From positions 1 to 64,000 of the forward strand of contig NZ_JAGEMK010000007.1 in assembly GCF_017565425.1 (NCBI RefSeq): a stretch of 64,000 bases of DNA. The letters run 5' to 3'. The notes under the pieces were generated by a model. It did no database searches. It was not told the DNA's origin and saw nothing but the letters and a program-made list of their open reading frames with translations. Positions within the stretch are counted from its first letter, which is position 1; every line of letters starts with the position of its first letter. The position numbers and the translations under genes are program-made. The DNA is from Actinotalea soli (lineage in GTDB: Bacteria; Actinomycetota; Actinomycetes; Actinomycetales; Cellulomonadaceae). Of this stretch, positions 1-64,000 are shown in pieces.

Positions 1-1
1 T

Positions 2-33
2 GCGGCTGGGGTGCCTGACGGCGCCCCAGCCGC
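2..33. terminator. Intercistronic hairpin upstream of first sugar permease
   Basis: A perfect 10-bp stem GCGGCTGGGG (2-11) pairs with CCCCAGCCGC (24-33), extendable by a G-C and a G-T pair. No T-run follows. It sits 54 bases before the permease start. The other two sugar ABC operons in this window have a hairpin between the binding-protein gene and the first permease, so this one probably follows a binding-protein gene lying just outside the window. That placement is inference. Confidence 0.55.
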
Positions 34-87
34 ACCACGCCCCGCCGCCACGCCCGCCCCGATCCCGCGACGACGCTGGAGAGCACC

Positions 88-1113
88 ATGTCGGTCACCG
101 CCCCCGTCGGCACCGAGCCCGAGAAGTCGGGCTCCCCCACGGCACCACCGCCTCCCACCCCCCGCAGTGACCGACGTCAGAACCTGCGCAACCTGCGCGG
201 CAAGCTCGACGTGCGACTGTCGCCCTACCTGTACATCGCACCGTTCTTCCTGGTGTTCGCCGTGGTGGGCCTCTTCCCTCTCGCGTACACCGCGTACGTC
301 TCGGTGCACGACTGGCACCTGATCGGCGGTCAGGGCGAGGCCGTCGGGCTGCAGAACTACATCGACGTCGTGCAGTCGCCCGTCTTCCTCACCGCGCTGC
401 GCAACACCTTCAGCATCTTCCTGCTCTCCTCGGTGCCCCAGGTGCTGCTCGCGATCACCATCGCCGCCGTGCTCGACGGCAACCTGAGGGCCCGGACCTT
501 CTGGCGCATGGGGGTGCTGCTGCCCTACGTGGTCGCCCCTGTCGCCGTGGCCCTCATCTTCTCGCGGCTGTTCGCCGACCAGGCGGGGATGATCAACAGC
601 CTGCTCGGTGGCATCGGCATCGAGCCGATCCGCTGGCACGCCGACGCCCTCGCGAGCCACGTGGCCATCGCCTCGATGGTCAACTTCCGCTGGACCGGCT
701 ACAACGCGCTCATCTTCCTAGCCGCCATGCAGGCCATCCCGCGGGACCTCTACGAGGCCGCGGTGCTCGACGGCGCCGGCCGGCTCCGGCAGTTCTTCTC
801 GGTCACGGTGCCGATGCTGCGGCCCACGATCATCTTCGTGGTCATCACCGCGACCGTCGGCGGGCTGCAGATCTTCGACGAGCCGCGGATGTTCGACCAG
901 TTCGGTCGCGGCGGCTCGGACAACCAGTGGCTGACGACGACCCTGTACCTCTACGACCTCGGCTGGGGGGCCCAGAAGAGCTTCGGCAGGGCGGCGGCCG
1001 TGGCCTGGCTGCTCTTCCTCATCATCATCGCGATCGGCCTGATCAACTTCGCCATCACCCGACGGATCGCGTCCTCGGCCCAGGCCGTCAAGAAGCACGG
1101 AGGTTCCCGATGA
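88..1113 (+). CDS. Sugar ABC transporter permease, MalF/CebF type
   Basis: Integral membrane subunit of a carbohydrate ABC importer (341 aa). After a roughly 45-residue cytoplasmic N-terminus it has six hydrophobic segments and the cytoplasmic EAA loop (EAAVLDGAGRLRQFF, about residue 220) that docks the ATPase. The ATG is preceded by GGAGAG at good spacing. The stop overlaps the next permease start (ATGA), so the two are translationally coupled. With the downstream GH1 beta-glucosidase and LacI regulator the order matches cebEFG-bglC-cebR of actinobacteria, so cellobiose or another beta-glucoside is the likely cargo (inference). The binding protein should lie just before the window. No ATPase is encoded nearby, so a shared MsiK-type ATPase is expected. 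Confidence 0.9.
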   Translation: MSVTAPVGTEPEKSGSPTAPPPPTPRSDRRQNLRNLRGKLDVRLSPYLYIAPFFLVFAVVGLFPLAYTAYVSVHDWHLIGGQGEAVGLQNYIDVVQSPVFLTALRNTFSIFLLSSVPQVLLAITIAAVLDGNLRARTFWRMGVLLPYVVAPVAVALIFSRLFADQAGMINSLLGGIGIEPIRWHADALASHVAIASMVNFRWTGYNALIFLAAMQAIPRDLYEAAVLDGAGRLRQFFSVTVPMLRPTIIFVVITATVGGLQIFDEPRMFDQFGRGGSDNQWLTTTLYLYDLGWGAQKSFGRAAAVAWLLFLIIIAIGLINFAITRRIASSAQAVKKHGGSR

Positions 1114-2024
1114 GCATCTCGGTCCCCATGATCCGGCAGACCGCCGGACTCGGTGCGGCCCGCGCCGCGGCACGCAAGCGCGGGACGGGCGGCGGCGGGA
1201 TCAACCGTCGACCCGGGTGGGTGTCCTACACCTTCCTCACCGTCACCCTGGCGATCTCCGTGTACCCGCTCTACTACGCCTTCCTGCTCGCGTCCTCGGA
1301 CTCGGACACCATCGCCCGGAACCCGGTGCCCTCGCTGATCCCCGGGCCCAACCTGCTGGACAACCTGACCCGCGTGATCAGCTCGGACATCAAGTTCTGG
1401 GAGGCGGTCGGCAACAGCCTGATCATCGCCGTCCTCACCTCGGTGTCGGTGGTCTTCTTCGCGACCCTCGCCGGCTTCGCCTTCGCCAAGCTCAGCTTCC
1501 GGGGGCGTCGCGGGCTGCTGGTCTTCATCATCGCGACCATGGCCGTCCCGCCGCAGCTGGGCGTCGTGCCGTTGTTCATCGTGATGTCGCGGCTCGACCT
1601 GGTCGGCACGGTCACCGCGGTGATCATCCCGGGGATGGTCACCGCCTTCGGGGTGTTCTGGATGACCCAGTACCTCGAGAGCGCTCTGCCCTACGAGCTC
1701 ATCGAGGCCGCCCGGGTGGACGGCTGCTCGATGCTGCGCACCTTCTGGCACATCGCGATGCCCGCCGCGCGCCCTGCCGCGGCGATGCTGGCCCTGTTCA
1801 CCTTCGTCGCGTCGTGGACGAACTTCTTCTGGCCCTTCATCGTGCTGGGCTCGTCGAACCCCACGCTCCCGGTCGCGCTCCAGCTCCTGCAGGCCTCCTA
1901 CTTCAAGGACTACGCGCTGATCATGGCGGGGGTCGTGGCCGCCACCGTGCCGTTGGTGCTGCTCTTCGCGGTCGCGGGCAAGCAGCTCGTCTCGGGCATC
2001 ATGCAGGGGGCGGTCAAGGGATGA
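1110..2024 (+). CDS. Sugar ABC transporter permease, MalG/CebG type
   Basis: Second membrane subunit of the same importer (304 aa), with six hydrophobic segments and the EAA loop (IEAARVDGCSMLRTFW, about residue 195) and the C-terminal GAVKG ending typical of MalG-family permeases. ATG at 1110 overlaps the previous stop by 4 bases and has ACGGAGG upstream. A longer open frame extends to 927, but it lies inside the first permease gene and has no start signal. The stop overlaps the beta-glucosidase start (ATGA), so transport and hydrolysis genes form one coupled operon. Confidence 0.9.
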   Translation: MSISVPMIRQTAGLGAARAAARKRGTGGGGINRRPGWVSYTFLTVTLAISVYPLYYAFLLASSDSDTIARNPVPSLIPGPNLLDNLTRVISSDIKFWEAVGNSLIIAVLTSVSVVFFATLAGFAFAKLSFRGRRGLLVFIIATMAVPPQLGVVPLFIVMSRLDLVGTVTAVIIPGMVTAFGVFWMTQYLESALPYELIEAARVDGCSMLRTFWHIAMPAARPAAAMLALFTFVASWTNFFWPFIVLGSSNPTLPVALQLLQASYFKDYALIMAGVVAATVPLVLLFAVAGKQLVSGIMQGAVKG

Positions 2025-3472
2025 CGTACCAGCCCGCCGAGGCCAGCACCTCGGCCCTCACCTTCCCGCCCGGCTTCGTGTGGGGGGCCGCCACGGCCTC
2101 CTTCCAGATCGAGGGAGCCGTGCACGAGCACGGTCGCAGCCCGTCGATCTGGGACACCTTCTGCCGCGAGCCCGGGGCCGTGGTCAACAAGGACGACGGC
2201 GACGTGGCGTGCGACCACGTGCACCGGTACCGCGAGGACGTGGACCTCATGGCCGCCCTGCACCTGGGGGCCTACCGCTTCTCGATCGCGTGGCCCCGGG
2301 TCCGGCCCGACGGCGGCGCCGCCAACCCCGCAGGGCTCGACTTCTACTCGCGCCTGGTGGACAGCCTGCTCGAGCGCGGGATCACCCCGTGGCCGACCCT
2401 CTACCACTGGGACCTCCCCCAGGCCCTCGAGGACCGTGGCGGGTGGGCGACCAGGGACACCGCAGCCCGGTTCGCCGAGTACGCGGTGACCGTGCAGGAG
2501 GCCCTGGGCGACAGGATCAGCACCTGGACCACCTTCAACGAGCCCTGGTGCTCGGCCTTCCTGGGCTACGCGGGCGGGCAGCACGCCCCCGGACGCCAGG
2601 AGCCCGCGGCCGCCGTCGCCGCGGTGCACCACCTGCTCCTGGCCCACGGGCTCGCCAACCAGGCCCTGCGGGCCGCCGACCCGTCGGCGCAGGTGGGCAT
2701 CACCCTCAACTTCACGGTCGCGGACCCGGCGGACCCGGAGCGTCCGGAGGACGTCGACGCGGCGCGGCGCATCGACGCCGTGCACAACCGGGTGTTCCTC
2801 GACCCGGTGCTGCACGGGCGCTACCACCCCGACACCGTCGCTGCCTTCGCCTCCCGCGGTCTCGAGCTCCCCGTGCAGGACGGCGACCTCGAGACCATCG
2901 GCACGGGGGTCGACTTCATCGGCGTGAACTACTACCACGGTGACGCCTTCAGCACCCTCGCCCCCGAGCACCCCTTCCAGGGGGCCGAGGTCGAGCGTCC
3001 GACCTCCTCGCCCATGGTCGGGGCCGAGGACGTGCATGCGGTGCCCCGGGGCCTGCCCCGCACAGCCATGGACTGGGAGGTCCAGCCGGACGGGCTGCGA
3101 CGCCTGCTCGAGCGGCTGCACAGCGAGTACACCGGCCCGGCAGGGGTGGCCCTGTACATCACCGAGAACGGCGCCGCCTTCGACGACGAGGTCGAGGCGG
3201 ACGGCTCGGTCGAGGACCTCGAGCGTGCTCGCTACGTCGAGGACCACGTCCGTGCCGTGCACGCCGCGATCCAGGCCGGGGCGGACGTGCGCGGGTACTT
3301 CGCGTGGTCCCTGCTCGACAACTTCGAGTGGGCCTACGGCTACGCCAAGCGCTTCGGCATCGTCCGGGTCGACTTCGACACCCTCGAGCGGACCCCCAAG
3401 CTGAGCGCTCTGCGCTACGCCGAGATCGCGCGGACGGGGAGGGTAGCGAACGGGGGTAGCGTTCCCGGGTGA
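2021..3472 (+). CDS. GH1 beta-glucosidase (cytoplasmic)
   Basis: Retaining beta-glucosidase of glycoside hydrolase family 1 (483 aa, usual size). It begins with the family hallmark FPPGFVWGAATASFQIEGA near residue 14. The acid/base glutamate is E174 in TFNEPW and the nucleophile is E382 in ITENGAAF. The substrate loop NYYHGDAF and the C-terminal WSLLDNFEWAYGY aglycone/glucose-binding segment are present. There is no signal peptide, so it should hydrolyse imported cellobiose or similar beta-glucosides to glucose. ATG at 2021 overlaps the permease stop by 4 bases. The end overlaps the LacI gene start (GTGA). Bgl/BglC role assigned by context. Confidence 0.93.
   Translation: MTYQPAEASTSALTFPPGFVWGAATASFQIEGAVHEHGRSPSIWDTFCREPGAVVNKDDGDVACDHVHRYREDVDLMAALHLGAYRFSIAWPRVRPDGGAANPAGLDFYSRLVDSLLERGITPWPTLYHWDLPQALEDRGGWATRDTAARFAEYAVTVQEALGDRISTWTTFNEPWCSAFLGYAGGQHAPGRQEPAAAVAAVHHLLLAHGLANQALRAADPSAQVGITLNFTVADPADPERPEDVDAARRIDAVHNRVFLDPVLHGRYHPDTVAAFASRGLELPVQDGDLETIGTGVDFIGVNYYHGDAFSTLAPEHPFQGAEVERPTSSPMVGAEDVHAVPRGLPRTAMDWEVQPDGLRRLLERLHSEYTGPAGVALYITENGAAFDDEVEADGSVEDLERARYVEDHVRAVHAAIQAGADVRGYFAWSLLDNFEWAYGYAKRFGIVRVDFDTLERTPKLSALRYAEIARTGRVANGGSVPG
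3448..3464. promoter_or_regulatory. Possible operator just before the lacI-type gene
   Basis: An inverted repeat GAACG-N7-CGTTC lies inside the 3' end of the beta-glucosidase gene, overlapping a direct repeat of GGTAGCG (3442-3448 and 3455-3461). It ends 4 bases before the GTG of the regulator. It could serve autoregulation, but it is short, lies in coding DNA and does not match the CebR consensus (TGGGAGCGCTCCCA). Weakly supported. Confidence 0.2.
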
Positions 3473-4533
3473 CCGAGATCAGCCCGCCCCGGCCCGAGGT
3501 GACGCTCGGCGTCGCCTCGGCCGGACGGCGGGTCGCCCCGACCATCCGCCAGGTGGCCGCCCTCGCCGGTGTCTCCCGGGCGACGGCCTCGCGCGCGATC
3601 AACGGCGGGCACCTGGTGAGCCCCCAGGCGCGGGCGGCGGTCGAGGCTGCGGTGGCCGAGCTCGGCTTCACCCCCAACCCCGTCGCACGCAGCCTCGCGA
3701 CACGGCGCACCGGATCGGTGGCCCTCGTGCTGCCCGAGCCCAACACCCGCGTGCTCACCGACCCGTTCTTCGCGAGCACGATCAACGGCATGGCCCGGGC
3801 CCTGGAGCACACCGACCTGCAGCTCGTGCTCCTCATCGCCCGGCAGGACGGCTGGTCCACGCGGACCGTGCGCTACCTCACCACCGGGCACGTCGACGGG
3901 GCCGTGGTCGCCTCCCACCACCGCGACGACCGCCTCAACCGTGAGCTCGTCGAGTCCGGGCTGCCGTGCGTGTTCATCGGACGGCCGCTCGACGTGCCCG
4001 CCACGGCCCGCTACGTCGACACCGACAACGACCATGCCGCCCAGCTCGCGACCGAGCACCTCATCGGCCTGGGCCGCACCCGCATCGGCACCATCGCCGG
4101 CCCGGCCGACATGTCCGCCGCGATCGACCGGCTCTCGGGCTGGCGTGCCGCGATGGGCGCCGCCGGCCTCGCCCAGGACGCCGTCGAGCTCGCTGACTTC
4201 ACCGTCGAGGGGGGCGGGGCGGCCATGGCCCGGCTCATCGAGGCGCACCCCGACCTCGACGCGGTCTTCGTCGCCTCGGACCTCATGGCCTCGGGGGCCG
4301 TCGGCGAGCTCTCGGACCGGGGCGTCCGGGTCCCCGAGGACGTCGCGGTCTTCGGCTTCGACGACCTGGGTGTCGCCACCACGACCACGCCCGCCCTGAG
4401 CACCATGGGCCAGCCCATCGAGGACATGGCCACCCGTGCCGGGCAGATCCTGCACGCCCTGCTCGCGGGCGAGGAGGTCGAGGAGATCTCCGTCATGTTC
4501 CCCGCACGCCTGGTGCTGCGCGAGTCCGCCTGA
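3469..4533 (+). CDS. LacI-family transcriptional regulator of the beta-glucoside operon
   Basis: Local repressor (354 aa). The N-terminal helix-turn-helix lies about residues 25-75 (TIRQVAALAGVSRATASRAI, then the hinge NPVARSLATRRTGSV). A periplasmic-binding-protein-like effector domain follows, ending with the family segment VPEDVAVFGFDDL. The GTG start overlaps the beta-glucosidase stop by 4 bases, placing it last in the operon as in CebR-type systems. The probable inducer is cellobiose or a related disaccharide (inference from neighbours). Its own operator is expected upstream of the operon, outside the window. Confidence 0.9.
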   Translation: MTEISPPRPEVTLGVASAGRRVAPTIRQVAALAGVSRATASRAINGGHLVSPQARAAVEAAVAELGFTPNPVARSLATRRTGSVALVLPEPNTRVLTDPFFASTINGMARALEHTDLQLVLLIARQDGWSTRTVRYLTTGHVDGAVVASHHRDDRLNRELVESGLPCVFIGRPLDVPATARYVDTDNDHAAQLATEHLIGLGRTRIGTIAGPADMSAAIDRLSGWRAAMGAAGLAQDAVELADFTVEGGGAAMARLIEAHPDLDAVFVASDLMASGAVGELSDRGVRVPEDVAVFGFDDLGVATTTTPALSTMGQPIEDMATRAGQILHALLAGEEVEEISVMFPARLVLRESA

Positions 4534-4584
4534 GGCGCGGGCCCCGTCGGGCGCGAACCCGCACGACGCGTCAGGCCAGGCGCG

Positions 4585-4648
4585 TGCCCTCGGACCGTCG
4601 TGCCCTCGGACCGTGCGTGGCTCGGACCGTGCGTGGCCTCAGACCACG
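4585..4648. repeat. Four-unit 16-bp degenerate tandem repeat
   Basis: Units of exactly 16 bp start at 4585, 4601, 4617 and 4633. The core CTCGGACCGT recurs at 4589, 4605 and 4621, and a decayed fourth copy reads CTCAGACCAC. The last unit runs into the stop codon of the VIT gene. It lies between two convergent genes. Replication slippage is the simple explanation. Confidence 0.75.
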
Positions 4649-5403
4649 GTCGCTCCGAGCAGGGCCCCGATCCCGTAGGTCGCCGCCATGGCGAGGGCGC
4701 CTCCGACGAGGAGCCGCAGCACCGCCCGCGACCGGTGCGCCCGCCCGAACCAGGCACTGACCGACCCCGTGACGGTGAGCGCCACGAGCACGGCGACGAA
4801 GGTCACGCCGATCCGCACCTCAGGTGGTGAGAGCACCATGGCGGCCAGGGGCAGGGCCGCCCCCGCGACGAAGGCGACGGCCGAGGCGAGGCCCGCGTGC
4901 CACGGGTTGGTGAGGTCCTCGGGGTCCAGCCCGTGCTCGACGTCGAGATGGGCAGCGATCGCGTCCCGCCCGGTCAGCTCGATCGCGACCTGGCGCGCGG
5001 TGTGCGGGCTGAGCCCCTTGGCCCGGTACATCCCGGCGAGCTCCTCGAGCTCCCCCTCGGGGTCGGCGCGCAGGGCCGCCTGCTCGCGTGCGATGAGGGC
5101 CCGCTCGGTGTCCCGCGCGCTGCTCACCGAGACGAACTCGCCGAGGGCCATGGAGATCGCGCCCGCGACCAGGGCCGCCAGACCGGCGACCAGGATCGCG
5201 GTGCTGTCGGTCGTCGCAGCGGCGACCCCGACCACGAGCCCCGCGATCGAGATGATCCCGTCGTTGGCCCCCAGCACGCCCGCGCGCAACCAGTTCAGCC
5301 GGGCCTTGAGGCCCGTGCGCGCCCAGACCTCGTCCCCCGCCGGCTCTCGCCCTGGACCGGGGACGCTCGGGCTGCTCTTCTCGACCGCTCGCGACGGCTC
5401 CAT
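4639..5403 (-). CDS. VIT1/CCC1-family (DUF125) membrane metal transporter
   Basis: Predicted Fe2+/Mn2+ transporter (254 aa). The family signature follows residue 35: LNWLRAGVLGANDGIISIAG (first transmembrane helix), then a second helix with SMALGEFVSVSSARDTE, a cytoplasmic metal-binding helical region (roughly residues 100-160, rich in Glu), and three C-terminal helices. Bacterial members without the N-terminal ferritin-like domain, like this one, are thought to export or sequester iron or manganese; the exact metal is not readable here. The start ATG is the first in frame. The gene stands alone, tail-to-tail with the LacI gene. Confidence 0.88.
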   Translation of the reverse strand: MEPSRAVEKSSPSVPGPGREPAGDEVWARTGLKARLNWLRAGVLGANDGIISIAGLVVGVAAATTDSTAILVAGLAALVAGAISMALGEFVSVSSARDTERALIAREQAALRADPEGELEELAGMYRAKGLSPHTARQVAIELTGRDAIAAHLDVEHGLDPEDLTNPWHAGLASAVAFVAGAALPLAAMVLSPPEVRIGVTFVAVLVALTVTGSVSAWFGRAHRSRAVLRLLVGGALAMAATYGIGALLGATVV

Positions 5404-5459
5404 ACCTCGAACCTAGGCAGGTGGGGGCGCCCCCGCCAGCAAGGACAGGCAAGCCTCAA

Positions 5460-5500
5460 CGGGCCGCTGACCAGCGGCCCGACCCGCAACGGGGTGGGTC
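5460..5500. terminator. Two adjacent hairpins, probable terminator
   Basis: A near-perfect palindrome CGGGCCGCTG-AC-CAGCGGCCCG (5460-5481) abuts a smaller stem GACCC...GGGTC (5481-5500). On the minus strand they follow the small gene at 5589-5837 and precede the VIT gene, so they could separate the two transcripts. No U-run is present, as is usual in high-GC actinobacteria. Confidence 0.5.
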
Positions 5501-5588
5501 GGGGTCACCATCCGACCCTGATCGGCCCCGATCCCGAGTGGGCTCGCGGCGTAGTCCGAGGGCCTGGTCGGTTCGAGGGCTCAACCGG

Positions 5589-5837
5589 TCAGGGGGCCTG
5601 GACGACGTCCTGGACCTCGGTGCCCGGCGCCCGCTCGGTCAGCAGACGGGCGTGGGTCTCGGCGTCGCGCAGGTCGTCGGCCTCGAAGGCGATGCGCACC
5701 GCCCCCGCCTCCGCATCCCCCTCCTGCTCGAGGATCTCCCCGTCGGTGGGGTGCTCGAGCATCTGACGGACGAAGGGGGTGGCGACGGCGTCGGCGATCG
5801 CGGCAGGCACCCGGATGCGGGTCACGAAGGTGGGCAT
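5589..5837 (-). CDS. Small uncharacterised protein (82 aa)
   Basis: Not recognised. It is acidic, soluble, with a short N-terminal strand (TFVTRIRV), a helix containing TPFVRQMLEHPTDG, and a C-terminal segment VRIAFEADDLRDAETHARLL that looks like a strand followed by an amphipathic helix, which is an alpha-beta ferredoxin-like pattern. ATG at 5837 has GTGGAG six bases upstream. Codon use is like its neighbours (third positions G/C), which supports a real gene. No functional context: the GH127 gene downstream ends on the same strand upstream of it. Confidence 0.6.
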   Translation of the reverse strand: MPTFVTRIRVPAAIADAVATPFVRQMLEHPTDGEILEQEGDAEAGAVRIAFEADDLRDAETHARLLTERAPGTEVQDVVQAP

Positions 5838-5902
5838 GGCTCCACTATGGACGTTCGGGCGCGGGGGCGCAGGTCACGGGGCTCCCCGCACCCGGGGCGG
5901 AC

Positions 5903-7840
5903 TCAGTCGGCGATCGGCATCCAGACGCGCATCGTCGACGGGCCGCGGTTGGCCCACCGGTGGTACGGCACGAGCGGGACGAGTCCGCGATCCGTCCGAC
6001 CCTCGACCGCTCTCGCACCGACCCCGTAGGGCCAGGCCGTCGTCCCGAGCTCGAGGGTAGTCACCGGGACCTGGACCTGGCCGTCGACCTCGACCGGCGG
6101 CTGGTCGGTGCGGACCTGGACCCCCTCGACGTCGACGCCCAGGTCGGTGGACTCCAGGCACATCACCACGGGGCCCCGCTCGACGGCGACCTGCCCGCGG
6201 ACCGCGTCGACCCTGGGGTCGGCGGTGGTCCACCGTGCGCGCACCGGCAGGTCGAGCTCGACGGTCTCACCCACCGAGAAGGACCGCGTGACGGTCACGT
6301 AGCCCGGCTCCACGAAGCGGGTGCCCTCGACGTCGGTCAAGGTGGCCCCCTCGGCCCAGGCCGGGACGCGGAGGCTCAGGCTCCACGGCTCGGCCGGGCC
6401 CTCCACAACTGTGACGAGGACGTGCCCCTCGGCCGGGTACCGGGTCCGGACCTCCAGGCCCACCGCCCGGCCGTCGGCCAGGCCCGTGCGGATCGTGGAC
6501 CCGGCGTACTGGTGAAGCTGCACACCGCCGTCGTCGGCCGTGGCCAGGTAGGCCCCCAGGGAAGCGATCGTGCGGGTGACGTTGCTGGGGCAGCAGGAGA
6601 CCGCGAACCACGGGGCGCGCAGGCTCGAGGCCGCCCGAGCAGCCGGCTGGTGCTTGTCGGGCTCCACACCGGGCGACCGCTGGTGGAGGGTGTTGGTGTA
6701 GTAGAAGCCGTGACCGTCCTCGGCGACCGAGGTCGCAAGCACGTTGTACAGCGTGCGTTCGACGGCGTCGGCGTGCACGGGCTCGCCCGTGGCGAGGAGC
6801 AGCCGGTGATTGAGCATCACCGACGCGATCCCGGCACAGGTCTCGGAATAGGCCCGGTCCGGCGGCAGCTCGTAGTCCTGGCCGAAGGACTCGCCCTCGT
6901 GGTGCGCCCCCATGCCGCCCGTCAGGTAGGTGCGACGCGCGAGGGTCGCGGTGGTCTGCAGGGCCACCGCCGCGAGCAGGTCGGCGTCCTCGTCCTCGAC
7001 CGCGAGGTCGGTCGCCCCGGCGGCGAGGTAGAGCGCACGTACGGCGTGGCCCGTCAGCACGGTGGTCTCCCGCACGGGCTGATCGTCCTGGTAGTACTGC
7101 GCACCGAACTCGATGTCGCCGAGCACGCCATGGCCCCGGCGCTCGACGAAGAGCCGGGCCTGGTCGAGGTAGCGTGCCTCACCCGTTACCCGGGACAGCT
7201 CGACCAGCGCCACCTCGATCTCGGGGTGGCCGCACACCCCCTGCAGGCCGTCCGGCCCAAAGGTCTCGCACACGTGGTCCGCCGCCCGACGCGCCACCTG
7301 CACGAGCTCGTCCTCCCCCACAGTGCGAGCGCGGGCGACGCCAGCCTGGATCAGGTGGCCGAAGCAGTAGAGCTCGTGGCCCCACTGCAGGTCGCTGTAA
7401 CGCGGACCCTGGCCCGGCCTGCCGAACATCGTGCTGACGTAGCCGTCGGGCTCCTGGGCCCGTGCCACCCGCGCGGCGAGGGCGCGCAGGCGCCCGTCGA
7501 GAGCTGCGTCACCCGTGCGGCCGACCTCCCACGACATCGCCTCGAGCAGCTTGTAGATCTCCGAGTCCGAGAACTCGCGGCCCCGGCGGTCCTTCGGCAG
7601 GCGGCCCTCGACGGCCGCGTCGAAGTTCGCGGCCCACCCGGTCCGCTCGATCCAGGTCTCGCAGTGCTCGATCAAGGACGACGCGTTCAGGCCCTGGAGG
7701 TCGGCCCAGAACCCGTCGGTGATGCTCACCTCGGCGAGACCGAGGGGGCGCAGCCGACCCCGCGAGGGAACGACGGGCCGGCCGTCGAGCGCGGTCCCAG
7801 CGTGGTCCGTGGGCAGGCTGAGGAAGGGGGTCGAGGTCAT
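5903..7840 (-). CDS. GH127 beta-L-arabinofuranosidase
   Basis: Retaining beta-L-arabinofuranosidase of the HypBA1 type (645 aa, family about 650), a Zn-thiolate enzyme whose nucleophile is a cysteine. The key residues are visible: E333 and C335 in YSETCAG, and the C416-C417 pair in SCCPSN, matching Glu338, Cys340, Cys417 and Cys418 of HypBA1. The N-terminus carries the family opening (SITDGFW) and an (alpha/alpha)6 barrel, then beta-sandwich domains. I prefer ATG at 7840, which has GGAGAGC upstream; a GTG at 7867 overlapping the permease stop would add 9 residues but has no clear ribosome site. It has no signal peptide, so it should act on imported arabino-oligosaccharides. Last gene of the binding-protein/permease operon. 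Confidence 0.92.
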   Translation of the reverse strand: MTSTPFLSLPTDHAGTALDGRPVVPSRGRLRPLGLAEVSITDGFWADLQGLNASSLIEHCETWIERTGWAANFDAAVEGRLPKDRRGREFSDSEIYKLLEAMSWEVGRTGDAALDGRLRALAARVARAQEPDGYVSTMFGRPGQGPRYSDLQWGHELYCFGHLIQAGVARARTVGEDELVQVARRAADHVCETFGPDGLQGVCGHPEIEVALVELSRVTGEARYLDQARLFVERRGHGVLGDIEFGAQYYQDDQPVRETTVLTGHAVRALYLAAGATDLAVEDEDADLLAAVALQTTATLARRTYLTGGMGAHHEGESFGQDYELPPDRAYSETCAGIASVMLNHRLLLATGEPVHADAVERTLYNVLATSVAEDGHGFYYTNTLHQRSPGVEPDKHQPAARAASSLRAPWFAVSCCPSNVTRTIASLGAYLATADDGGVQLHQYAGSTIRTGLADGRAVGLEVRTRYPAEGHVLVTVVEGPAEPWSLSLRVPAWAEGATLTDVEGTRFVEPGYVTVTRSFSVGETVELDLPVRARWTTADPRVDAVRGQVAVERGPVVMCLESTDLGVDVEGVQVRTDQPPVEVDGQVQVPVTTLELGTTAWPYGVGARAVEGRTDRGLVPLVPYHRWANRGPSTMRVWMPIAD

Positions 7841-7863
7841 GGCGCTCTCCAGGATCGGGTGGG

Positions 7864-8679
7864 TCACTTGACGGCCCCGACGGTCAGACCGTCACGGAGC
7901 AGCCGGTAGGTGGACGTGAAGACGATGAGGATCGGGATCGAGGTCACGACCGCCAGGGCCATGAGTCCGGGCCAGTTGATGCCGAAGGCCGAGACCTGCT
8001 GGGCGAGCAGCACGCTGAGCGGGTACTCCCCTGGGGAGAGGAAGAAGTTCACGGCGTACAGGAACTCGCCCCAGGCCAGCAGGAACACCAGGGTGCCGAC
8101 GGTGAAGATCCCGTTCCGTGCGACCGGGACGACGATCGAGACGAAAGTCCGCATCAGGGAGGCACCGTCGATCGACCCGGCCTCTTCGAGCTCTGGCGGC
8201 ACCGAGCGGAAGAAGGGCCGGAGGAGCAGGGTCGCGAAGGGGGCCAGCAGAGCTGTGTCGGCGAGGATCACGCCCACGGTCGAGTCGAGCAGGGTCCAGC
8301 TGCCGAAGACCTGGAACAGCGGGATCACGGTCGCCGTCTGCGGCATCATCTGCAGCACGATGAGCAGGGCCAGGCCGATCGAGGTCAGGTGGCCACGGGT
8401 CCGGGCCAGCCCGTAGGCCGCGGGGATCGCGATGAGCAGCACCAGGACCGTGGTCCCGGTCGCGATGAGCACTGACTGGCTCAGCGGCTTGAGGAGGTCC
8501 GCCGTGAGCACGTCGCGGTAGGCCTCGGTGGTCGGGCTGAAGATCAGCGCTGAGCTCGTGCTGAACACATCTCCCGAGCTCTTGAAGGAGGTCAGCACGA
8601 TCCAGAGGATCGGGAGCCCATACATGACCGTGAGCAGCGCCTTCCAGGCTGTCAGCACGGGTCCGGCGGTCTGCTTCAC
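7864..8679 (-). CDS. Sugar ABC transporter permease, MalG type (arabino-oligosaccharide operon)
   Basis: Membrane subunit (271 aa) with six hydrophobic segments, the EAA loop (LEEAGSIDGASLMRTF) and the GAVK C-terminus of MalG-family permeases. GTG at 8679 overlaps the preceding permease stop (GTGA) and has GGAG six bases upstream. A longer frame runs to 8964, but that part overlaps the upstream permease gene. Downstream lies the GH127 arabinofuranosidase, which suggests arabinofuranosyl oligosaccharides as cargo. Confidence 0.9.
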   Translation of the reverse strand: MKQTAGPVLTAWKALLTVMYGLPILWIVLTSFKSSGDVFSTSSALIFSPTTEAYRDVLTADLLKPLSQSVLIATGTTVLVLLIAIPAAYGLARTRGHLTSIGLALLIVLQMMPQTATVIPLFQVFGSWTLLDSTVGVILADTALLAPFATLLLRPFFRSVPPELEEAGSIDGASLMRTFVSIVVPVARNGIFTVGTLVFLLAWGEFLYAVNFFLSPGEYPLSVLLAQQVSAFGINWPGLMALAVVTSIPILIVFTSTYRLLRDGLTVGAVK

Positions 8680-9602
8680 GACTCCGACTCCTCTCGACGG
8701 ATGCTGCGGGCGTAGACCGCGGCGAGCACCAGGACGCCCAGCACGGCCGCGACCGAGGTCGCTGCCCCGAGCCCGAAGTCGTAGCGGACGAAGGCTTGCA
8801 TGTAGCCGAGGAACGGGAGGGTGTTGGTCGCTGTGCCGGGGCCGCCGTAGGTCATGACGTAGATGAAGTCGAAGCTGCGGAACCCGTAGACGATGGTCAA
8901 GACCAGCAGCACCAGCGTCGAGGAGCGCACCGAGGGCAGCATGATGTGGCGGATCTCCTGCCACCGGCTGGCTCCATCGAGGGCTGCGGCCTCGAAGGTC
9001 TCGGGCGGGATGTTCATCAAGGCGGCCCGGAACACGAGCGCGTTGAACGGGATCACCGCGAACGCGTTGACGAAGGCCACGGACATGAGCGCCCAGTGCT
9101 GGTCGTACAGGAACGGCACAGGAGAATCACGCAGCCCGCTGGCTAGCAGCACGGTGTTGAACAGCCCCGAGTCAGCAAGCAGGAACTTCCACACCGAGCC
9201 GTTGACCACCGGGGGCAGGGCCCAGACGAAGACCATGAGGGCCAGCAGGAAGCCGGACCACCGGCCCCGGGTCCGCAGCGTGATCGCGGCAGCCAGTCCC
9301 AGAAGCATGCCGAGCCCGGTCACCACGACGACGAACACCAGGGTGCGGGTCAATGCTGGTGCCCCCTCCCCGGAGAACGACCGGGAGAAGTTGTCCAGGC
9401 CGGTGAACACCCACTCCTGGTTGAGGGTGCCCACCGTGACAGCACTGACGCTCATCCGGACCAGCTGGATCAGCGGGTAGATGCTGAACAGGCCCATGAA
9501 GACGGCGGCGGGGAGCAGGAACACCAGCCGGACCTGTCGTTGGCGACCCGAGCGCGCCCGAGGGGTGACCGGGGCACGCGTGGCGGTCAGCGGAGCTGTC
9601 AT
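8676..9602 (-). CDS. Sugar ABC transporter permease, MalF type (arabino-oligosaccharide operon)
   Basis: First membrane subunit of the importer (308 aa). After a basic N-terminus (residues 1-25) it has six hydrophobic segments and the EAA loop (FEAAALDGASRWQEIRHI, about residue 203). ATG at 9602 is preceded by GAAGGG, and that ribosome site lies in a predicted stem (see the structure at 9610-9689). The stop overlaps the second permease start. It pairs with the binding protein encoded 97 bases upstream. Confidence 0.9.
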   Translation of the reverse strand: MTAPLTATRAPVTPRARSGRQRQVRLVFLLPAAVFMGLFSIYPLIQLVRMSVSAVTVGTLNQEWVFTGLDNFSRSFSGEGAPALTRTLVFVVVVTGLGMLLGLAAAITLRTRGRWSGFLLALMVFVWALPPVVNGSVWKFLLADSGLFNTVLLASGLRDSPVPFLYDQHWALMSVAFVNAFAVIPFNALVFRAALMNIPPETFEAAALDGASRWQEIRHIMLPSVRSSTLVLLVLTIVYGFRSFDFIYVMTYGGPGTATNTLPFLGYMQAFVRYDFGLGAATSVAAVLGVLVLAAVYARSIRREESES

Positions 9603-9609
9603 AACGGGG

Positions 9610-9689
9610 CCCTTCGTGGAGAGAGGACGAGGCGGACGGTGGGCACGTGCTCGCAGTCCTCACGAAGGGGATGCGGCACGTACCCACCG
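9610..9689 (-). promoter_or_regulatory. Intercistronic structure masking the permease ribosome binding site
   Basis: Two long complementary pairings lie between the binding-protein stop and the permease start. CCCTTCGTG (9610-9618) matches CACGAAGGG (9661-9669), 9 of 9. CGGTGGGCACGTGC (9637-9650) matches GCACGTACCCACCG (9676-9689), 13 of 14. The first pairing contains the permease Shine-Dalgarno, and its partner lies in the loop of the second. They interleave, so they form either a pseudoknot or mutually exclusive folds. Probably lowers permease expression relative to the binding protein. Confidence 0.55.
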
Positions 9690-9699
9690 GCAGCGAGAG

Positions 9700-11013
9700 C
9701 TACTCGAGCAGGCTCTCGAGGGCCGCGACCGTCGCGGTGGCCGCGGCCTCAGGGCTCTGCTGGCCACCCAAGGCAGCACTCCATGCCTGGCCGACGGTCA
9801 GCTGGACGTCGGCGACGGCCTCGGGCGGGATCACGCCGTCGGGGTAGTTCGCGCCGTACATGGCGATCGAGTCGGCGAACGGGCTGAGCAGGTCGTTGCC
9901 GGTCACGGCCTCGTCCTGGGCCGTGTCCATCCGCGAGGGGATCGAGCCGACGATCTCGACCGGCAGCACCTGTCCCTCGGCGTCGAGGTAGGTCCCCGCG
10001 AGGTACTGCCAGGCGAGGTCCGGGTTCTCGCTGAAGGCGCCGATGCCCTGGCCCTCGCCGCCGAGGTAGACCTGACCTGCGTCGCCCAACGGGAGCGGCA
10101 CCACGCCGTACTCGAAGTCGGCGTCGGACGCGGCGGTTCCTAGCTGCCAGTTGCCGTTCTCGGCGAAGGCCACGTCACCCGAGGCGAACTGCTGGAAGGG
10201 CACCGTCTGGTCCCAGGTCACGGCCTCCTGCGAGAGCCAGCCGTTGTCGACCCAGGCGCGCACCCGGGCCAGCCCGGCCTCGAGGGTTTCGGGGTCGGGG
10301 TCGGTGTAGCTGAACCCCTCTGCCGAGAGCCACGGGTAGGCCTGCCACTCGCCCTGGGACTGCGGCAGCGCCGAGAGGGTGATGCCCTCGTAGCCGGCCT
10401 CGGCTGCAGCGGCCATGGCGTCCTCGAGCTCGTCGAGGGTCGTGGGCGGCTCCAGGCCGATCTCGTCCAGGATGTCGGCGTTGTACCAGAGACCCAGCAG
10501 GTTGACGTAGCCCTGCACGGCGAAGGTCTCACCGTTGACCTCGTGGATGACGGAGTCGGGGAACTGGTCGGCGTCGGCGAACTCGGCCCAGTACTCGTCG
10601 ATCGGGGCGAGTGCTCCGCCGAGGGCGAGGGTCGCCACCTCGGCGCCGTTGAAGACGACGACGTCCGGTCCGGTCTGGGCACCAGCGGCCGAGACGAGGT
10701 TGGCGTTCAGCTGGTCGTACGGGACGAAGACGTTGTCCACCGTCACGCCGTCGTTCGCCGCCTCGAACATCTCTGCGTACTCGTCCATGAGACGGACCTG
10801 GTTGTCGTCGCTGAAGTAGCGCCAGACCGTGACGGTGCCCTCTTGGGAGGTGGGCGGTGCCTCGCCGTCCTCGTCGGTGGCGCCGTCGTCGCTCCCGTCC
10901 GAGCCGCAGGCGGTCAGGGCAAGAGCCCCCGCCAGGGTCACCGAGGTCAGTGCGAGCGTCCTGCGCCGTGCGGTCCGGCCGGTCCGTGCGCCCCTGATGG
11001 TCGTGTTTCTCAC
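9700..11013 (-). CDS. Extracellular sugar-binding lipoprotein (ABC family 1)
   Basis: Substrate-binding component (437 aa). It has a twin-arginine-rich n-region (RTARRR), a hydrophobic core and the lipobox LTAC at about residue 36, followed by an acidic Gly/Ser/Asp linker, so it should be anchored in the membrane outer face. The mature part has the family 1 fold pattern (VTVWRYFSDDNQ, then DVVVFNGAEVATLA). The GTG start has GAGGAG seven bases upstream. It leads the operon with two permeases and a GH127 arabinofuranosidase, so arabino-oligosaccharides are the likely ligand (inference). Confidence 0.9.
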   Translation of the reverse strand: MRNTTIRGARTGRTARRRTLALTSVTLAGALALTACGSDGSDDGATDEDGEAPPTSQEGTVTVWRYFSDDNQVRLMDEYAEMFEAANDGVTVDNVFVPYDQLNANLVSAAGAQTGPDVVVFNGAEVATLALGGALAPIDEYWAEFADADQFPDSVIHEVNGETFAVQGYVNLLGLWYNADILDEIGLEPPTTLDELEDAMAAAAEAGYEGITLSALPQSQGEWQAYPWLSAEGFSYTDPDPETLEAGLARVRAWVDNGWLSQEAVTWDQTVPFQQFASGDVAFAENGNWQLGTAASDADFEYGVVPLPLGDAGQVYLGGEGQGIGAFSENPDLAWQYLAGTYLDAEGQVLPVEIVGSIPSRMDTAQDEAVTGNDLLSPFADSIAMYGANYPDGVIPPEAVADVQLTVGQAWSAALGGQQSPEAAATATVAALESLLE

Positions 11014-11173
11014 CGGAACTCCTCTGGTCTGGTGCGGGGAGGCGCCGGTCCGCGGTACTGCCGGGCCTGCGTCCTCGTTGATGTCAGGTGTGCGGTCCTC
11101 GCGGCCACCTCCGCTCCCCCGGGGCGGCGGTCGGGGCTGGTCGACGTCGACCGGCCTTTCAGAGCGAAACCCT

Positions 11174-11220
11174 CCGAAACCGTTTTCTGGACGCTAGCAC
11201 CGCATGCGGACACAGGTCAA
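11174..11220 (-). promoter_or_regulatory. Promoter and LacI-type operator of the arabino-oligosaccharide operon
   Basis: On the minus strand there is TTGACC (11220-11215), an 18-base spacer, and TAGCGT (11196-11191), a good sigma-70-like promoter. Directly downstream, at the expected transcription start, is GAAAACGGTTTC (11187-11176), an imperfect dyad around CG of the kind bound by LacI-family repressors. A further half-like site, GCGAAACC, lies at 11164-11171. The divergent LacI gene starts about 100 bases away. Repression by steric blocking is the obvious model. Confidence 0.6.
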
Positions 11221-11291
11221 CGGGCGCGGAATGTGCCATGCTTTTCGTCACCGAACCGTGATCGCACACTGACCACGCCCGAGGAGGCACC

Positions 11292-12326
11292 GTGCCCGCA
11301 GGAGACGACGCGACCGCATCGCGGCCGCGGGCGGCGACGCTGCGCGACGTCGCCCTGCTCGCGGGGGTCTCGGTCGCGACGGCGTCCAAAGCCCTCAACG
11401 GCCGCGACAACGTGCACCCGGACACCCGCCGCCGCGTGGTCGAAGCCGCCGAGCGCATCTCCTTCACGCCCAACTCCCTCGCGCAGGCGATCCTCGCGGG
11501 GTCCACCGGGACGGTCGGGCTCCTGACCAACGACCTCGAGGGTCGCTTCAGCCTCCCCATCCTCATGGGCGCCGAGGACGCCTTCGGCGCGGGACAGATG
11601 TCCGTGTTCCTGTGCGACGCCCGCGACGACGCGATCCGCGAGCAGTACCACCTCAAGGCCCTGCTCGGCCGACGGGTCGACGGCCTCATTGTGGTGGGCA
11701 GCAACACCGACCCCCGTCCGACCCTCGGCACACTCCCCGTGCCCGTCGTCTACGCCTACGCGCCCTCGACGGACCCGCAGGACTGCTCGATCGTCCCGGA
11801 CAACGTCCACGCCGGGACCCTCGCCGTCGAGCACCTTCTCGCCACCGGCCGACGGCGCATCGCGCACGTCTCGGGCGACGTGCGCTACGCGGCCGCGCGG
11901 GACCGAGCGGCCGGAGCGAAGGCAGCCCTCGCGGCAGCGGGTCTCGAGCTCGTCGGCGGCCAGGTCCGCTACGGCAGCTGGTCGGAGGAGTGGGGCCGCG
12001 CCGCGACCCACACCGTCCTCGACCACGAGCCAGGCGTCGACGCGATCCTGTGCGGCAGCGACCAGATCGCACGGGGCGCGCTGGACGTCCTCCGGGAGCG
12101 CGGCATCGACGTGCCCGGGGCTGTCTCGGTCATGGGGTTCGACAACTGGGAGGTCATGATCTCGGGCACACGCCCTCCCCTGACGAGCGTAGACATGAAC
12201 TTCGAGACCCTGGGCCGCCGAGCCGCCCAGCACCTCGTAGACGCCATCGGGGGAAGCCCTGCCCACGGCGTCGAGACGATGCCCTGCCGCGTCGTCGTCC
12301 GCGGCTCGACCGCGCGCGGGGCCTGA
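11292..12326 (+). CDS. LacI-family regulator of the arabino-oligosaccharide operon
   Basis: Transcriptional repressor (344 aa). The helix-turn-helix is at about residues 17-65 (TLRDVALLAGVSVATASKAL), the hinge reads TPNSLAQAILAGSTGTVG, and the effector-binding domain ends with GIDVPGAVSVMGFDNWE. The GTG start has an excellent GAGGAGG seven bases before it. It is divergent from the binding-protein operon and shares a 278-bp intergenic region with a LacI-type operator, so that operon is its probable target. The effector is probably arabinose or an arabino-oligosaccharide (inference). Confidence 0.9.
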   Translation: MPAGDDATASRPRAATLRDVALLAGVSVATASKALNGRDNVHPDTRRRVVEAAERISFTPNSLAQAILAGSTGTVGLLTNDLEGRFSLPILMGAEDAFGAGQMSVFLCDARDDAIREQYHLKALLGRRVDGLIVVGSNTDPRPTLGTLPVPVVYAYAPSTDPQDCSIVPDNVHAGTLAVEHLLATGRRRIAHVSGDVRYAAARDRAAGAKAALAAAGLELVGGQVRYGSWSEEWGRAATHTVLDHEPGVDAILCGSDQIARGALDVLRERGIDVPGAVSVMGFDNWEVMISGTRPPLTSVDMNFETLGRRAAQHLVDAIGGSPAHGVETMPCRVVVRGSTARGA

Positions 12327-12330
12327 GCGG

Positions 12331-13842
12331 CTAAGCCCCCCGCACCTCGGCCAGGGTCGCGAGCACGACCTCGGCGAGCTCCGGGTCGGCCAGGGCGCGG
12401 AAGTGCCCGGGCGTCCGGAGTCGCACGTTGGCCGCCCCCTCGAGCTCGCTGCCGCCGGGGATGTGCGGGTCGAACCTGCTGTAGGCCGAGGTGATGCGTG
12501 CGTTGACCTCGTGCTCGGCGGTGAGGGCCAGCACCGTCGCGTCCCGCGGGGAGAAGGAGCGGAAGGTCTGGCCCGGGAACCACCTCGCGCGCACCGACCC
12601 CGCGAAGGGCGTGTTGACCGCGACCATCCGGGCGATGCGAGCGTCGGGATCCTCGTGCAGCATCGCGAGCTTGCCCACCAGCCCACCCTTGCTGTGCGCC
12701 ACCACGACGACGTCGCGCAGGTCCCGGGCCCGCAGCACCTCACCCAGGACGGCGGCCCCCGTCGAGACCGGGGCGCGGTGGTACCCGAGCTCGGGGAGCA
12801 CGTGGACCCGGTGGCCCCGCGCGTGCAGCAGCACCGCGAGGGGGCGCATGAAGGTCCAGGGCTCGTAGACCCCGGGCACCAGGACGACGTCGGGGCTCAC
12901 CGGTGCGGGCGGGTCGAGGTACTCCCCCGCCTCGGAGCGCCCCCGCCACCCACGCAGCTGCGCGAGGCCCGCGTAGAGGTAGTCCCAGGCCCACCACAGC
13001 CCGTGCCGCACCAGCGAGGCGGCCTGCGCGGCGAGCGTCGGCGGGCGCTCCTCCCCGACCGCCCGCCCCGGGAGGCACAGCGCGGCCACCAGAGCAGGGT
13101 GCCGGTACATCGCGATGTGCCCCTCGCCCGGCACCTCGACCACGGGGACCGGGGCACCCGAGGCGTCCCGCACCCTCTCGGCGAGGTCCGTGAGGTATCT
13201 CGGCGGGCAGACCGGGTCGTGCTCGCCGCGGACCAGCAGGACCGGGACGGCGACCTCGAGCAGTCGGTCCTCGAGCCGGTACCCCAGCATGGTCGGCAAG
13301 GTCCCGGCGTACCAGCGCGGTCCCGTGCGGAGCCAGTCGCTCACCATGATCGAGTTCGCGGACCACGGCTCGCGCGGGGCGTCACGCAGCAGGCGCCACG
13401 CCTGGCGGACGGCCGACCGGGCGGCGGGCTCCGCGACGGGGCCGACGAGGAGCAGGCGATCGACGAGGTCCGGGCGACGGGCGGCCAGCTCGACGGCGAC
13501 CTGGCAGCCCATCGAGTGGCCGAGCAGGACCACGGGCCCGCTGGCCGTGGCCCCGAGCTGCTCGAGGACCACCGCGAGCACCCTGGCGTGGTCCTCGACC
13601 GCGAAGGGCCGGGCGGGGAGCTCGCTCCGACCGAAGCCCGGCAGGTCCGGGGCCAGCACCCGCACCGACGCCGACGCCGACGCCGACGCCAGCGTGCGGG
13701 CGAGCGGCGCGAAGTACCGGTGCGAGACGCCGATCCCGTGCACCAGGACCACCGTGCTCCCCGCGGCCTCCTGCTCGGCGCCCCACTCCTCGACCACGAC
13801 GGTGAGATCCCCGGCGCGCACGGTGCGGGTCGAGGAGGGCAT
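12331..13842 (-). CDS. Tandem alpha/beta-hydrolase (two catalytic domains in one chain)
   Basis: 503 aa with two complete alpha/beta-hydrolase domains. Domain 1 (about residues 10-265) has the oxyanion HGIG, the nucleophile elbow GHSMGCQ, the acid in RGEHDPV and the histidine in EGHIAMY. Domain 2 (about 315-500) opens with VLVPGVYEPW and has the elbow AHSKGGLVG and a late TPGHF histidine, in the style of lipase/acyltransferases. Substrates are not deducible; an ester or lactone is likely. It sits 9 bases downstream of the EAL gene, probably in the same operon. A GCCGAC-type hexamer repeat (13665-13688) encodes alternating Ala-Ser. The 3' end lies 4 bases from the convergent LacI gene. Confidence 0.85.
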   Translation of the reverse strand: MPSSTRTVRAGDLTVVVEEWGAEQEAAGSTVVLVHGIGVSHRYFAPLARTLASASASASVRVLAPDLPGFGRSELPARPFAVEDHARVLAVVLEQLGATASGPVVLLGHSMGCQVAVELAARRPDLVDRLLLVGPVAEPAARSAVRQAWRLLRDAPREPWSANSIMVSDWLRTGPRWYAGTLPTMLGYRLEDRLLEVAVPVLLVRGEHDPVCPPRYLTDLAERVRDASGAPVPVVEVPGEGHIAMYRHPALVAALCLPGRAVGEERPPTLAAQAASLVRHGLWWAWDYLYAGLAQLRGWRGRSEAGEYLDPPAPVSPDVVLVPGVYEPWTFMRPLAVLLHARGHRVHVLPELGYHRAPVSTGAAVLGEVLRARDLRDVVVVAHSKGGLVGKLAMLHEDPDARIARMVAVNTPFAGSVRARWFPGQTFRSFSPRDATVLALTAEHEVNARITSAYSRFDPHIPGGSELEGAANVRLRTPGHFRALADPELAEVVLATLAEVRGA

Positions 13843-13851
13843 GGGGGAAAC

Positions 13852-16182
13852 CTACGGGCCAGCGGGCTTCACGGCAGCACGAACCGGGCGGTCCCGCGGG
13901 AGCGACGGCTGCGGCACACCGATGCCCAGCACGGTCGGGACCCGCGCCTCGATCCCGGCCACGAGACCAGGGATCTGCTCGGCGGGCGCCGGGCGGGCGA
14001 GGCCGAAGCCCTGAGCGGCGAAGCACCGCATCTCGGCGAGGGCGAGCAGGGTCGCGTCGTCCTCGACCCCCTCGGCCACGACGCTCAGGCCGAGGTGCCG
14101 GGCGAGCTCGATGGTGGACCGGACGATCGCGGCGCTCGCGACGTCGTCCACGACGCCCATGACGAAGGACCTGTCGATCTTGAGCCGCCGCAGCGGCAGG
14201 CGCTGGAGGTACGCCAGCGAGCTGTGGCCGGTGCCGTAGTCGTCGACCGACAGCGCGACCCCCAGCCGGTCGAGGTCGGTGAGCACCTCCAGCGAGCGGA
14301 CCGGGTCGACCATCGACATCGTCTCGGTGATCTCGAGCTCGAGGCAGCTGGCCGGCAGGTGGTGGTGTCGCAGAGCTGCCCGCACCGCGGCCACGAACCC
14401 CGGGTCCAGGAGGTTGCGGACCGAGAGGTTCACCGCGACGGTCAGGTTGATGCCTTCTTCGCGCCACGTCGCGCACTGGGCCAGGCTGCGGTCCAGGACG
14501 TAGAGCGTCAGCAGGCGGATGAGTCCCGTGCGCTCGGCCGCAGGCACGAAGGCGACCGGCGGGATCGTCCCGTGCACCGGGTGCTGCCACCGCACGAGGG
14601 CCTCGACGCCGAGCACGCGCCCCGTGAGCACCTCGACCTGCGGCTGGTAGTGGACCACCACGTCCCCCGCCGTGAGGGCCTGCTCGAGCTCGGCCATCAG
14701 CTGGGGGGCGTGCGTCCAGGTGGCATCCATGCGCTGGGCGTAGCGGGCGATGCGCTCAGGGCGCTCGGCGGCGGCGGAGAGCGCGGTGTCCACCCGCTGG
14801 TGGAGCTCCTCGGTCGTCGCGCCGTCGACCGGCCCGAGAGCGATGCCGATCGTCACGTCGACCGAGACCGTGACCTCGGCGACCGCCACAGGCTCGTCGA
14901 AGGCGGCGCGGAGACTCGCCGCGAACCGGTCGGCCTCCGCCTCGGCCGCAAGCCGCGGGACGACGATCCCGAACCCGCCGCCGGTGACCCGGCCCACGGT
15001 GCCTCGGTCCCCGACCACCCTCTCCAGACGGCCGGCCACGGCGCGCAGGATCTCGTCGCCGGTGCGCGCGCCGAGGGTCTCGTTGATCTCGGCGAAGCGC
15101 TCCACGGAGACCGCGAGCAGCGCGACAGGGGTCGGTGGTGCGCGGGTGAGGAGGTCGTCGACCCGCTCGGACACCCGCCGGGGGTTCTCGACCCCGGTGA
15201 CGAAGTCGGTGTCCGCGAGGAGCTCGAGGTGCCCGGACTGCTCGCGGAGCCTGCGGACCAGGCCGATGGTCCGCAGCGCGACCAGGGCCACGATCACCAC
15301 CGCGGCGAGGGCCACCTCGACGATGTGCGCGGGCTGCCGGAGCGCGTGCTCGACGAGCAGGGTCACCGGCAGGACCATGACCGCGAAAGCCAGGAAGACC
15401 ATCCGTCTGGTGCCCCCGAAGCGGTCGGTCCCCGAGACCGACATCCGGGACGCCATCGAGGGGTGGAGCGCGGCCGACCCCCAGAGCAGGTACGCGATGA
15501 TCCAGCCGGCGTCGATCCAGTGCGCTCGCGCCTCGAGCTGCGGAAGGTACGCCACGGCCTGGAAGAGCAGGTCAGCCGCAAGGACGGTGAGGAAGGCCCC
15601 ACCGAGGAGCCGCAGGGCCGTGGTGCGCACCAGCGTGCTGGCCCCCATGTGCACCAGCTGGGTCACCAGCACCACGTCGAGCACCGGGTAGGCGACCCCG
15701 ACCACCCGGGTCAGGAGGTCGCCCTCGGCGTCGGTCCAGGTGGGCTGGATGAACACGACCCACAGCACGAGCGCCAGGCCCGTCGCGACGATCAGGGCGT
15801 CGATCACGGCCGCGAGGTTGCGCCCCGCCAGCGCGCGCCTGGAGAGCTGGAACAGACCCGCGGCGAGGAAGGGGTAGCCCGTGAGGTAGAGGACGTCCGC
15901 GAAGGAGGGGAAGGGGTCGATGCCCAGGACGTGGTCGAAGACCCCCCACAGCACGTCACCGGACACCCAGAAGGCCATGCCCGCCGCCATGAGGTACCAG
16001 GCGAGCGGGCTGCGCGGACGGTACACCCGGATCCCGACGAGGGTCGCGACGACGGCGCTCGCCCCCACGAGCACGAACAGCAGCTCCCGTGCGGGTCCCA
16101 CGGGCAGCGCGAGCTGCACGACCAGGACGAGGACGCCGAGGCCGAGGTACCAGAGCCACACGCGGCTCCCTGCAGAGGTCAC
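13852..16182 (-). CDS. Membrane c-di-GMP phosphodiesterase with degenerate GGDEF and intact EAL
   Basis: About 776 aa. An N-terminal region of eight or more transmembrane segments (about 1-310) is followed by a GGDEF domain (about 330-500) and an EAL domain (about 510-760). The GGDEF signature reads TGGGFG, so cyclase activity is not expected. The EAL domain keeps EALVRW, NLSVRNL, ELEITET, DDYGTGHSSL, KIDRSF and AEGVED, so c-di-GMP hydrolysis to pGpG is likely. GTG at 16182 is chosen because it leaves a normal divergent spacer to the permease gene at 16311. An in-frame start at 16293 would leave only 17 bases, and the site at 16182 has its GAGGGG rather close. Start uncertain. Confidence 0.88.
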   Translation of the reverse strand: MTSAGSRVWLWYLGLGVLVLVVQLALPVGPARELLFVLVGASAVVATLVGIRVYRPRSPLAWYLMAAGMAFWVSGDVLWGVFDHVLGIDPFPSFADVLYLTGYPFLAAGLFQLSRRALAGRNLAAVIDALIVATGLALVLWVVFIQPTWTDAEGDLLTRVVGVAYPVLDVVLVTQLVHMGASTLVRTTALRLLGGAFLTVLAADLLFQAVAYLPQLEARAHWIDAGWIIAYLLWGSAALHPSMASRMSVSGTDRFGGTRRMVFLAFAVMVLPVTLLVEHALRQPAHIVEVALAAVVIVALVALRTIGLVRRLREQSGHLELLADTDFVTGVENPRRVSERVDDLLTRAPPTPVALLAVSVERFAEINETLGARTGDEILRAVAGRLERVVGDRGTVGRVTGGGFGIVVPRLAAEAEADRFAASLRAAFDEPVAVAEVTVSVDVTIGIALGPVDGATTEELHQRVDTALSAAAERPERIARYAQRMDATWTHAPQLMAELEQALTAGDVVVHYQPQVEVLTGRVLGVEALVRWQHPVHGTIPPVAFVPAAERTGLIRLLTLYVLDRSLAQCATWREEGINLTVAVNLSVRNLLDPGFVAAVRAALRHHHLPASCLELEITETMSMVDPVRSLEVLTDLDRLGVALSVDDYGTGHSSLAYLQRLPLRRLKIDRSFVMGVVDDVASAAIVRSTIELARHLGLSVVAEGVEDDATLLALAEMRCFAAQGFGLARPAPAEQIPGLVAGIEARVPTVLGIGVPQPSLPRDRPVRAAVKPAGP

Positions 16183-16310
16183 CCCCTCACTATCGGCATC
16201 CCCCCGGCGGACCTGAGCCGCGGCGCGGACGTCGATAGGGTCGACCGGCCCGCGCCTGCCACGGGTCGGACCCCGCACCAGACCGCACCGCACCGCCTCG
16301 AGGAGGCCTG

Positions 16311-17066
16311 ATGGTCACGCCCTCCCCCGCGCTCGGGGCCGTCGTGGTCGTCCTCGTGGGCCTCGCCGTCCTGGCGGTGCACCTCGCCGCCCTCGACCTG
16401 CGCCGCGCCGTGCTCGTCGCGGCGAGCCGCGCCACCGTCCAGCTGGCGGTGGTCTCGGCCCTGCTCGTCGTCGTCCTCGGATCGGTGGAGCTCACCCTCG
16501 GGTACGTCACCCTGATGCTCGTGGTCGCGACCCGGACCTCGACCCGGCGCCTGGGCCTGTCGCACCGCCGTCCCTGGGCGGGCGTCCCCATCCTCGCGGG
16601 CACCGTGCCCGTGGTGGCCCTGATCCTGGCCTCCGGGGCGGTGCCCTGGCAGCCCGCGAGCATCCTGCCCGTCGCGGGGATCATCCTGGGCGGGGCGATG
16701 ACGGCGACCTCGCTGGCCGGGCGCCGGATGACGGACACCCTCGGTGCGCGTGTCGGGGAGTACGAGGCGGCGCTCAGCATCGGCCTCGACCCCGCCGAGG
16801 CGACCCTCGAGATCTCGCGGGAGACCGCCGGCCTGGCCCTGGTCCCACCCCTCGACCAGACCCGCACGGTGGGGCTGGTGACCCTGCCCGGGGCCTTCGT
16901 CGGCGTCCTCCTCGGGGGCGGGTCGGCAGCCGAGGCCGGGGCCGTGCAGCTGCTGGTGCTCGTCGGTCTGCTCGCCGCCGAGGCTCTCGCCGTCCTCGTC
17001 ACCGTGCACCTGGTCGCTCGGCGGCTCCTCGTCTCACCCGAGCTGTCCCGGGTGCTGCCCACCTGA
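16311..17066 (+). CDS. FetB/YbbM-family (UPF0014) membrane protein
   Basis: Membrane permease of the FetB family (251 aa, about 7 hydrophobic segments), known in E. coli as the membrane half of the FetAB iron-export ABC transporter. The conserved central signature is visible: ISRETAGLALVPPLDQTRTV, then GLVTLPGAFVGVLLGG. ATG has a strong GAGGAGG upstream. No FetA-type ATPase gene is next to it, which is unusual for a two-component exporter. It is divergent from the EAL gene and followed by a hairpin and a K+ channel gene. Confidence 0.85.
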   Translation: MVTPSPALGAVVVVLVGLAVLAVHLAALDLRRAVLVAASRATVQLAVVSALLVVVLGSVELTLGYVTLMLVVATRTSTRRLGLSHRRPWAGVPILAGTVPVVALILASGAVPWQPASILPVAGIILGGAMTATSLAGRRMTDTLGARVGEYEAALSIGLDPAEATLEISRETAGLALVPPLDQTRTVGLVTLPGAFVGVLLGGGSAAEAGAVQLLVLVGLLAAEALAVLVTVHLVARRLLVSPELSRVLPT

Positions 17067-17068
17067 GA

Positions 17069-17096
17069 CCGGGCGGGCGGGTCCACGCCCGCCCGG
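17069..17096. terminator. Strong hairpin after the FetB-like gene
   Basis: A perfect 11-bp GC stem, CCGGGCGGGCG (17069-17079) with CGCCCGCCCGG (17086-17096), has a 6-base loop and begins 3 bases after the stop codon. No U-run follows. It probably ends or attenuates the fetB-like transcript before the channel gene. Confidence 0.6.
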
Positions 17097-17109
17097 CCAG
17101 GATGGACCG

Positions 17110-17976
17110 GTGCCCACCCTCCTGACCGCCCTCGGCGCCCTCCTCGTCCTGGTGACCCTGCGTGACGTCTTCCACGCGCTCTGGCGGCCTGCCGGCAGCG
17201 GGACGTTGAGCGTGCGGGTCATGCGCGCGGTGTGGTGGGTCGGCGAGCGTCCTGCTCTGCGCCGCATCCTGAGGCCGGTGGTCGGCCCGGCCGCGATGGT
17301 CGTGGCGATCCTCGTCTGGACGGCGCTCGTGACCCTCGGGTGGGCGCTGATCTACCTGCCGGCCGTCCCCGAGGGCCTCGTGCACGCCTCGGGGATCGAC
17401 CCGCTCGCGCGTGGCGCGTGGGCCGAGGCCCTCTACCTGTCCCTGGTCACGCTCGCGACCCTCGGCTACGGCGACGTCGTCCCCGCGGCGGGCTGGCTGC
17501 TGCTGGCCGCACCGCTCCAGGCCCTCGTCGGGTTCGCGCTGCTCACCGCTGCCGTCAGCTGGATCGGCCAGGTGCACCCGGCCGTCACACGACGGCGGGT
17601 CCTCGCCGCCCGCGCCCACGCCCTGGGCAGCGCGGGCCTGTCCGGCCACGACCAGCCCCCGGCCGCGATCATCGCGGGGGTGGCCAGCGGCCTCGCGGCC
17701 GTCCGGGTCGACCTCGAGCAGTACGACGAGAGCTACTACTTCCACGACCTGTCGACGCGGTCCTCGTTGGCGGACGCCCTGGGTCATCTCGACGCCCTCG
17801 CGGTGCGCGCGGTGGACGACCCGGACGGCGAACGACGCTGGGCCGGACGCTGCCTCGTCGCTGCCCTCGACGACCTCGCCGAGACCCTCGACGAGCGGTT
17901 CCTGCACACGGGTGGGGATCGCGACGAGGTCTTCGAGGCCTACCGGCGCGAGCGCGGTACCGCCGCGAGACGGTGA
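17110..17976 (+). CDS. Two-TM potassium channel-family protein
   Basis: 288 aa. Two or three N-terminal hydrophobic segments frame a pore loop with the K+ selectivity filter TLATLGYGDVVP (about residue 120). The C-terminal half is soluble, with helices (DLEQYDESYYFHDL and DLAETLDERFLH) but no obvious RCK or cyclic-nucleotide domain. GTG at 17110 has CAGGA about 9 bases upstream. It stands as a single gene behind a strong hairpin. Gating signal unknown. Confidence 0.85.
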   Translation: MPTLLTALGALLVLVTLRDVFHALWRPAGSGTLSVRVMRAVWWVGERPALRRILRPVVGPAAMVVAILVWTALVTLGWALIYLPAVPEGLVHASGIDPLARGAWAEALYLSLVTLATLGYGDVVPAAGWLLLAAPLQALVGFALLTAAVSWIGQVHPAVTRRRVLAARAHALGSAGLSGHDQPPAAIIAGVASGLAAVRVDLEQYDESYYFHDLSTRSSLADALGHLDALAVRAVDDPDGERRWAGRCLVAALDDLAETLDERFLHTGGDRDEVFEAYRRERGTAARR

Positions 17977-18009
17977 ACCGGCCGACCAGCGCCCCGCGAT
18001 GAGTCGTGG

Positions 18010-18048
18010 GCGGCCCTCGGGGGCGGGCGGGGCGCCCGGGCGGGCCGC
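18010..18048. terminator. GC-rich hairpin between convergent genes
   Basis: GCGGCCC (18010-18016) pairs with GGGCCGC (18042-18048), with a nested CGCCCGGGCG palindrome between the arms. It lies between the convergent channel and phospholipase D genes, so a bidirectional terminator is plausible. Confidence 0.45.
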
Positions 18049-18055
18049 TCAGCCC

Positions 18056-19723
18056 TCAGTGCCGGCGGTGCACCTTCATCCGCGGCGGCCGACCGTCGGG
18101 GTCCAGGACGGTCCGGTACATCGGCGAGGCGAGCCAGCGCCGCCAGCGGGACGGGGCCTCCAGGGGGTGCCTGCGCAGCCTCCCCGGCGGACGCGGACCG
18201 CGACGTCCGCCGTCGTACCACAGGTCCAAGGCCTCGGCCCGCGCCCTGAGCACGGCCACGGCCTCCGCCGGGTCGAGGATCCCCTCGTCGTCGGTCAGGT
18301 CCAGGTGCTCACGCCAGAGCTCGAGCCGCAGGTCCCGCGCGAAGGTCCGCGCGCCGTCCCCCAGCCCGGCCGGGTCCCGCGGCTCGCGCTCGTCCCGCCG
18401 CTCGTCGAGGACCGCCGCGGTGAGCTCGGAGTCATGGGTCCACGACCGGCGGTTGAAGTTGTCGCTACCGACCGTGGCCCACACGTCATCCACCACGCAC
18501 ACCTTGGCGTGCACGTAGACCGGCTCCCCCCGGTGGTTCTCGACGTCGAGCACGAGGACGCGGTCGCCGCCCGCCTCGTGGACCATCTCCAAGGCCTGGG
18601 CGTGCCCCAGGCGCACCGCAGGCAGGCTCAGGCGGCTGTCCTGGTCGGGGTAGCGCGGCACGACAGCCACCAGGTGGAGGTCAGGCTCGCGGCGCAGGGC
18701 GTCGGCGAAGACCCGCGCCACGTCCGTGGACCACAGGTACTGGTCCTCGATGTAGATGAGCCGCCGGGCCCGGTGCATCGCCTTGGCGTACCCTCGCGCG
18801 GCGCTCCGCTCGCCGTCAGGGGCGAAGGGGTATCCCGGCCAGCGGTTCGGGTAGGTCCGCAGCAGCTGCACCGCGCACGTCCCCCGGGGGGCCGGGGCCG
18901 GGCGAGCCTCCGGAAGGGTGCTCGGGTTGCGGTCCAGGCGACGCAGCAGGTCCGGGACCACGTGCCAGGGCAACCGCGAGAGAGCCGCGGGGTCGCGCCA
19001 CCGCTCTCGGAAGACCTCCTCGACCTCGCGGACCACGGGTCCCCGGAGCTCGACCTGCACGTCGTGCCAGGCGGGGCTCGACCCGTACCAGCGCGCGAAG
19101 GGCTGGCGCTGCGGGTCGCCGGCGTGCTCGGCGTCGTCCCGGCGGCTGTGCGCCAGGTCGATCCCCCCGAGGAAGGCGACGTCGTCCTCGCGGCGGGCCC
19201 CGTGTCGCACGACCACGAACTTCTGGTGGTGGCTGCCCATCGGACGAACCCGCTGGTCGAGGAGCACCTCACCGCCGAGCTCGTTGACCCCCTGGGAGAG
19301 GTTGCGGTTCTGCTCGCCCGAGAAGCGCAACCGGTCCAGGTGCGAGCGCCAGAGCAGACCCTTGACCGAGGCACCGCGCCGCACCGCTCCGGCGAGCATC
19401 TCGGCGACTGTCGGGCCGGCGTCACGCATCCTCTCGTCGGGGTCCCCCCGCCAGTCGGCGAGCAGCACGAGGTCCTCCTCCCCGACCCGCTCGATCACGT
19501 CGGCCAGGACCTCGAAGTAGGTGCGACCGTGGACCAGGGCGTGGACGGTGTTGCCCTCGGTCCACGGCAGCAGACGGGTCGCGGGGTTCCCACGCTCGGC
19601 AGCGGTGAGGAACCAGGGATGGTCGGCGGCGTCGGCGGGAGCCTTGCGGGCAGGGAAGGAGGCGGCGGACGAGAGACGCAGTCCGTCGCGCCGCAGGGGG
19701 ATGCGCACAGGCCAACTTCTCAC
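18056..19723 (-). CDS. Phospholipase D-family protein (two HKD motifs)
   Basis: About 555 aa with two PLD active sites: SHHQKFVVV followed by FLGGID (about residue 185), and VHAKVCVVDD followed by GSDNFNRRSW (about residue 435). Together they form the transphosphatidylation/hydrolysis centre of PLD and cardiolipin-synthase-like enzymes. It has no transmembrane helix or signal peptide, so it may be cytoplasmic. I prefer GTG at 19723 with AGGTG 8 bases upstream. A GTG at 19762 would add 13 residues but lies in a perfect hairpin and has its AGG directly adjacent. Substrate is unknown. Confidence 0.85.
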   Translation of the reverse strand: MRSWPVRIPLRRDGLRLSSAASFPARKAPADAADHPWFLTAAERGNPATRLLPWTEGNTVHALVHGRTYFEVLADVIERVGEEDLVLLADWRGDPDERMRDAGPTVAEMLAGAVRRGASVKGLLWRSHLDRLRFSGEQNRNLSQGVNELGGEVLLDQRVRPMGSHHQKFVVVRHGARREDDVAFLGGIDLAHSRRDDAEHAGDPQRQPFARWYGSSPAWHDVQVELRGPVVREVEEVFRERWRDPAALSRLPWHVVPDLLRRLDRNPSTLPEARPAPAPRGTCAVQLLRTYPNRWPGYPFAPDGERSAARGYAKAMHRARRLIYIEDQYLWSTDVARVFADALRREPDLHLVAVVPRYPDQDSRLSLPAVRLGHAQALEMVHEAGGDRVLVLDVENHRGEPVYVHAKVCVVDDVWATVGSDNFNRRSWTHDSELTAAVLDERRDEREPRDPAGLGDGARTFARDLRLELWREHLDLTDDEGILDPAEAVAVLRARAEALDLWYDGGRRGPRPPGRLRRHPLEAPSRWRRWLASPMYRTVLDPDGRPPRMKVHRRH

Positions 19724-19760
19724 ATGGCGGTCACCTGATGGTGCCTGTCTGTCCGGGTTC

Positions 19761-19782
19761 ACCCTGCCGTGCGCAGGGTTTT
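19761..19782 (+). other. Hairpin with short T-run upstream of the exopolysaccharide genes
   Basis: ACCCTGC-CGTGC-GCAGGGT (19761-19779) is a perfect 7-bp stem followed by TTTT on the plus strand, the shape of an intrinsic terminator. No plus-strand gene ends nearby, so it may instead be a leader element of the divergent genes. A second dyad, GCCATC-CGGGT-GATGGC (19809-19825), lies between it and the glycosyl transferase start and could be an operator. Confidence 0.4.
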
Positions 19783-19904
19783 ACACCATCGTCACCTGCC
19801 GCGGGTGCGCCATCCGGGTGATGGCCACATAGTTGAGGAGGCCCCGAGAAGGGTCGATCGTCCTCACCGCCGAGGGCTCCACCGAACTCTCTCCAGGAGG
19901 CGCG

Positions 19905-21449
19905 ATGGCTGTTGGCACGCTCCGAAACCCGACCACGACCTCAGGCTCCTCTCTGCTTCGTCGCCCACGCGTCACGGGACCGTCGATGCCCCCCGCCGTG
20001 CAGCGACGAGCCGCTCGGAGCCCCCAGGGCCAGGCCTGGCAGAGCAGCTATCTCCGGAGCCTGGCCATGATCGACGTCGTGGTGGTCTCGGTCGCGATGC
20101 TGCTGGCCTACCTGCTCCGCTTCGACCAGACGCCGGGGGTCCTGCCCGTCGTGACCGGCGCCTTCGCCCCGTCCTACCTGGCGGTCTCCGCGGTGCTGGC
20201 CGTCGCGTGGTTCGCCGCCCTCGGCCTTGCCCGCAGCCGTGACCACCGCGAGATCGGCTCCGGCCCGACCGAGTACGCACGGGTGTTCCGTGCCTCGTGG
20301 CAGCTCTTCGCCCTGGTCGCCGTGGTGGCCTTCATGCTTGGTCTCGAGATGGCTCGGGGCTACCTCGCGATCGCCTTCCCGCTCGGCGTCGGCCTGCTCC
20401 TCGCCGGACGGTTCGCGGCTCGGCAGTGGCTCGTGCGTCAGCGCCAGCGCGGCCAGTGCATGCACGACGTCCTTGTCGTCGGCGAGCCGCCCAGGGCCGC
20501 CGACCTCATCCGCGAGCTCAGCAAGAACCCGGCCACGGGTCAGCGCGTCGTGGGGGTGTGCGTCCCGCAGAGCGCTCCCATGGTCGACGTCGTCGCCGGG
20601 GTCCCGGTGCTGTCCGGGATGGACGGGGTCGTGGACGCGGCCGAGCGCTCCGGGGCCGACACGGTCGCCGTCACAGGCTCCGAGGTCATCACCTCGCGCG
20701 CGGTCAAGCAGCTCGGCTGGGACCTCGAGGGCAGCGGCATCGACCTGGTCCTCGCTCCGGGCGTCGCTGACGTCGCCGGGCCCCGGGTGCAGACGAGCCT
20801 GGTCAACGGGACCGCCCTGGTGCACCTCGACGAGCCGCAGTTCACCGGGGGGAAGTACCTGGTGAAGTCCGTCGCGGACTGGGTCGCGGCACTGCTGATC
20901 ACGATCGCCCTCTCCCCCGTGCTGGCCGTCCTCGCTGTCGTCGTGAAGCTCACGAGCCCGGGACCTGTCTTCTACAAGCAGGAGCGGGTCGGGCTCAACG
21001 GGAACCCGTTCCGCATGTGGAAGTTCCGGTCGATGCGCGTCGGGGCCGACGCGATGCGCGAGGAGCTCGAGCACCTCAACGAGGGCAACGGCGCGTTGTT
21101 CAAGGTCAAGGACGACCCGCGGGTCACCGCGGTCGGACGCGTGCTGCGCCGCTACTCCCTCGACGAGCTGCCCCAGCTGTTCAACGTGCTCCGCGGCGAG
21201 ATGAGCCTGGTCGGGCCCCGACCGAACCTTCCCGACGAGGTCAGCACCTACGAGAACCACGTCCACCGCCGCCTGTACGTCAAGCCCGGGATCACGGGCC
21301 TGTGGCAGGTGAGCGGTCGCTCCGAGCTCTCGTGGGACGAGTCGGTGCGCCTGGACCTGTACTACGCGGAGAACTGGACGCCGTTCGGTGACCTGCTCAT
21401 CCTGCTGCGGACCATCAAGGTCATCGTCATGCCCCACGGCGCGTACTGA
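19905..21449 (+). CDS. Polyprenyl glycosylphosphotransferase (exopolysaccharide priming enzyme)
   Basis: Transfers the first sugar phosphate onto undecaprenyl phosphate to start repeat-unit assembly (514 aa, WbaP/CpsE type). It has four to five N-terminal transmembrane helices (about 45-185), a CoA-binding-like Rossmann segment (LVVGEPPRAADLI, about 190-310), one more helix, and the catalytic bacterial-sugar-transferase domain with KLTSPGPVFYKQERVG, FRMWKFRSM, RRYSLDELPQLFNVL, GEMSLVGPRP and KPGITGLWQVSGRS. ATG at 19905 has a near-perfect AGGAGG; an in-frame upstream start at 19833 has none. First gene of the exopolysaccharide locus, with its own terminator. Confidence 0.93.
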   Translation: MAVGTLRNPTTTSGSSLLRRPRVTGPSMPPAVQRRAARSPQGQAWQSSYLRSLAMIDVVVVSVAMLLAYLLRFDQTPGVLPVVTGAFAPSYLAVSAVLAVAWFAALGLARSRDHREIGSGPTEYARVFRASWQLFALVAVVAFMLGLEMARGYLAIAFPLGVGLLLAGRFAARQWLVRQRQRGQCMHDVLVVGEPPRAADLIRELSKNPATGQRVVGVCVPQSAPMVDVVAGVPVLSGMDGVVDAAERSGADTVAVTGSEVITSRAVKQLGWDLEGSGIDLVLAPGVADVAGPRVQTSLVNGTALVHLDEPQFTGGKYLVKSVADWVAALLITIALSPVLAVLAVVVKLTSPGPVFYKQERVGLNGNPFRMWKFRSMRVGADAMREELEHLNEGNGALFKVKDDPRVTAVGRVLRRYSLDELPQLFNVLRGEMSLVGPRPNLPDEVSTYENHVHRRLYVKPGITGLWQVSGRSELSWDESVRLDLYYAENWTPFGDLLILLRTIKVIVMPHGAY

Positions 21450-21466
21450 CCGTCCCCCGGGCACCA

Positions 21467-21500
21467 CGAGGCCCCCGACACCACGGTGCCGGGGGCCTCG
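21467..21500 (+). terminator. Strong terminator of the priming transferase gene
   Basis: CGAGGCCCCCG (21467-21477) pairs perfectly with CGGGGGCCTCG (21490-21500), and the 12-base loop contains a small CACC/GGTG stem. It begins 18 bases after the stop codon. No U-run, as usual at this GC content. Confidence 0.75.
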
Positions 21501-21511
21501 CCGTCTCCCCA

Positions 21512-21634
21512 CCCCACCTCGTGTCAGAACCTCAGGTACCCCCAGGTATCCCAGGTTCTGACACGAGAAGGGCGCGATCTCGCGTCAGACGCTCAGGGGG
21601 CCCTGGGTATCCCAGGCTCTGACACGAGGTGGGG
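21512..21634. repeat. Palindromic REP/MITE-like element with two internal units
   Basis: A 123-bp block is bounded by a perfect 17-bp inverted repeat, CCCCACCTCGTGTCAGA (21512-21528) and its complement (21618-21634). Inside are two related palindromic units. Unit 1 runs 21518-21567 (15-bp stem CTCGTGTCAGAACCT with AGGTTCTGACACGAG). Unit 2 runs 21579-21628 with a nested CTGGG-TAT-CCCAG. Both units share GTATCCCAGG and TCTGACACGAG. It has no reading frame and sits between convergent genes, the usual home of REP doublets or miniature elements. Whether it is repeated in the genome cannot be seen here. Confidence 0.75.
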
Positions 21635-21652
21635 GGCTCGTGGGGGCGGGGT

Positions 21653-22636
21653 TCAGGGGGTGAGGCGGAGGGCGGCGCGGAGGTCGACCAGCTGGGCCTG
21701 CCAGCGGTCCTCCTGCGCCCGCAGGGCCGCCTCCTGGACGGCGGGGACGTCCTCGAGGGCCGCACGGATCCCCGTGGCGATGGCCGCGGCGTCGTTGGTC
21801 GCGTGGTGCGCGTGCGGGAAGACCTCCCGCAGCGAGGGCCAGTCGGAGACCACGAGCGGACGACGGGCGTAGACCGCCTCGTAGGCGCTGCGCATGATCG
21901 ACGTCGGCTCCGTGGTGAGGGACACCAGGACGTCGGCCCGGGCCACCTCGTCGAGGTAGTCCCGCGCTCCGAGGAACCCGACGAACTCGACGTTCTCGGG
22001 CGCCCCCTCCGCGAGACCGGCCGGGCGCCGGTCGAGGTCCCCCGTGATCGCGACGTCGACCTCGGGCAGGGAACGGGCCGCCTCGACGACCTCGTGCACG
22101 GGCTCGTCCCCCGAGAAGACGCCGACGAAGAGGACCCGGGCGCGCTCGCCGCGCTGGGGTGGACCGAGCTGCCAGGCGGGAGGGGCCTCGTGGACGACGA
22201 GCCCTCGCGCACCCCAGGACTCGACCATCTGCACGTAGTGGTCGACCGTCACCATCACCCCGGCGGACCGACGCGCCAGCCAGCGCGTGACGCCGAGGAG
22301 CCGCTTGCTGATCACGTTGCCCTTGACGCCGAAGGAGCTCGGGTGGCTGTCGAGCAGGAACGGCGACCCCGTGGCGGCCGCGTAGCCCGCCACGACCAGG
22401 CCCGGGAAGACGGGCGGGTTCGTCACGATCACCGTGCGAGGCCGCAGACGCACCAGGGCCATCGCCGTGGACGCGACGCTCAGCAGGTGACGCAGCGGCA
22501 CCAGCGGCCGCCGCGTCAGGGCAGGGAAGAAGATGTGGACCGGGCTACCTCCGAGGGCCTCGGCGATCTCGGTCGCGCGCCCGGAGTGGCGCTGCCAGGT
22601 GACGTGGACGACGGGCGGGCGGGGCGTTGAAGGCAT
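21653..22636 (-). CDS. Glycosyltransferase family 4-like protein
   Basis: 327 aa with a two-Rossmann GT-B fold. The N-terminal half contains TVIVTNPPVFPGLV and LLDSHPSSFGVKG. The C-terminal half has VLFVGVFSGDEPVHEVVEA and the nucleotide-sugar site region (SIMRSAYEAVYARRPLVVSD) that includes the GT4 E-x7-E-like segment. It probably adds one sugar to the lipid-linked exopolysaccharide unit in the cytoplasm; donor and acceptor unknown. It is oriented against the priming enzyme gene and divergent from the next glycosyltransferase operon. Confidence 0.82.
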   Translation of the reverse strand: MPSTPRPPVVHVTWQRHSGRATEIAEALGGSPVHIFFPALTRRPLVPLRHLLSVASTAMALVRLRPRTVIVTNPPVFPGLVVAGYAAATGSPFLLDSHPSSFGVKGNVISKRLLGVTRWLARRSAGVMVTVDHYVQMVESWGARGLVVHEAPPAWQLGPPQRGERARVLFVGVFSGDEPVHEVVEAARSLPEVDVAITGDLDRRPAGLAEGAPENVEFVGFLGARDYLDEVARADVLVSLTTEPTSIMRSAYEAVYARRPLVVSDWPSLREVFPHAHHATNDAAAIATGIRAALEDVPAVQEAALRAQEDRWQAQLVDLRAALRLTP

Positions 22637-22785
22637 CCCGGCATCGTCTCAGCGCCGGGCCGCGCCCACCATGTGGGAAGCCGCACAACGGTCATTTCGT
22701 CCTACACTCCCCCGCCCAGGCAAAGGCCGTGTGAACGTCGTGTTTCCCAGTTGCCGCCCACCGGTGCGCGGGTGAGGGTGGAGCG

Positions 22786-23781
22786 ATGCCGACCCCCGAA
22801 GCCACCGCGCCCGAGTCCTCGGCTACCTCTGTCCCCGCCTTCGTCGCCACCACCGGGGGGCACCTGGTCCAGCTGTACCTCATGGCACCGATCCTCGAGC
22901 CCGATCGCCACCAGGACGCGCTGTGGATCACCCACCGCACCCCGCAGAGCGAGAGCATGCTCGAGGGCCGCAACGTGGCGTTCATCCCGCCGATCCATGC
23001 CCGGCAGTGGCACACGGTGCTGGGTCGCACACCCCAGGTCCTGGCGGCCATGCGGCGTCACCACGTCGACACCGTCTACAGCACCGGCGCCGCGCTCGCC
23101 CTCGCCGCCCTCCCGGCGGCCCGCCTGGTCGGGGCCCGGCCCCGCTACATCGAGAGCCTGGCGCGCTCGGACCAGCCGTCCCTGGCCGGCAAGGTGCTCG
23201 AGCGCGTGCCGTGGGTGCCCGTCTTCACGCAGTACCCCGAGAACGCGACCGGGCGCTGGCAGTACGACCGCAGCCTCCTGGACTCCTTCGAGGTCGAGGA
23301 CGGCGACGCCCCGAGCACCCCGCAGCGGGTCTTCGTCACCTTGGGGACCACGCGACCCTGGCAGTTCCGCCGTCTCGTCGAGCGGATGCTCGCGATCCTC
23401 CCGCCCGAGACCGAGGTCGTCTGGCAGACCGGCGTGACCGACGTGTCCGACCTCCCGATCGACGCCCGCCCGATGCTCTCGGACGAGGAGTTCCGCGCCG
23501 AGATCGCGCGGGCCGACGTCGTCGTCACGCACTCGGGCTGCGGCACCTTCATGCGCTGCCTCGAGGCCGGCCGCATACCGATCATGGTGCCGCGCCGCTC
23601 GGCGCACCAGGAGCACGTCGACGACCACCAGGAGCAGATCGCTACCGTCGCGAGCCTTCGCGGCCTGGCCATCATGCGCGAGGTCGAGGACCTCAGCCTC
23701 GACGACCTGCTCCGCGCCACCGGCGTGCGCGCCCGCCCCGCCCACCTGACTGCACGCCCGCACCACGAGGAGGCCCGATGA
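22786..23781 (+). CDS. Fused Alg14/Alg13-like glycosyltransferase (GT28 type)
   Basis: 331 aa. The N-terminal half resembles Alg14/PssD (TTGGHLVQLYLMAPIL), the membrane-recruiting acceptor-side partner. The C-terminal half resembles Alg13/PssE/EpsF (RVFVTLGTTRPWQF, THSGCGTFMRCLEAGRIPIM, HQEHVDDHQEQIA), the donor UDP-sugar site. Many bacteria encode these halves separately. ATG has GTGGAGCG upstream. The stop overlaps the next gene (ATGA), so three glycosyltransferases form one coupled operon. It likely adds the second sugar of the repeat unit (inference). Confidence 0.83.
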   Translation: MPTPEATAPESSATSVPAFVATTGGHLVQLYLMAPILEPDRHQDALWITHRTPQSESMLEGRNVAFIPPIHARQWHTVLGRTPQVLAAMRRHHVDTVYSTGAALALAALPAARLVGARPRYIESLARSDQPSLAGKVLERVPWVPVFTQYPENATGRWQYDRSLLDSFEVEDGDAPSTPQRVFVTLGTTRPWQFRRLVERMLAILPPETEVVWQTGVTDVSDLPIDARPMLSDEEFRAEIARADVVVTHSGCGTFMRCLEAGRIPIMVPRRSAHQEHVDDHQEQIATVASLRGLAIMREVEDLSLDDLLRATGVRARPAHLTARPHHEEAR

Positions 23782-24902
23782 CCTACACCCAGGACGCCCC
23801 CGTCGCCGACCTGACCATGCCGGAGAAGCCCCGCAACTGGACGGTCGCGCACGACTTCTGCTTCGACTTCGGCGGGGCCGAGCGTGTCTCCGCGCTGCTC
23901 AGCCAGGAGGTCGCCGGGGACGGCCCGCTGATCTCCCTGGGCGGTGACGCCACCATGTTCGAGGACGCCGGCATCGACGAGGTCACCATCCGTCACCCGC
24001 GGACGTTCCGCGAGAGCTCCTACCGCCAGGCGAGCCTCGCGATGCCGCTGCTGTCCCGCGCGACCGCCCCGGTCGAGGGCAACCTGCTGGCCTCCTCGTA
24101 CGCCTTCTCCCACCACGTGCGGGCCACCGGGACCAAGGTCGTCTACTGCCACACGCCGCTACGCCAGGTGTGGAGCGGGGCCGAGATGTACAGCAGCTCG
24201 CTCCCCGCCCCGTTGCGCGGGGCCGCGAACGGAGCCATGGGGGTGCTGCGTGCGATGGACCGCCGCGCCGCCCACGAGGCCTCGGCCTACGTCGCCAACA
24301 GCCACGCCGTCGCGCAGCGGGTCGAGGAGTTCTACGGCATCGAGCCTGCGGCCGTCGCCCACCCCCCGTACGACCCGCAGTTCCACCCGCGGGACGTCCC
24401 CCGCGAGGACACCTACGTGTGGGTCGGTCGGATCGTCGAGCCCTACAAGCGCGTCGAGCCCCTGATCGAGTCGTTCCGCGACCACCCGGAGCGCCGCCTC
24501 GTGATCATCGGCGACGGTCGGGACGCCGCGAGGCTGCGCGCCACCGCCCCGCCGAACGTCAGCTTCGTCGGGCCCCGGTCCACCGCCGAGATCGCCGAGG
24601 CCTACTCCTCGGCCCGGGCCGTCCTGTTCCCGAGCGAGGACGACTTCGGTCTGGTGCCCGTCGAGGCCATGGCCTGCGGGACCCCCGTGGTGGCCCTCGG
24701 ACGCGGCGGCGCCCTTGAGACCGTCGTGGAGGGCGAGACCGGCGTGCTCTTCCCCGAGCCGACCCCCGCCCACATCTCCGCGGCCCTCGACCGGTTCGAG
24801 GAGGCCACCTGGGACGAGGAGGCCATCAGCCGGTACGCGCGGATCACCTTCAGCCGCGAGACGTTCGTCAGGGTCATGCGCCAGGTGCTGCACGCCGCAT
24901 GA
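23778..24902 (+). CDS. Glycosyltransferase family 4 (GT-B)
   Basis: 374 aa. The acceptor domain carries HDFCFDFGGAERV and the donor domain YVWVGRIVEPYKRVEPLIE, VSFVGPRSTAEIAEAYSSA and the GT4 signature EDDFGLVPVEAMACGTPVVA. It is a retaining transferase in exopolysaccharide repeat assembly, probably mannosyl- or glucosyl-type, but the sugar cannot be read from sequence. ATG at 23778 overlaps the previous stop and has GAGGAGG upstream; longer open frames run into the upstream gene and are not used. Coupled to the next gene by an ATGA overlap. Confidence 0.9.
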   Translation: MTYTQDAPVADLTMPEKPRNWTVAHDFCFDFGGAERVSALLSQEVAGDGPLISLGGDATMFEDAGIDEVTIRHPRTFRESSYRQASLAMPLLSRATAPVEGNLLASSYAFSHHVRATGTKVVYCHTPLRQVWSGAEMYSSSLPAPLRGAANGAMGVLRAMDRRAAHEASAYVANSHAVAQRVEEFYGIEPAAVAHPPYDPQFHPRDVPREDTYVWVGRIVEPYKRVEPLIESFRDHPERRLVIIGDGRDAARLRATAPPNVSFVGPRSTAEIAEAYSSARAVLFPSEDDFGLVPVEAMACGTPVVALGRGGALETVVEGETGVLFPEPTPAHISAALDRFEEATWDEEAISRYARITFSRETFVRVMRQVLHAA

Positions 24903-25867
24903 GCACCGAGACACCGCTGCCCAGCGTCTCGGTCGTCGTACCGACCTACCGTCGGCGGGACAACCTGTCCGAGGTCGTGCTGCCTCTGCTCGAGGACCCC
25001 GCCCTGCTCGAGCTGCTCGTGGTGGTGGACGGCTGCGAGGACGGGTCCCTCGAGCTCCTCGAGCAGATCGCCGAGACCCACCCCCGGCTGCGTCCGATCT
25101 GGACGGAGAACAGCGGGGGGGCCGCCGCGCGGCAGACCGGCATCGACGCCGCCGTCGGTGACGTCCTCCTCCTCCTGGACGACGACGTGGTCGCGGCCCC
25201 GGGCCTGGTCTCGGGGCACGCCCGGCGGCACCAGGAGGCCAGTGACCTCGTGGTGCTCGGCTACATGCCGACCCGCCCGCCCGAGCAGGGTGCTCGCGGA
25301 CGCTTCGCCACGCATCTGTACGCGCAGGAGTACGAGTCGGTCTGCCGGGCCTACGAGGCCGACCCTGCGACCGTCCTCCTGCGCCTGTGGGGCGGCAACG
25401 TCTCGGTCCGCCGCGAGCACCTCGTCGCCGTGCCGTACCACTCGGGTCCCTTCGCCCGGAGCAACCACTCCGACCGCGACTTCGGCCTGCGGCTCAAGGC
25501 CGCAGGCCTGCGCGGGGTCTTCGACAGGTCGTTGCTCTCGAGCCACGAGCACGTCCGCCCGCTCGAGGCATTCCTGCGTGATGCCCGCCGACAAGGAGCC
25601 GGTCGCGCCCTGGTCCACCTCGAGCACGCCGAGCTGCTCGGCCCGCTGCCCATGGAGGACACCCTCCAGGGCCTGCCTGGCCCCCTGCGCGCCGTCCTGC
25701 GCCTGGACCGCTTCGCCCCGTTGCGGGCGGCCATGAGCGCCGTCCTGCTCGCGGTGGCGAAGCTGGCCTCCCGGGCGGGGGTCACGGCGGTCGAGGTAGG
25801 CAGCGCCAAGGTGCTGCGTCGCCTCGAGACCCGACGCGGCGTCCGCGAGGTCATCCCGACGGCGTGA
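24899..25867 (+). CDS. Glycosyltransferase family 2 (GT-A)
   Basis: 322 aa, inverting GT2 enzyme: VSVVVPTYRRRDNL opens the nucleotide-binding fold. The metal-binding DxD is in LLLLDDDVVAAPG (about residue 95), and the catalytic-base region includes HSDRDFGLRLKAAG. It lacks transmembrane segments except a weak hydrophobic C-terminal stretch. ATG at 24899 overlaps the preceding stop by 4 bases. Last gene of the three-gene glycosyltransferase operon, ending in a strong terminator shared with the convergent polymerase gene. Confidence 0.9.
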   Translation: MSTETPLPSVSVVVPTYRRRDNLSEVVLPLLEDPALLELLVVVDGCEDGSLELLEQIAETHPRLRPIWTENSGGAAARQTGIDAAVGDVLLLLDDDVVAAPGLVSGHARRHQEASDLVVLGYMPTRPPEQGARGRFATHLYAQEYESVCRAYEADPATVLLRLWGGNVSVRREHLVAVPYHSGPFARSNHSDRDFGLRLKAAGLRGVFDRSLLSSHEHVRPLEAFLRDARRQGAGRALVHLEHAELLGPLPMEDTLQGLPGPLRAVLRLDRFAPLRAAMSAVLLAVAKLASRAGVTAVEVGSAKVLRRLETRRGVREVIPTA

Positions 25868-25885
25868 CCCCCCGCGGCCGGCGTC

Positions 25886-25926
25886 GCTGACGCCGTGGGG
25901 CCCGATCTCAGCCCGACGGCGTCAGC
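25886..25926. terminator. Bidirectional terminator between GT2 and polymerase genes
   Basis: GCTGACGCCGTGGGGC (25886-25901) pairs with GCCCGACGGCGTCAGC (25911-25926), 15 of 16 bases, with a 9-base loop. A smaller alternative stem, CGGCGTC-GCT-GACGCCG (25879-25895), competes with it. It spans the end of the minus-strand polymerase gene, so it can serve both convergent operons. Confidence 0.65.
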
Positions 25927-27380
25927 GCCCTGGGCTCCCGGCCCTCCCGGACCCCGTACAGCGGGGTCGAGAAGCGGGAGGGCCTGGCGTGCTCGACGGC
26001 GAGCGCTGCCCCGGCGAAGCCCAGCACCGCCTGCGGGAACCCCGCATTGGTGACGTAGGGCCACACCATCGCCGCGAAGGGCAGGAAGGCCAGGATGCCG
26101 AGCACCGTCGCGGCCGCGGTGCGCTCCGCCCCCTCGGTCACGCGCACCGTCCGCAGGGCGCGCGCGCCGACGCTCGCCAGGGCGAGCACGGCAGCCAGCA
26201 GGAGGCCGACGCCGCCGCGCAGCACGAGGGTCAGGTACTGGTTCTCGGTCGCGGTGAACTGGACGCTCTCCGGGCTGTCGATGCCCAGTCCGACGGCGGC
26301 GGCCCGCCCCAGCAGCGGCAGGTAGTCCCGCTGCCAGATCAGGATCCGGTACTGGACGGTCTGGGGCAGCAGCCCGTCCCCCGTGCCGGTGGCAGGGGTC
26401 GCCTGCTGCTCGAGCCGGGTGTCGAGCGCCGTCGCGAACACGACAGCCGCCACGGCCCCCGCCGCGGCGAGCAGGATGGCGGCACGCCGCAGCCGCCCGA
26501 GCGCCAGCCCGACGACGAGCACCGCGACCGGTACCCAGGCGAAGAAGGTGATCGTCACCGCGAGGACCATCGCCGCGGCGTCGACCAGGAGCACGAGGAC
26601 GAGCTGCCACCGACGGAGCACGGAGCGGTCGCCCCGCAGCAGCAGGCCTGCTGCCAGGACCAGCGGGACGATCAGGTACCCGCCGAAGGAGTGCGCGATC
26701 GGGAAGGGCCCCGTGATCCGTGGGTCTGCCTCCCCGGGGGTCGGCATGAGCCCCTCGCCCACGGTCGCCATCACGGCCTCCCGGACCCCGGGGACCTCGA
26801 CGTACTGGCCGAGGCCGATCAGGGCTGGCACCAGGCTCAGCCCCAGCACCCACCGCAGGACGACGACGAGGTCGCCACGGTTCTCGACGGACCGTGAGGC
26901 CGTCCACCACGTGACGAAGAGGAAGGCCGGCAGCAGACCGGACCGCAGCAGGGTGTCCGCATCACCGTCCACGCCGCCGAGGTGGTGCAGCACCGCGAAC
27001 CCCAGGCCCGCGACGGCGAAGGCCCCCAGGCCGAGGTCCACCCCGGAGACGCGACGCCACACCCGGGGCCGGCGGACGAACACGACCACGGCGCACGCGA
27101 GGAGGAGGAGCTCGGAGATCTTCAGCCCGGGGACCAGCATCCCCCGGCCGAGCCCGGACAGGGCGGGCACCACGGCCGCGACGACCACCGCCGCGACGAC
27201 CGGCCGCTGCCAGATCGCCACCGCGATCCCCACGACCACGGCGACCGCGGGCGGGCCCAGCGGGGTGATGGCCGCCGTCGCGCCGGCGAGGACGGCCACG
27301 AGCAGCAGGGCAGGGACCACCCTCCACAGGACGGCGGCAGTCGTCGGGTCGGCCTCCTGCGTGCCGCGCCCGACCCTCAC
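25908..27380 (-). CDS. O-antigen polymerase/ligase-like protein (Wzy type)
   Basis: 490 aa with about 11-12 hydrophobic segments and one large loop (about 210-245, containing PTPGEADPRITGPFPIAHSF) of the kind seen in Wzy/WaaL proteins. A later soluble region (LIWQRDYLPLLGRAAAVGLG then ENQYLTLVLRGG) carries the Arg/Glu-rich Wzy_C-like signature. It should link lipid-carried repeat units into polymer at the outer membrane face. GTG at 27380 overlaps the Wzz-like gene stop (GTGA). Last gene of a four-gene minus-strand operon with flippase and chain-length protein. Confidence 0.82.
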   Translation of the reverse strand: MRVGRGTQEADPTTAAVLWRVVPALLLVAVLAGATAAITPLGPPAVAVVVGIAVAIWQRPVVAAVVVAAVVPALSGLGRGMLVPGLKISELLLLACAVVVFVRRPRVWRRVSGVDLGLGAFAVAGLGFAVLHHLGGVDGDADTLLRSGLLPAFLFVTWWTASRSVENRGDLVVVLRWVLGLSLVPALIGLGQYVEVPGVREAVMATVGEGLMPTPGEADPRITGPFPIAHSFGGYLIVPLVLAAGLLLRGDRSVLRRWQLVLVLLVDAAAMVLAVTITFFAWVPVAVLVVGLALGRLRRAAILLAAAGAVAAVVFATALDTRLEQQATPATGTGDGLLPQTVQYRILIWQRDYLPLLGRAAAVGLGIDSPESVQFTATENQYLTLVLRGGVGLLLAAVLALASVGARALRTVRVTEGAERTAAATVLGILAFLPFAAMVWPYVTNAGFPQAVLGFAGAALAVEHARPSRFSTPLYGVREGREPRALTPSG

Positions 27381-28636
27381 GTCCGCGGGGTGCTCGTGCC
27401 CGGGGCCCCAGGGGCCGGGCTGACGTCGTCCGGCGTGGACCCGGGGACCGGGGAGGCAGCGGACTCGTCGGCGCTGCCGGGCCCGGTGGTCTCGGCCACG
27501 TGGGCACCCGCGGGCGACGCCGTACCTGCCGGGGCCTCGGTCGCACCGTCACGGGCGACCCCACCGCTGCGCGCGGTGGGGGTCACGAGGACCACGGCCT
27601 CCTGGGTGCCGACGTCGTCGAGAGCACGCAGGGCGGCGGAGGTCGCCCGCATGCTCGTGCGCCGGGGGAGGGAGAGCACCACAGCCTCGGCACCCTGCGC
27701 CTCGCGCTCTGCGGCGCCGTCCTCGTCGAGCCCGCCGACCGGGACCCACCGGGTCCCGGAGGTGGTGGCCGCGAGCTGCCCCGAGGCCACGAGGCGAGCC
27801 TCGGCCGCGGCGAGGGCCTCGGCCGTGTCCGCGCCCACCGAGTCCCGGGTGCCGGGGGCCGTCACGACTGCCACCTGCCCTGGCGCCGTCCCGTCCTGGT
27901 GGAGGCGCAGGACGACGGACTCGAGCACGGCGGGGGTGCTGCGGCCACGGCTCGCGCCGTCGAAGACGGGCCAGGCGGCGAGGGAACGGACGTCACCTGC
28001 TCCGAGCACCCGGCGGTCGATGCGGTCCAGGAGGAGCGCCGCGCCCCACCCGAGCAGGAGGCCCACCGCGACGCCGACCCACGGGGCGGCACCAGCCACG
28101 CCCAGGCTCTCCTCGGGGTCGGAGGGCTGGCTCAGCGCGACCAGGTTGCCGGTCGGCAGGTTGGGGGTCGGGCTGTCCTGGGCGACGAGCTCGCTCAGGG
28201 AGGCGAAGTACTCCTGGACCGAGGCCTCGTCCCCTGCCTCGAAGGTGACCCGGATGACGTGCGTGCCGTTGAGGTGGACCGCGCCGACGCCGTCGGCCAC
28301 GTCCTCGCGCTCGAGCCCGGCGGACTCGGCGACCGCGTCGAGAAGGAGGTCGTCCTGCTCGAGGACCACCTCGTAGGTCCGGGCGAGCACGCCTGCGTCG
28401 TAGGAGTTCTCCGGCAGGTTGGTCACCGGCAGCGGCGGCTCACCGGGCAACGGGTCGGGCTGGGGAGGCGCGATCGGGACGATGTACTGCCCCTCGGCCG
28501 TCCAGGTGGTCTCCGCGGTCTGCTCGGCCGCCCACGTGGCGGCGAGACCGCAGGCCACCGCGACGACGAGCGCCACAGGCCAGAAACGTCGGATGGGCGT
28601 CGTCCCGCGGGAGGGCCCTCCTCGTCGATCCGTCAC
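27377..28636 (-). CDS. Wzz-type polysaccharide chain-length/co-polymerase protein
   Basis: 419 aa. A first transmembrane helix (about 18-38, FWPVALVVAVACGLAATW), an extracellular domain, and a second helix (about 230-250, PWVGVAVGLLLGWGAALLL) give the Wzz topology. The cytoplasmic tail resembles a BY-kinase fold (VAVVTAPGTRDSVGADTAEA; GAEAVVLSLPRRTSM), but a Walker A lysine motif is missing, so kinase activity is doubtful. It ends in a Pro/Ala/Ser-rich disordered tail. GTG at 28636 has GGAGA upstream; an in-frame start at 28741 would extend into the spacer with no ribosome site. It regulates polymer length with the Wzy-like protein. Confidence 0.78.
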   Translation of the reverse strand: MTDRRGGPSRGTTPIRRFWPVALVVAVACGLAATWAAEQTAETTWTAEGQYIVPIAPPQPDPLPGEPPLPVTNLPENSYDAGVLARTYEVVLEQDDLLLDAVAESAGLEREDVADGVGAVHLNGTHVIRVTFEAGDEASVQEYFASLSELVAQDSPTPNLPTGNLVALSQPSDPEESLGVAGAAPWVGVAVGLLLGWGAALLLDRIDRRVLGAGDVRSLAAWPVFDGASRGRSTPAVLESVVLRLHQDGTAPGQVAVVTAPGTRDSVGADTAEALAAAEARLVASGQLAATTSGTRWVPVGGLDEDGAAEREAQGAEAVVLSLPRRTSMRATSAALRALDDVGTQEAVVLVTPTARSGGVARDGATEAPAGTASPAGAHVAETTGPGSADESAASPVPGSTPDDVSPAPGAPGTSTPRT

Positions 28637-28741
28637 ACGTCTCCACTCTCGGCCGGCGTGGCCATGTCGGTCTGGTGTCGCCCGGGCTGCCGCCCAGGCA
28701 CTCGTCCACTTAGGAAACCCGCTCCGGGCACCGTCCGCCAC

Positions 28742-30316
28742 TCAGGGGTCCACCTGCTGGTCCTCGGGCGCCGCGCCCTGGCCCCCGTCCTGCCTCCCCC
28801 TGCTCCGGTCTCGGCCCTTCCCACGCCGGGCGGGGCGGAGTCGAGCCGGGACCGCAGCCACGGCCTGCTGCACGGTGGGCCGGCACACCAGCATCGCGGC
28901 GCCCACGTACACCACGCCGCCCAGCAGCACCGTGAGGGCCACGAAGGGCCATCCGTCGAGGTCGACCACCTGGTTGGTCACCAGCACCGCCCCGACGGCG
29001 AGCCCAGCGGCGAGCAGGACCAGCCAGGTCTGGGTGTAGGTGCGCCAGCCGATGCCGTCGAGGTGCCGGACGGCGATGGCCCGCACCGGCCACAGCAGCA
29101 GCACCCAGGCGGTCAGGGCCACCGCGACGGTGGTGAGACCACGGTCGGCGAGAAGGATGATCAGGCCGATCTGCACGGTGATCTCGACCGCCATGATGGC
29201 CAGCTCGACCCCGGGGCGCCCCGTCGCGAGGAAGAGGGCTCGGTGGAACTCCCCCAGGCCGTACCCGATGGCGCGGAACGCGAGGATCGCCGCGACCCCG
29301 GTGGCAGGAACCCACTGCTCCCCGAAGACCGCCGGCACCACCACGTCGCTGGTCATCGCCAGCACGACGAGGGAGGGGACCAGCACGAGACCACCGATCG
29401 CCATGCTGTTGCCGAGCGCCCGGCCCAGGCGGGGTGAGTCGTCCCGCAGCTTGGCGAACACGGGGTGCGCCACGCGGCCGAAGACCGCCGCCCCGAGGTC
29501 CATGATCACGTTGACCAGCCGCAGAGCCACGGTCCACAGGCCGAGCACCGTGGTACCCAGCAGCACACCGATGAGCAGGGACTCGCCCTCGTCCCGTGAG
29601 TGCCGGAAGATCCGCACGAGCATCGTCTTGGACCCGAAGCCGAGCATCTCCCGGCCGGCGGCCCGCGAGAACGTCCACGCCGGGCGGAAGTCGCTCGTCC
29701 ACCACAGGACGACGAAGGACACCACGCCGCGGACCAGGGTCTGACCGACCAGGGCCCACACCCCCGCCCCGGCGAAGGCCAGCCCGATCGCCACGACGAC
29801 GGACAGGCCGGTCGCGAGCACCTGGCGCACCGCGAGCTCCTTGAAGCGCAGCTCACGCTGCAGCAGGCCAGCGGGCACGTTGGAGAGCGAGGCGATGAGC
29901 AGGGCCACGGCGAGGGCAGGCAGCACCTGGCCGAGGGCAGGGACGTCGAAGAGGTCCGCCAGGGCCGGGGCGGCGAAGGCCAGCGCCGGGGAGAGGATCA
30001 GACCGACCGCGGCCGAGACGTAGAAGGCCGTGCTGGTGACGGCGCGGTCCAGGGTGCGGCGTTGCACGAGGTAGGCGGTCAGGCCGCTGTCCGTGACGAC
30101 GGTCAGCAGGGTGATGAAGACCATCGCCAGGGCGACGATCCCGAACTCCTCGGGAGAGAGCAGCCGGCCGAGGATGACGAAGCCGACGAGCGTGCTGCCA
30201 CGGACCATCCACTTCTCGGCAGCCGCCCACATCACGCCGCTGGTGGCCTGCCCGCGCAGGCTCTGCGCCGCCGGGGCGGGCTGGGGTCCCTCAGGTCCGG
30301 TGGGAGACGCCGTCAT
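28742..30316 (-). CDS. Lipid-linked oligosaccharide flippase (Wzx/MOP superfamily)
   Basis: 524 aa with 12-14 transmembrane helices. The first helix pair carries SGVMWAAAEKWMVRGSTLVGFVILGRLLSPEEFGIV (residues 27 onward, split here by helices), typical of polysaccharide-synthesis flippases. It flips undecaprenyl-linked repeat units across the membrane. A basic, disordered tail follows the last helix. ATG at 30316 overlaps the beta-helix gene stop (ATGA), coupling the flippase to that unknown protein. A 105-base spacer separates it from the Wzz-like gene. Confidence 0.88.
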   Translation of the reverse strand: MTASPTGPEGPQPAPAAQSLRGQATSGVMWAAAEKWMVRGSTLVGFVILGRLLSPEEFGIVALAMVFITLLTVVTDSGLTAYLVQRRTLDRAVTSTAFYVSAAVGLILSPALAFAAPALADLFDVPALGQVLPALAVALLIASLSNVPAGLLQRELRFKELAVRQVLATGLSVVVAIGLAFAGAGVWALVGQTLVRGVVSFVVLWWTSDFRPAWTFSRAAGREMLGFGSKTMLVRIFRHSRDEGESLLIGVLLGTTVLGLWTVALRLVNVIMDLGAAVFGRVAHPVFAKLRDDSPRLGRALGNSMAIGGLVLVPSLVVLAMTSDVVVPAVFGEQWVPATGVAAILAFRAIGYGLGEFHRALFLATGRPGVELAIMAVEITVQIGLIILLADRGLTTVAVALTAWVLLLWPVRAIAVRHLDGIGWRTYTQTWLVLLAAGLAVGAVLVTNQVVDLDGWPFVALTVLLGGVVYVGAAMLVCRPTVQQAVAAVPARLRPARRGKGRDRSRGRQDGGQGAAPEDQQVDP

Positions 30317-31419
30317 GACTCCCGCTCGTCGGTGTAGCCGGGTGACACATATCCGGTCCCCGCCACACCCTCGGGCACGAACGGTCCGTCAGGCGGCGAC
30401 CCGACCTCGACCCCGGCCCAGAGGCCGTCCTGGCCGTCGTCCGCCCAGAGCACGGCGTCCCGGTCGGTACCCCCGTCCGACGGGGCGACCCACACGTCCT
30501 CGAGGGTGATCGGCCAGTCCCGGTCGTCGCGCCACAGCAGGTAGCCGGCCTCGTCGGTCCCGGTCAGGTCGATGTTGCGCAGGTCGAAGCCCGCTGGCTC
30601 CTCCTGGTCGCCGAACTGCATGGGCAGCAGGAAGAAGCCCTGGTACTCGGTGGTCCCGCTGAGGCGGTCCACGCGCAGCTCGCTCGGGCCCGCCCAGGTC
30701 TGGATCACGTCCGCATGGTGGTCCTCGGGGCCCTCACCGACGGTCTCGACGCGGATGTTCTGCAGCTGGACCACCGCGCCCTCGCGCTGGTCCAGGTTGA
30801 TCCCCTCGGCCAGCGCCGGCCCGGTGATGAGCAGGCCCTCGACGTGCACCGTCCCGGTCTGGTCCTGGAGGAAGAGCCCGCGGACGTCCGGCCCGCGCTC
30901 CCCCTCCTCGCTGATCCGGATCTCACCGCCGACGAGCACGACGTTGCGCCCGCCGTTGATCGTCACGCCCCCGCTGACCTCGACCGGCTCGGGCATCTCG
31001 ATCACGTAGTCCTGGTCCGGTTCGAGGTTCAGCGACCGGTTGTCGGAGGTGACCTCGACCGTCTCGGGGTCCTCGAGCTCGGGTGGGGCCCACGTCAGCG
31101 GCTCGCCGTCGACCGGGGCCCCGCCCTCGTCGGCGTCCTCGGGCTCGCTGGGTGCGGGGTCGGGCACCTCCTCGCCCTCGGCCTCCTCGGTCGGGGCAGT
31201 GCCTGGCCCGGGGTCGGCCCCAGGGCCCATGACCAAGGCGAGGACCAGTCCGGCGACGGCGACCAGGGCGACCGCGGATGCCGCGACCGCCGCGAGGCGC
31301 CAGCGTCGAGCCGCGCGCAGCGCCGCGACCTCCCCCGCGGCCTGCGGGGCGCCGGGAGAGCTGGGGCGGTGCTCCGGCGTCGCTGCCTCGGGTGGGTGGT
31401 CGGGGTGCGATGAGGTCAC
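30313..31419 (-). CDS. Membrane-anchored right-handed beta-helix protein
   Basis: 368 aa, function unknown. A cytoplasmic N-terminus (1-40), one transmembrane helix (about 41-65, LAAVAASAVALVAVAGLVLALV) and an acidic Pro/Glu linker lead to an extracellular beta-helix (about 110-330). Repeating coil motifs include GVTINGGRNVVLVGGEIRI, FLQDQTGTVHVEGLLITGP and EGINLDQREGAVVQLQNI. It is a clear paralog of the secreted protein at 32778-34412. Being first in the flippase/Wzz/Wzy operon, it may trim, bind or modify nascent polysaccharide at the cell surface; this is inference, and no catalytic triad is assigned. Confidence 0.78.
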   Translation of the reverse strand: MTSSHPDHPPEAATPEHRPSSPGAPQAAGEVAALRAARRWRLAAVAASAVALVAVAGLVLALVMGPGADPGPGTAPTEEAEGEEVPDPAPSEPEDADEGGAPVDGEPLTWAPPELEDPETVEVTSDNRSLNLEPDQDYVIEMPEPVEVSGGVTINGGRNVVLVGGEIRISEEGERGPDVRGLFLQDQTGTVHVEGLLITGPALAEGINLDQREGAVVQLQNIRVETVGEGPEDHHADVIQTWAGPSELRVDRLSGTTEYQGFFLLPMQFGDQEEPAGFDLRNIDLTGTDEAGYLLWRDDRDWPITLEDVWVAPSDGGTDRDAVLWADDGQDGLWAGVEVGSPPDGPFVPEGVAGTGYVSPGYTDERES

Positions 31420-31670
31420 GTGGGGGTCCTCCGTCGGCGGGCGGGCATCCAGGGGACTGGACCGCCTCGTGGCACGGGACAGCCCTCGGAACGTCGTCGG
31501 GATCGGACCAGGCTAACCGCCGAGGTCCATGACGGCGCGTCAGGGTGCGGGGGCCGGGACCCCGGGGCGTGGTCACCCGGATGGGGTCAGTGCCCGCTCC
31601 CCTGGTGGCGGTGCCGACGGGCCGCCGCTAGGTTCGCCGGACCCGATCTCCCACATCTGAAGGTCCCTCC

Positions 31671-32660
31671 ATGGAGTTCCGAAGCGTCCACCAGCTCAAC
31701 GCGGACCTCGCGCGCTGGTCGGAGACCCTGCCGCGGGACATCGACCTCGTCGTCGGCATCCCCCGCAGCGGCATGCTCGCCGCGACCATGCTCGCCCTGC
31801 ACCTGCACAAGCCCCTGGCCGACCTCGACGGCCTCGTCGCGGGTCGGGTGCTCGGCGGCGGCGCGCGGATCGGCCGCGGTGCCGACCCCGGCCAGATCAT
31901 CGCCGACGCCCGCAGGATCCTCGTGCTCGACGACAGCACCAACCGCGGCGGGGCGATCCGCGAGGCCAAGGCGCGCGTCGCCACCGCCACGCACCTGGAG
32001 GGACGGCTCGTGTGGGGCGCGCCGTACGCCGCGACCGGCGCCGCGGAAGGGGTGCTGGACCACTGGTACGAGAAGGTCAGCCGCCCCCGGGTGTTCGAGT
32101 GGAACGTGCTGCACCACAGCGGGCTGGTCGACGCCTGCGTGGACCTCGACGGTGTCGTGCTGGGCGTCGCGACCACCAGCCCGTTGCCCCACCACCCACG
32201 CCTCGTGCCCGGGGCGCAGGTCGGCTGGCTCGTCACGCGCCGTCCCGAGGCCGAGCGGGCCGAGCTCGAGCGCTGGCTGGCGGAGCACGCGGTGCGCTTC
32301 CGTCACCTCGTCATGGCCTCGCCGGCGCCGAGCGGCCAGACCGGTCGCCCCGAGGGCCTGCCCCGGCCCGACGCGCAGGGCAAGGCGGCCCTCTACACCA
32401 GGACCGACGCGTGGCTCTTCGTCGAGGAGGACCTGGACCAGGCGCGCACCGTCGCGGACGCGGCCCGCCGCCCGGTCTACTGCGCCGGGGCGCGCGCGAT
32501 GGTCTACCCGGGGACCCCGCTCGGCGGCAGGCCGCGGCCAGCAGACGCCGCCCGGTGGCGCTGGCGCGAGGGGCTGCGGATGCAGCGCAAGCGGGCGCAG
32601 GCCTGGCGCCGACGTGCTCGAGGTCTCGTGGGCCGGGGGCCCTCCTCCTCGAAGCGCTGA
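31671..32660 (+). CDS. Phosphoribosyltransferase-HAD-like fusion protein
   Basis: 329 aa. The N-terminal domain has a PRTase fold: LVVGIPRSGMLAATML (residues 27-42) and the PRPP-loop-like segment ILVLDDSTNRGGAI (83-96). The C-terminal domain has the HAD nucleophile motif VDLDG (D158, D160), K238 as the likely motif III lysine, and FVEEDLDQA (250-258) in the metal-binding position. Similar PRTase-HAD proteins occur in polysaccharide clusters of other bacteria, but no reaction is established to my knowledge. ATG has GAAGG about 9 bases upstream. It is divergent from one beta-helix gene and followed by the other. Confidence 0.75.
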   Translation: MEFRSVHQLNADLARWSETLPRDIDLVVGIPRSGMLAATMLALHLHKPLADLDGLVAGRVLGGGARIGRGADPGQIIADARRILVLDDSTNRGGAIREAKARVATATHLEGRLVWGAPYAATGAAEGVLDHWYEKVSRPRVFEWNVLHHSGLVDACVDLDGVVLGVATTSPLPHHPRLVPGAQVGWLVTRRPEAERAELERWLAEHAVRFRHLVMASPAPSGQTGRPEGLPRPDAQGKAALYTRTDAWLFVEEDLDQARTVADAARRPVYCAGARAMVYPGTPLGGRPRPADAARWRWREGLRMQRKRAQAWRRRARGLVGRGPSSSKR

Positions 32661-32777
32661 CGCAGCAGCACCGTGGCGCACGCGCGGCCCATCAGCCCCG
32701 ACTCCTCATGACCGCGTCGGGGACGCCGATCCACGAGGCGCGACCTTCCCCCCGGTCGCCTGGCTCTGCCCCCGCTC

Positions 32778-34412
32778 GTGAGGACCCGTCCCGTGGCTCC
32801 CCCCACCCCGGCCCGCCGTCGTCCCTGTCCCGCGCCCTGGATCGTCGCGTTGCTGCTCGCCCTCGGAGCCTCGGGGCTGCTGAGCACTGCTGCCGCAGCG
32901 CCCTCCGGGGCGTCCCCTCGCTCTGCAGCCGTCGCGCCCGTCGCCGCGACCGGGACCGGGGTGGTCCCCGACGCCCCCCGGCTGACCTGGCGGCCCCCCG
33001 CGCTCGTGTCCCCCCAGGTCGTCGCCATCTCCGCCACGAACCGCACCCCGCGGCTGGACGACACCCGGGACTACGTGATCCAGATGCCGGCCACCCCCCT
33101 CGAGGTCGACGGCGGCGTGACGATCTCGGGCGGCCGCAACGTCGTGCTCGTCGGGGGGACGATCTCCATCCCCGCGGGCGCCCAGCAGGCCAACCACGCC
33201 AACCGCGGTCTGTTCCTCAAGGACCAGACCGGGACCGTGCACGTCGAAGGGCTGCTCATCACCGGGCCGGGCCTGGGTGAGGGGATCAACCTGGACCAGC
33301 GCAAGGGCGCCGTCGTCCAGCTCCAGAACGTGCGTGTCGAGACCACCCACGGGTCGTTCGAGACCAACCATGCGGACGTGCTGCAGACCTGGGCCGGGCC
33401 GCGGGTGCTGCGCGTGGACCGGCTCTCGGGGACCACCCAGTACCAGGGGTTCTTCCTGCTGCCCCAGCAGTTCGGCACCCAGGCCCAGCCCGAGGTCATG
33501 GACCTGCGCCGGGTCGACCTGCACGGCACGGCCGGGAGCGGGTACCTGCTGTGGCGGGACGGGCTCGAGTGGCCGCTCAGGGTGCAGGACGTGTGGGTGG
33601 CGCCGAGCAACCCGGGCAGCCGGGACAGCTTCCTGTGGCCCAAGGGCACCGCTCCGGGGACGGACGCCTGGCCGCAGGTCGACGTCGGCACACCCCCGGG
33701 AGGGGAGTTCGTCCCGGCCGGACGTGCGGGGGTCGGGTACACCTCGCCCGGGTACGTCTCGACGGGCACGGGCCTGCCCGGAGGCGGCGGGGGCACCCTG
33801 CCCGCCGAGGACGAGACGCCCGAGCCGCCGCCGACCCCTCGACTGCACGTCACCGCCCAGGTCACCGGCCCGACCACCATCCCCGCCGGCGGCGCCAGCT
33901 CGGTCGACGTCACCTACACCAGGCACGGCCAGCCCGTGCCCTCAGCCACCCTCACCCTGCAGCGCCACCGCAACGGCACCTGGTCCGACGCCGCGACCAT
34001 CCCCATCACCGACGGCCGCGGCAGCCGACCCCTGCGCCCCGGCAGCACCACCACCACCTACCGCTGGCGCAACTACAACCACACCTCCATCACCGCCCCC
34101 TTCACCATCACCGTCCAGCCGCCGACCCCTCGACTGCACGTCACCGCCCAGGTCACCGGCCCGACCACGATCCCCGCCGGCGGCGCCAGCTCGGTCGACG
34201 TCACCTACACCAGGCACGGCCAGCCCGTGCCCTCAGCCACCCTCACCCTGCAGCGCCACCGCAACGGCACCTGGTCCGACGCCGCGACCATCCCCATCAC
34301 CGACGGCCGCGGCAGCCGATCCCTGCGCCCCGGCAGCACCACCACCACCTACCGCTGGCGCAACTACAACCACACCTCCATCACCGCCCCCTTCACCATC
34401 ACGGTGCGCTGA
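32778..34412 (+). CDS. Secreted beta-helix protein with two nearly identical Ig-like repeats
   Basis: 544 aa. A signal peptide (WIVALLLALGASGLLSTAAAA, ending near residue 41) is followed by a right-handed beta-helix (about 60-330) sharing long stretches with the anchored protein at 30313-31419 (FLKDQTGTVHVEGLLITGPG, GINLDQRKGAVVQLQN, RVDRLSGTTQYQGFFLLP). A Gly/Pro/Glu linker then precedes two 97-residue Ig-like domains (TRHGQPVPSATLTLQRH, GSTTTTYRWRNYNHTS) that differ at very few positions. Such domains often act as spacers or carbohydrate/cell-wall contacts in actinobacteria. The GTG start has a weak ribosome site. Exported polysaccharide-modifying or -binding role is inferred from the locus. 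Confidence 0.8.
   Translation: MRTRPVAPPTPARRRPCPAPWIVALLLALGASGLLSTAAAAPSGASPRSAAVAPVAATGTGVVPDAPRLTWRPPALVSPQVVAISATNRTPRLDDTRDYVIQMPATPLEVDGGVTISGGRNVVLVGGTISIPAGAQQANHANRGLFLKDQTGTVHVEGLLITGPGLGEGINLDQRKGAVVQLQNVRVETTHGSFETNHADVLQTWAGPRVLRVDRLSGTTQYQGFFLLPQQFGTQAQPEVMDLRRVDLHGTAGSGYLLWRDGLEWPLRVQDVWVAPSNPGSRDSFLWPKGTAPGTDAWPQVDVGTPPGGEFVPAGRAGVGYTSPGYVSTGTGLPGGGGGTLPAEDETPEPPPTPRLHVTAQVTGPTTIPAGGASSVDVTYTRHGQPVPSATLTLQRHRNGTWSDAATIPITDGRGSRPLRPGSTTTTYRWRNYNHTSITAPFTITVQPPTPRLHVTAQVTGPTTIPAGGASSVDVTYTRHGQPVPSATLTLQRHRNGTWSDAATIPITDGRGSRSLRPGSTTTTYRWRNYNHTSITAPFTITVR
33828..34409 (+). repeat. 291-bp in-frame tandem duplication
   Basis: Two copies with a period of exactly 291 bp (anchor ACCCCTCGACTGCACGTCAC at 33834 and 34125) encode the two Ig-like domains. 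Inside the unit I find only two base differences (CACCATCCC versus CACGATCCC, and GCCGACCCC versus GCCGATCCC), plus divergence in the last ten bases. Even synonymous sites are unchanged, so the duplication is recent or is being homogenised. Confidence 0.9.
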
Positions 34413-34434
34413 GGCGGAGCGCACGGCATGGGGC

Positions 34435-34506
34435 CCGGCGGGGCCCCGCCGGTGGACCGGTCAGCACGACGCCCGCCCCGCCGCGGGCTGCGGCGAGACG
34501 GGCGTC
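34435..34506. terminator. Palindrome and hairpin between convergent genes
   Basis: A perfect 18-bp palindrome, CCGGCGGGGCCCCGCCGG (34435-34452), is followed by GACGCCCG (34468-34475) pairing with CGGGCGTC (34499-34506). They sit between the beta-helix gene and the convergent small membrane protein gene and probably terminate both. Confidence 0.6.
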
Positions 34507-34524
34507 GGGTGGAGCGGGAGCTGC

Positions 34525-34797
34525 TCAGGCCTGCATCGCCGAGAAGACGACGGCGCCCAGCACCATGCCGATGATCGTCCCGGCGATGGCCACGCCGAGG
34601 GCGATCTTGCCCAGGCGCTCCTTGCGGACGATCGCGACGACGGCGAGCACGATGCCCACGGGTCCCAGGACGATCGGCAGGAAGAGCACCGCGATGCCGC
34701 CGAAGACGAAGGCGAGGATCGAGAAGATGTTCGACTGGTTCGCCGTCGCCGGTGCGCTGGTGCTGGCGTTGGTCGAGGCTGCAGGGTCGTAGGTCAT
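34525..34797 (-). CDS. Small DUF4190-like membrane protein (90 aa)
   Basis: An Ala/Thr/Ser-rich cytoplasmic N-terminus (1-22) precedes two transmembrane helices: [19 protein letters not shown] with [10 protein letters not shown], then [21 protein letters not shown] basic turn (RKERLG) joins them. The pattern ([20 protein letters not shown]) is that of DUF4190-type actinobacterial membrane proteins, whose function is unknown. The ATG at 34797 gives the expected short protein; a longer open frame upstream is GC-driven and shows no protein features. Monocistronic. Confidence 0.75.
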
Positions 34798-35384
34798 GCG
34801 GGGAGGCCCCCTCCGGTGTGGTCCGCCAGGCCCGTCGCCCAGCGCGTGCACAAATGCTCCCAGCGACCGGCAGACCTCGCATCTCGGACACCGCGCGCCG
34901 ACCAGCGCCTCGCCCCCGCCCGCGGCGAGGGTCCTGCGCCGTCCGAGGACACCTAGAAGGGGTGCAGGAGGCGCTGGACGAACTGCCGGGTGCGCTCTTC
35001 GCGCGGCTCGCGCAGGACCTGGGCAGGCGGGCCGTGCTCGATGACTGGGGCAGCCTGCGGCAACTCCCCCGGGAGGGCTACCCAGCTGTCGCGTCCGGCT
35101 GGACCGCGACGCGTGCGCCGTCTGGCTGCTACCCGTCCCGCCCACGCGGAGAAGATGACCGTCTTGGACGCTGCGCAGCACCCGAGCGGTCGCAGCGGCG
35201 GCACGGCGGCGGGTGGTGCGCACGGATCTCCGCAGGGCGGCGTCGTCCCGGACCGCCGGGACAGCGGCGGGGGTCAGCACGACCGGGTCGCGAAGCAGAG
35301 AGTGCTGAGGTTGCCGTCGAGCGCCCTTCGCCAGCGAGGCCCGCGCCGATCGCGCGCTGCACCGGGAGGGGCCACAGTGGGTTG
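34798..35384. other. 587-bp region without an intact gene
   Basis: The first part should hold the promoter of the small membrane protein gene. At 34953-35048 there is a recognisable remnant of an ABC ATPase (separate entry). From 35049 to 35384 open frames exist in several phases, but none shows a protein family I recognise, and the composition is consistent with decayed coding DNA. The last bases hold the ribosome site of the thioredoxin-like gene (GGGAGG, somewhat distant). Confidence 0.5.
34953..35048 (-). pseudogene. Remnant: C-terminus of a polar amino-acid ABC transporter ATPase
   Basis: The last 31 codons before a TAG read [20 protein letters not shown] and then [10 protein letters not shown], matching the end of GlnQ/HisP-type ATPases (V-x-E-x-GPP-x-Q-x-L-x-x-P-x-x-ERT-x-x-F-L-x-x-x-L). 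Upstream in the same frame the similarity stops abruptly; Walker and ABC-signature motifs are absent. No cognate permease or binding-protein gene is nearby. A deletion scar is the likely origin. Confidence 0.65.
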
Positions 35385-37538
<2,154 letters not shown>

Positions 37539-37566
37539 CAGGGACGCACGGCCAGCAGAGGTCAGG

Positions 37567-37579
37567 GCCCCCAGGGGGC
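37567..37579. terminator. Small GC palindrome between convergent genes
   Basis: GCCCCC-A-GGGGGC (37567-37579) lies between the thioredoxin-like gene and the convergent MFS gene. It is too small to be sure of; a weak terminator at best. Confidence 0.3.
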
Positions 37580-37595
37580 TGAGCAGCGTGCCCGG

Positions 37596-38885
37596 CTACC
37601 GGGAGCGGACGGCCAGGCGACGTGCGACCGGGGCGACCAGCAGGATGCCGACGGCCGTCGCGCCGAAGGCCCAGCCGTACCCCGTCCCGACGAGGACCGC
37701 ACCCACGATGACGGCACCCAGCCCCGTCCCGCCGTCGTACGCGATGTTCCAGACGGTGCTCGCGGTGCCGTGGCCGCCCCGGCCCGACCGCCGCAGGATG
37801 ACGACGAGGGAGTCGTTCTGGACGGCGCCGAACCCGAGGCCGAACAGTCCCGCGCCCACCACCGCGAGCAGCACCGTCACGGTGGGCGACGCCGTCCAGG
37901 GGCTGCCCGCAGCGCCTGCTGCGAGGGCCACCCCGAGCATGCCACCCCCCGAGAGGAGGACCCCGGGCAGGAGCAGTGCCCCCGGTCCGCGTCCGTCCCC
38001 CAGGGCACCGGCGCCGACACGGCCCACGATCATCGCGACCGACAGGACGAGGAGCGCGACCGAGGCCGTCCCTGCCACGGGTACGGCCAGCGGCAGGAAG
38101 GTCAGGGCCGCGCCCAGTCCCAGGGCCGTGGCCAGGAAGACCACGGCCGGGGCGACCAGCGGGCCGAGCGGCGGGTGCACGGTCAGGGTCGGGGCTGTCG
38201 TGGCCTCTGACGGATCCGCCGGTGCCGGGTCGGCCGGTGCCGGGTCGGCCGGTGCCGGGGTGGCTGGGTGCGGGCTCGGCGGCGAGCTCAGGTCCACGGC
38301 CCGGACCTGACGCCCGCGGGGCTCGTCGGTCGACAGCCCGAGCGCCAGCGGGACCGCCACGAGGGCGAGCAGCGTGGTGCCCACCACCACCGGGAGGAAC
38401 CCCACCTGCTGCGCGACGAGCACCCCCAGCGGCAGCATCGCCACGTTGGGCAGCCCTGCCGCGAGACCGAAGAACCCGGTGCCCCGGCTCAGGTGGGTGT
38501 CGGCGACCAGCTCGCTCACCAGGGCCGCCCCGGCCACGACCACGAGGGCGAACCCGGCGCCCCGCAGGGCCGAGACCGCGAGCACGGGACCGATCGCGGT
38601 CGAGAGCAGGTACGCCGGGGTGGCCAGCCCCATGACGAGCGCCCCGACGGCGACCATGCGGCGCAGGCTGAGCGCCCGGAGCAGCGGTCGCATCGCGAGC
38701 TGGGTGACCACCGTCGCACCCATCATCACTCCCGTGACGGCCCCGACCGCTCCCCCGCCCGCGCCACCCTGCGCAGCCCACAGCGGGACCACCGAGAGCA
38801 GCGGCGCGTAGTTGCTCAGCGCCCCGAACACGGCCGCCAGGAGCAGGAGGTAGTCGCGGGAGAAGACCGCGCGGGGGGCGCTCAT
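37596..38885 (-). CDS. Major facilitator superfamily transporter
   Basis: 429 aa with twelve hydrophobic segments in two halves (6 + 6) and a long central cytoplasmic loop (about 195-235). The loop contains three copies of PADPA from a 15-bp DNA repeat. Family features include RPLLRALSLRRMVAVGA between helices 2 and 3 and FGLGFGAVQNDSLVV in helix 10. The drug-resistance/sugar-exporter branch is likely, but the substrate is not deducible. ATG at 38885 is the first in frame. Monocistronic. Confidence 0.87.
   Translation of the reverse strand: MSAPRAVFSRDYLLLLAAVFGALSNYAPLLSVVPLWAAQGGAGGGAVGAVTGVMMGATVVTQLAMRPLLRALSLRRMVAVGALVMGLATPAYLLSTAIGPVLAVSALRGAGFALVVVAGAALVSELVADTHLSRGTGFFGLAAGLPNVAMLPLGVLVAQQVGFLPVVVGTTLLALVAVPLALGLSTDEPRGRQVRAVDLSSPPSPHPATPAPADPAPADPAPADPSEATTAPTLTVHPPLGPLVAPAVVFLATALGLGAALTFLPLAVPVAGTASVALLVLSVAMIVGRVGAGALGDGRGPGALLLPGVLLSGGGMLGVALAAGAAGSPWTASPTVTVLLAVVGAGLFGLGFGAVQNDSLVVILRRSGRGGHGTASTVWNIAYDGGTGLGAVIVGAVLVGTGYGWAFGATAVGILLVAPVARRLAVRSR
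38221..38265. repeat. 15-bp tandem repeat, three units, in the MFS loop
   Basis: GGTGCCGGGTCGGCC occurs exactly at 38221 and 38236, and with two changes at 38251. It encodes the Pro-Ala-Asp-Pro-Ala linker in the central loop of the transporter. In-frame length variation would be tolerated. Confidence 0.85.
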
Positions 38886-38963
38886 CGGACCGACCCTACG
38901 TGCGGTGCCAGCGCCCGTCGGTGGCGCGACCGGGTCGCGGGGCGTCAGCCTCGGTGCACGCGG

Positions 38964-39194
38964 CTACACCAGGCCGACCGCGTACGCCACGAACATCAGC
39001 CCGACGAGCAGCACGACCCCGAGCACGATCACGTAGACGAGCTTGTTGGTCCGCGAGCTCGGGAGCGAGGGCTGGCGGTCGGAGAGGCCCGACATGCCGC
39101 TCTCGGCCGGAGGTGTCTCCCCCGGCGGCACCGAGCCACCGGGGGTGAGGCCTGTCGAGTCCTCGGGGGTGGGATCGCTGCTGGGGGTGCTCAT
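38964..39194 (-). CDS. DUF6480-type small membrane protein (76 aa)
   Basis: A short Pro/Ser/Gly-rich N-terminus containing GGSVPPGETPPAE and GMSGLS, followed by one C-terminal transmembrane helix (LVYVIVLGVVLLVGLMFVAYAV). This layout is that of actinobacterial DUF6480 proteins; function unknown. I use ATG at 39194 (MSTPSSDP), the typical family start. In-frame starts further up (39248) would reach into the divergent TetR promoter region. Confidence 0.75.
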   Translation of the reverse strand: MSTPSSDPTPEDSTGLTPGGSVPPGETPPAESGMSGLSDRQPSLPSSRTNKLVYVIVLGVVLLVGLMFVAYAVGLV

Positions 39195-39285
39195 CGGGCC
39201 ACGGTGAGCCAGTCCTGCCATGGTCGCAACCCGAACCGCCGCGGTCACGCTCCCACGCGCTCGGGGTGGCTACGCTGGCGGGAAC

Positions 39286-39933
39286 GTGACCGACCAGCCT
39301 GCTCCCGTGCCGACCCGCCGTCGGGCGAACACCCGTGCGCGCATCCTCGACGCAGCCGCGGCTGTCTTCGCCGAGAAGGGCCTCAACGGCGCGACGGTCG
39401 ACGACCTGGTGAGCGCTGCCGGGTACACCCGCGGGGCGTTCTACTCGAACTTCTCGACCAAGGAGGACGTGTTCTACGCCCTCTACGAGAAGCAGTCGGC
39501 GCTCATGGTGGGCCTGGTCCGCGACGCGGTCCAGGCCGGGGACCCGGACGAGTTCGACCTGGCAGGTCTCGGCGCCATCCTCGAGGCCCTGCGTCCCCAC
39601 GCGCGGATCTGGTACCTGCTGCAGACCGAGGCCCAGCTGCACTCGATGCGCACCCCGGACAGCGGCACCCGGTTCCAGGAGCAGAGCGCCGGCTTCGAGG
39701 GGGAGATCGCCGAGATCCTCGTCGATGTGCTCGGCCGGCTCGGACGCCGCCCGACCGTCAGCTCGGTCCAGCTCGCCGACGTCCTGACCTCTCTCTACAT
39801 CCGCGGGCTGGCGCGCGAGGCCCTCGCGGGCGGCCCTGCCCCGACGGGCTCAGCCTTCGTCGAGGCCACCCTGCCCGCGGTGCTCCTCGGGTTGTCGACC
39901 CCTGTGCTGAGCCCGGGGGCCCACCGCGGCTGA
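39286..39933 (+). CDS. TetR-family transcriptional regulator
   Basis: 215 aa. The helix-turn-helix is at about residues 12-60 (ARILDAAAAVFAEKGLNGAT, then GYTRGAFYSNFSTKEDVFYA), followed by an all-helical ligand domain. The GTG at 39286 is the probable start; the ribosome site (GGCGGG) is weak and a leaderless transcript is possible. It is divergent from the DUF6480 gene and could regulate that gene or the adjacent MFS exporter (inference). Its last 84 bases overlap the convergent kinase gene. Confidence 0.88.
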   Translation: MTDQPAPVPTRRRANTRARILDAAAAVFAEKGLNGATVDDLVSAAGYTRGAFYSNFSTKEDVFYALYEKQSALMVGLVRDAVQAGDPDEFDLAGLGAILEALRPHARIWYLLQTEAQLHSMRTPDSGTRFQEQSAGFEGEIAEILVDVLGRLGRRPTVSSVQLADVLTSLYIRGLAREALAGGPAPTGSAFVEATLPAVLLGLSTPVLSPGAHRG

Positions 39934-41565
39934 CCGGCCTCGGTGCGCGGCGGCGGCCACGAAGGCGTCGAACCGCGGGTCCGGCGTCGGCGCCTGCCCC
40001 ACGACCTCGCGCGCGGCCAGCGTGGGCGCCGTCAGGAGGGCCTCGTCGACCGGCCCGAGCAGGCCGGCCCGCACCAGGGCGAGGAGGGCGGCCCCGCTCG
40101 CGACCGGCTCCGGGGCCCCGACCCACCGTGAGGGCCACGGGCTGGTCGCGACCTTGAGGTCGGCCCAGCCCGGGACCGTGAGCGCCGGACCGCCGAGGAC
40201 CACGAGCCGACCCGGGTCGCTCATGACGCCGGACCGGTCCCCCGCCGGACCCCTCACGCCGGGTTCGCGAGGCGCAGGTCCCGCCCCGTCGCTCAGCCTC
40301 CCCTGCTCGACCACCATCCATCGCGCCTGCAGGCACACCCCCTCGAGCACCGCACCGGCGAGCTCGGCCGGGCCCAAGCCGTCGACCGGGACCTCTACCG
40401 CAGGCTCTCCCGGCCCCGGGCCGAGCTCGAGGACCCGGACCCTCGCGGCGGGGTCGGGCTGCGGCGTCTGCCTGCCGGAGAGGTAGGGCAGGACGACGGG
40501 GCCCGACCGGTCCGTGCTGACCTCCGGCCACGCCGCGCCCGCCCCACCGACGCCACGGTCGGCGAGCCAGGTGAGCACCGCACCGGCACTCGAGGAACCG
40601 GCGAGGACCGCCTCGTGCCGCCCGGACACGGTCCGGACCAGGCTCATGCCGGCCAGGGCGATGCGGTCCTCGCCGTCCGCGGTGCCTGGTCGGTGGGCTC
40701 CTCGCACCGTGAGGACCGCCTCGGTGGTGCCGATCGAGTCGGCGCGGTCGCCGGGGAGCCGCACACCGCTCGCCCAGGTCCCCACCGCGTGGTCGTGCCC
40801 GGCCAGCACCACCGGCGTCCCGACGGGGACCCCTGCCGCCGTGAAGGCCTGGCCCGCGGCCCGCCACCGTCGGGCTGGACCGTCATCGGGCCGGCCGGCG
40901 GGTCGCGCACCACCCCACCCCGACCGCCCCGCGACGGCCGACGGGTCGACGACGCGGGGCAGGGTCGCGGGACGCAGGCCGACGAGTGCGAGGAGGTCCG
41001 CGTCGAAGGTCTCGGCGAGCCCCTCCCCCGGGGCAGGACGCCGGTACGCCATGGTGCGACCGGCCAGGGTGTGGTCGGTCACGAGCTCACCGGTGAGCGC
41101 CAGCACGACCAGGTCAGCGGCCCCGGCCCACCACGCCATCTGCGCGGCCACGGCAGGCTCGTGGCGGCGCAACCACTCCATGGTGGCGAGCGGGACCTTG
41201 GCGCTGGGCCGGACCCCTGTCGCGCGGAACAGCTCGAGGTAGCCATGGGCCTCGGACAGGTCACGGGCCTCGGCGACCGCGCGGCGCCCGTCCCAGCCGA
41301 GCAGGGCGGTCAGCGGGGCGCCGTCGGCGGCGAGCGGGACCCCGGTCTCTGCCATCGAGGTCACGCCGACGGCGTCCGGCCGCACCGACGCGCGGCCGAG
41401 GACCTCGCGGGTGAGCTCCACCGCACGGTCCACGAGCCCGACCGCGTCGGAGGGGGTGCGTCCCGCCACGGTGGCGAGGTCGGTGCCTCCCTCGGGCCCC
41501 CAGGCCGTGAGCACCACCTTGGTCCGGGAGGTGCCGACATCGATGCCCAGCGCGGTCGGGGTCAT
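39850..41565 (-). CDS. FGGY-family carbohydrate kinase
   Basis: 571 aa, about 60 longer than usual. The ATPase fold opens with LGIDVGTSRTKVVL (phosphate 1 motif), with GWDGRRA and TMEWLRRHEP, the catalytic-Asp region VLAGHDHAVGTWASGV, and the adenosine-side motif LVVLGGPALTVPGW. It phosphorylates a sugar or polyol; xylulose, gluconate or other substrates cannot be separated from sequence. The last 28 residues (AVGPRAQHRG and beyond) are read antisense to the TetR gene and look unlike the family, suggesting that an original stop was lost. Follows the cyclase gene by 58 bases on the same strand. Confidence 0.85.
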   Translation of the reverse strand: MTPTALGIDVGTSRTKVVLTAWGPEGGTDLATVAGRTPSDAVGLVDRAVELTREVLGRASVRPDAVGVTSMAETGVPLAADGAPLTALLGWDGRRAVAEARDLSEAHGYLELFRATGVRPSAKVPLATMEWLRRHEPAVAAQMAWWAGAADLVVLALTGELVTDHTLAGRTMAYRRPAPGEGLAETFDADLLALVGLRPATLPRVVDPSAVAGRSGWGGARPAGRPDDGPARRWRAAGQAFTAAGVPVGTPVVLAGHDHAVGTWASGVRLPGDRADSIGTTEAVLTVRGAHRPGTADGEDRIALAGMSLVRTVSGRHEAVLAGSSSAGAVLTWLADRGVGGAGAAWPEVSTDRSGPVVLPYLSGRQTPQPDPAARVRVLELGPGPGEPAVEVPVDGLGPAELAGAVLEGVCLQARWMVVEQGRLSDGAGPAPREPGVRGPAGDRSGVMSDPGRLVVLGGPALTVPGWADLKVATSPWPSRWVGAPEPVASGAALLALVRAGLLGPVDEALLTAPTLAAREVVGQAPTPDPRFDAFVAAAAHRGRSAAVGPRAQHRGRQPEEHRGQGGLDEG

Positions 41566-41623
41566 GCGGCCATCGTCTCAGGGGCCTTGCCCCCGGGGCC
41601 CGCCCTCGAGGACCAGGCGCACC

Positions 41624-43192
41624 TCAGCGCCGCGCGGGGGCGCTGCCGTGCACCACGACCACGTCCCGGCCGGCCGCCCTGGCCGCGTACAGGGCGTCGT
41701 CGGCCAGGCGCAGGAGGAGCTCCCCCGTCCCGCCGGGGGGCAGCTGGGCGACGCCGGCACTGATGGTCACGCCGATCTCGCCGTCGGCCGTCGCGATCCG
41801 CAGGGCGGCGCACCGCTCACGCCAGGTCTCGGCGCGCTCGGCGGCCGTGGTCGCGTCGGAGCCCGGGAGCAGCAGGACGAACTCCTCGCCCCCGTACCGC
41901 GCGACGGCATCGGCCTCACGCACCCCGCCGGCCAGCTCGTCGGCCACCTTGACCAGGAGCGCGTCCCCCACGGCGTGCCCATGCGTGTCGTTGACCTGCT
42001 TGAAGTGGTCGATGTCCACCATGACCGCGCTGAGCGGCGTCCCCGCGGATCCGGCGCGGACCACGGCCTCGAGGAGGACCAGCTCGAGGTGGCGTCGGTT
42101 GTACAGGCCGGTGAGGCCGTCGCGCACGGCCTGCTCGGCGAGCTCGGCGCGCAACCGCTCGAGCTCGGTCACGTCGCGCACCACCGCCACGGCGCCGACC
42201 ACCTGGCGTGAGGCCATGATGCGGTTGACGCGGACCTCGTAGGACCGTCCGTCGGGGGCGCGGACCGTGCGGGCAGGCTGGCCCTCGAGCGGCACCCCAC
42301 CGACCACGGCCCCCTCGAAGACCACGCGGATGTCGGCAGGCACCAGCTCCGACCATCGTGCGCCGATGAGGCTCTCCCGGCGCCGCGGTGACGCGCGGGT
42401 CAGCAGCCGCACCCCAGCCGGGTTGACGTCCAGGACGCGGCCCTCGGGGTCGAGCACCATGACGGCGTCCGTCAGGGCGGCCAGCACCTGCCGCGTCGAG
42501 AGCGGCACCAGGCCAGCAGGTTCGCCGTACCTCTCGACCCAGAACCAGATCCCGGCGGTCACGAGGAAGAGGCTCGGGGCGAGGTCGACCGTGACGCCGT
42601 CGGGGCGCCACAGCAGGCTCACCACGCTCCCCGCGAAGGGCACCAGGCCCCCCACCAGGGCCACCGCGTAGACGCGCCGGTGGCCGGCCACCGCCCGGGA
42701 CATGGCCCGCACGACCAGGGCGCCCGCCAGCACGAGGAGGAGGTAGCTGTAGACCGCGTGCGCCACGAAGAGCGGGCCGAGCTCGGTCACGAGACGCCCG
42801 TCGAGCCGCTGGCCGACGCTGCGGTAGAGCAGGCCGTGGCTGCGGTCGGTGAGCACGACGACGACGAGCAGGACCGGCTCGACGGCGAGGAGCGCGGCGA
42901 CGCGGTGGTCCAGGACCGACCGCCACCCTGCGAGCACCATGAGGTACCAGAACCCCGACGCCGTGACCAGGGCCACCGCCGGGTAGACCGCGTAGTCGAG
43001 GGCGAGGGTCACGTCCGGGTCCGTCGCGAGGGTCGAGGCGCTGCGCACCACGGCCCAGACGACGCAGCCGACGAGAGTCAGGACCAGGGGGCGGGCCAGC
43101 GGCGACCCCGCACGGCGGCGCCACACCAGCCCGGCGGTGAGCCCCGCGAGCCCTGCTCCGAGCAGGTTCAGCACAGCCAGCACCGTGTGCAT
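41624..43192 (-). CDS. Membrane-bound diguanylate cyclase (7TM-PAS-GGDEF)
   Basis: 522 aa. Seven N-terminal transmembrane helices of the histidine-kinase 7TM sensor type (about 1-220) are followed by a PAS domain (about 235-350, VMVLDPEGRVLDVNPAGVRL) and a GGDEF domain (about 360-515). The signature RYGGEEF is intact, metal residues are present in MVDIDHFKQVNDTHGH, and an I-site RxxD (READ) lies five residues upstream of GGEEF, so product inhibition is expected. It makes c-di-GMP from GTP. ATG is at 43192. It may be co-transcribed with the kinase gene downstream. Confidence 0.92.
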   Translation of the reverse strand: MHTVLAVLNLLGAGLAGLTAGLVWRRRAGSPLARPLVLTLVGCVVWAVVRSASTLATDPDVTLALDYAVYPAVALVTASGFWYLMVLAGWRSVLDHRVAALLAVEPVLLVVVVLTDRSHGLLYRSVGQRLDGRLVTELGPLFVAHAVYSYLLLVLAGALVVRAMSRAVAGHRRVYAVALVGGLVPFAGSVVSLLWRPDGVTVDLAPSLFLVTAGIWFWVERYGEPAGLVPLSTRQVLAALTDAVMVLDPEGRVLDVNPAGVRLLTRASPRRRESLIGARWSELVPADIRVVFEGAVVGGVPLEGQPARTVRAPDGRSYEVRVNRIMASRQVVGAVAVVRDVTELERLRAELAEQAVRDGLTGLYNRRHLELVLLEAVVRAGSAGTPLSAVMVDIDHFKQVNDTHGHAVGDALLVKVADELAGGVREADAVARYGGEEFVLLLPGSDATTAAERAETWRERCAALRIATADGEIGVTISAGVAQLPPGGTGELLLRLADDALYAARAAGRDVVVVHGSAPARR

Positions 43193-43352
43193 CAGCCGTC
43201 CTCCCCGTCATCCCCAGGTTGTCATCGGCAGACGAGGGCCCGAGGTGTAGGCCGAGAACGCGGCGGGGTGCGGCGAGGACCCGGACGGCCGGGACCCTGC
43301 GGGACGATCCTGCCCGGCTGGTTCCACCACGACCGGGCGAGACCGGTGATCG

Positions 43353-44015
43353 CTACCGCGCCGGACCGCCGCCCCGCAGCAGCTGCTCGAACGGGGTCGG
43401 GTCGTCGAAGGAGTCGACGGCGGGCGGACGCGAGGAGGACAGGACCACGTCGGCGAGCTCACGCGCGGCGCGCTGGACGCGGTCGGCGAGGGGGGCGACG
43501 TCGTCGTCCTGCCGGACGCCCTGGCTGTGGCCGAAGTCGTCCGTCGCGGCGAACACCCCCGTCGGCACCACGACGGCACGGAGGTAGGCGAACAGCGGCC
43601 GCAGTGCGTGGTCGACGGCCAAGGAGTGACGCGCGGTGCCCGCCGTGGCGCCGAGCAGCACCGGGTGGCCGGCCAGCGCCCCCTCGGGCAGCACGTCGAT
43701 GAAGTTCTTGAACAACCCCGTGAAGGTGCCGCTGTAGATCGGCGTCACAGCCACCAGGCCGTCGGAGCCCTGGACCGCGTCCAGCGCGACCTGCAGCTCG
43801 GGCGAGGCGAACCCCGTGTGGAGCATGTTCGTCAGGTCGTGCGCGTGGTCGCGCAGCTCGACCAGCTCGACCGACGCCACGGCCCCGCGGTCCCCGAGAG
43901 CGCGGCCCACCGCCTCCCCGAGGCGATCGGCCAGCAGGCGCGTGCTCGACGGGTTGCGCAGCCCGGCCGAGACGACGGCGATGCGCCGGCGCAGCGGCTC
44001 GTCGATCCCCGTCAT
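43353..44015 (-). CDS. NADPH-dependent FMN reductase (partner of LLM oxidoreductase)
   Basis: 220 aa with a flavodoxin-like fold: IAVVSAGLRNPSSTRLLADR (FMN phosphate loop), VTPIYSGTFTGLFKNFIDVL (isoalloxazine site) and LLGATAGTARHSLAVD. This is the CE1759/SsuE-like type found beside LLM-class monooxygenases. ATG at 44015 overlaps the oxidoreductase stop (ATGA); longer open frames run into that gene. It probably supplies reduced flavin to the oxygenase encoded just upstream. Confidence 0.88.
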   Translation of the reverse strand: MTGIDEPLRRRIAVVSAGLRNPSSTRLLADRLGEAVGRALGDRGAVASVELVELRDHAHDLTNMLHTGFASPELQVALDAVQGSDGLVAVTPIYSGTFTGLFKNFIDVLPEGALAGHPVLLGATAGTARHSLAVDHALRPLFAYLRAVVVPTGVFAATDDFGHSQGVRQDDDVAPLADRVQRAARELADVVLSSSRPPAVDSFDDPTPFEQLLRGGGPAR

Positions 44016-45154
44016 CGGACGGGGGCCGGGGCACGCCCGGTGACGGCGTCGGTGTCCGCGTAGACCGTGACGTCGCGAGGACCGCCGGCCGCCTCGACGA
44101 GGGTGGAGTGCACCGGCGCGTCCGGGACGTGCGGGGGACGCCCCACGGCCATCTCCTTGCGCAGCACGGGCACCACCTCGGTGCCGAGGAGCTCGATCTG
44201 CTCGAGAACGGTGTCGAGGGGAAGGCCTGCGTGGTCGATGAGGAACAGCTGGCGCTGGTAGTCGCCCACGTGGTCGCGCATCGCCGCGTAGCGGTCGATC
44301 ACCTGCTGCGGGCTGCCGACCGTGAGGGGGGTCTGCTCGGTGAAGTCCTCCATCGACGGGCCGTGCCCGTACACGGGGGCGTTGTCGAAGTAGGGGCGGA
44401 ACTCGTTCCACGCGGCCTGCGAGCTCTTGCGCATGAACACCTGCCCGCCGAGGCCGACGATCGCCTGGTCGGCGCTGCCGTGGCCGTAGTGCTCGAAGCG
44501 CCGGCGGTACAGGCCGACCATCTGCTTGGTGTGGTGGATCGGCCAGAAGATGTTGTTGTGGAAGAAGCCGTCGCCGTAGTAGGCGGCCTGCTCGGCGATC
44601 TCCGGGCTCCGGATCGAGCCGTGCCACACGAAGGGAGGCACGCCGTCGAGCGGACGCGGGGTCGAGGTGAAGGACTGCAGCGGCGTGCGCAGCTTGCCCT
44701 CCCAGTCGACGACGTCCTCGCGCCACAACCGGTGCAGCAACGCGTAGTTCTCGATCGCGAGCGGGATGCCGTTGCGGATGTCCTGCCCGAACCACGGGTA
44801 GACCGGCCCGGTGTTGCCGCGCCCCATCATGAGGTCGACGCGGCCGCCCGAGAGGTGCTGGAGCATCGCGTAGTCCTCGGCGATCTTGACCGGGTCGTTG
44901 GTCGTGATCAGCGTGGTCGCGGTCGAGAGCTGGAGCCGCTCGGTCCGCGCGGCGATGTAACCCAGCAGCGTGGTGGGCGAGGACGGGACGAACGGCGGGT
45001 TGTGGTGCTCCCCCGAGGCGAAGACGTCGAGCCCGACCTCCTCGGCCTTGAGCGCGATCCGCACCATGGCGTCGATGCGCTCCCCCTCGGTGGGGATGCG
45101 GCCGTTCGTCGGGTCACGCGTGACGTCACCGACGCTGAAGATTCCGAACTGCAT
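44012..45154 (-). CDS. LLM-class flavin-dependent oxidoreductase
   Basis: 380 aa, luciferase-like TIM barrel: QFGIFSVGD, FASGEHHNPPFVPSSPTTLL, RVDLMMGRGNTGPVYPWFGQ and HNNIFWPIHHTKQMVGLYRR. Members oxidise varied substrates with FMNH2 and O2; the substrate here is unknown. ATG at 45154 has GGGAG upstream and starts the protein at MQFGIF, as in homologs; an in-frame start at 45193 is less likely. Coupled to the FMN reductase gene. Confidence 0.88.
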   Translation of the reverse strand: MQFGIFSVGDVTRDPTNGRIPTEGERIDAMVRIALKAEEVGLDVFASGEHHNPPFVPSSPTTLLGYIAARTERLQLSTATTLITTNDPVKIAEDYAMLQHLSGGRVDLMMGRGNTGPVYPWFGQDIRNGIPLAIENYALLHRLWREDVVDWEGKLRTPLQSFTSTPRPLDGVPPFVWHGSIRSPEIAEQAAYYGDGFFHNNIFWPIHHTKQMVGLYRRRFEHYGHGSADQAIVGLGGQVFMRKSSQAAWNEFRPYFDNAPVYGHGPSMEDFTEQTPLTVGSPQQVIDRYAAMRDHVGDYQRQLFLIDHAGLPLDTVLEQIELLGTEVVPVLRKEMAVGRPPHVPDAPVHSTLVEAAGGPRDVTVYADTDAVTGRAPAPVR

Positions 45155-45166
45155 GATGGCTCCCGA

Positions 45167-45196
45167 CTCGAGGTTCGTACAACATTCAACCATTCA
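45167..45196 (-). promoter_or_regulatory. AT-richer leader with direct repeats upstream of the LLM operon
   Basis: On the minus strand TGAATGGTTGAATGTTGTACGA carries a TGAATG direct repeat spaced 8 bases apart. It is markedly less GC-rich than its surroundings and lies directly upstream of the oxidoreductase start. It may be promoter or operator DNA; no clear -35/-10 pair was found. Confidence 0.3.
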
Positions 45197-45223
45197 CCGG
45201 CGAGAACCGCGAGTCCCCCGGGG

Positions 45224-45745
45224 CTATTCCTCGCCGTCGGAGCGCTGGCTCCGAAGCAGGCCCCGGAGGTACGAGGCCTGACCCACGTGCTGGAGGTCGT
45301 CGCTGATGACGCTGATGAGCCGCACCCCCAGGGTCACGGGCGGGTCCCAGGCCTCGTCCACCACGCGGTCCAGGTCACGGGAGCCCACGCCCCGGAGCAG
45401 CTCGACCGTGCGGGCGTGCACGGCCTCGTGGTACCCGGCGAGGAGCTCGGCGGAGGCCCTGACCGCCTCGACCTCGGCGGGGCCGTGGCCGAAGCCGGTG
45501 TCCAGACGCGGCAGGTCCAGCCCGAAGCGGTCCCCCCAGCCCTCGGTCCACACCTGCCCCTGGTCGAAGGCGTCGGCGACGTGGTCGTCCTGCACCCTGC
45601 TCAGGTGCCACACGAGCCAGGCGATCGTGTTGGCCCCCGGCGCCGGTGCGCGGTCCAGGTCCGCCGACGCGATGCCGTCGAGGACCGCGACCACCTCCTC
45701 CCGCACCCGCTCGAACCCGTCTGCCAGGATCTCTCGCACGTCCAC
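45224..45745 (-). CDS. DinB/DUF664-family protein
   Basis: 173 aa four-helix bundle of the DinB-like superfamily. The metal-ligand histidines appear in TIAWLVWHLSRVQDDHV (about residue 45) and DDLQHVGQASYLRGLL (about residue 150). Some relatives are thiol-dependent (mycothiol) transferases; the substrate of this one is unknown. GTG at 45745 has GAGGCGG upstream; an in-frame extension to 46081 is antisense to the RDD gene and rejected. Confidence 0.85.
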   Translation of the reverse strand: MDVREILADGFERVREEVVAVLDGIASADLDRAPAPGANTIAWLVWHLSRVQDDHVADAFDQGQVWTEGWGDRFGLDLPRLDTGFGHGPAEVEAVRASAELLAGYHEAVHARTVELLRGVGSRDLDRVVDEAWDPPVTLGVRLISVISDDLQHVGQASYLRGLLRSQRSDGEE

Positions 45746-45870
45746 GCGTGCACCGCCTCTCCGTCGCGCCCGGGCCCATCCCCGCGCTCTGCCCGTCAGC
45801 CTTCCATCCGGGCCCCGTGACGGCAGCGTGGCCCCTGACAGCACGGGCCGCCACGTGCCAGGATGTCGCG

Positions 45871-46593
45871 ATGGCGACCGCAGGGGGCGGCCCGCAGGAC
45901 GGCACCCGCCCGGCTCCCGGACCACCCTTCGAGGAGACCCTCGAGGCCCCGGACCTCGACCCCGGCTACGCGTCGTGGTCCCGGCGCGTGGTGGCGCACC
46001 TGCTCGACGGCGCGATCCTCGGGTCCATCGGGGTGCTGGCTGCCGGCGGCCTCGACGGCGCGGAGAGCCGTGTGATCGCACTCACCCCCGGGCTGGGACC
46101 GAGCCCGTGGCTCGACGCCCCCGTGCTGTGGGTGGCGGCCCTCCTGCTCCTCACGATGCAGGCCTACGTGGGCAGCACCCCCGGCAAGCTCGTCGTCGGC
46201 ATCTGCGTCGTCGACCTCGACGAGGAGCGGCCGATCGGCCTGCTGCGCACCCTGGGGCGCTGGGTGACCCACGTCCTCGACTCGATCCTGCTCGTCGGGT
46301 ACGTGCGACCGCTCTGGCACCCACAGAACCAGACCTACGCCGACACCCTGCTGCGGACCGTGGTCCTCCAGACCAGCACGCCGCGGCCGCACCCGTGGCT
46401 CGCCGGCCGAGGCACCGAGGCGTGGCGACGTCCGCTGACCTTCGCGGCCGGCGCGCTGTGCCTGGTCGCGCTCGCCGTCTCCTGCGGCCCGTCGGGCGAG
46501 CGCACGAGCAACGAGATCGCCCCTGACGCCCGGAGGGTCGTGCTGCCGGTCTCGGGGAACCTGGTCGAGGGGTTCGGCAAGCACTGGGGCTGA
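45871..46593 (+). CDS. RDD-family membrane protein
   Basis: 240 aa. The RDD signature lies in SWSRRVVAHLLDGAILG (Arg and Asp residues in helix 1, about residues 38-54). A second helix follows, then the conserved TPGKLVVGICVVDL, a third helix (about 135-155), and a C-terminal hydrophobic segment (FAAGALCLVALAVSC). Function of RDD proteins is mixed (some move Na+/H+), so none is assigned. It is divergent from the DinB gene. Confidence 0.82.
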   Translation: MATAGGGPQDGTRPAPGPPFEETLEAPDLDPGYASWSRRVVAHLLDGAILGSIGVLAAGGLDGAESRVIALTPGLGPSPWLDAPVLWVAALLLLTMQAYVGSTPGKLVVGICVVDLDEERPIGLLRTLGRWVTHVLDSILLVGYVRPLWHPQNQTYADTLLRTVVLQTSTPRPHPWLAGRGTEAWRRPLTFAAGALCLVALAVSCGPSGERTSNEIAPDARRVVLPVSGNLVEGFGKHWG

Positions 46594-46651
46594 CGGGTCG
46601 CGATGCGCACCGGCACGGAGGAGCTCGGCACGTGCGGCGGGCGGGCCCCCC

Positions 46652-48187
46652 TCACGACGTGACGGGCGGGGCCGCGGGGTGCCACGTGATCTGCGGCGAG
46701 CGGTACCAGGCCAGACCAGCTCGGTCCCATGCCGCGGCGACCGTCGGCACCCGCGCCGCGAAGCCTGCCCAGTCGCGCCGGTGCTGCGGCGTCCAGGCGA
46801 CCTCGGCCACGGCCGCGAGGCGGGGCAGCAGCATGTGGAAGAGATCCCCCGGGGTGCGCAGCGTCTCGGACCAGAGGGCCGCCTCCACCCCCCGCACCCG
46901 CTCGGCAGGCAGGGGAAGCACCAGGTCCGGGTCCCAGTCGTAGCTGTCGCGCACCTCGACGTGCCCGGCCCACTCGAGGCCGAGAGCGGTCGTGGCGTCG
47001 TACTTGAGGTCGAGGTAGGTGCGGCTCGCCGGGGACATCACGACGTCGGCCCCCGCGAGCGCCGCGGCCACCACGGGACCCGGGTCCTGCTCCGAGGTCC
47101 AGTACTGGACCGCGCTGCCCGGGCCGAGGCTCAGCCGGGCCAGCTCCTGCCACCCGACCACCTCCTTGCCCGCGGCCCGCAGGATCTCCGCCGCGCGGGT
47201 CACGAGCACGCGGTACTCCTCGGGGTCGCTCGCCAGGGCCTCGTCCCCGCCCAGGTGCACCCACGGCCCCGGGGTCATGGCAGCGACGTCGTCCAGCACG
47301 TCGACGAGGAAGGCGTCGGTCGCCGGCAGGGTCGCGTCGAGCCGCGAGAACCCCACCTCGATCCCCGTGTAGGGCGGCGCGGCCTGCCCCGAGGGGTTGA
47401 GCTCGGGGCACGCGTGCAGCGCGGCGTTGACGTGCCCCGGCAGGTCGATCTCGGGCACGACGACGACCCCGCGCTCCGCCGCGTACGCCACGAGGCCCGC
47501 GTACTCCTCGACCGTCAGGAACCCCGCCGGGCCTCCGTCGACCGCGGTGCCACCGGACCTGGCCGTGAGCTCGGGGCGCGAGGGGATCTCCAGGCGCCAC
47601 CCCTGGTCGTCCGTGAGGTGCAGGTGCAGCACCCCGAGCTTGAGGGAGGCCATGACGTCGATGACGGTACGGACGGTCGCCGGACCGTGGAAGCGTCGCG
47701 CGAGGTCCAGGCTGAGCCCGCGCCACGGGTACCGCGGGGCGTCGACCACCTGGCAGGCGGCGATCCGGGACAGGGGGTGCTGGACGAGCTGCGCGAGCGT
47801 CGCGAGGCCGTGGAGCAGGCCGGTGCGCTCCCGTGCGACGAGATCGACCTCCCCCGGGACCACGCGTAGCGCGTAGGCGCCGGGCACCGGGCGCAGGGCC
47901 GCGCCGCACGTCGGGGCCGTCTCACCGGCACGTCCCTGATCCTCCACGCGCACGCGGATCCGCGGGCGCCCCTCGCCGGCCGAACCCACCCCAGCGCCAG
48001 GCCCGTCGGAGACCTCGACCTCGAGCGCCAGGCCCGCCCCGACCAGGGCTCCGAGACGGGAGGCGAGACGCCGGCCGACCTCGTCCCCCGCGCGGTCGAC
48101 CTCGACGACGGTCTCGGCGGTGAGCGTGAACGGAGGGAGGTCGAGCACCTCGACGTGCTCCGGGAGCGGGACCAGGGGCAGGGTCAC
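46652..48187 (-). CDS. GH20 beta-N-acetylhexosaminidase
   Basis: 511 aa. An N-terminal alpha/beta domain (about 1-145) precedes the catalytic TIM barrel with YPWRGLSLDLARRF, HLHLTDDQGWRLEI and the D315-E316 pair in HLGGDEA; substrate-assisted catalysis uses this acid pair. Near the end EAALWSETL is a substrate-contact segment. No signal peptide, so it should split imported chitobiose/N-acetylglucosaminides in the cytosol. GTG at 48187. It is divergent from the ROK regulator and NAG import operon, which supports the substrate. Confidence 0.92.
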   Translation of the reverse strand: MTLPLVPLPEHVEVLDLPPFTLTAETVVEVDRAGDEVGRRLASRLGALVGAGLALEVEVSDGPGAGVGSAGEGRPRIRVRVEDQGRAGETAPTCGAALRPVPGAYALRVVPGEVDLVARERTGLLHGLATLAQLVQHPLSRIAACQVVDAPRYPWRGLSLDLARRFHGPATVRTVIDVMASLKLGVLHLHLTDDQGWRLEIPSRPELTARSGGTAVDGGPAGFLTVEEYAGLVAYAAERGVVVVPEIDLPGHVNAALHACPELNPSGQAAPPYTGIEVGFSRLDATLPATDAFLVDVLDDVAAMTPGPWVHLGGDEALASDPEEYRVLVTRAAEILRAAGKEVVGWQELARLSLGPGSAVQYWTSEQDPGPVVAAALAGADVVMSPASRTYLDLKYDATTALGLEWAGHVEVRDSYDWDPDLVLPLPAERVRGVEAALWSETLRTPGDLFHMLLPRLAAVAEVAWTPQHRRDWAGFAARVPTVAAAWDRAGLAWYRSPQITWHPAAPPVTS

Positions 48188-48296
48188 GGGGACCTCCGAG
48201 GGTGTCAGGGACGAGGCGTGAGGTGCGGTCCGCGGCGCGCACCGAGCGTCGTCGCACGGGGTCGTCGCGGGCTGCGGGGCGGTCGCGTCACGGCTG

Positions 48297-48311
48297 GATC
48301 ACGGTGTGATC
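48297..48311. promoter_or_regulatory. Inverted repeat in the GH20/ROK divergent spacer
   Basis: GATCAC-GGT-GTGATC is a perfect 6-3-6 dyad (and contains the palindrome GTGATCAC at 48306-48313). It lies in the 177-bp spacer between divergent nag-type genes, a likely binding site for the ROK regulator or another repressor. Not matched to a known motif such as dre. Confidence 0.45.
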
Positions 48312-48328
48312 ACGACCACAGAACGACC

Positions 48329-48364
48329 TTGACACAGAATAGTAAGGAAGGTCTACTAACAAAT
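48329..48364 (+). promoter_or_regulatory. Promoter and dyad of the ROK regulator/NAG operon
   Basis: TTGACA (48329-48334) is a perfect -35 box, followed 19 bases later by TACTAA (48354-48359). Transcription would start at or next to the ATG at 48365, so the mRNA is probably leaderless; the only AAGGAAGG is 14 bases off, too far for a normal site. A dyad TAGTA-N9-TACTA (48340-48358) covers the spacer and -10, suitable for autoregulation. The stretch is strikingly AT-rich for this genome. Confidence 0.6.
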
Positions 48365-49519
48365 ATGTCGACCCAGGCGCTCCGCCCCACGGGCAAGGTC
48401 CTGCCCGAGCACGCCCGCGCCCATCACCGGTCGATGGTGCTCCAGCACCTGTTCCACACCGGGCCTGTCTCGCGGGCCGACCTCGCCCGGGCGACCGGCC
48501 TGACCAGGGTCACGATCTCCGACCTGGTGACCTCCCTGCAGACCGACGGTCTCGTGACCGAGCTCGGTGCCGCACCGGGGGGCCGCGTGGGCAAGCCCGC
48601 GACCCTCGTCGGCCTGCGAGACGACGCGTTCCAGGTGGTCGCGGTCGACCTCACCGACGACGAGCACATGCACGGAGCCGTGCTCGACGTCTTCGGCACC
48701 GTCGTGGAGCGTCGCAGCACCCCCTTGGACGGGCGCACCGGGGACGCCGTCGTCGAGGCCCTCATCGGCCTGTGCCGGGACCTCGTCGCCCTCGCCACCT
48801 ACCGGGTGCTAGGCGTCGGAGTGGCCTCCCCCGGGGTCATCGACGCCTCGGGCACGGTGCTCGAGGCACCCAACCGGGCCTGGTACGAGGTCCCCCTCGC
48901 GGCCCTCGTGAGCGAGGCGCTCGGGCTGCCCGTGCACGTGGGCAACGACGCGAACGCCGCGGTGCTGGGCGAGCTCACCTACGGCGGGGCCTCCCCCGAC
49001 GGGCTGCTCGCCCTCACCGTGGGCGAGGGCGTCGGGGCCGGGATCGTCCTGGACGGGCGCCTGGTCGCCGGCCACCGCCACGCCGCGGGCGAGCTCGGGC
49101 ACGTGACCGTGGTCGACGACCGAGACGACGTCGACGACGCCCCGCTCGGCCAGGCGCAGACCTGCGCCTGCGGACGGCGCGGCTGCCTGGAGACGGTGCT
49201 CTCGGTCCCCGCCCTGCGCCGTCGCGTGGCCGGGCTGGAGGAGCGGGCGGCGGCCGTCGCCCTCGCATCGGTCGGCCGCCGGCTGGGGATCGTGCTGGCG
49301 CCCGTGGTGAGCGCCCTCAACCTCGCGGACGTGGTCATGAGCGGCCCGGCCGAGCTCCTGGCGGGGCCCTTGCGCGACACCGCCCTCGCGACCCTCCGCG
49401 AGCGCACCATGCCGGTCATCAGCGAGGGGCTGTCGCTGCGGATGACCACGCTCGGCGAGGACGGTGCCCTCAGCGGGGCGGCCGTCCTCGTGCTGTCCGG
49501 TCAGCTCGGGGTCTCGTGA
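48365..49519 (+). CDS. ROK-family transcriptional regulator (NagC/Mlc type)
   Basis: 384 aa. The N-terminal winged helix (about 18-75: TGPVSRADLARATGLTRVTI) is fused to a ROK domain. That domain keeps the NDANAAVLGE segment, GEGVGAGIVLDGRLV and the zinc-binding C-x-C-x4-C in CACGRRGCLE. It lacks a clean kinase DIGGT loop, as expected for regulators. The likely effector is an N-acetylglucosamine metabolite (inference from the following transporter, ROK kinase and NagB). ATG at 48365 follows the AT-rich promoter; upstream open frame to 48155 lies in the spacer. Confidence 0.88.
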   Translation: MSTQALRPTGKVLPEHARAHHRSMVLQHLFHTGPVSRADLARATGLTRVTISDLVTSLQTDGLVTELGAAPGGRVGKPATLVGLRDDAFQVVAVDLTDDEHMHGAVLDVFGTVVERRSTPLDGRTGDAVVEALIGLCRDLVALATYRVLGVGVASPGVIDASGTVLEAPNRAWYEVPLAALVSEALGLPVHVGNDANAAVLGELTYGGASPDGLLALTVGEGVGAGIVLDGRLVAGHRHAAGELGHVTVVDDRDDVDDAPLGQAQTCACGRRGCLETVLSVPALRRRVAGLEERAAAVALASVGRRLGIVLAPVVSALNLADVVMSGPAELLAGPLRDTALATLRERTMPVISEGLSLRMTTLGEDGALSGAAVLVLSGQLGVS

Positions 49520-49608
49520 GGACCCCGAGCCGACCACCTGCAGGTCGGAGAACACAACCCTCAGACGACGCTCGTCGCGCCGTCTCGCCTCGGGAAGGAA
49601 CCCCCACC

Positions 49609-50964
49609 ATGTCCATCGTACGGAGCAGCAGGATCGCCCTGCCCCTCGTCGCCGTGCTCGCCCTCACGGCGTGCGCAGGCGACGCCGAGACCACCCCCGA
49701 GGGGCCCGACGACACGGCCAGCACGCCCGAGGCCGCCGAGATCCGCCTCTGGCTCAACGGCACCGACACCCCGCAGGAGCTGCGGGACTACCTGACCGAG
49801 ACCTTCGCGGCCGAGAACCCCGGCTCGACCCTGGTCATCGAGGAGCAGGACTGGAACGGCCTGGTCCCGCGCCTGCAGACCGCCCTCGCCTCGGAGCAGC
49901 AGTCCCCGGACGTCGTCGAGATCGGCAACACCCAGGCGCCGACCTTCGCCTACGCGGGGGCCTTCGCCGACCTGACCGACCTGTACGAGGAGGTCGGCGG
50001 GGAGGACCTGCTCCAGGGCTTCGTCGAGGCCGGCTCGGTCGACGGTGCCGTGTACGCCCTCCCCTACTACTCGGGGGCCCGCGCGGTGTTCTACCGCGCG
50101 GACCTGTTCGAGGCCGCCGGGGTCGCCGAACCGACGACGCTCGCGGAGTTCACCGACGCGGCCATCGCCCTGCAGGAGGCCAACCCCGAGGGCACCGCCA
50201 ACTTCTCCGGGTTCTGGTTCCCCGGGCAGGACTGGTACAACGGCACCGCCTGGGTCTACACGCACGGCGGGGACCTCGCGGTCCAGGAGGGCGACCAATG
50301 GGTCGGCGCCCTCTCGAGCCCCGAGTCCCAGGAGGGGCTCGCCGAGGTGCAGCGACTCTTCACCGAGGCGACCAACGCCCCGCGCGACGCCGACTCCAAC
50401 GAGCCGTGGGTGCCCTTCAACAACGGTGAGGCCGGGATGTTCTCGGCCCCGACCTGGGCGCGCTGGAGCATCGACCTCCCCGAGTGCAACGAGGGCGTCG
50501 ACCCCGAGGACACCTCCCCCGAGGCCGAGGAGGCCCGCGCGGCCCAGGCCGCCTGCAACGACGAGCACACCGGCGTCTTCGCCCTGCCGGGGCTCACCGA
50601 GGGCGAGGCGGCGACAGTCTTCGCCGGCGGCTCCAACATCGCGATCCCGACCAACTCCCAGCACCCTGAGCTCGCGCGGAGCCTGCTCGAGATCATGTTC
50701 GCCGAGGAGTACCAGACGATGCTCGCCGAGAACGGGCTCATCCCGGCCAACAGCCAGTACGCCGACGCCCTGGGCGACGACGAGTACGCCACGGCCGCCC
50801 TGGACGCCGCCCTGGGCGCGAAGCTGACCCCGGCCGCCGAGAGCTGGGCCGACGTCGAGGGCGCGCGCCTGCTCGAGGACTTCTTCCAGCAGGTGGCCAA
50901 CGGCGCAGACCCGGCCGAGGCCGCCGCCGAGACCGACCGTCTCATCGCGGACACCCTCAACTGA
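49609..50964 (+). CDS. Sugar-binding lipoprotein, NgcE-like (N-acetylglucosamine/chitobiose)
   Basis: 451 aa. A signal peptide with lipobox LTAC (about residue 22) is followed by an acidic Thr/Pro linker, so the mature protein is a membrane-anchored lipoprotein. The ligand domain is of ABC binding family 1 (IRLWLNGTDTPQELRDYL, DVVEIGNTQAPTFAYAG, FAGGSNIAIPTNSQ). With the ROK regulator, ROK kinase, NagB and GH20 nearby, GlcNAc or chitobiose is the expected ligand. ATG has AAGGAA 8-10 bases upstream. A 30-bp perfect palindrome follows its stop. Confidence 0.9.
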   Translation: MSIVRSSRIALPLVAVLALTACAGDAETTPEGPDDTASTPEAAEIRLWLNGTDTPQELRDYLTETFAAENPGSTLVIEEQDWNGLVPRLQTALASEQQSPDVVEIGNTQAPTFAYAGAFADLTDLYEEVGGEDLLQGFVEAGSVDGAVYALPYYSGARAVFYRADLFEAAGVAEPTTLAEFTDAAIALQEANPEGTANFSGFWFPGQDWYNGTAWVYTHGGDLAVQEGDQWVGALSSPESQEGLAEVQRLFTEATNAPRDADSNEPWVPFNNGEAGMFSAPTWARWSIDLPECNEGVDPEDTSPEAEEARAAQAACNDEHTGVFALPGLTEGEAATVFAGGSNIAIPTNSQHPELARSLLEIMFAEEYQTMLAENGLIPANSQYADALGDDEYATAALDAALGAKLTPAAESWADVEGARLLEDFFQQVANGADPAEAAAETDRLIADTLN

Positions 50965-50968
50965 GGCA

Positions 50969-50998
50969 CGGGGCGCGCCGGGGCCCCGGCGCGCCCCG
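50969..50998 (+). terminator. 30-bp perfect palindrome after the binding-protein gene
   Basis: CGGGGCGCGCCGGGG (50969-50983) is followed directly by its exact complement (50984-50998), starting 4 bases after the stop. A second imperfect stem, CCGGTG...CACCGG (about 50996-51018), follows. It lies between binding-protein and permease genes. Such structures commonly limit read-through or protect the upstream mRNA. Confidence 0.65.
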
Positions 50999-51088
50999 GT
51001 GCGCTCTGCGCCACCGGACCTGCCCGCGCCCCCCCGCGCTGCATGCTCGCTCAGCCCCTACCCGTCGTCGGAGCCCCGAGGAACCCGT

Positions 51089-52072
51089 ATGCCCGCCGCC
51101 CGCAGCACCCCCGTGCCGGCGCTCCCAGCGCCACCTGCGCCGGTCGCCCCGGCCCCAGGGGTCGCCCCCGGTGGTCGCCGCCGCCGCCGCCGTCCCGCGA
51201 ACCTCGGCGTCTACCTGCTGCTCGTCCCCGCGGCGATCCCCGTGCTGGTCGGGCTCGGGTACCCCCTGGCCCGGCAGTTCGTCATCTCCTTCCAGGAGTA
51301 CGGCCTCGCGCAGCAGTTCGGCCGCCCGGCGGAGTGGGTCGGCCTCGACAACTACGTCACCCTGCTGACCGACCCGTACGTCTGGGGGGTGATCGCGAGG
51401 TCGGTGGCCTTCTGCCTGGTCAACGCCGCGCTGACGATGACGCTCGGGATGGCCCTCGCCGTGCTCATGAGGTCGGTCGGCCGGGCGGCTCGGCTCACGC
51501 TCCAGGTCGGGATGCTGCTCGCGTGGGGCACCCCGGTCCTGGCGACCACGACGGTCTGGCAGTGGCTCTTCGACTCCCAGTACGGGGTGATCAACTGGCT
51601 GCTGGCCGAGCCGCTCGGCGTCACCGGGATGAGGTACCACTCGTGGCTCATCGAGCCCGCGTCCTTCTACCTGGTCGCCACGGTGATCGTGGTGTGGATG
51701 AGTGTGCCCTTCGTGGTGTTCACGGTCTACGCGGGGCTGCTCCAGGTTCCCGGGGAGACCATGGAGGCCGCCCAGCTCGACGGGGCCAGCGGCCGGCAGC
51801 GCTTCTGGCTCATCACCATCCCGATGATCAAGCCGGTGCTGTTCGTCGTGGCCCTGCTCCAGGTCATCTGGGACCTGCGGGTCTTCACCCAGATCCACGT
51901 CCTGCAGAGGGCGGGCGCACCGACCCGCGAGACCCACCTGCTGGGGACCTACATCTACTCGCTCGCCAAGGAGTTCTCGATGGCCGGTGCCATGGCCACG
52001 ATCATGCTCGTCCTGACCCTCGCGCTGACCTGGTTCTACATCCGGCGCATGCTGCGCGAGGAGGAGATGTGA
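51089..52072 (+). CDS. Sugar ABC transporter permease, NgcF/MalF type
   Basis: 327 aa. A Pro/Ala-rich, then Arg-rich N-terminus (1-40) precedes six hydrophobic segments and the EAA loop (MEAAQLDGASGRQRFWLI, about residue 226). ATG at 51089 has CCGAGGA upstream; an earlier in-frame ATG (50999) lies right against the palindrome and is less likely. The stop overlaps the next permease start (GTGA). Membrane half of the GlcNAc/chitobiose importer by context. Confidence 0.88.
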   Translation: MPAARSTPVPALPAPPAPVAPAPGVAPGGRRRRRRPANLGVYLLLVPAAIPVLVGLGYPLARQFVISFQEYGLAQQFGRPAEWVGLDNYVTLLTDPYVWGVIARSVAFCLVNAALTMTLGMALAVLMRSVGRAARLTLQVGMLLAWGTPVLATTTVWQWLFDSQYGVINWLLAEPLGVTGMRYHSWLIEPASFYLVATVIVVWMSVPFVVFTVYAGLLQVPGETMEAAQLDGASGRQRFWLITIPMIKPVLFVVALLQVIWDLRVFTQIHVLQRAGAPTRETHLLGTYIYSLAKEFSMAGAMATIMLVLTLALTWFYIRRMLREEEM

Positions 52073-53007
52073 GCGCCCCCGCCGCAGCCCCGCAGCGCGC
52101 CGGCGCACCGGTGGGCTCCCGGTCCCCGCACCCGCCCGGCCCTGACCGGGTCACCCAGGGCGGGCGCGGCAGGCGTCGCCGGGCCCGGGCCGGCCGCGGA
52201 GCCCTGGGCGCCGTCGCCGTCGCCGTCGCCCTGCTCTGGGTCTTCCCGATCTACTGGATGATCTCGAGCGCCTTCCTGCCGACCAACCGGCTGCGCACCC
52301 CCGAGCCGACCTTCATCCCGCTCGACGGCACCCTCGCGAACTTCCGTCGCGTGCTGGGCGACCCGACCTTCTTCTCCTCGTTCCGGGTCTCGTTGGCCGT
52401 CACGGGGCTCACGCTCGTCGCCGCGATCCTCTTCGCCTTCCTCGCGGCCCTGGCGCTCAGCCGGTTCCGCTTCCGGGGTCGACGCTCCTTCGTGGTGGCC
52501 GTCCTCGTGGTCCAGATGATCCCGGCCGAGGCGCTCTTCATCTCCCAGTACCAGATGCTCGACACCTGGCAGCTGGTCAACTCGGTGCTGGGCCTGACGA
52601 TCGTCTACGTCGCGGCGATCCTGCCCTTCACGATCTGGATGCTGCGCGGGTTCGTCGCGGGGGTGCCGATCGAGCTCGAGGAGGCCGCGATGGTCGACGG
52701 CCTCTCGCGCACCGGCGCCTTCTTCCGGATCACCTTCCCCCTGCTCGCCCCCGGGCTCGTGGCCTCGGGGGTCTACGGGTTCCTCCAGGCGTGGAACGAG
52801 TACACCCTGGCCCTGGTCGTGATGACCGACCCCGCACGCCGGACGCTTCCCCTGTGGCTGCAGGGGTTGGTCGAGGCCAACCGGGCCACCGACTGGGGCG
52901 TGGTCATGGCCGGGGCCACCCTCATCGCGGTGCCGGTGATCGTGTTCTTCCTCGTGGTGCAGCACCGCATGACCGCGGGGCTCGTCGCCGGGGCGGTCAA
53001 GGGATGA
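52069..53007 (+). CDS. Sugar ABC transporter permease, NgcG/MalG type
   Basis: 312 aa with a basic, Pro-rich N-terminus (1-45), six hydrophobic segments, the EAA loop (LEEAAMVDGLSRTGAFFRI) and the C-terminal GAVKG. GTG at 52069 overlaps the previous stop, with GAGGAG immediately upstream. The stop overlaps the kinase start (ATGA), so transport and phosphorylation are translationally coupled. Confidence 0.9.
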   Translation: MSAPAAAPQRAGAPVGSRSPHPPGPDRVTQGGRGRRRRARAGRGALGAVAVAVALLWVFPIYWMISSAFLPTNRLRTPEPTFIPLDGTLANFRRVLGDPTFFSSFRVSLAVTGLTLVAAILFAFLAALALSRFRFRGRRSFVVAVLVVQMIPAEALFISQYQMLDTWQLVNSVLGLTIVYVAAILPFTIWMLRGFVAGVPIELEEAAMVDGLSRTGAFFRITFPLLAPGLVASGVYGFLQAWNEYTLALVVMTDPARRTLPLWLQGLVEANRATDWGVVMAGATLIAVPVIVFFLVVQHRMTAGLVAGAVKG

Positions 53008-53972
53008 CGGCCCGCCCGATCGCCCCCGGCACGTGGACCGTGGGCCTGGACATCGGCGGCACCAAGGTGCACGGGGTGCTGCTCGACGAGGACGGGACTC
53101 TCGCCTCGACCGTGCGGCTGCCCACCGGGACGGGCGTCACCGGGGTGGTGGCCTCAGCCGCCCAGGCGGTCGAGCGGCTCGCGGCCGACCGATGCCTCGA
53201 GCTGGGCGAGGTCGCGGCCGTGGGCGTGGGCGTCCCCGGGGTGGTCGACCCGGGCAGCGGCGTCGTGGCCCACGCCGTCAACCTCGGCATCGCGGGCGAG
53301 GTCCGCCTGGCGGCCCTGCTGACCGCCCGGCTCGGCGGGGTGCCCGTCAACGTCGAGAACGACCTCAACGCCGCTGCGCTCGGCGCCTCGGTCGGACGCG
53401 GCCCCCGCGGCGACCTCGCGTTCCTCGCCCTGGGGACGGGGCTGGCCGCAGGTCTCGTGCTCGACGGCGCGGTGCGGCGCGGGATCAGCGGGGCCGCCGG
53501 AGAGGTGGGTCACCTGCCCTACGTCCCCGACGGCCCGCGGTGCGCCTGCGGGCAGCACGGCTGCCTCGAGCTCTACGCCTCGGGGTCTGCCCTCGAGGCC
53601 CGCTGGGGGTCCCGGACCGGCCGGCCGGCTGCCGTCGAGGTCTTCGAGGCCGCCGCGGCGGGCGACCCCGAGGCCGTCGGGGTACGGGACGCCTTCGCCG
53701 ACGCGGTCGCGACCGCCGTCCGGGTGCTCGCGCTGACCTGCGACGTCGAGCACGTCGTGCTGGGCGGCGGGGTCGCCGGACTGGGCGAGCCGCTGCGCGA
53801 GGCGGTGGTCGCGGCCCTCGAGCGGCACGCGGCCTCGTCCCCCTTCCTGCGCAGCCTGGACCTCGGCTCCCGCCTCGAGGTCGCGCACGACGAGCACGTG
53901 GCCGCGATCGGCGCCGCGCTGGCGGCGGCCCGGGCCGGGGCACCGGAGGTGGTCGGCTCATGGAGGTCGTGA
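53004..53972 (+). CDS. ROK-family sugar kinase (probable N-acetylglucosamine kinase)
   Basis: 322 aa. The ATP-binding DIGGTKVHGVLL is near residue 16, VENDLNAAALGAS carries the catalytic Asp region, GAAGEVGHLPY the substrate His, and CACGQHGCLE the zinc-binding cysteines. It has no DNA-binding domain, unlike the regulator upstream. It would phosphorylate imported GlcNAc to GlcNAc-6-P, the substrate of NagA. ATG at 53004 overlaps the permease stop. Its end overlaps nagB by 13 bases. Confidence 0.88.
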   Translation: MTARPIAPGTWTVGLDIGGTKVHGVLLDEDGTLASTVRLPTGTGVTGVVASAAQAVERLAADRCLELGEVAAVGVGVPGVVDPGSGVVAHAVNLGIAGEVRLAALLTARLGGVPVNVENDLNAAALGASVGRGPRGDLAFLALGTGLAAGLVLDGAVRRGISGAAGEVGHLPYVPDGPRCACGQHGCLELYASGSALEARWGSRTGRPAAVEVFEAAAAGDPEAVGVRDAFADAVATAVRVLALTCDVEHVVLGGGVAGLGEPLREAVVAALERHAASSPFLRSLDLGSRLEVAHDEHVAAIGAALAAARAGAPEVVGSWRS

Positions 53973-54757
53973 TCTGCGACTCGCGCGCGACCCAGGCCAG
54001 GCTCGCGGCCGACGCCGTCGAGCGCCTGGTACGCGGTCGCGCCGCGCAGGACCGCGGCGTCGTCCTGGGCCTGGCGACCGGCTCGAGCCCGCTCGCCGTG
54101 TACGACGAGCTCGCCCGTCGCCACGGCGAGGAGGGCCTCAGCCTCAGCCACGCACGGGCCTTCCTGCTCGACGAGTACGTCGGTCTCCCCGCCGACCACC
54201 CCGAGCGGTACCGGGCGGTGATCGACCGCGAGCTGGTGCGCCGGACCGACCTCGACCCCGCGGCCGTGCACGGACCCGATGGCGCCGCCGAGGACCTTCC
54301 CGCGGCCTGCGCCCGCTTCGAGGCGGCCATCACCACGGCCGGGGGCGTCGACCTCCAGCTCCTGGGGGTCGGGACCGACGGGCACGTGGCCTTCAACGAG
54401 CCCGGCTCCTCGCTCGGCTCGCGCACCCGGCTCAAGACCCTCACCGCGCAGACCCGTCAGGACAACGCGCGCTTCTTCGGCGGCCGACCCGATGCCGTGC
54501 CGCAGCACGTCCTGACCCAGGGGCTCGGGACGATCCTCGAGGCCAGGCACCTGGTGCTGCTCGCCCAGGGCGCCGCCAAGGGCGAGGCGGTGCGGCAGCT
54601 GGTCGAGGGGGCCGTGAGCGCTCGGTGGCCTGCGACCGTCCTGCAGCACCACCCGCACCTGACGGTCCTGCTCGACGCGGACGCGGCCGGCCGGCTCGAG
54701 CTCGCCGACCACTACCGCGAGGCATGGGCCGCCAAGCCCGCGTGGCAGGCTCTGTGA
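53960..54757 (+). CDS. nagB: Glucosamine-6-phosphate deaminase
   Basis: 265 aa, usual NagB length. Converts glucosamine-6-P to fructose-6-P and ammonia. Motifs: GLATGSSPLAVYDEL (phosphate loop), FLLDEYVGLPADHPERY (catalytic Asp), LGVGTDGHVAFNEPGSS (catalytic Asp/His pair with FNEP) and LLAQGAAKGEAV. ATG at 53960 lies 13 bases inside the kinase gene. Last intact gene of the NAG operon; NagA is encoded 6 kb downstream on the other strand. Confidence 0.94.
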   Translation: MEVVICDSRATQARLAADAVERLVRGRAAQDRGVVLGLATGSSPLAVYDELARRHGEEGLSLSHARAFLLDEYVGLPADHPERYRAVIDRELVRRTDLDPAAVHGPDGAAEDLPAACARFEAAITTAGGVDLQLLGVGTDGHVAFNEPGSSLGSRTRLKTLTAQTRQDNARFFGGRPDAVPQHVLTQGLGTILEARHLVLLAQGAAKGEAVRQLVEGAVSARWPATVLQHHPHLTVLLDADAAGRLELADHYREAWAAKPAWQAL

Positions 54758-54781
54758 CCTGCCGCGCCAAACGCGGGGTGC

Positions 54782-54985
54782 GGCCCCTTCGCGTACGGCA
54801 TCTCGGCGTTCTCCGAGGTCCTCGACGAGTTCCTGGGAGGTCCCGGGCAGATCGGTCTCCACGGCACCGACGACGCCGGCAGCATCGGGCAGGCAGCCAG
54901 TCATGGGTGCATCCGGATGTCGAACGAGGACATCACGACGCTCTCCACGCTCCTGCCGCTGGGCACCCCGATCGTCATCTCCTGA
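54782..54985 (+). pseudogene. Remnant: catalytic tail of an L,D-transpeptidase (YkuD)
   Basis: About 67 codons before a TGA read as the end of a YkuD domain: GPFAYGISAFSEVL, GQIGLHGTDDAGSIGQA, the active-site SHGCIRMSNED and LPLGTPIVIS. The catalytic Cys, His and Arg are intact, but the N-terminal two-thirds, signal peptide and start are missing. The frame is open a few codons upstream, then meets the end of nagB (stop at 54757). Likely a deletion remnant now behind the nag operon, not translated as a functional enzyme. Confidence 0.8.
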
Positions 54986-55007
54986 CCGACGAGCAGCCCT
55001 CGCCCCC

Positions 55008-56192
55008 TCAGGCTCGCAGCCGGTCCGCCAGCCAGGCCGTGGCCGACTCCTGCATGGGCAGGTCGAAGGCGTGGGGACCGTCGGAGAACTCCCCGCGGTA
55101 GGCCGCGGGCTCCCCCGCGTCGGCGTAGTAGGCCTCGATCCGGGCGTGGGCGGCCTCAGCCCCCGCGAGGGGAAGCAGGGCGTCCCCTCGGCGGTACTGG
55201 ACCAGCAGCGGAGCAGGGGCCCTGCAGGCCACGAGGTCGGGCCAGTCCACGTGCCCGGCGAGCGCCGCGGGCATCATCATCCAGGTGTGGCTCACCACGT
55301 CCTGGTCGAGCAGCGCGTCGTAGGTGCTCATCATCGCGACCACGACCGCGGCGTCGACCTGGTCCGTGGTCGCGCGCAGCAGCACGACCCGTGCTCCCCC
55401 GCCCGAGAGACCTACGGCCCCCAGACGGTCGGCCGTGCCCTCGTCCCCCGCCAGGACGGCGAGGGCGATCCGGTCCTCGCGGGCGACCTGCGCGGCGTAG
55501 CTGGTGCCCAGGAGGGTGCAGTACTTCTCGAGCAGGTGCTCGTGGTGCCAGGCGGCGGCGTCGTACAGCGCGACGTCGTCGTGCCCGAGCTCCTGGTCCC
55601 GGTCGGCGGCGTCGGGGGGGATCATCCCTCGGGTGCGGTGCGCGAGGTCCTGGAGCAGCGGGGGCATCTCCTCGAGCGGGAACCGGCGGCTCCCCCAGCC
55701 CAGCACGTCGTGGACCAGGACGGCGTGCCCGGCCCGTGCGAGGTGGTTCGCCACGGCCCGACCGCCGTAGACCCCCGCGCGCAGGGTCGCGATGCTCGCC
55801 GGCACAGGTTCGGGACCGTCGGCGAGCTTCTCGAGGCCGCGCCTCTTGTGCCCGTCGTGGCTGTGCAGGGCGAGGACCCCGGGCAGGGGCTGCGTGACCC
55901 CCGCCGGGCGCAGCAGCCAGGCCCGGGTGCGTGGGCCGAACCCGACCGACCAGCTGAGCTCGACGCCGTCCACGCCGTCAGCGGTCCAGCGGGCCCCGGC
56001 CTGCAGGTCCGTCGGCTCCTCGTGCAGGGCGCCCGCGGAGCCGGGAACTGCAAGGGCTTCGGCAGCGAGACGGCGCACCACCGCGGCGGGGCGACGCACG
56101 GACCGCTCGCGCGACCCCCGGGCGTAGGCGACCCAGTCGCTGAAGACACCCAGGTGGGCGTAGTGCGCAGGCGCGGACGCGTCGTCGGGCAC
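55008..56192 (-). CDS. Alpha/beta-hydrolase, acetylxylan esterase/dienelactone hydrolase-like
   Basis: 394 aa. The fold is seen in GVLALHSHDGHKRRG (oxyanion region), GHAVLVHDVLGWGSR, the nucleophile elbow GAVGLSGGGARVV and a late DGPHAFDLPM histidine; an Asp-containing RRGDALLPLAGAE loop may supply the acid. No signal peptide. It resembles the large esterases that deacetylate or cleave acyl esters of plant polysaccharides, but the substrate is not certain. ATG at 56192. Single gene. Confidence 0.82.
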   Translation of the reverse strand: MPDDASAPAHYAHLGVFSDWVAYARGSRERSVRRPAAVVRRLAAEALAVPGSAGALHEEPTDLQAGARWTADGVDGVELSWSVGFGPRTRAWLLRPAGVTQPLPGVLALHSHDGHKRRGLEKLADGPEPVPASIATLRAGVYGGRAVANHLARAGHAVLVHDVLGWGSRRFPLEEMPPLLQDLAHRTRGMIPPDAADRDQELGHDDVALYDAAAWHHEHLLEKYCTLLGTSYAAQVAREDRIALAVLAGDEGTADRLGAVGLSGGGARVVLLRATTDQVDAAVVVAMMSTYDALLDQDVVSHTWMMMPAALAGHVDWPDLVACRAPAPLLVQYRRGDALLPLAGAEAAHARIEAYYADAGEPAAYRGEFSDGPHAFDLPMQESATAWLADRLRA

Positions 56193-56234
56193 CGCAGGCC
56201 TCCTTCGTCCTCGGAGCGGGCCGGCGGACCGAGC

Positions 56235-57650
56235 CTATCCGCGTCGCCCCAGCAGCCGGGAGAGGCGGTGGCTGGTGGAGGGCTCGTGCTCGGCGGCCGG
56301 CTCGGCCCCGGGGTCCGGGAGCTCGTCGTCGAGGGCCGCCACCCGGTCCTCTCCGTCCGCCCTGGGCACCGGGAGCGCCTCGTCGCCGTGGCCGAGGGGT
56401 GGGATCCGGCGCAGCAGGTGCTGGGCGACCTCGGCCACCGCCTCGGCGTCCTGGGTGATGACGACCTCCATCATCCCGGGGCCGGCCACGCGACGTGCGG
56501 CCATCGACAGTGCCATGTGCTCGGTCATGATCAGCAGGAACGACTCACCCACGAGCGGGTCCCCCGGGGTGACCCGCACCCCCCGCACCCCGGGCACGGG
56601 CGCGGGCGGGACGCCGACCCCGAAGGCGACGGTCAGCACCGACATCGCAGCCAGGAGACCCAGGTCCTCGACCTCGGCACCGTCGACCTCCTCCCAGCTC
56701 GTGGTGCCGTGCCCGACGAGGACCAGCGGGCGGGCCCCCGAGGAGAGCGCCCGCGCCGCGAACACGTGCGCGAGCCTGCGCACCAGATCGCGGTGCACGA
56801 GCCGCTGGCCGCGCGGGGCGACCAGGTCGAACGGGGAGCGCCCGGCCGGGACCTCGGCGCCCGGGCCGCTCCCGAGGGGCACCACGTCTCGCGGCACCGG
56901 GTAGTGCTCGGCGAGGGGGCCGGGCCGTCCGAGGTGGTGCCCCTGGCCGAAGCGCGCCCCGAGGGCGAGGGCGAGGCGGACGTCCTCCTCGCTCTCGATC
57001 CCCTTGACGACGAGGGTGGCGCCGGCGTCCTCGACATGGCGGAGCACGGTCGCGACCACGCCCGGGGCGGCGTCGCTCTCCCCGTCGAGCATCCGGATGT
57101 CGAGCTTGACCACGTCGGCGTGCACCAGGGGCAGGACCGCGAGGCAGCCGAGGCTCGACCCGACGTCGTCGACCGAGATGCCCCAGCCCATCTCCCGTGC
57201 CCGGTCCACCGAGTCGAGCAGCCCGGCAGGGTCGCTCGCGAGCCCGGCGTCGTCGAACTCGACGAAGACGCGGAGCTGAGACTCGGCGTGGCTGACGACC
57301 GCCAGCAGGTCCGCCGGGCAGCCGCGGGTGAGCGAGGCCATCTCGACGTTGATGAACAGGGACATGCTCGGCGGCGCGTCGGCCTCGAGGAAGCCCTGGA
57401 AGGCTGCCGCTCGGCAGGCCCAGTCGAGCTCGGTGACGCGCCCTGCGCGGGCGGCGTGGGCGAACAGGGCGGCCGGGCTCTCGAGGGGCCCCACGGGACC
57501 CCGGGCGAGGGCCTCGACCCCGACCTGCTCGCGGGTCGTGAGCTCGACCAGCGGTTGGTAGACCACCTGGACGGATCGCGCGTCGAGGAGTGCGGCGAAG
57601 GCGGCGGCCTCCGCGGTGTCGAGCTCTTCCGTCGTCCCCGACGCGGTCAC
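56235..57650 (-). CDS. EAL-domain protein with C-terminal DICT-like sensory domain
   Basis: 471 aa, soluble. The EAL domain (about 15-255) keeps GVEALARGP, SVDDVGSSLG, KLDIRML and FGQGHHLGRP, but the usual EGxE reads KGIE and N-terminal Asn motif reads FINVEM, so activity is uncertain. The C-terminal part (about 270-420: SPFDLVAPRG, VLVGHGTTSWEEV, GESFLLIMTEHMALSMAARR) resembles DICT sensory domains. GTG at 57650 has GGGGGAGG upstream; an in-frame start at 57746 reaches into the promoter region. May bind or degrade c-di-GMP. Confidence 0.8.
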   Translation of the reverse strand: MTASGTTEELDTAEAAAFAALLDARSVQVVYQPLVELTTREQVGVEALARGPVGPLESPAALFAHAARAGRVTELDWACRAAAFQGFLEADAPPSMSLFINVEMASLTRGCPADLLAVVSHAESQLRVFVEFDDAGLASDPAGLLDSVDRAREMGWGISVDDVGSSLGCLAVLPLVHADVVKLDIRMLDGESDAAPGVVATVLRHVEDAGATLVVKGIESEEDVRLALALGARFGQGHHLGRPGPLAEHYPVPRDVVPLGSGPGAEVPAGRSPFDLVAPRGQRLVHRDLVRRLAHVFAARALSSGARPLVLVGHGTTSWEEVDGAEVEDLGLLAAMSVLTVAFGVGVPPAPVPGVRGVRVTPGDPLVGESFLLIMTEHMALSMAARRVAGPGMMEVVITQDAEAVAEVAQHLLRRIPPLGHGDEALPVPRADGEDRVAALDDELPDPGAEPAAEHEPSTSHRLSRLLGRRG

Positions 57651-57817
57651 GGTGCCTCCCCCAGGTGGTGCGCACGACCGCGGGGATACGCATCCTCGCG
57701 GTCCAGTCACCCCTGACATCGGCCGTCGGACCGAGGGGATGAGCACACCCCGCCAGCATCTCGCCCCCCGCGCGGGCGGTCAGGCCCCACGACCTCAGAC
57801 CGTCGACCGGTGAGCGG

Positions 57818-59413
57818 TCAGTCCCCGACCGCGAGACGGAGCCGGTCACCAGGGCGGAGCTGGGCCAGCAGGTCCAGGTCCGCCCCCGCGACCACCGCCA
57901 CCACGGGGTACCCGCCGGTCACCGGGTGGTCGGCGAGGAGGATCACAGGCTGCCCCGAGGGTGGGACCTGGACCGCGCCGTGGACGACCCCCTCGCTCGC
58001 GAGCTCGTCGTGGCGGCTGCGCTCGAGCGGCTCGCCCTCGAGGCGCAGCCCGATGCGGTTGGGCGGGCCGGTCACGGTCCACGTCGTGCTGGGCAGCCGG
58101 GCGCGGGCGTCCGGGGTCAACCAGTCCGCTCGCGGACCGGGGCGCGCCCGCACGGTCAGCACCGCGCCCTCTCCACCGGCCACGCCCGGACCGTCGGTCG
58201 GGCCGGATCCGGCGGCGTCGGGCTCACCCCACGGGAGCACGGCATCGGTCGCCTCCTCGAGCACCGGGAGATCCAGCCCCGCCGTCAGCGGAGCGGGGCC
58301 CAGGCCCGAGAGCTGATCGGTCGACCGGCTGCCGAGCTCGGCCTGCGGGCCGAGGCCGCCACGGGCAGCGACGTAGACCCGCAGGCCGCGCACCGGGACG
58401 GCCACCTCGAGCCGTGCGCCGGCAGGCAGGGCGAACGGTGCACCGGTGGGAGCGTCCTCGACACCGCCTGCGCCGTGGTGCACCCGCACGGCGCCGTGGG
58501 CCCCCGCGACCGCGAGGACGTGGTCGCCCTCGGCCTCGAGGAGCAGCCCGCCCAGGCTCTCGAGGAGGGCCGCCGACCGCGGGTTGCCCACGGCGCGGTT
58601 GACCTGCCGGGCCGCACCCCGGTCCAGGGCCCCCGAGGGCGAGACGCCGAGGGCCAGGTGGTCGGCGCGGCCGAGGTCCTGGACGAGGGTCGCCGGCCCC
58701 GGGTCGAGCACGCGCAGGCACCGTCGCGCCTGGACCTGGCCCCCCGGTGGCTCGCTCCCGCGGGCGAGGACGAGCTCGCGGACCGCCGTGAAGCGCACCC
58801 GGGTCCCCGGGACCAGCAGGGCGGGGTCCTGCCGCTCGACGTCCCAGACCGAGGCGCCGGTGCGGCCGACCAGCTGCCAGCCGCCGGGCGACCGGCGCGG
58901 GTACACGGCCGAGTAGGGCCCGGCGAGGGCCACCGACCCCGGCGGCACCGCCGTGCGCGGGCTGTCCCGGCGAGGCACCTCGGGCCCGCCGGCCTCCCCG
59001 ACGAGGTACGCGAAGCCCGGGGCGAAGCCGAGGAAGGCCGCGGTCCAGACCTGCTCGCCGTGGGCCGCCACGACGGCCTCGGGAGACCACCCGAGGAGCT
59101 CGGCGACCCGCGGCAGGTCCTCGCCGTCGTACACGACCTCGAGGGTCACCTCACGACCGGGTGGCCGCTGGCCGCGCGGGGCCGGGAGGGTCGCGAGGAC
59201 CTCGGCCCCGCGGTGCGCGGCAGCCGCGTCGCCCAGGGTGACCATCAGGGTCGACGCCGCGGGCACCAGCTCGCGCTGCCCGACCAGGGGCTCCCGGTCG
59301 AGGACCGCCGCCAGGTCGAGGACCTCGGCGAGGTCGCTGCACTCGACGAGCACGGCCCGCTCCCCGAGCCGGTGCACGCGCCGTCGTCCGCCCCGGGGGC
59401 CGCGCCCGGTCAC
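57818..59413 (-). CDS. Fused 5-oxoprolinase subunits B and C (PxpB-PxpC)
   Basis: 531 aa. The N-terminal KipI/PxpB domain (about 1-215) has [36 protein letters not shown] and [13 protein letters not shown]. The C-terminal KipA/PxpC domain (about 225-531) has [30 protein letters not shown] and [14 protein letters not shown]. With PxpA these form the ATP-dependent 5-oxoprolinase that opens pyroglutamate to glutamate. In most bacteria pxpB and pxpC are separate genes. GTG at 59413 overlaps the pxpA stop (GTGA). Confidence 0.9.
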
Positions 59414-60165
59414 AGGAAGCTCGCGACCCGCACCCCGGCCGCAGCGAGCGCGGACCGGACCGCCGTCGCGACCTGCACGGCTCCCGGGGTGTCCCCGTGC
59501 ACGCACACGCTCTCGACCGCGACCTCCAGGACGCTGCCCTCGACGGCCTCGACGGTGCCCTCGGTCGCGAGGCGCACGACGCGGGCGGCGACCAGCTCGG
59601 GGTCGTGCAGCACGGCACCGGGCTCACGGCGGGGCACGAGCGTGCCGTCCGGGGCGTAGGCGCGGTCGGCGAACGCCTCGAGCACCACACGGAGGCCCAC
59701 GGCCTCGGCCTCCTCGGCCACCACGCTGCCCGGCAGCGCCACCAGCGGGAGGTCGGGCCCGACCTCCCGCACGGCGGTCACCACGGCGCGGGCCTGCTCG
59801 CGGTGGGTCACGACCGCGTTGTACAGGGCGCCGTGCGGCTTGACGTAGCGGACCGTCGTCCCCGAGGCGGCGGCCAGGGCCTGGAGGGCGCCCACCTGGT
59901 ACACCAGGTCGTCGACCAGGTGGTGCACCTCGACGTCGAGGAAGCGGCGCCCGAAGCCGGCGAGGTCGCGGTAGGCGACGTGGGCCCCGACCGCCACGCC
60001 CGCCTCGGCGGCAGCCGTGCAGGTGCCACGGATCGTCGTGGGGTCTCCCGCGTGGAAGCCGCACGCGACGTTGGCGCTCGAGACGAGGCGGAGGATCGCG
60101 GCGTCGTCGCCCAGGGTCCAGGGACCGAAGGACTCGCCGAGGTCGCTGTTGAGGTCGATCTGCAC
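59410..60165 (-). CDS. pxpA: 5-oxoprolinase subunit A (LamB/YcsF family)
   Basis: 251 aa, normal length. The family signature [13 protein letters not shown] opens the protein, followed by [39 protein letters not shown] and [13 protein letters not shown]. Works with PxpB-PxpC to hydrolyse 5-oxoproline, a spontaneous product of glutamine/glutamyl peptides. ATG at 60165; first gene of a two-gene operon, coupled to the fused subunit by GTGA. Confidence 0.93.
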
Positions 60166-60257
60166 GACCTCACTCTGGCAGACGCGGGCGGTGCGGCGAG
60201 GGGATGCTCCTCGTCGACCGGGGTGCGGCGGGGACCGGTCAGCGGGCCCCGCTGCCC

Positions 60258-60326
60258 TCAGTCCCAGAAGGGGTGGAGCTCGTCCTCGTCGGCGACGCGC
60301 GTGGCGGTGGGCTGGGACTCGTTCAT
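60258..60326 (-). CDS. Possible small ORF (22 aa)
   Basis: A short frame reads [10 protein letters not shown] then [12 protein letters not shown]. It begins at ATG 60326 with CGAGG about 10 bases upstream and ends 93 bases before pxpA. It is very acidic and ends in an aromatic tail. It could be a leader peptide of the pxp operon or a free microprotein. There is no homology I recognise, and chance cannot be excluded. Confidence 0.3.
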
Positions 60327-60432
60327 GGCAGCTGGCCTCGAGGGATCGGTGCGGAGCGGGTGGTGCAAGCCTGGCACCGCGGGGACGCGCGTGCCTGGGA
60401 CCTAGTGCCTGGCGGAGCCGCTCGGCCGAGCC

Positions 60433-60858
60433 TCAGCGCCCTCGGGCCCGGGCGATCGCCAGGGCCCAGGCGACCAGGGGTCCCTGGAGGGGCAGACGGC
60501 CCCAGGCGACCCCGGGGCGTCGGGACCAGTGCTGGGCACCCCGCCGCGAGCGGACGGCCATCGTGACGTTGCCTGGCAGCACCGCCACCAGGAGGGCGGC
60601 CGCGGCCCACCCCCCGGCAGCCCGCGAGCGCGGGTGGGCGAGCAGGCCTGCGCAGACGAGCTCGGCGACGCCGCTGCCCAGCACCCACGGGTCGGGGCGG
60701 CCGAGCCGGCGCGGGACGAGGCCCCGGAAGACCTCGGGCCGCACGAGGTGCAGCGCCCCGGCACCGCCGAGGAGGGCCGCCAGGGCGAGGGCCGAGCCCG
60801 GACCGCTGACGGCCACGAGGACCTCCGGTGCCGTGGCACGCCCCGGGTCGCCGGGCAT
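60433..60858 (-). CDS. Small DoxX-like membrane protein
   Basis: 141 aa with about four hydrophobic segments. The pattern is that of DoxX/SURF4-like proteins: SALALAALLGGAGALHLVRP, EVFRGLVPRRLGRPDPWVLG, VAELVCAGLLAHPRSRAAGG and LLVAVLPGNVTMAV. Some relatives help in redox or thiol stress, but none of that is shown here. ATG at 60858 shares one base with the nagA stop (TGATG), so translation is coupled to nagA. Confidence 0.75.
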   Translation of the reverse strand: MPGDPGRATAPEVLVAVSGPGSALALAALLGGAGALHLVRPEVFRGLVPRRLGRPDPWVLGSGVAELVCAGLLAHPRSRAAGGWAAAALLVAVLPGNVTMAVRSRRGAQHWSRRPGVAWGRLPLQGPLVAWALAIARARGR

Positions 60859-62147
60859 CACGCGCGACGACCCCACGGCGAGCCCACCGCGGTCACGTCG
60901 GTCCCCGCACGCAGCACCCGCAGCGGGCGCAGCGCGGCGTCCGTCACGAGGACGTCGGCGCGCCGTCCCTCGGCCAGCGCGCCGATGTCCTCCCGCCCGA
61001 GCACCTGGGCCGGGACCGTCGCCGCCATGGTGACCGCGTCGAGGAGGTCGACCCCGCCCGCGACGGTGGTCCGCACGACGTCGAGGAGGTGCGCGGTGCC
61101 CCCCGCGAGCGCGCCGGGCACTGCGCCGGCGAGCCGTGCGGCGCCGTCCGCGACCACGACCTCCTGCGAGCCGAGGCGGTAGCTGCCGTCGGGCATGCCG
61201 GCCGCGGCCATCGCGTCGGTCACGAGGACCAGGGATCGGGGCCCGACGAGCTCCCACACCTCGCGGACCACGGCCGGGTCCAGGTGCACGCCGTCGCCGA
61301 TGAGCTCCAGGACGAGCTCACCTCGTCGGGCTGCGGCGAGCAGCTCCCCGATCGGCCCCACCTCCCGGTGGTGCCAGGGACGCATGCCGTTGAACAGGTG
61401 GGTCGCGGTGGCACGTGCGGACCGGACCGGACCGACCCCGCCGCCCTCGGCGTCCTCGGGGCTGGACACCTGCCCCACCTCGCCGGTGCGGAGCAGCTCG
61501 ACCGAGAGCTCGAGGGCCGCACGCGTCGCCTCGGGCCCGGCGTCCGTGTGGCCCCAGGAGGGCAGGGCACCGCCGCGCACGAGCCTGGCGGCCACGCCGT
61601 CCGTGCCCTGGGTGCCGGGGAGCTCGGGGGCCAGCGTCATGGTGACGAGGTGACCGCGGCCGAGGGCGAGCAGCTCGGAGGTCAGGTCGGGGTCGGGGGC
61701 GAGGATGAGGCCGGGGTCCTGCGCACCGCACCGCACCGTGGACAGGAACGGCCCCTCGAGGTGGATGCCCCCGATCTCTCCGGCCTCGGCCACGTGAGCC
61801 AGCAGGGCGACACGGGAGCGGAGCACCTCGGGGCTCGCGGTGACCAAGGAGGCGACCACCGTCGTCGTGCCGTGGCGCCGGTGCTCGTCGACGGCGACCT
61901 GCACCTCGGCCGCCGTCCTCGCGTCCGGGAAGGAGGCCCCTCCCCCGCCGTGGCAGTGCAGGTCGACCAGGCCGGGCAGCACGTAGCCGTCGGTGACGGG
62001 TGCCTCCTCGACCAGGTCGCCGAGACCTGCCGCCCGCGCACCGAGAGCCTCGCCGACCCAGCGGATGCGGCCCCCGTCGACCGCGACGACCCCGTCGGGG
62101 ATCAGGCCGGTGGGGGTCACCACCCGTCCGCGCAGCAGGGTGGTCAC
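60858..62147 (-). CDS. nagA: N-acetylglucosamine-6-phosphate deacetylase
   Basis: 429 aa amidohydrolase. Motifs: PGLVDLHCHGGGGASF (metal-ligand region), GGIHLEGPFL (Glu ligand), SWGHTDAG (His), ATHLFNGMRPWHHR (His and substrate) and LVTDAMAAAGMPDG (catalytic Asp). Makes glucosamine-6-P for NagB from the product of the ROK kinase. I choose GTG at 62147, which has a GAGGAGG seven bases upstream, over a GTG at 62174. Coupled to the DoxX-like gene downstream. Upstream lies a dyad-rich spacer. Confidence 0.93.
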   Translation of the reverse strand: MTTLLRGRVVTPTGLIPDGVVAVDGGRIRWVGEALGARAAGLGDLVEEAPVTDGYVLPGLVDLHCHGGGGASFPDARTAAEVQVAVDEHRRHGTTTVVASLVTASPEVLRSRVALLAHVAEAGEIGGIHLEGPFLSTVRCGAQDPGLILAPDPDLTSELLALGRGHLVTMTLAPELPGTQGTDGVAARLVRGGALPSWGHTDAGPEATRAALELSVELLRTGEVGQVSSPEDAEGGGVGPVRSARATATHLFNGMRPWHHREVGPIGELLAAARRGELVLELIGDGVHLDPAVVREVWELVGPRSLVLVTDAMAAAGMPDGSYRLGSQEVVVADGAARLAGAVPGALAGGTAHLLDVVRTTVAGGVDLLDAVTMAATVPAQVLGREDIGALAEGRRADVLVTDAALRPLRVLRAGTDVTAVGSPWGRRA

Positions 62148-62240
62148 CCAGGGCCTCCTCGAGCTCGTGGGCACGAGGCCGAGAGCGACTCGTGCCCGAT
62201 CAGCCTAGTGCGGAGGCCCGCGGCAGGGCATGATCGGTGT

Positions 62241-62269
62241 GCTGTCGGTCACACGGCTGTGACAGCCGT
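62241..62269. promoter_or_regulatory. Overlapping dyads in the nagA/speD-like divergent spacer
   Basis: ACGGCTGTGACAGCCGT (62253-62269) is an 8-1-8 perfect dyad. It overlaps GTCACA-CGGC-TGTGAC (62248-62263), and GCTGTC (62241) pairs with GACAGC (62261-62266). The cluster lies 94 bases upstream of nagA and 114 bases before the SpeD-like gene, so it could regulate either. It does not match the DasR dre consensus. Confidence 0.45.
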
Positions 62270-62382
62270 CGGCCGACCGGTGTGGCAACTGGGTGAACGC
62301 CCCCCTCAAACAGGGACAGGTCGGACATACTGGCGCGACCTGCCCCTGACGATCATGGGGCCGAAACCCTCGGAGGACTGCT

Positions 62383-62724
62383 GTGCGAGACCTGGCCCCA
62401 GAGATCCATCGTCAGCGCCTCGTCGTGGAGGGACTGTGCCGTGAGCCGATCAGCGCCGCCTCGATCTCCGCCTACCTCTCGCAGCTGTCGAAGTCCATCG
62501 ACATGGTCGAGCTCACCGAACCGGTGACCCACCAGTCCCCCCTGTACGGGTGGGCCGGCTGGATCCACTGGGAGACCTCGGGGGCCCACTTCTACGCCTG
62601 GGACCAGCCCCGGCTGTTCTTCAGCGTCGACATCTACGCCTGCAAGCCCTTCGTGGCCGAGGCTGCGGTCGAGCTCACCCGTGAGTGGTTCGACGCCACC
62701 GAGGTCGTCTACAAGGAGTTCTGA
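62383..62724 (+). CDS. SpeD-like (S-adenosylmethionine decarboxylase superfamily) protein
   Basis: 113 aa, short for class 1b SpeD (about 130). Aligning by eye to bacterial AdoMetDC: RLVVEGLCREP matches the HLVAEFYECD start, SPLYGWAGW matches LPYGVSGVV, and FFSVDIYACKP matches AAIDLFTCGE, with C87 in place of the catalytic Cys. The pyruvoyl Ser falls at S66 in WETSGAHFYAW, but the usual E-S junction is ET-S and the catalytic His is a Tyr (with H69 nearby). So autocleavage and AdoMet use are doubtful; SpeD-family members with other substrates (Arg, Orn) are known. GTG start with GGAGG 6 bases before. Overlaps the next gene by one base. Confidence 0.75.
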   Translation: MRDLAPEIHRQRLVVEGLCREPISAASISAYLSQLSKSIDMVELTEPVTHQSPLYGWAGWIHWETSGAHFYAWDQPRLFFSVDIYACKPFVAEAAVELTREWFDATEVVYKEF

Positions 62725-63488
62725 TGAGCGCCGTCCCGTACTCCATGCACTTCGCCCCCGAGGGCGATCTGCTCGAGTCTGCTCGCGAGTGCGAGGCCGA
62801 GGTCTTCCTGCGCTGGTACGGCAACACGCGCGAGCAGCTCGCCGAGGAGTACGGCCCCTACGACGACGCCTCGGCCTTCCTCGCGATCGCGGACCGGGCG
62901 GGCGAGGTGGTCGGGGCCGTGCGGCTGCTCGCCCCCGGGGGGCGAGCGGGGCTCAAGACCCTGACCGACGTCGCGGCCCCGCCCTGGTCGGTACCCGGCG
63001 CGAGGGTCGCGGCCGCGGCCGGCCTCGACCTCGGCTCGACCTGGGAGATCGCGACCCTCGGGGTGCGGCGTCAGGACCGGGCCGACGGGCTGCGCCTGTC
63101 CCTGGCGCTGTACCACGGCCTCATCGCGGTGTGCCGGGCCAACGGGATGACCTCGTTCGTGGCCGTGCTCGACGAGCGCGTCCGACGCCTGCTGCACTCG
63201 GTCGGCCTGCTCACGCAGGTGCTGCCGGGGACCTCGACGGCGCCCTACCTGGGCTCCGCGGCGAGCACCCCGGTCTTCGCACGGTGCGTCCCGGTGCTCG
63301 ACAACCAGCGCCAGCAGTTCCCCGACGCCTACCGCCTGGTGACGCTGGGGGTCGGGCTCGACGGCATCACCGTCCCGCCGGCTGAGGCGTTCCGCCTGCA
63401 CGACGGCCTGCGCGCCCCCGACGACCTGTCGAGCACCACGCTGGCCGCCGTCCCCTCCGACCTGGCTCTCCTGACCGGTCGCGCGTAG
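62724..63488 (+). CDS. GNAT-fold, autoinducer-synthase-like acyltransferase
   Basis: 254 aa. The fold resembles LuxI-type synthases and related GNATs: ECEAEVFLRWYGNT, EEYGPYDDASAFLAIAD, the glycine-containing GEVVGAVRLLAPG, LKTLTDVAAPPW and STWEIATLGVRRQDR (like the WExSR strand of LuxI, with Thr where Arg is usual), then LYHGLIAVCRANGMTSFVAVL. It should transfer an acyl group to an amine; donor and acceptor are unknown. It is coupled to the SpeD-like gene by TGATG, so the two proteins probably act together. Convergent with an EAL gene. Confidence 0.7.
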   Translation: MSAVPYSMHFAPEGDLLESARECEAEVFLRWYGNTREQLAEEYGPYDDASAFLAIADRAGEVVGAVRLLAPGGRAGLKTLTDVAAPPWSVPGARVAAAAGLDLGSTWEIATLGVRRQDRADGLRLSLALYHGLIAVCRANGMTSFVAVLDERVRRLLHSVGLLTQVLPGTSTAPYLGSAASTPVFARCVPVLDNQRQQFPDAYRLVTLGVGLDGITVPPAEAFRLHDGLRAPDDLSSTTLAAVPSDLALLTGRA

Positions 63489-63506
63489 GCCTGCTGACCG
63501 GACCTG

Positions 63507-64000
63507 CTAGCCCTGCTGACCGAACGCGTCGAGGGAGATCGTCGTCGTCCCCGGGCTGCCGAAGCGCTCGGCCTGACGCCGTCGCACCCACGGCGCGACC
63601 TCCGAGGCCGGCATGGGCCGGGCGACGTGGAAGCCCTGGAGGACGTCGACCCCCATGGGCAGCAGCTCGGCCGCGGCCGCCTGGTCCTCGACGCCCTCGG
63701 CGACCAGGCGCAGCCCGAAGGCGCGGGCCATCTGGGCCGTGGTCTGCACGATCATGCGGCTGCGCTCGTCGGTGGCCACCGGGGTGATGAAGGAGCGGTC
63801 CATCTTGATCTCCTGGACGGGCAGGTCCCGCAGGTAGGACAACGACGAGAACCCGGTCCCGTAGTCGTCGATCGCCACCTGCACCCCGTGGCGCCGTAGC
63901 TCGAGCAGGGCCTCGCGCGCGCGCTCCGGCTCGGCCAGGAACGAGTCCTCGGTGACCTCGACCATGAGTCGGTCGGCGGGGAAGGTGGCGTCGTCGAGGG
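63507..64000 (-). CDS. EAL-domain protein, C-terminal part (cut by window end)
   Basis: Open reading frame continues past 64000. The visible 164 residues hold the second half of an EAL domain: FPADRLMVEVTEDSFL, IDDYGTGFSSLSYLRDLP, EIKMDRSFI, AEGVEDQ and LQGFHVARPMP. All these catalytic and metal residues are intact, so c-di-GMP phosphodiesterase activity is likely, provided that the missing EAL and Asn motifs are present. Ends in a short tail after the domain. It is convergent with the SpeD-like/acyltransferase unit. Confidence 0.88.
   Translation of the reverse strand, partial: LDDATFPADRLMVEVTEDSFLAEPERAREALLELRRHGVQVAIDDYGTGFSSLSYLRDLPVQEIKMDRSFITPVATDERSRMIVQTTAQMARAFGLRLVAEGVEDQAAAAELLPMGVDVLQGFHVARPMPASEVAPWVRRRQAERFGSPGTTTISLDAFGQQG

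Follow-up and report, generated by a model that had tools for sequence, protein, structure and literature searches.

In Actinotalea soli, a short gene for a SpeD-like protein of the AdoMet decarboxylase superfamily and a gene for a LuxI/FeeM-type GNAT acyltransferase form an overlapping pair (Table 1) that is conserved across distant bacteria and in most loci lies close to genes encoding signalling proteins. The association with signalling genes is the main finding beyond the initial annotation, which was made from the window (the whole stretch of 64,000 nucleotides analysed) and had proposed that the two proteins together yield a small N-acylated molecule. Because the pair is kept across distant bacteria, usually beside a c-di-GMP enzyme or a kinase, it likely plays a role in signalling and would represent an uncharacterised cell-signalling system. 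In our judgement, there is an even chance that the pair is a two-enzyme signal-synthesis cassette whose product, probably an acylated amine, is sensed by the neighbouring protein.

Table 1. Features of the locus in the window
Feature	Position	Strand	Basis or assignment
GGAGG, putative ribosome-binding site of the SpeD-like gene	62372..62376	+	sequence
SpeD-like gene, 113 aa, GTG start	62383..62724	+	SG-x-H-x-Y clade, AdoMet decarboxylase superfamily
AAGGAG, putative ribosome-binding site of the acyltransferase gene, inside the SpeD-like gene	62713..62718	+	sequence
LuxI/FeeM-type GNAT acyltransferase gene, 254 aa	62724..63488	+	Pfam/NCBIfam scores, AF2, Foldseek
Convergent gene for a GGDEF-EAL protein (C-terminal EAL portion), putative receptor/output	63507..64000	-	Pfam

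The gene pair and its distribution

The stop codon of the SpeD-like gene (TGA, 62722-62724) and the start codon of the acyltransferase gene (ATG, 62724-62726) have one base in common (TGATG), as the initial annotation had read. The AAGGAG motif lies 5 nt 5' of this ATG and codes for the conserved C-terminal Lys-Glu of the SpeD-like protein; of the nine plus-strand relatives listed, all but L003 also have it ahead of the gene overlap. Approximately 50 nt 5' of the SpeD-like start, at 62326-62333, the window carries CATACTGG, which is found upstream in L008, L012, and L013 as well and is a candidate common promoter element. Immediately upstream of the pair lies a divergent gene for a NagA-like N-acetylglucosamine-6-phosphate deacetylase (60858-62174), which scores 182 bits, i.e., below the NCBIfam equivalog cut-off of 226. 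Another EAL-domain gene is located approx. 5 kb away (56235-57746); the C-terminal part of its product resembles a DICT sensor by eye, and EAL is the only Pfam domain above the cut-off.

The coupling of the two genes, first noticed at this single locus, is borne out in relatives. Among 149 genomes, including the window's own, the SpeD-like gene was found in 15, and an acyltransferase homolog follows it in all 15 (the window counted). A scan of genome_contigs provided 120 relatives, of which the 80 listed are the loci counted here. With the acyltransferase scored as present when located downstream, on the same strand, and within 800 nt, 72 of the 80 listed loci contain it, reaching as far as Saccharibacteria, and in 63 of these 72 the first possible acyltransferase start falls no more than 15 nt past the SpeD stop codon. 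Eight loci are without it (L034, L058, L070, L076, L081, L089, L093, and L095); L058 and L081 are apparently second copies, as their genomes (those of L031 and L025, judging by contig prefix) hold one acyltransferase each. Six additional close loci, retrieved with a profile instead of the motif, include five with the acyltransferase (L129, L186, and L209-L211) and one without (L130). Moreover, the distances among the SpeD-like proteins correlate with those among the acyltransferases (Mantel r 0.87, n = 68; none of 999 permutations reached this value), a value that is also raised by common vertical descent, for which it is uncorrected. Taken with the two counts of adjacency, this correlation rules out pairing by chance.

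The SpeD-like gene itself has a patchy distribution. Its profile matches 9 of 396 Actinomycetota genomes (five at 40 bits or more), 23 of 96 genomes of the Blastococcus family, and 23 of 286 genomes from the phylum to which a Saccharibacteria locus belongs (five above 120 bits). A Mycolicibacterium sphagni locus (L046, 8001-11422) carries a cassette of the Saccharibacteria type, including a HisKA_7TM kinase, and its SpeD-like protein groups inside Saccharibacteria (SH-aLRT 80-89, not starred); judging from this grouping, the cassette was likely acquired by horizontal transfer. The search for the close clade on plasmids found no copy, only three distant records, and phage records provided no SpeD-like match; viral contigs contained 30 relatives.

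The SpeD-like protein and its active site

The SpeD-like protein passes the threshold of the Pfam AdoMet_dc family (PF02675; 31.7 bits, cut-off 25), which at an E value of 0.01 matches all 66 clade members compared. Its AF2 model has a mean pLDDT of 97, and the top Foldseek matches of this model are structures of the AdoMet decarboxylase of Thermotoga maritima (TM 0.80 to 1tmi); that of Aquifex is matched as well (TM 0.78). Searching PDB sequences with the SpeD profile gave nothing but RNA-binding proteins, at E values of at least 0.036, which were taken as noise; the assignment is therefore based on fold and Pfam. In a quick tree, the SpeD-like proteins split from nine canonical sequences with an SH-aLRT of 100, although the alignment has few columns (113), numerous nodes are unresolved, and the central branch is saturated. 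By this tree, the SpeD-like protein belongs to a separate clade of the AdoMet decarboxylase superfamily.

Residues were mapped by aligning profiles with hhalign, using 15 canonical SpeD sequences as the reference (E 3e-6), and by alignment with the Thermotoga protein. Thermotoga Ser63 and Cys83 correspond to S66 and C87 of the window protein, whereas His68, His64, and Ser55 are replaced by Y71, G67, and A58, respectively. Nine residues (H62, E64, S66, G67, H69, Y71, D83, Y85, and C87) are invariant in all 84 SpeD-like sequences; because 80 of the loci were chosen by the peptides WAGWIHW or AHFYAWD, the conservation seen at H62, H69, and Y71 follows in part from this choice, and S66, G67, E64, and C87 fall outside both peptides. 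Thus, of the residues that mark a class 1b SpeD in T. maritima numbering, Ser63 and Cys83 are present throughout, and His68 is consistently Tyr. The available text of PMC10407285 describes Thermotoga Ser63, His68, and Cys83 as essential, with His68 essential in self-processing and also taking part in catalysis. The initial annotation was therefore right about the Cys and about the Ser, which it had held to be possibly kept; the His, which it had regarded as displaced, is instead a Tyr, and the invariant H69 stands two residues ahead of it. H62, E64, and S66 alternate along one strand, as do H69 and Y71 along the following one, so that these side chains could point into a common pocket, a reading based on strand periodicity only.

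The kept Ser and Cys argue for catalysis by the SpeD-like protein, and the loss of His68 argues that either its substrate or its processing is altered. The decarboxylase activity suggested in the initial annotation accordingly finds some favour in S66 and C87 and is put in question by the Tyr in place of an essential His. An alternative is a non-catalytic role for the SpeD-like protein (as an allosteric subunit or a substrate-binding helper), with the acyltransferase alone making the signal, e.g., an N-acyl amino acid. Replacement of the His68 and Ser55 equivalents throughout the clade would agree with such a role, as would the one-base gene overlap, which would suit synthesis of two proteins in fixed proportion. 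However, S66 and C87 are among the four invariant columns of an 11-sequence mixed alignment that includes phage, cyanobacterial-plasmid, alphaproteobacterial, and two canonical forms, and they are kept in branches with only 22-43% identity to the window protein; furthermore, relatives exist without the acyltransferase, and the SpeD-like protein is far better conserved than its partner (67% versus 36% mean identity). A non-catalytic partner is on this evidence unlikely, albeit a serious contender. Under the preferred reading, in which the SpeD-like protein is an enzyme, a constant head group combined with varying tails would fit the two identity values.

The acyltransferase had no match in the 30 viral-contig loci or in L188-L190; therefore, the SpeD-like protein also serves other contexts. 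In the viral contigs L152, L157, L160, and L164, a SpeD-like relative with approx. 40% identity that keeps the S66/H69/Y71/C87 pattern is followed by a saccharopine/lysine-6-dehydrogenase-like gene, and an aldehyde dehydrogenase gene lies just upstream or close by in L152, L160, and L164. Pfam supports the dehydrogenase assignment for L157 and L160 and the aldehyde dehydrogenase assignment for L160 and L164, the others having been recognised by eye; in the viral loci L143 and L145 this dehydrogenase context was not seen. These four loci would combine the same fold with a different pathway context. In a Micavibrio MAG (L095, 7953-10614), the SpeD-like gene overlaps a gene for a 255-aa protein, which is followed by a PLP aminotransferase whose best NCBIfam match, GntC, is under the cut-off. 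The 255-aa protein resembles nicotianamine synthase by eye; this identification was rejected, as Pfam gave one match far below the cut-off and NCBIfam none. In the Saccharibacteria locus L093 (3662-4905), the place of the LuxI-like gene is taken by a convergent LPG_synthase_C-like gene (a weak match, below the cut-off), and a kinase and a response regulator lie near the SpeD-like gene. A deeper branch is found in cyanobacteria, Halioglobus, and alphaproteobacteria (L173-L175, which are plasmids, L177, and L178); it keeps the Ser, Gly, and Tyr, and the second His is missing. A GNAT gene adjoins the SpeD relative of this branch in L174 (annotated) and L177 (by eye).

The initial annotation had pointed out that no spermidine synthase gene is nearby, and none is detectable in the whole genome either: PF01564 had no match in the window's genome and matched 11 of 14 control genomes, so that the usual partner of a class 1b SpeD is not detected. 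No other SpeD was found in this genome by PF02675, in a search that also missed the window's own divergent SpeD-like gene; the clade profile A3 gave a single match, namely the window's SpeD-like gene. With neither a spermidine synthase nor another SpeD detected in the genome, the classical spermidine route was rejected, and decarboxylated AdoMet, one of the products initially envisaged, is disfavoured as a supply for polyamines.

The acyltransferase and its substrate

The acyltransferase falls narrowly below the cut-off of the Pfam Autoind_synth family (PF00765; 21.7 bits, cut-off 24), which at an E value of 0.01 matches 10 of 56 members. Its best NCBIfam relative, the PEP-CTERM/exosortase acyltransferase TIGR03694, is far from reaching its own threshold (37.9 against 111.95 bits). 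The AF2 model (mean pLDDT 92) adopts a GNAT/LuxI fold: Foldseek matches in the PDB are BjaI, LasI, and FeeM, with BjaI structures at the top (best E 2e-7) and FeeM having the best TM by target length, 0.75, among the LuxI/FeeM-type matches listed. The family assignments initially made for both proteins therefore hold at the superfamily level, and the models support the SpeD and LuxI/GNAT folds without refuting either.

The key LuxI residues were mapped onto the 56 members through a weak alignment with LasI. In EsaI numbering, the key residues of LuxI enzymes are Asp45, Asp48, Arg68, Glu97, Ser99, and Arg100, with Phe28 and Trp34 in the SAM site, as listed in the available part of PMC5131480. 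Through this weak alignment, equivalents of Arg68 and Phe28 are found in all 56 acyltransferases, and an acidic residue is present at position 48 in 49 and at position 97 in 55. In contrast, the remaining LuxI positions are mostly replaced: Trp34 by Asn (54/56), Ser99 by Ala or Gly (54/56), Arg100 by Thr or Ser (55/56), and Asp45 by Gly (40/56). This pattern suggests that the acyltransferase likely uses an altered amine substrate, and it lends no support to the SAM-based chemistry that the initial annotation had borrowed from LuxI-type enzymes. One could still suppose an ordinary AHL synthase accompanied by an accessory SpeD relative that handles SAM, given the fold match to BjaI and LasI and the universal Arg68 and Phe28 equivalents. 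The same four replacements render this supposition very improbable and, together with the score below the Pfam cut-off, led to the rejection of a canonical AHL synthase.

Signalling genes, proposed route, and known systems

The initial annotation had remarked that an adjacent EAL gene would fit a signalling role. The EAL domain is there, although it is really the tail of a GGDEF-EAL protein of at most 776 aa whose gene extends past the end of the window. The whole protein scores 231 bits for EAL and 131 bits for GGDEF in Pfam and has GGDEF, EALVRW, and DDYGTG motifs as well as a hydrophobic N-terminal part. The signalling link is firmer than had been proposed, since a signalling gene lies within approx. 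4.2 kb in 65 of the 80 listed loci, in five arrangements. In 54 loci the neighbour is a GGDEF/EAL gene, either downstream and convergent (23), upstream in the same direction (23), upstream and divergent (5), or downstream in the same direction (3); in the other 11, it encodes a histidine kinase, a 7TM domain, or a response regulator. Neighbours were recognised with profiles for GGDEF, EAL, kinase, 7TM, and response regulator domains that had been derived iteratively from the same loci; neighbour clustering, blurred by wrong-frame ORFs, served only for spotting candidates. As a control, eight sensor proteins and one regulator were compared with Pfam in addition to the window's own neighbour, which confirmed GGDEF-EAL in 5 of 5 and HisKA_7TM kinases in 3 of 3, plus the response regulator. 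The type of neighbour differs between phyla: Actinomycetota mostly have a GGDEF-EAL protein, and Saccharibacteria a HisKA_7TM histidine kinase plus response regulator.

A synthase gene near a sensor-type gene, the layout of a quorum-sensing module, occurs in 64 of the 72 loci with the acyltransferase versus 1 of the 8 without it (L093). Among the eight acyltransferase loci lacking a signalling gene, five have less than 1.7 kb of downstream sequence; the remaining three (L082, L088, and L090, from Micromonosporaceae) have full flanks and contain the pair with no signalling gene within 4.2 kb. In an internal control of 39 loci with full 8-kb flanks, a signalling gene is near in 31 and farther out in 3. 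All six profile-found loci have a GGDEF, EAL, 7TM, or response-regulator match, including L130, in which a GGDEF gene adjoins the SpeD-like gene and the acyltransferase is absent; a response regulator also lies near the more distant L189, which lacks the acyltransferase. It follows from L130 and L189 that sensor and acyltransferase are not always together, and the link with signalling genes is thus strong, yet not exclusive to the full pair. By a hydropathy count, most of the GGDEF proteins contain 5-10 hydrophobic segments in their N-terminal part; L052, L071, L072, and L086 encode GGDEF proteins with 1-3, and both proteins tested by Pfam, from L052 and L071, contain PAS domains. A pattern match found AGDDL in 18 of the 54 GGDEF domains, and these proteins may therefore only degrade or bind c-di-GMP.

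The pair might also make a structural or storage molecule (an acylated amine, a lipid, or an envelope component), with the neighbour regulating its synthesis via c-di-GMP or a kinase rather than sensing it. The PEP-CTERM/exosortase acyltransferase as best NCBIfam relative, albeit well under the cut-off, and the FeeM-like structural match are compatible with such a product, and there is room for envelope genes beside the pair, whose recurrent neighbours are annotated only in part. However, the same pair is accompanied by a c-di-GMP enzyme in some loci and by a 7TM-type kinase in others, and this alternative seems rather improbable. According to the preferred signal-synthesis reading, the SpeD-like protein, a relative of pyruvoyl enzymes with a rebuilt active site, would make a small head group derived from an amine or amino acid, to which the co-translated LuxI/FeeM-like acyltransferase would then attach an acyl chain; this two-step chemistry is offered as a hypothesis. 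A neighbouring membrane protein would sense the acylated product: in Actinomycetota mostly a GGDEF-EAL protein, so that c-di-GMP would be altered, and in Saccharibacteria a HisKA_7TM histidine kinase with its response regulator. More tentatively, and with some doubt, the product could constitute a new class of signal, in which a LuxI-like enzyme N-acylates the modified amine of a SpeD-derived pyruvoyl enzyme, and a membrane GGDEF-EAL protein (Actinomycetota) or a 7TM-type kinase (Saccharibacteria) reads the product directly.

Some Saccharibacteria live on Actinomycetota; hence, an acylated-amine signal could serve as a common epibiont-host language. If these proposals are correct, Actinomycetota and Saccharibacteria would have in common an undescribed two-enzyme route of small-molecule signalling that feeds c-di-GMP or a phosphorelay, and the AdoMet-decarboxylase fold would have acquired a new reaction, with its canonical catalytic His swapped across the clade. 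One small cassette would then bear on chemistry, receptor binding, and epibiont-host communication.

A full-text literature search, whose scope leaves out supplements, preprints, and most subscription journals, found no titles or abstracts describing a SpeD-LuxI pairing. Partial prior art on the association with kinases in CPR is provided by PMC7567580, which in its available text reports 18 LuxI homologs adjoining sensory kinases in CPR genomes and in whose main text the word "decarboxylase" does not occur. The Saccharibacteria loci described here may overlap that set; those homologs, as far as the text available goes, have an aromatic residue at Trp35, whereas the acyltransferases of the pair have Asn. 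The LuxI synthases BjaI, LasI, and EsaI resemble the acyltransferase in their GNAT-type fold, their Phe28 and Arg68 equivalents, and the mostly acidic positions of Asp48 and Glu97. Unlike them, the acyltransferase has a constant SpeD partner, sits below the Pfam cut-off, and has lost Trp34, Ser99, Arg100, and mostly Asp45; in a search that did not extend to LuxR, the genes that recur beside it are of the GGDEF/EAL or kinase type. The N-acyl amino acid synthase FeeM and the PEP-CTERM acyltransferase TIGR03694 have the same superfamily fold, but their gene context differs, and the TIGR03694 cut-off is far from reached.

The class 1b SpeD of T. maritima (1tlu/1tmi/1vr7) has its fold, pyruvoyl Ser, and catalytic Cys in common with the SpeD-like protein, whose clade differs in the residues at positions 68 (Tyr), 55 (Ala), and 64 (Gly) and has gained the invariant H62, E64, and H69. 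SpeDA and SpeDC, described in the available text of PMC10407285 as neofunctionalised SpeD proteins that act as arginine and ornithine decarboxylases, are likewise SpeD homologs whose genomes lack spermidine synthase. According to the same text, they are reasoned to retain Ser63, His68, and Cys83 together, and their clusters contain polyamine genes; in contrast, the clade described here has lost His68 and is accompanied by an acyltransferase and signalling genes.
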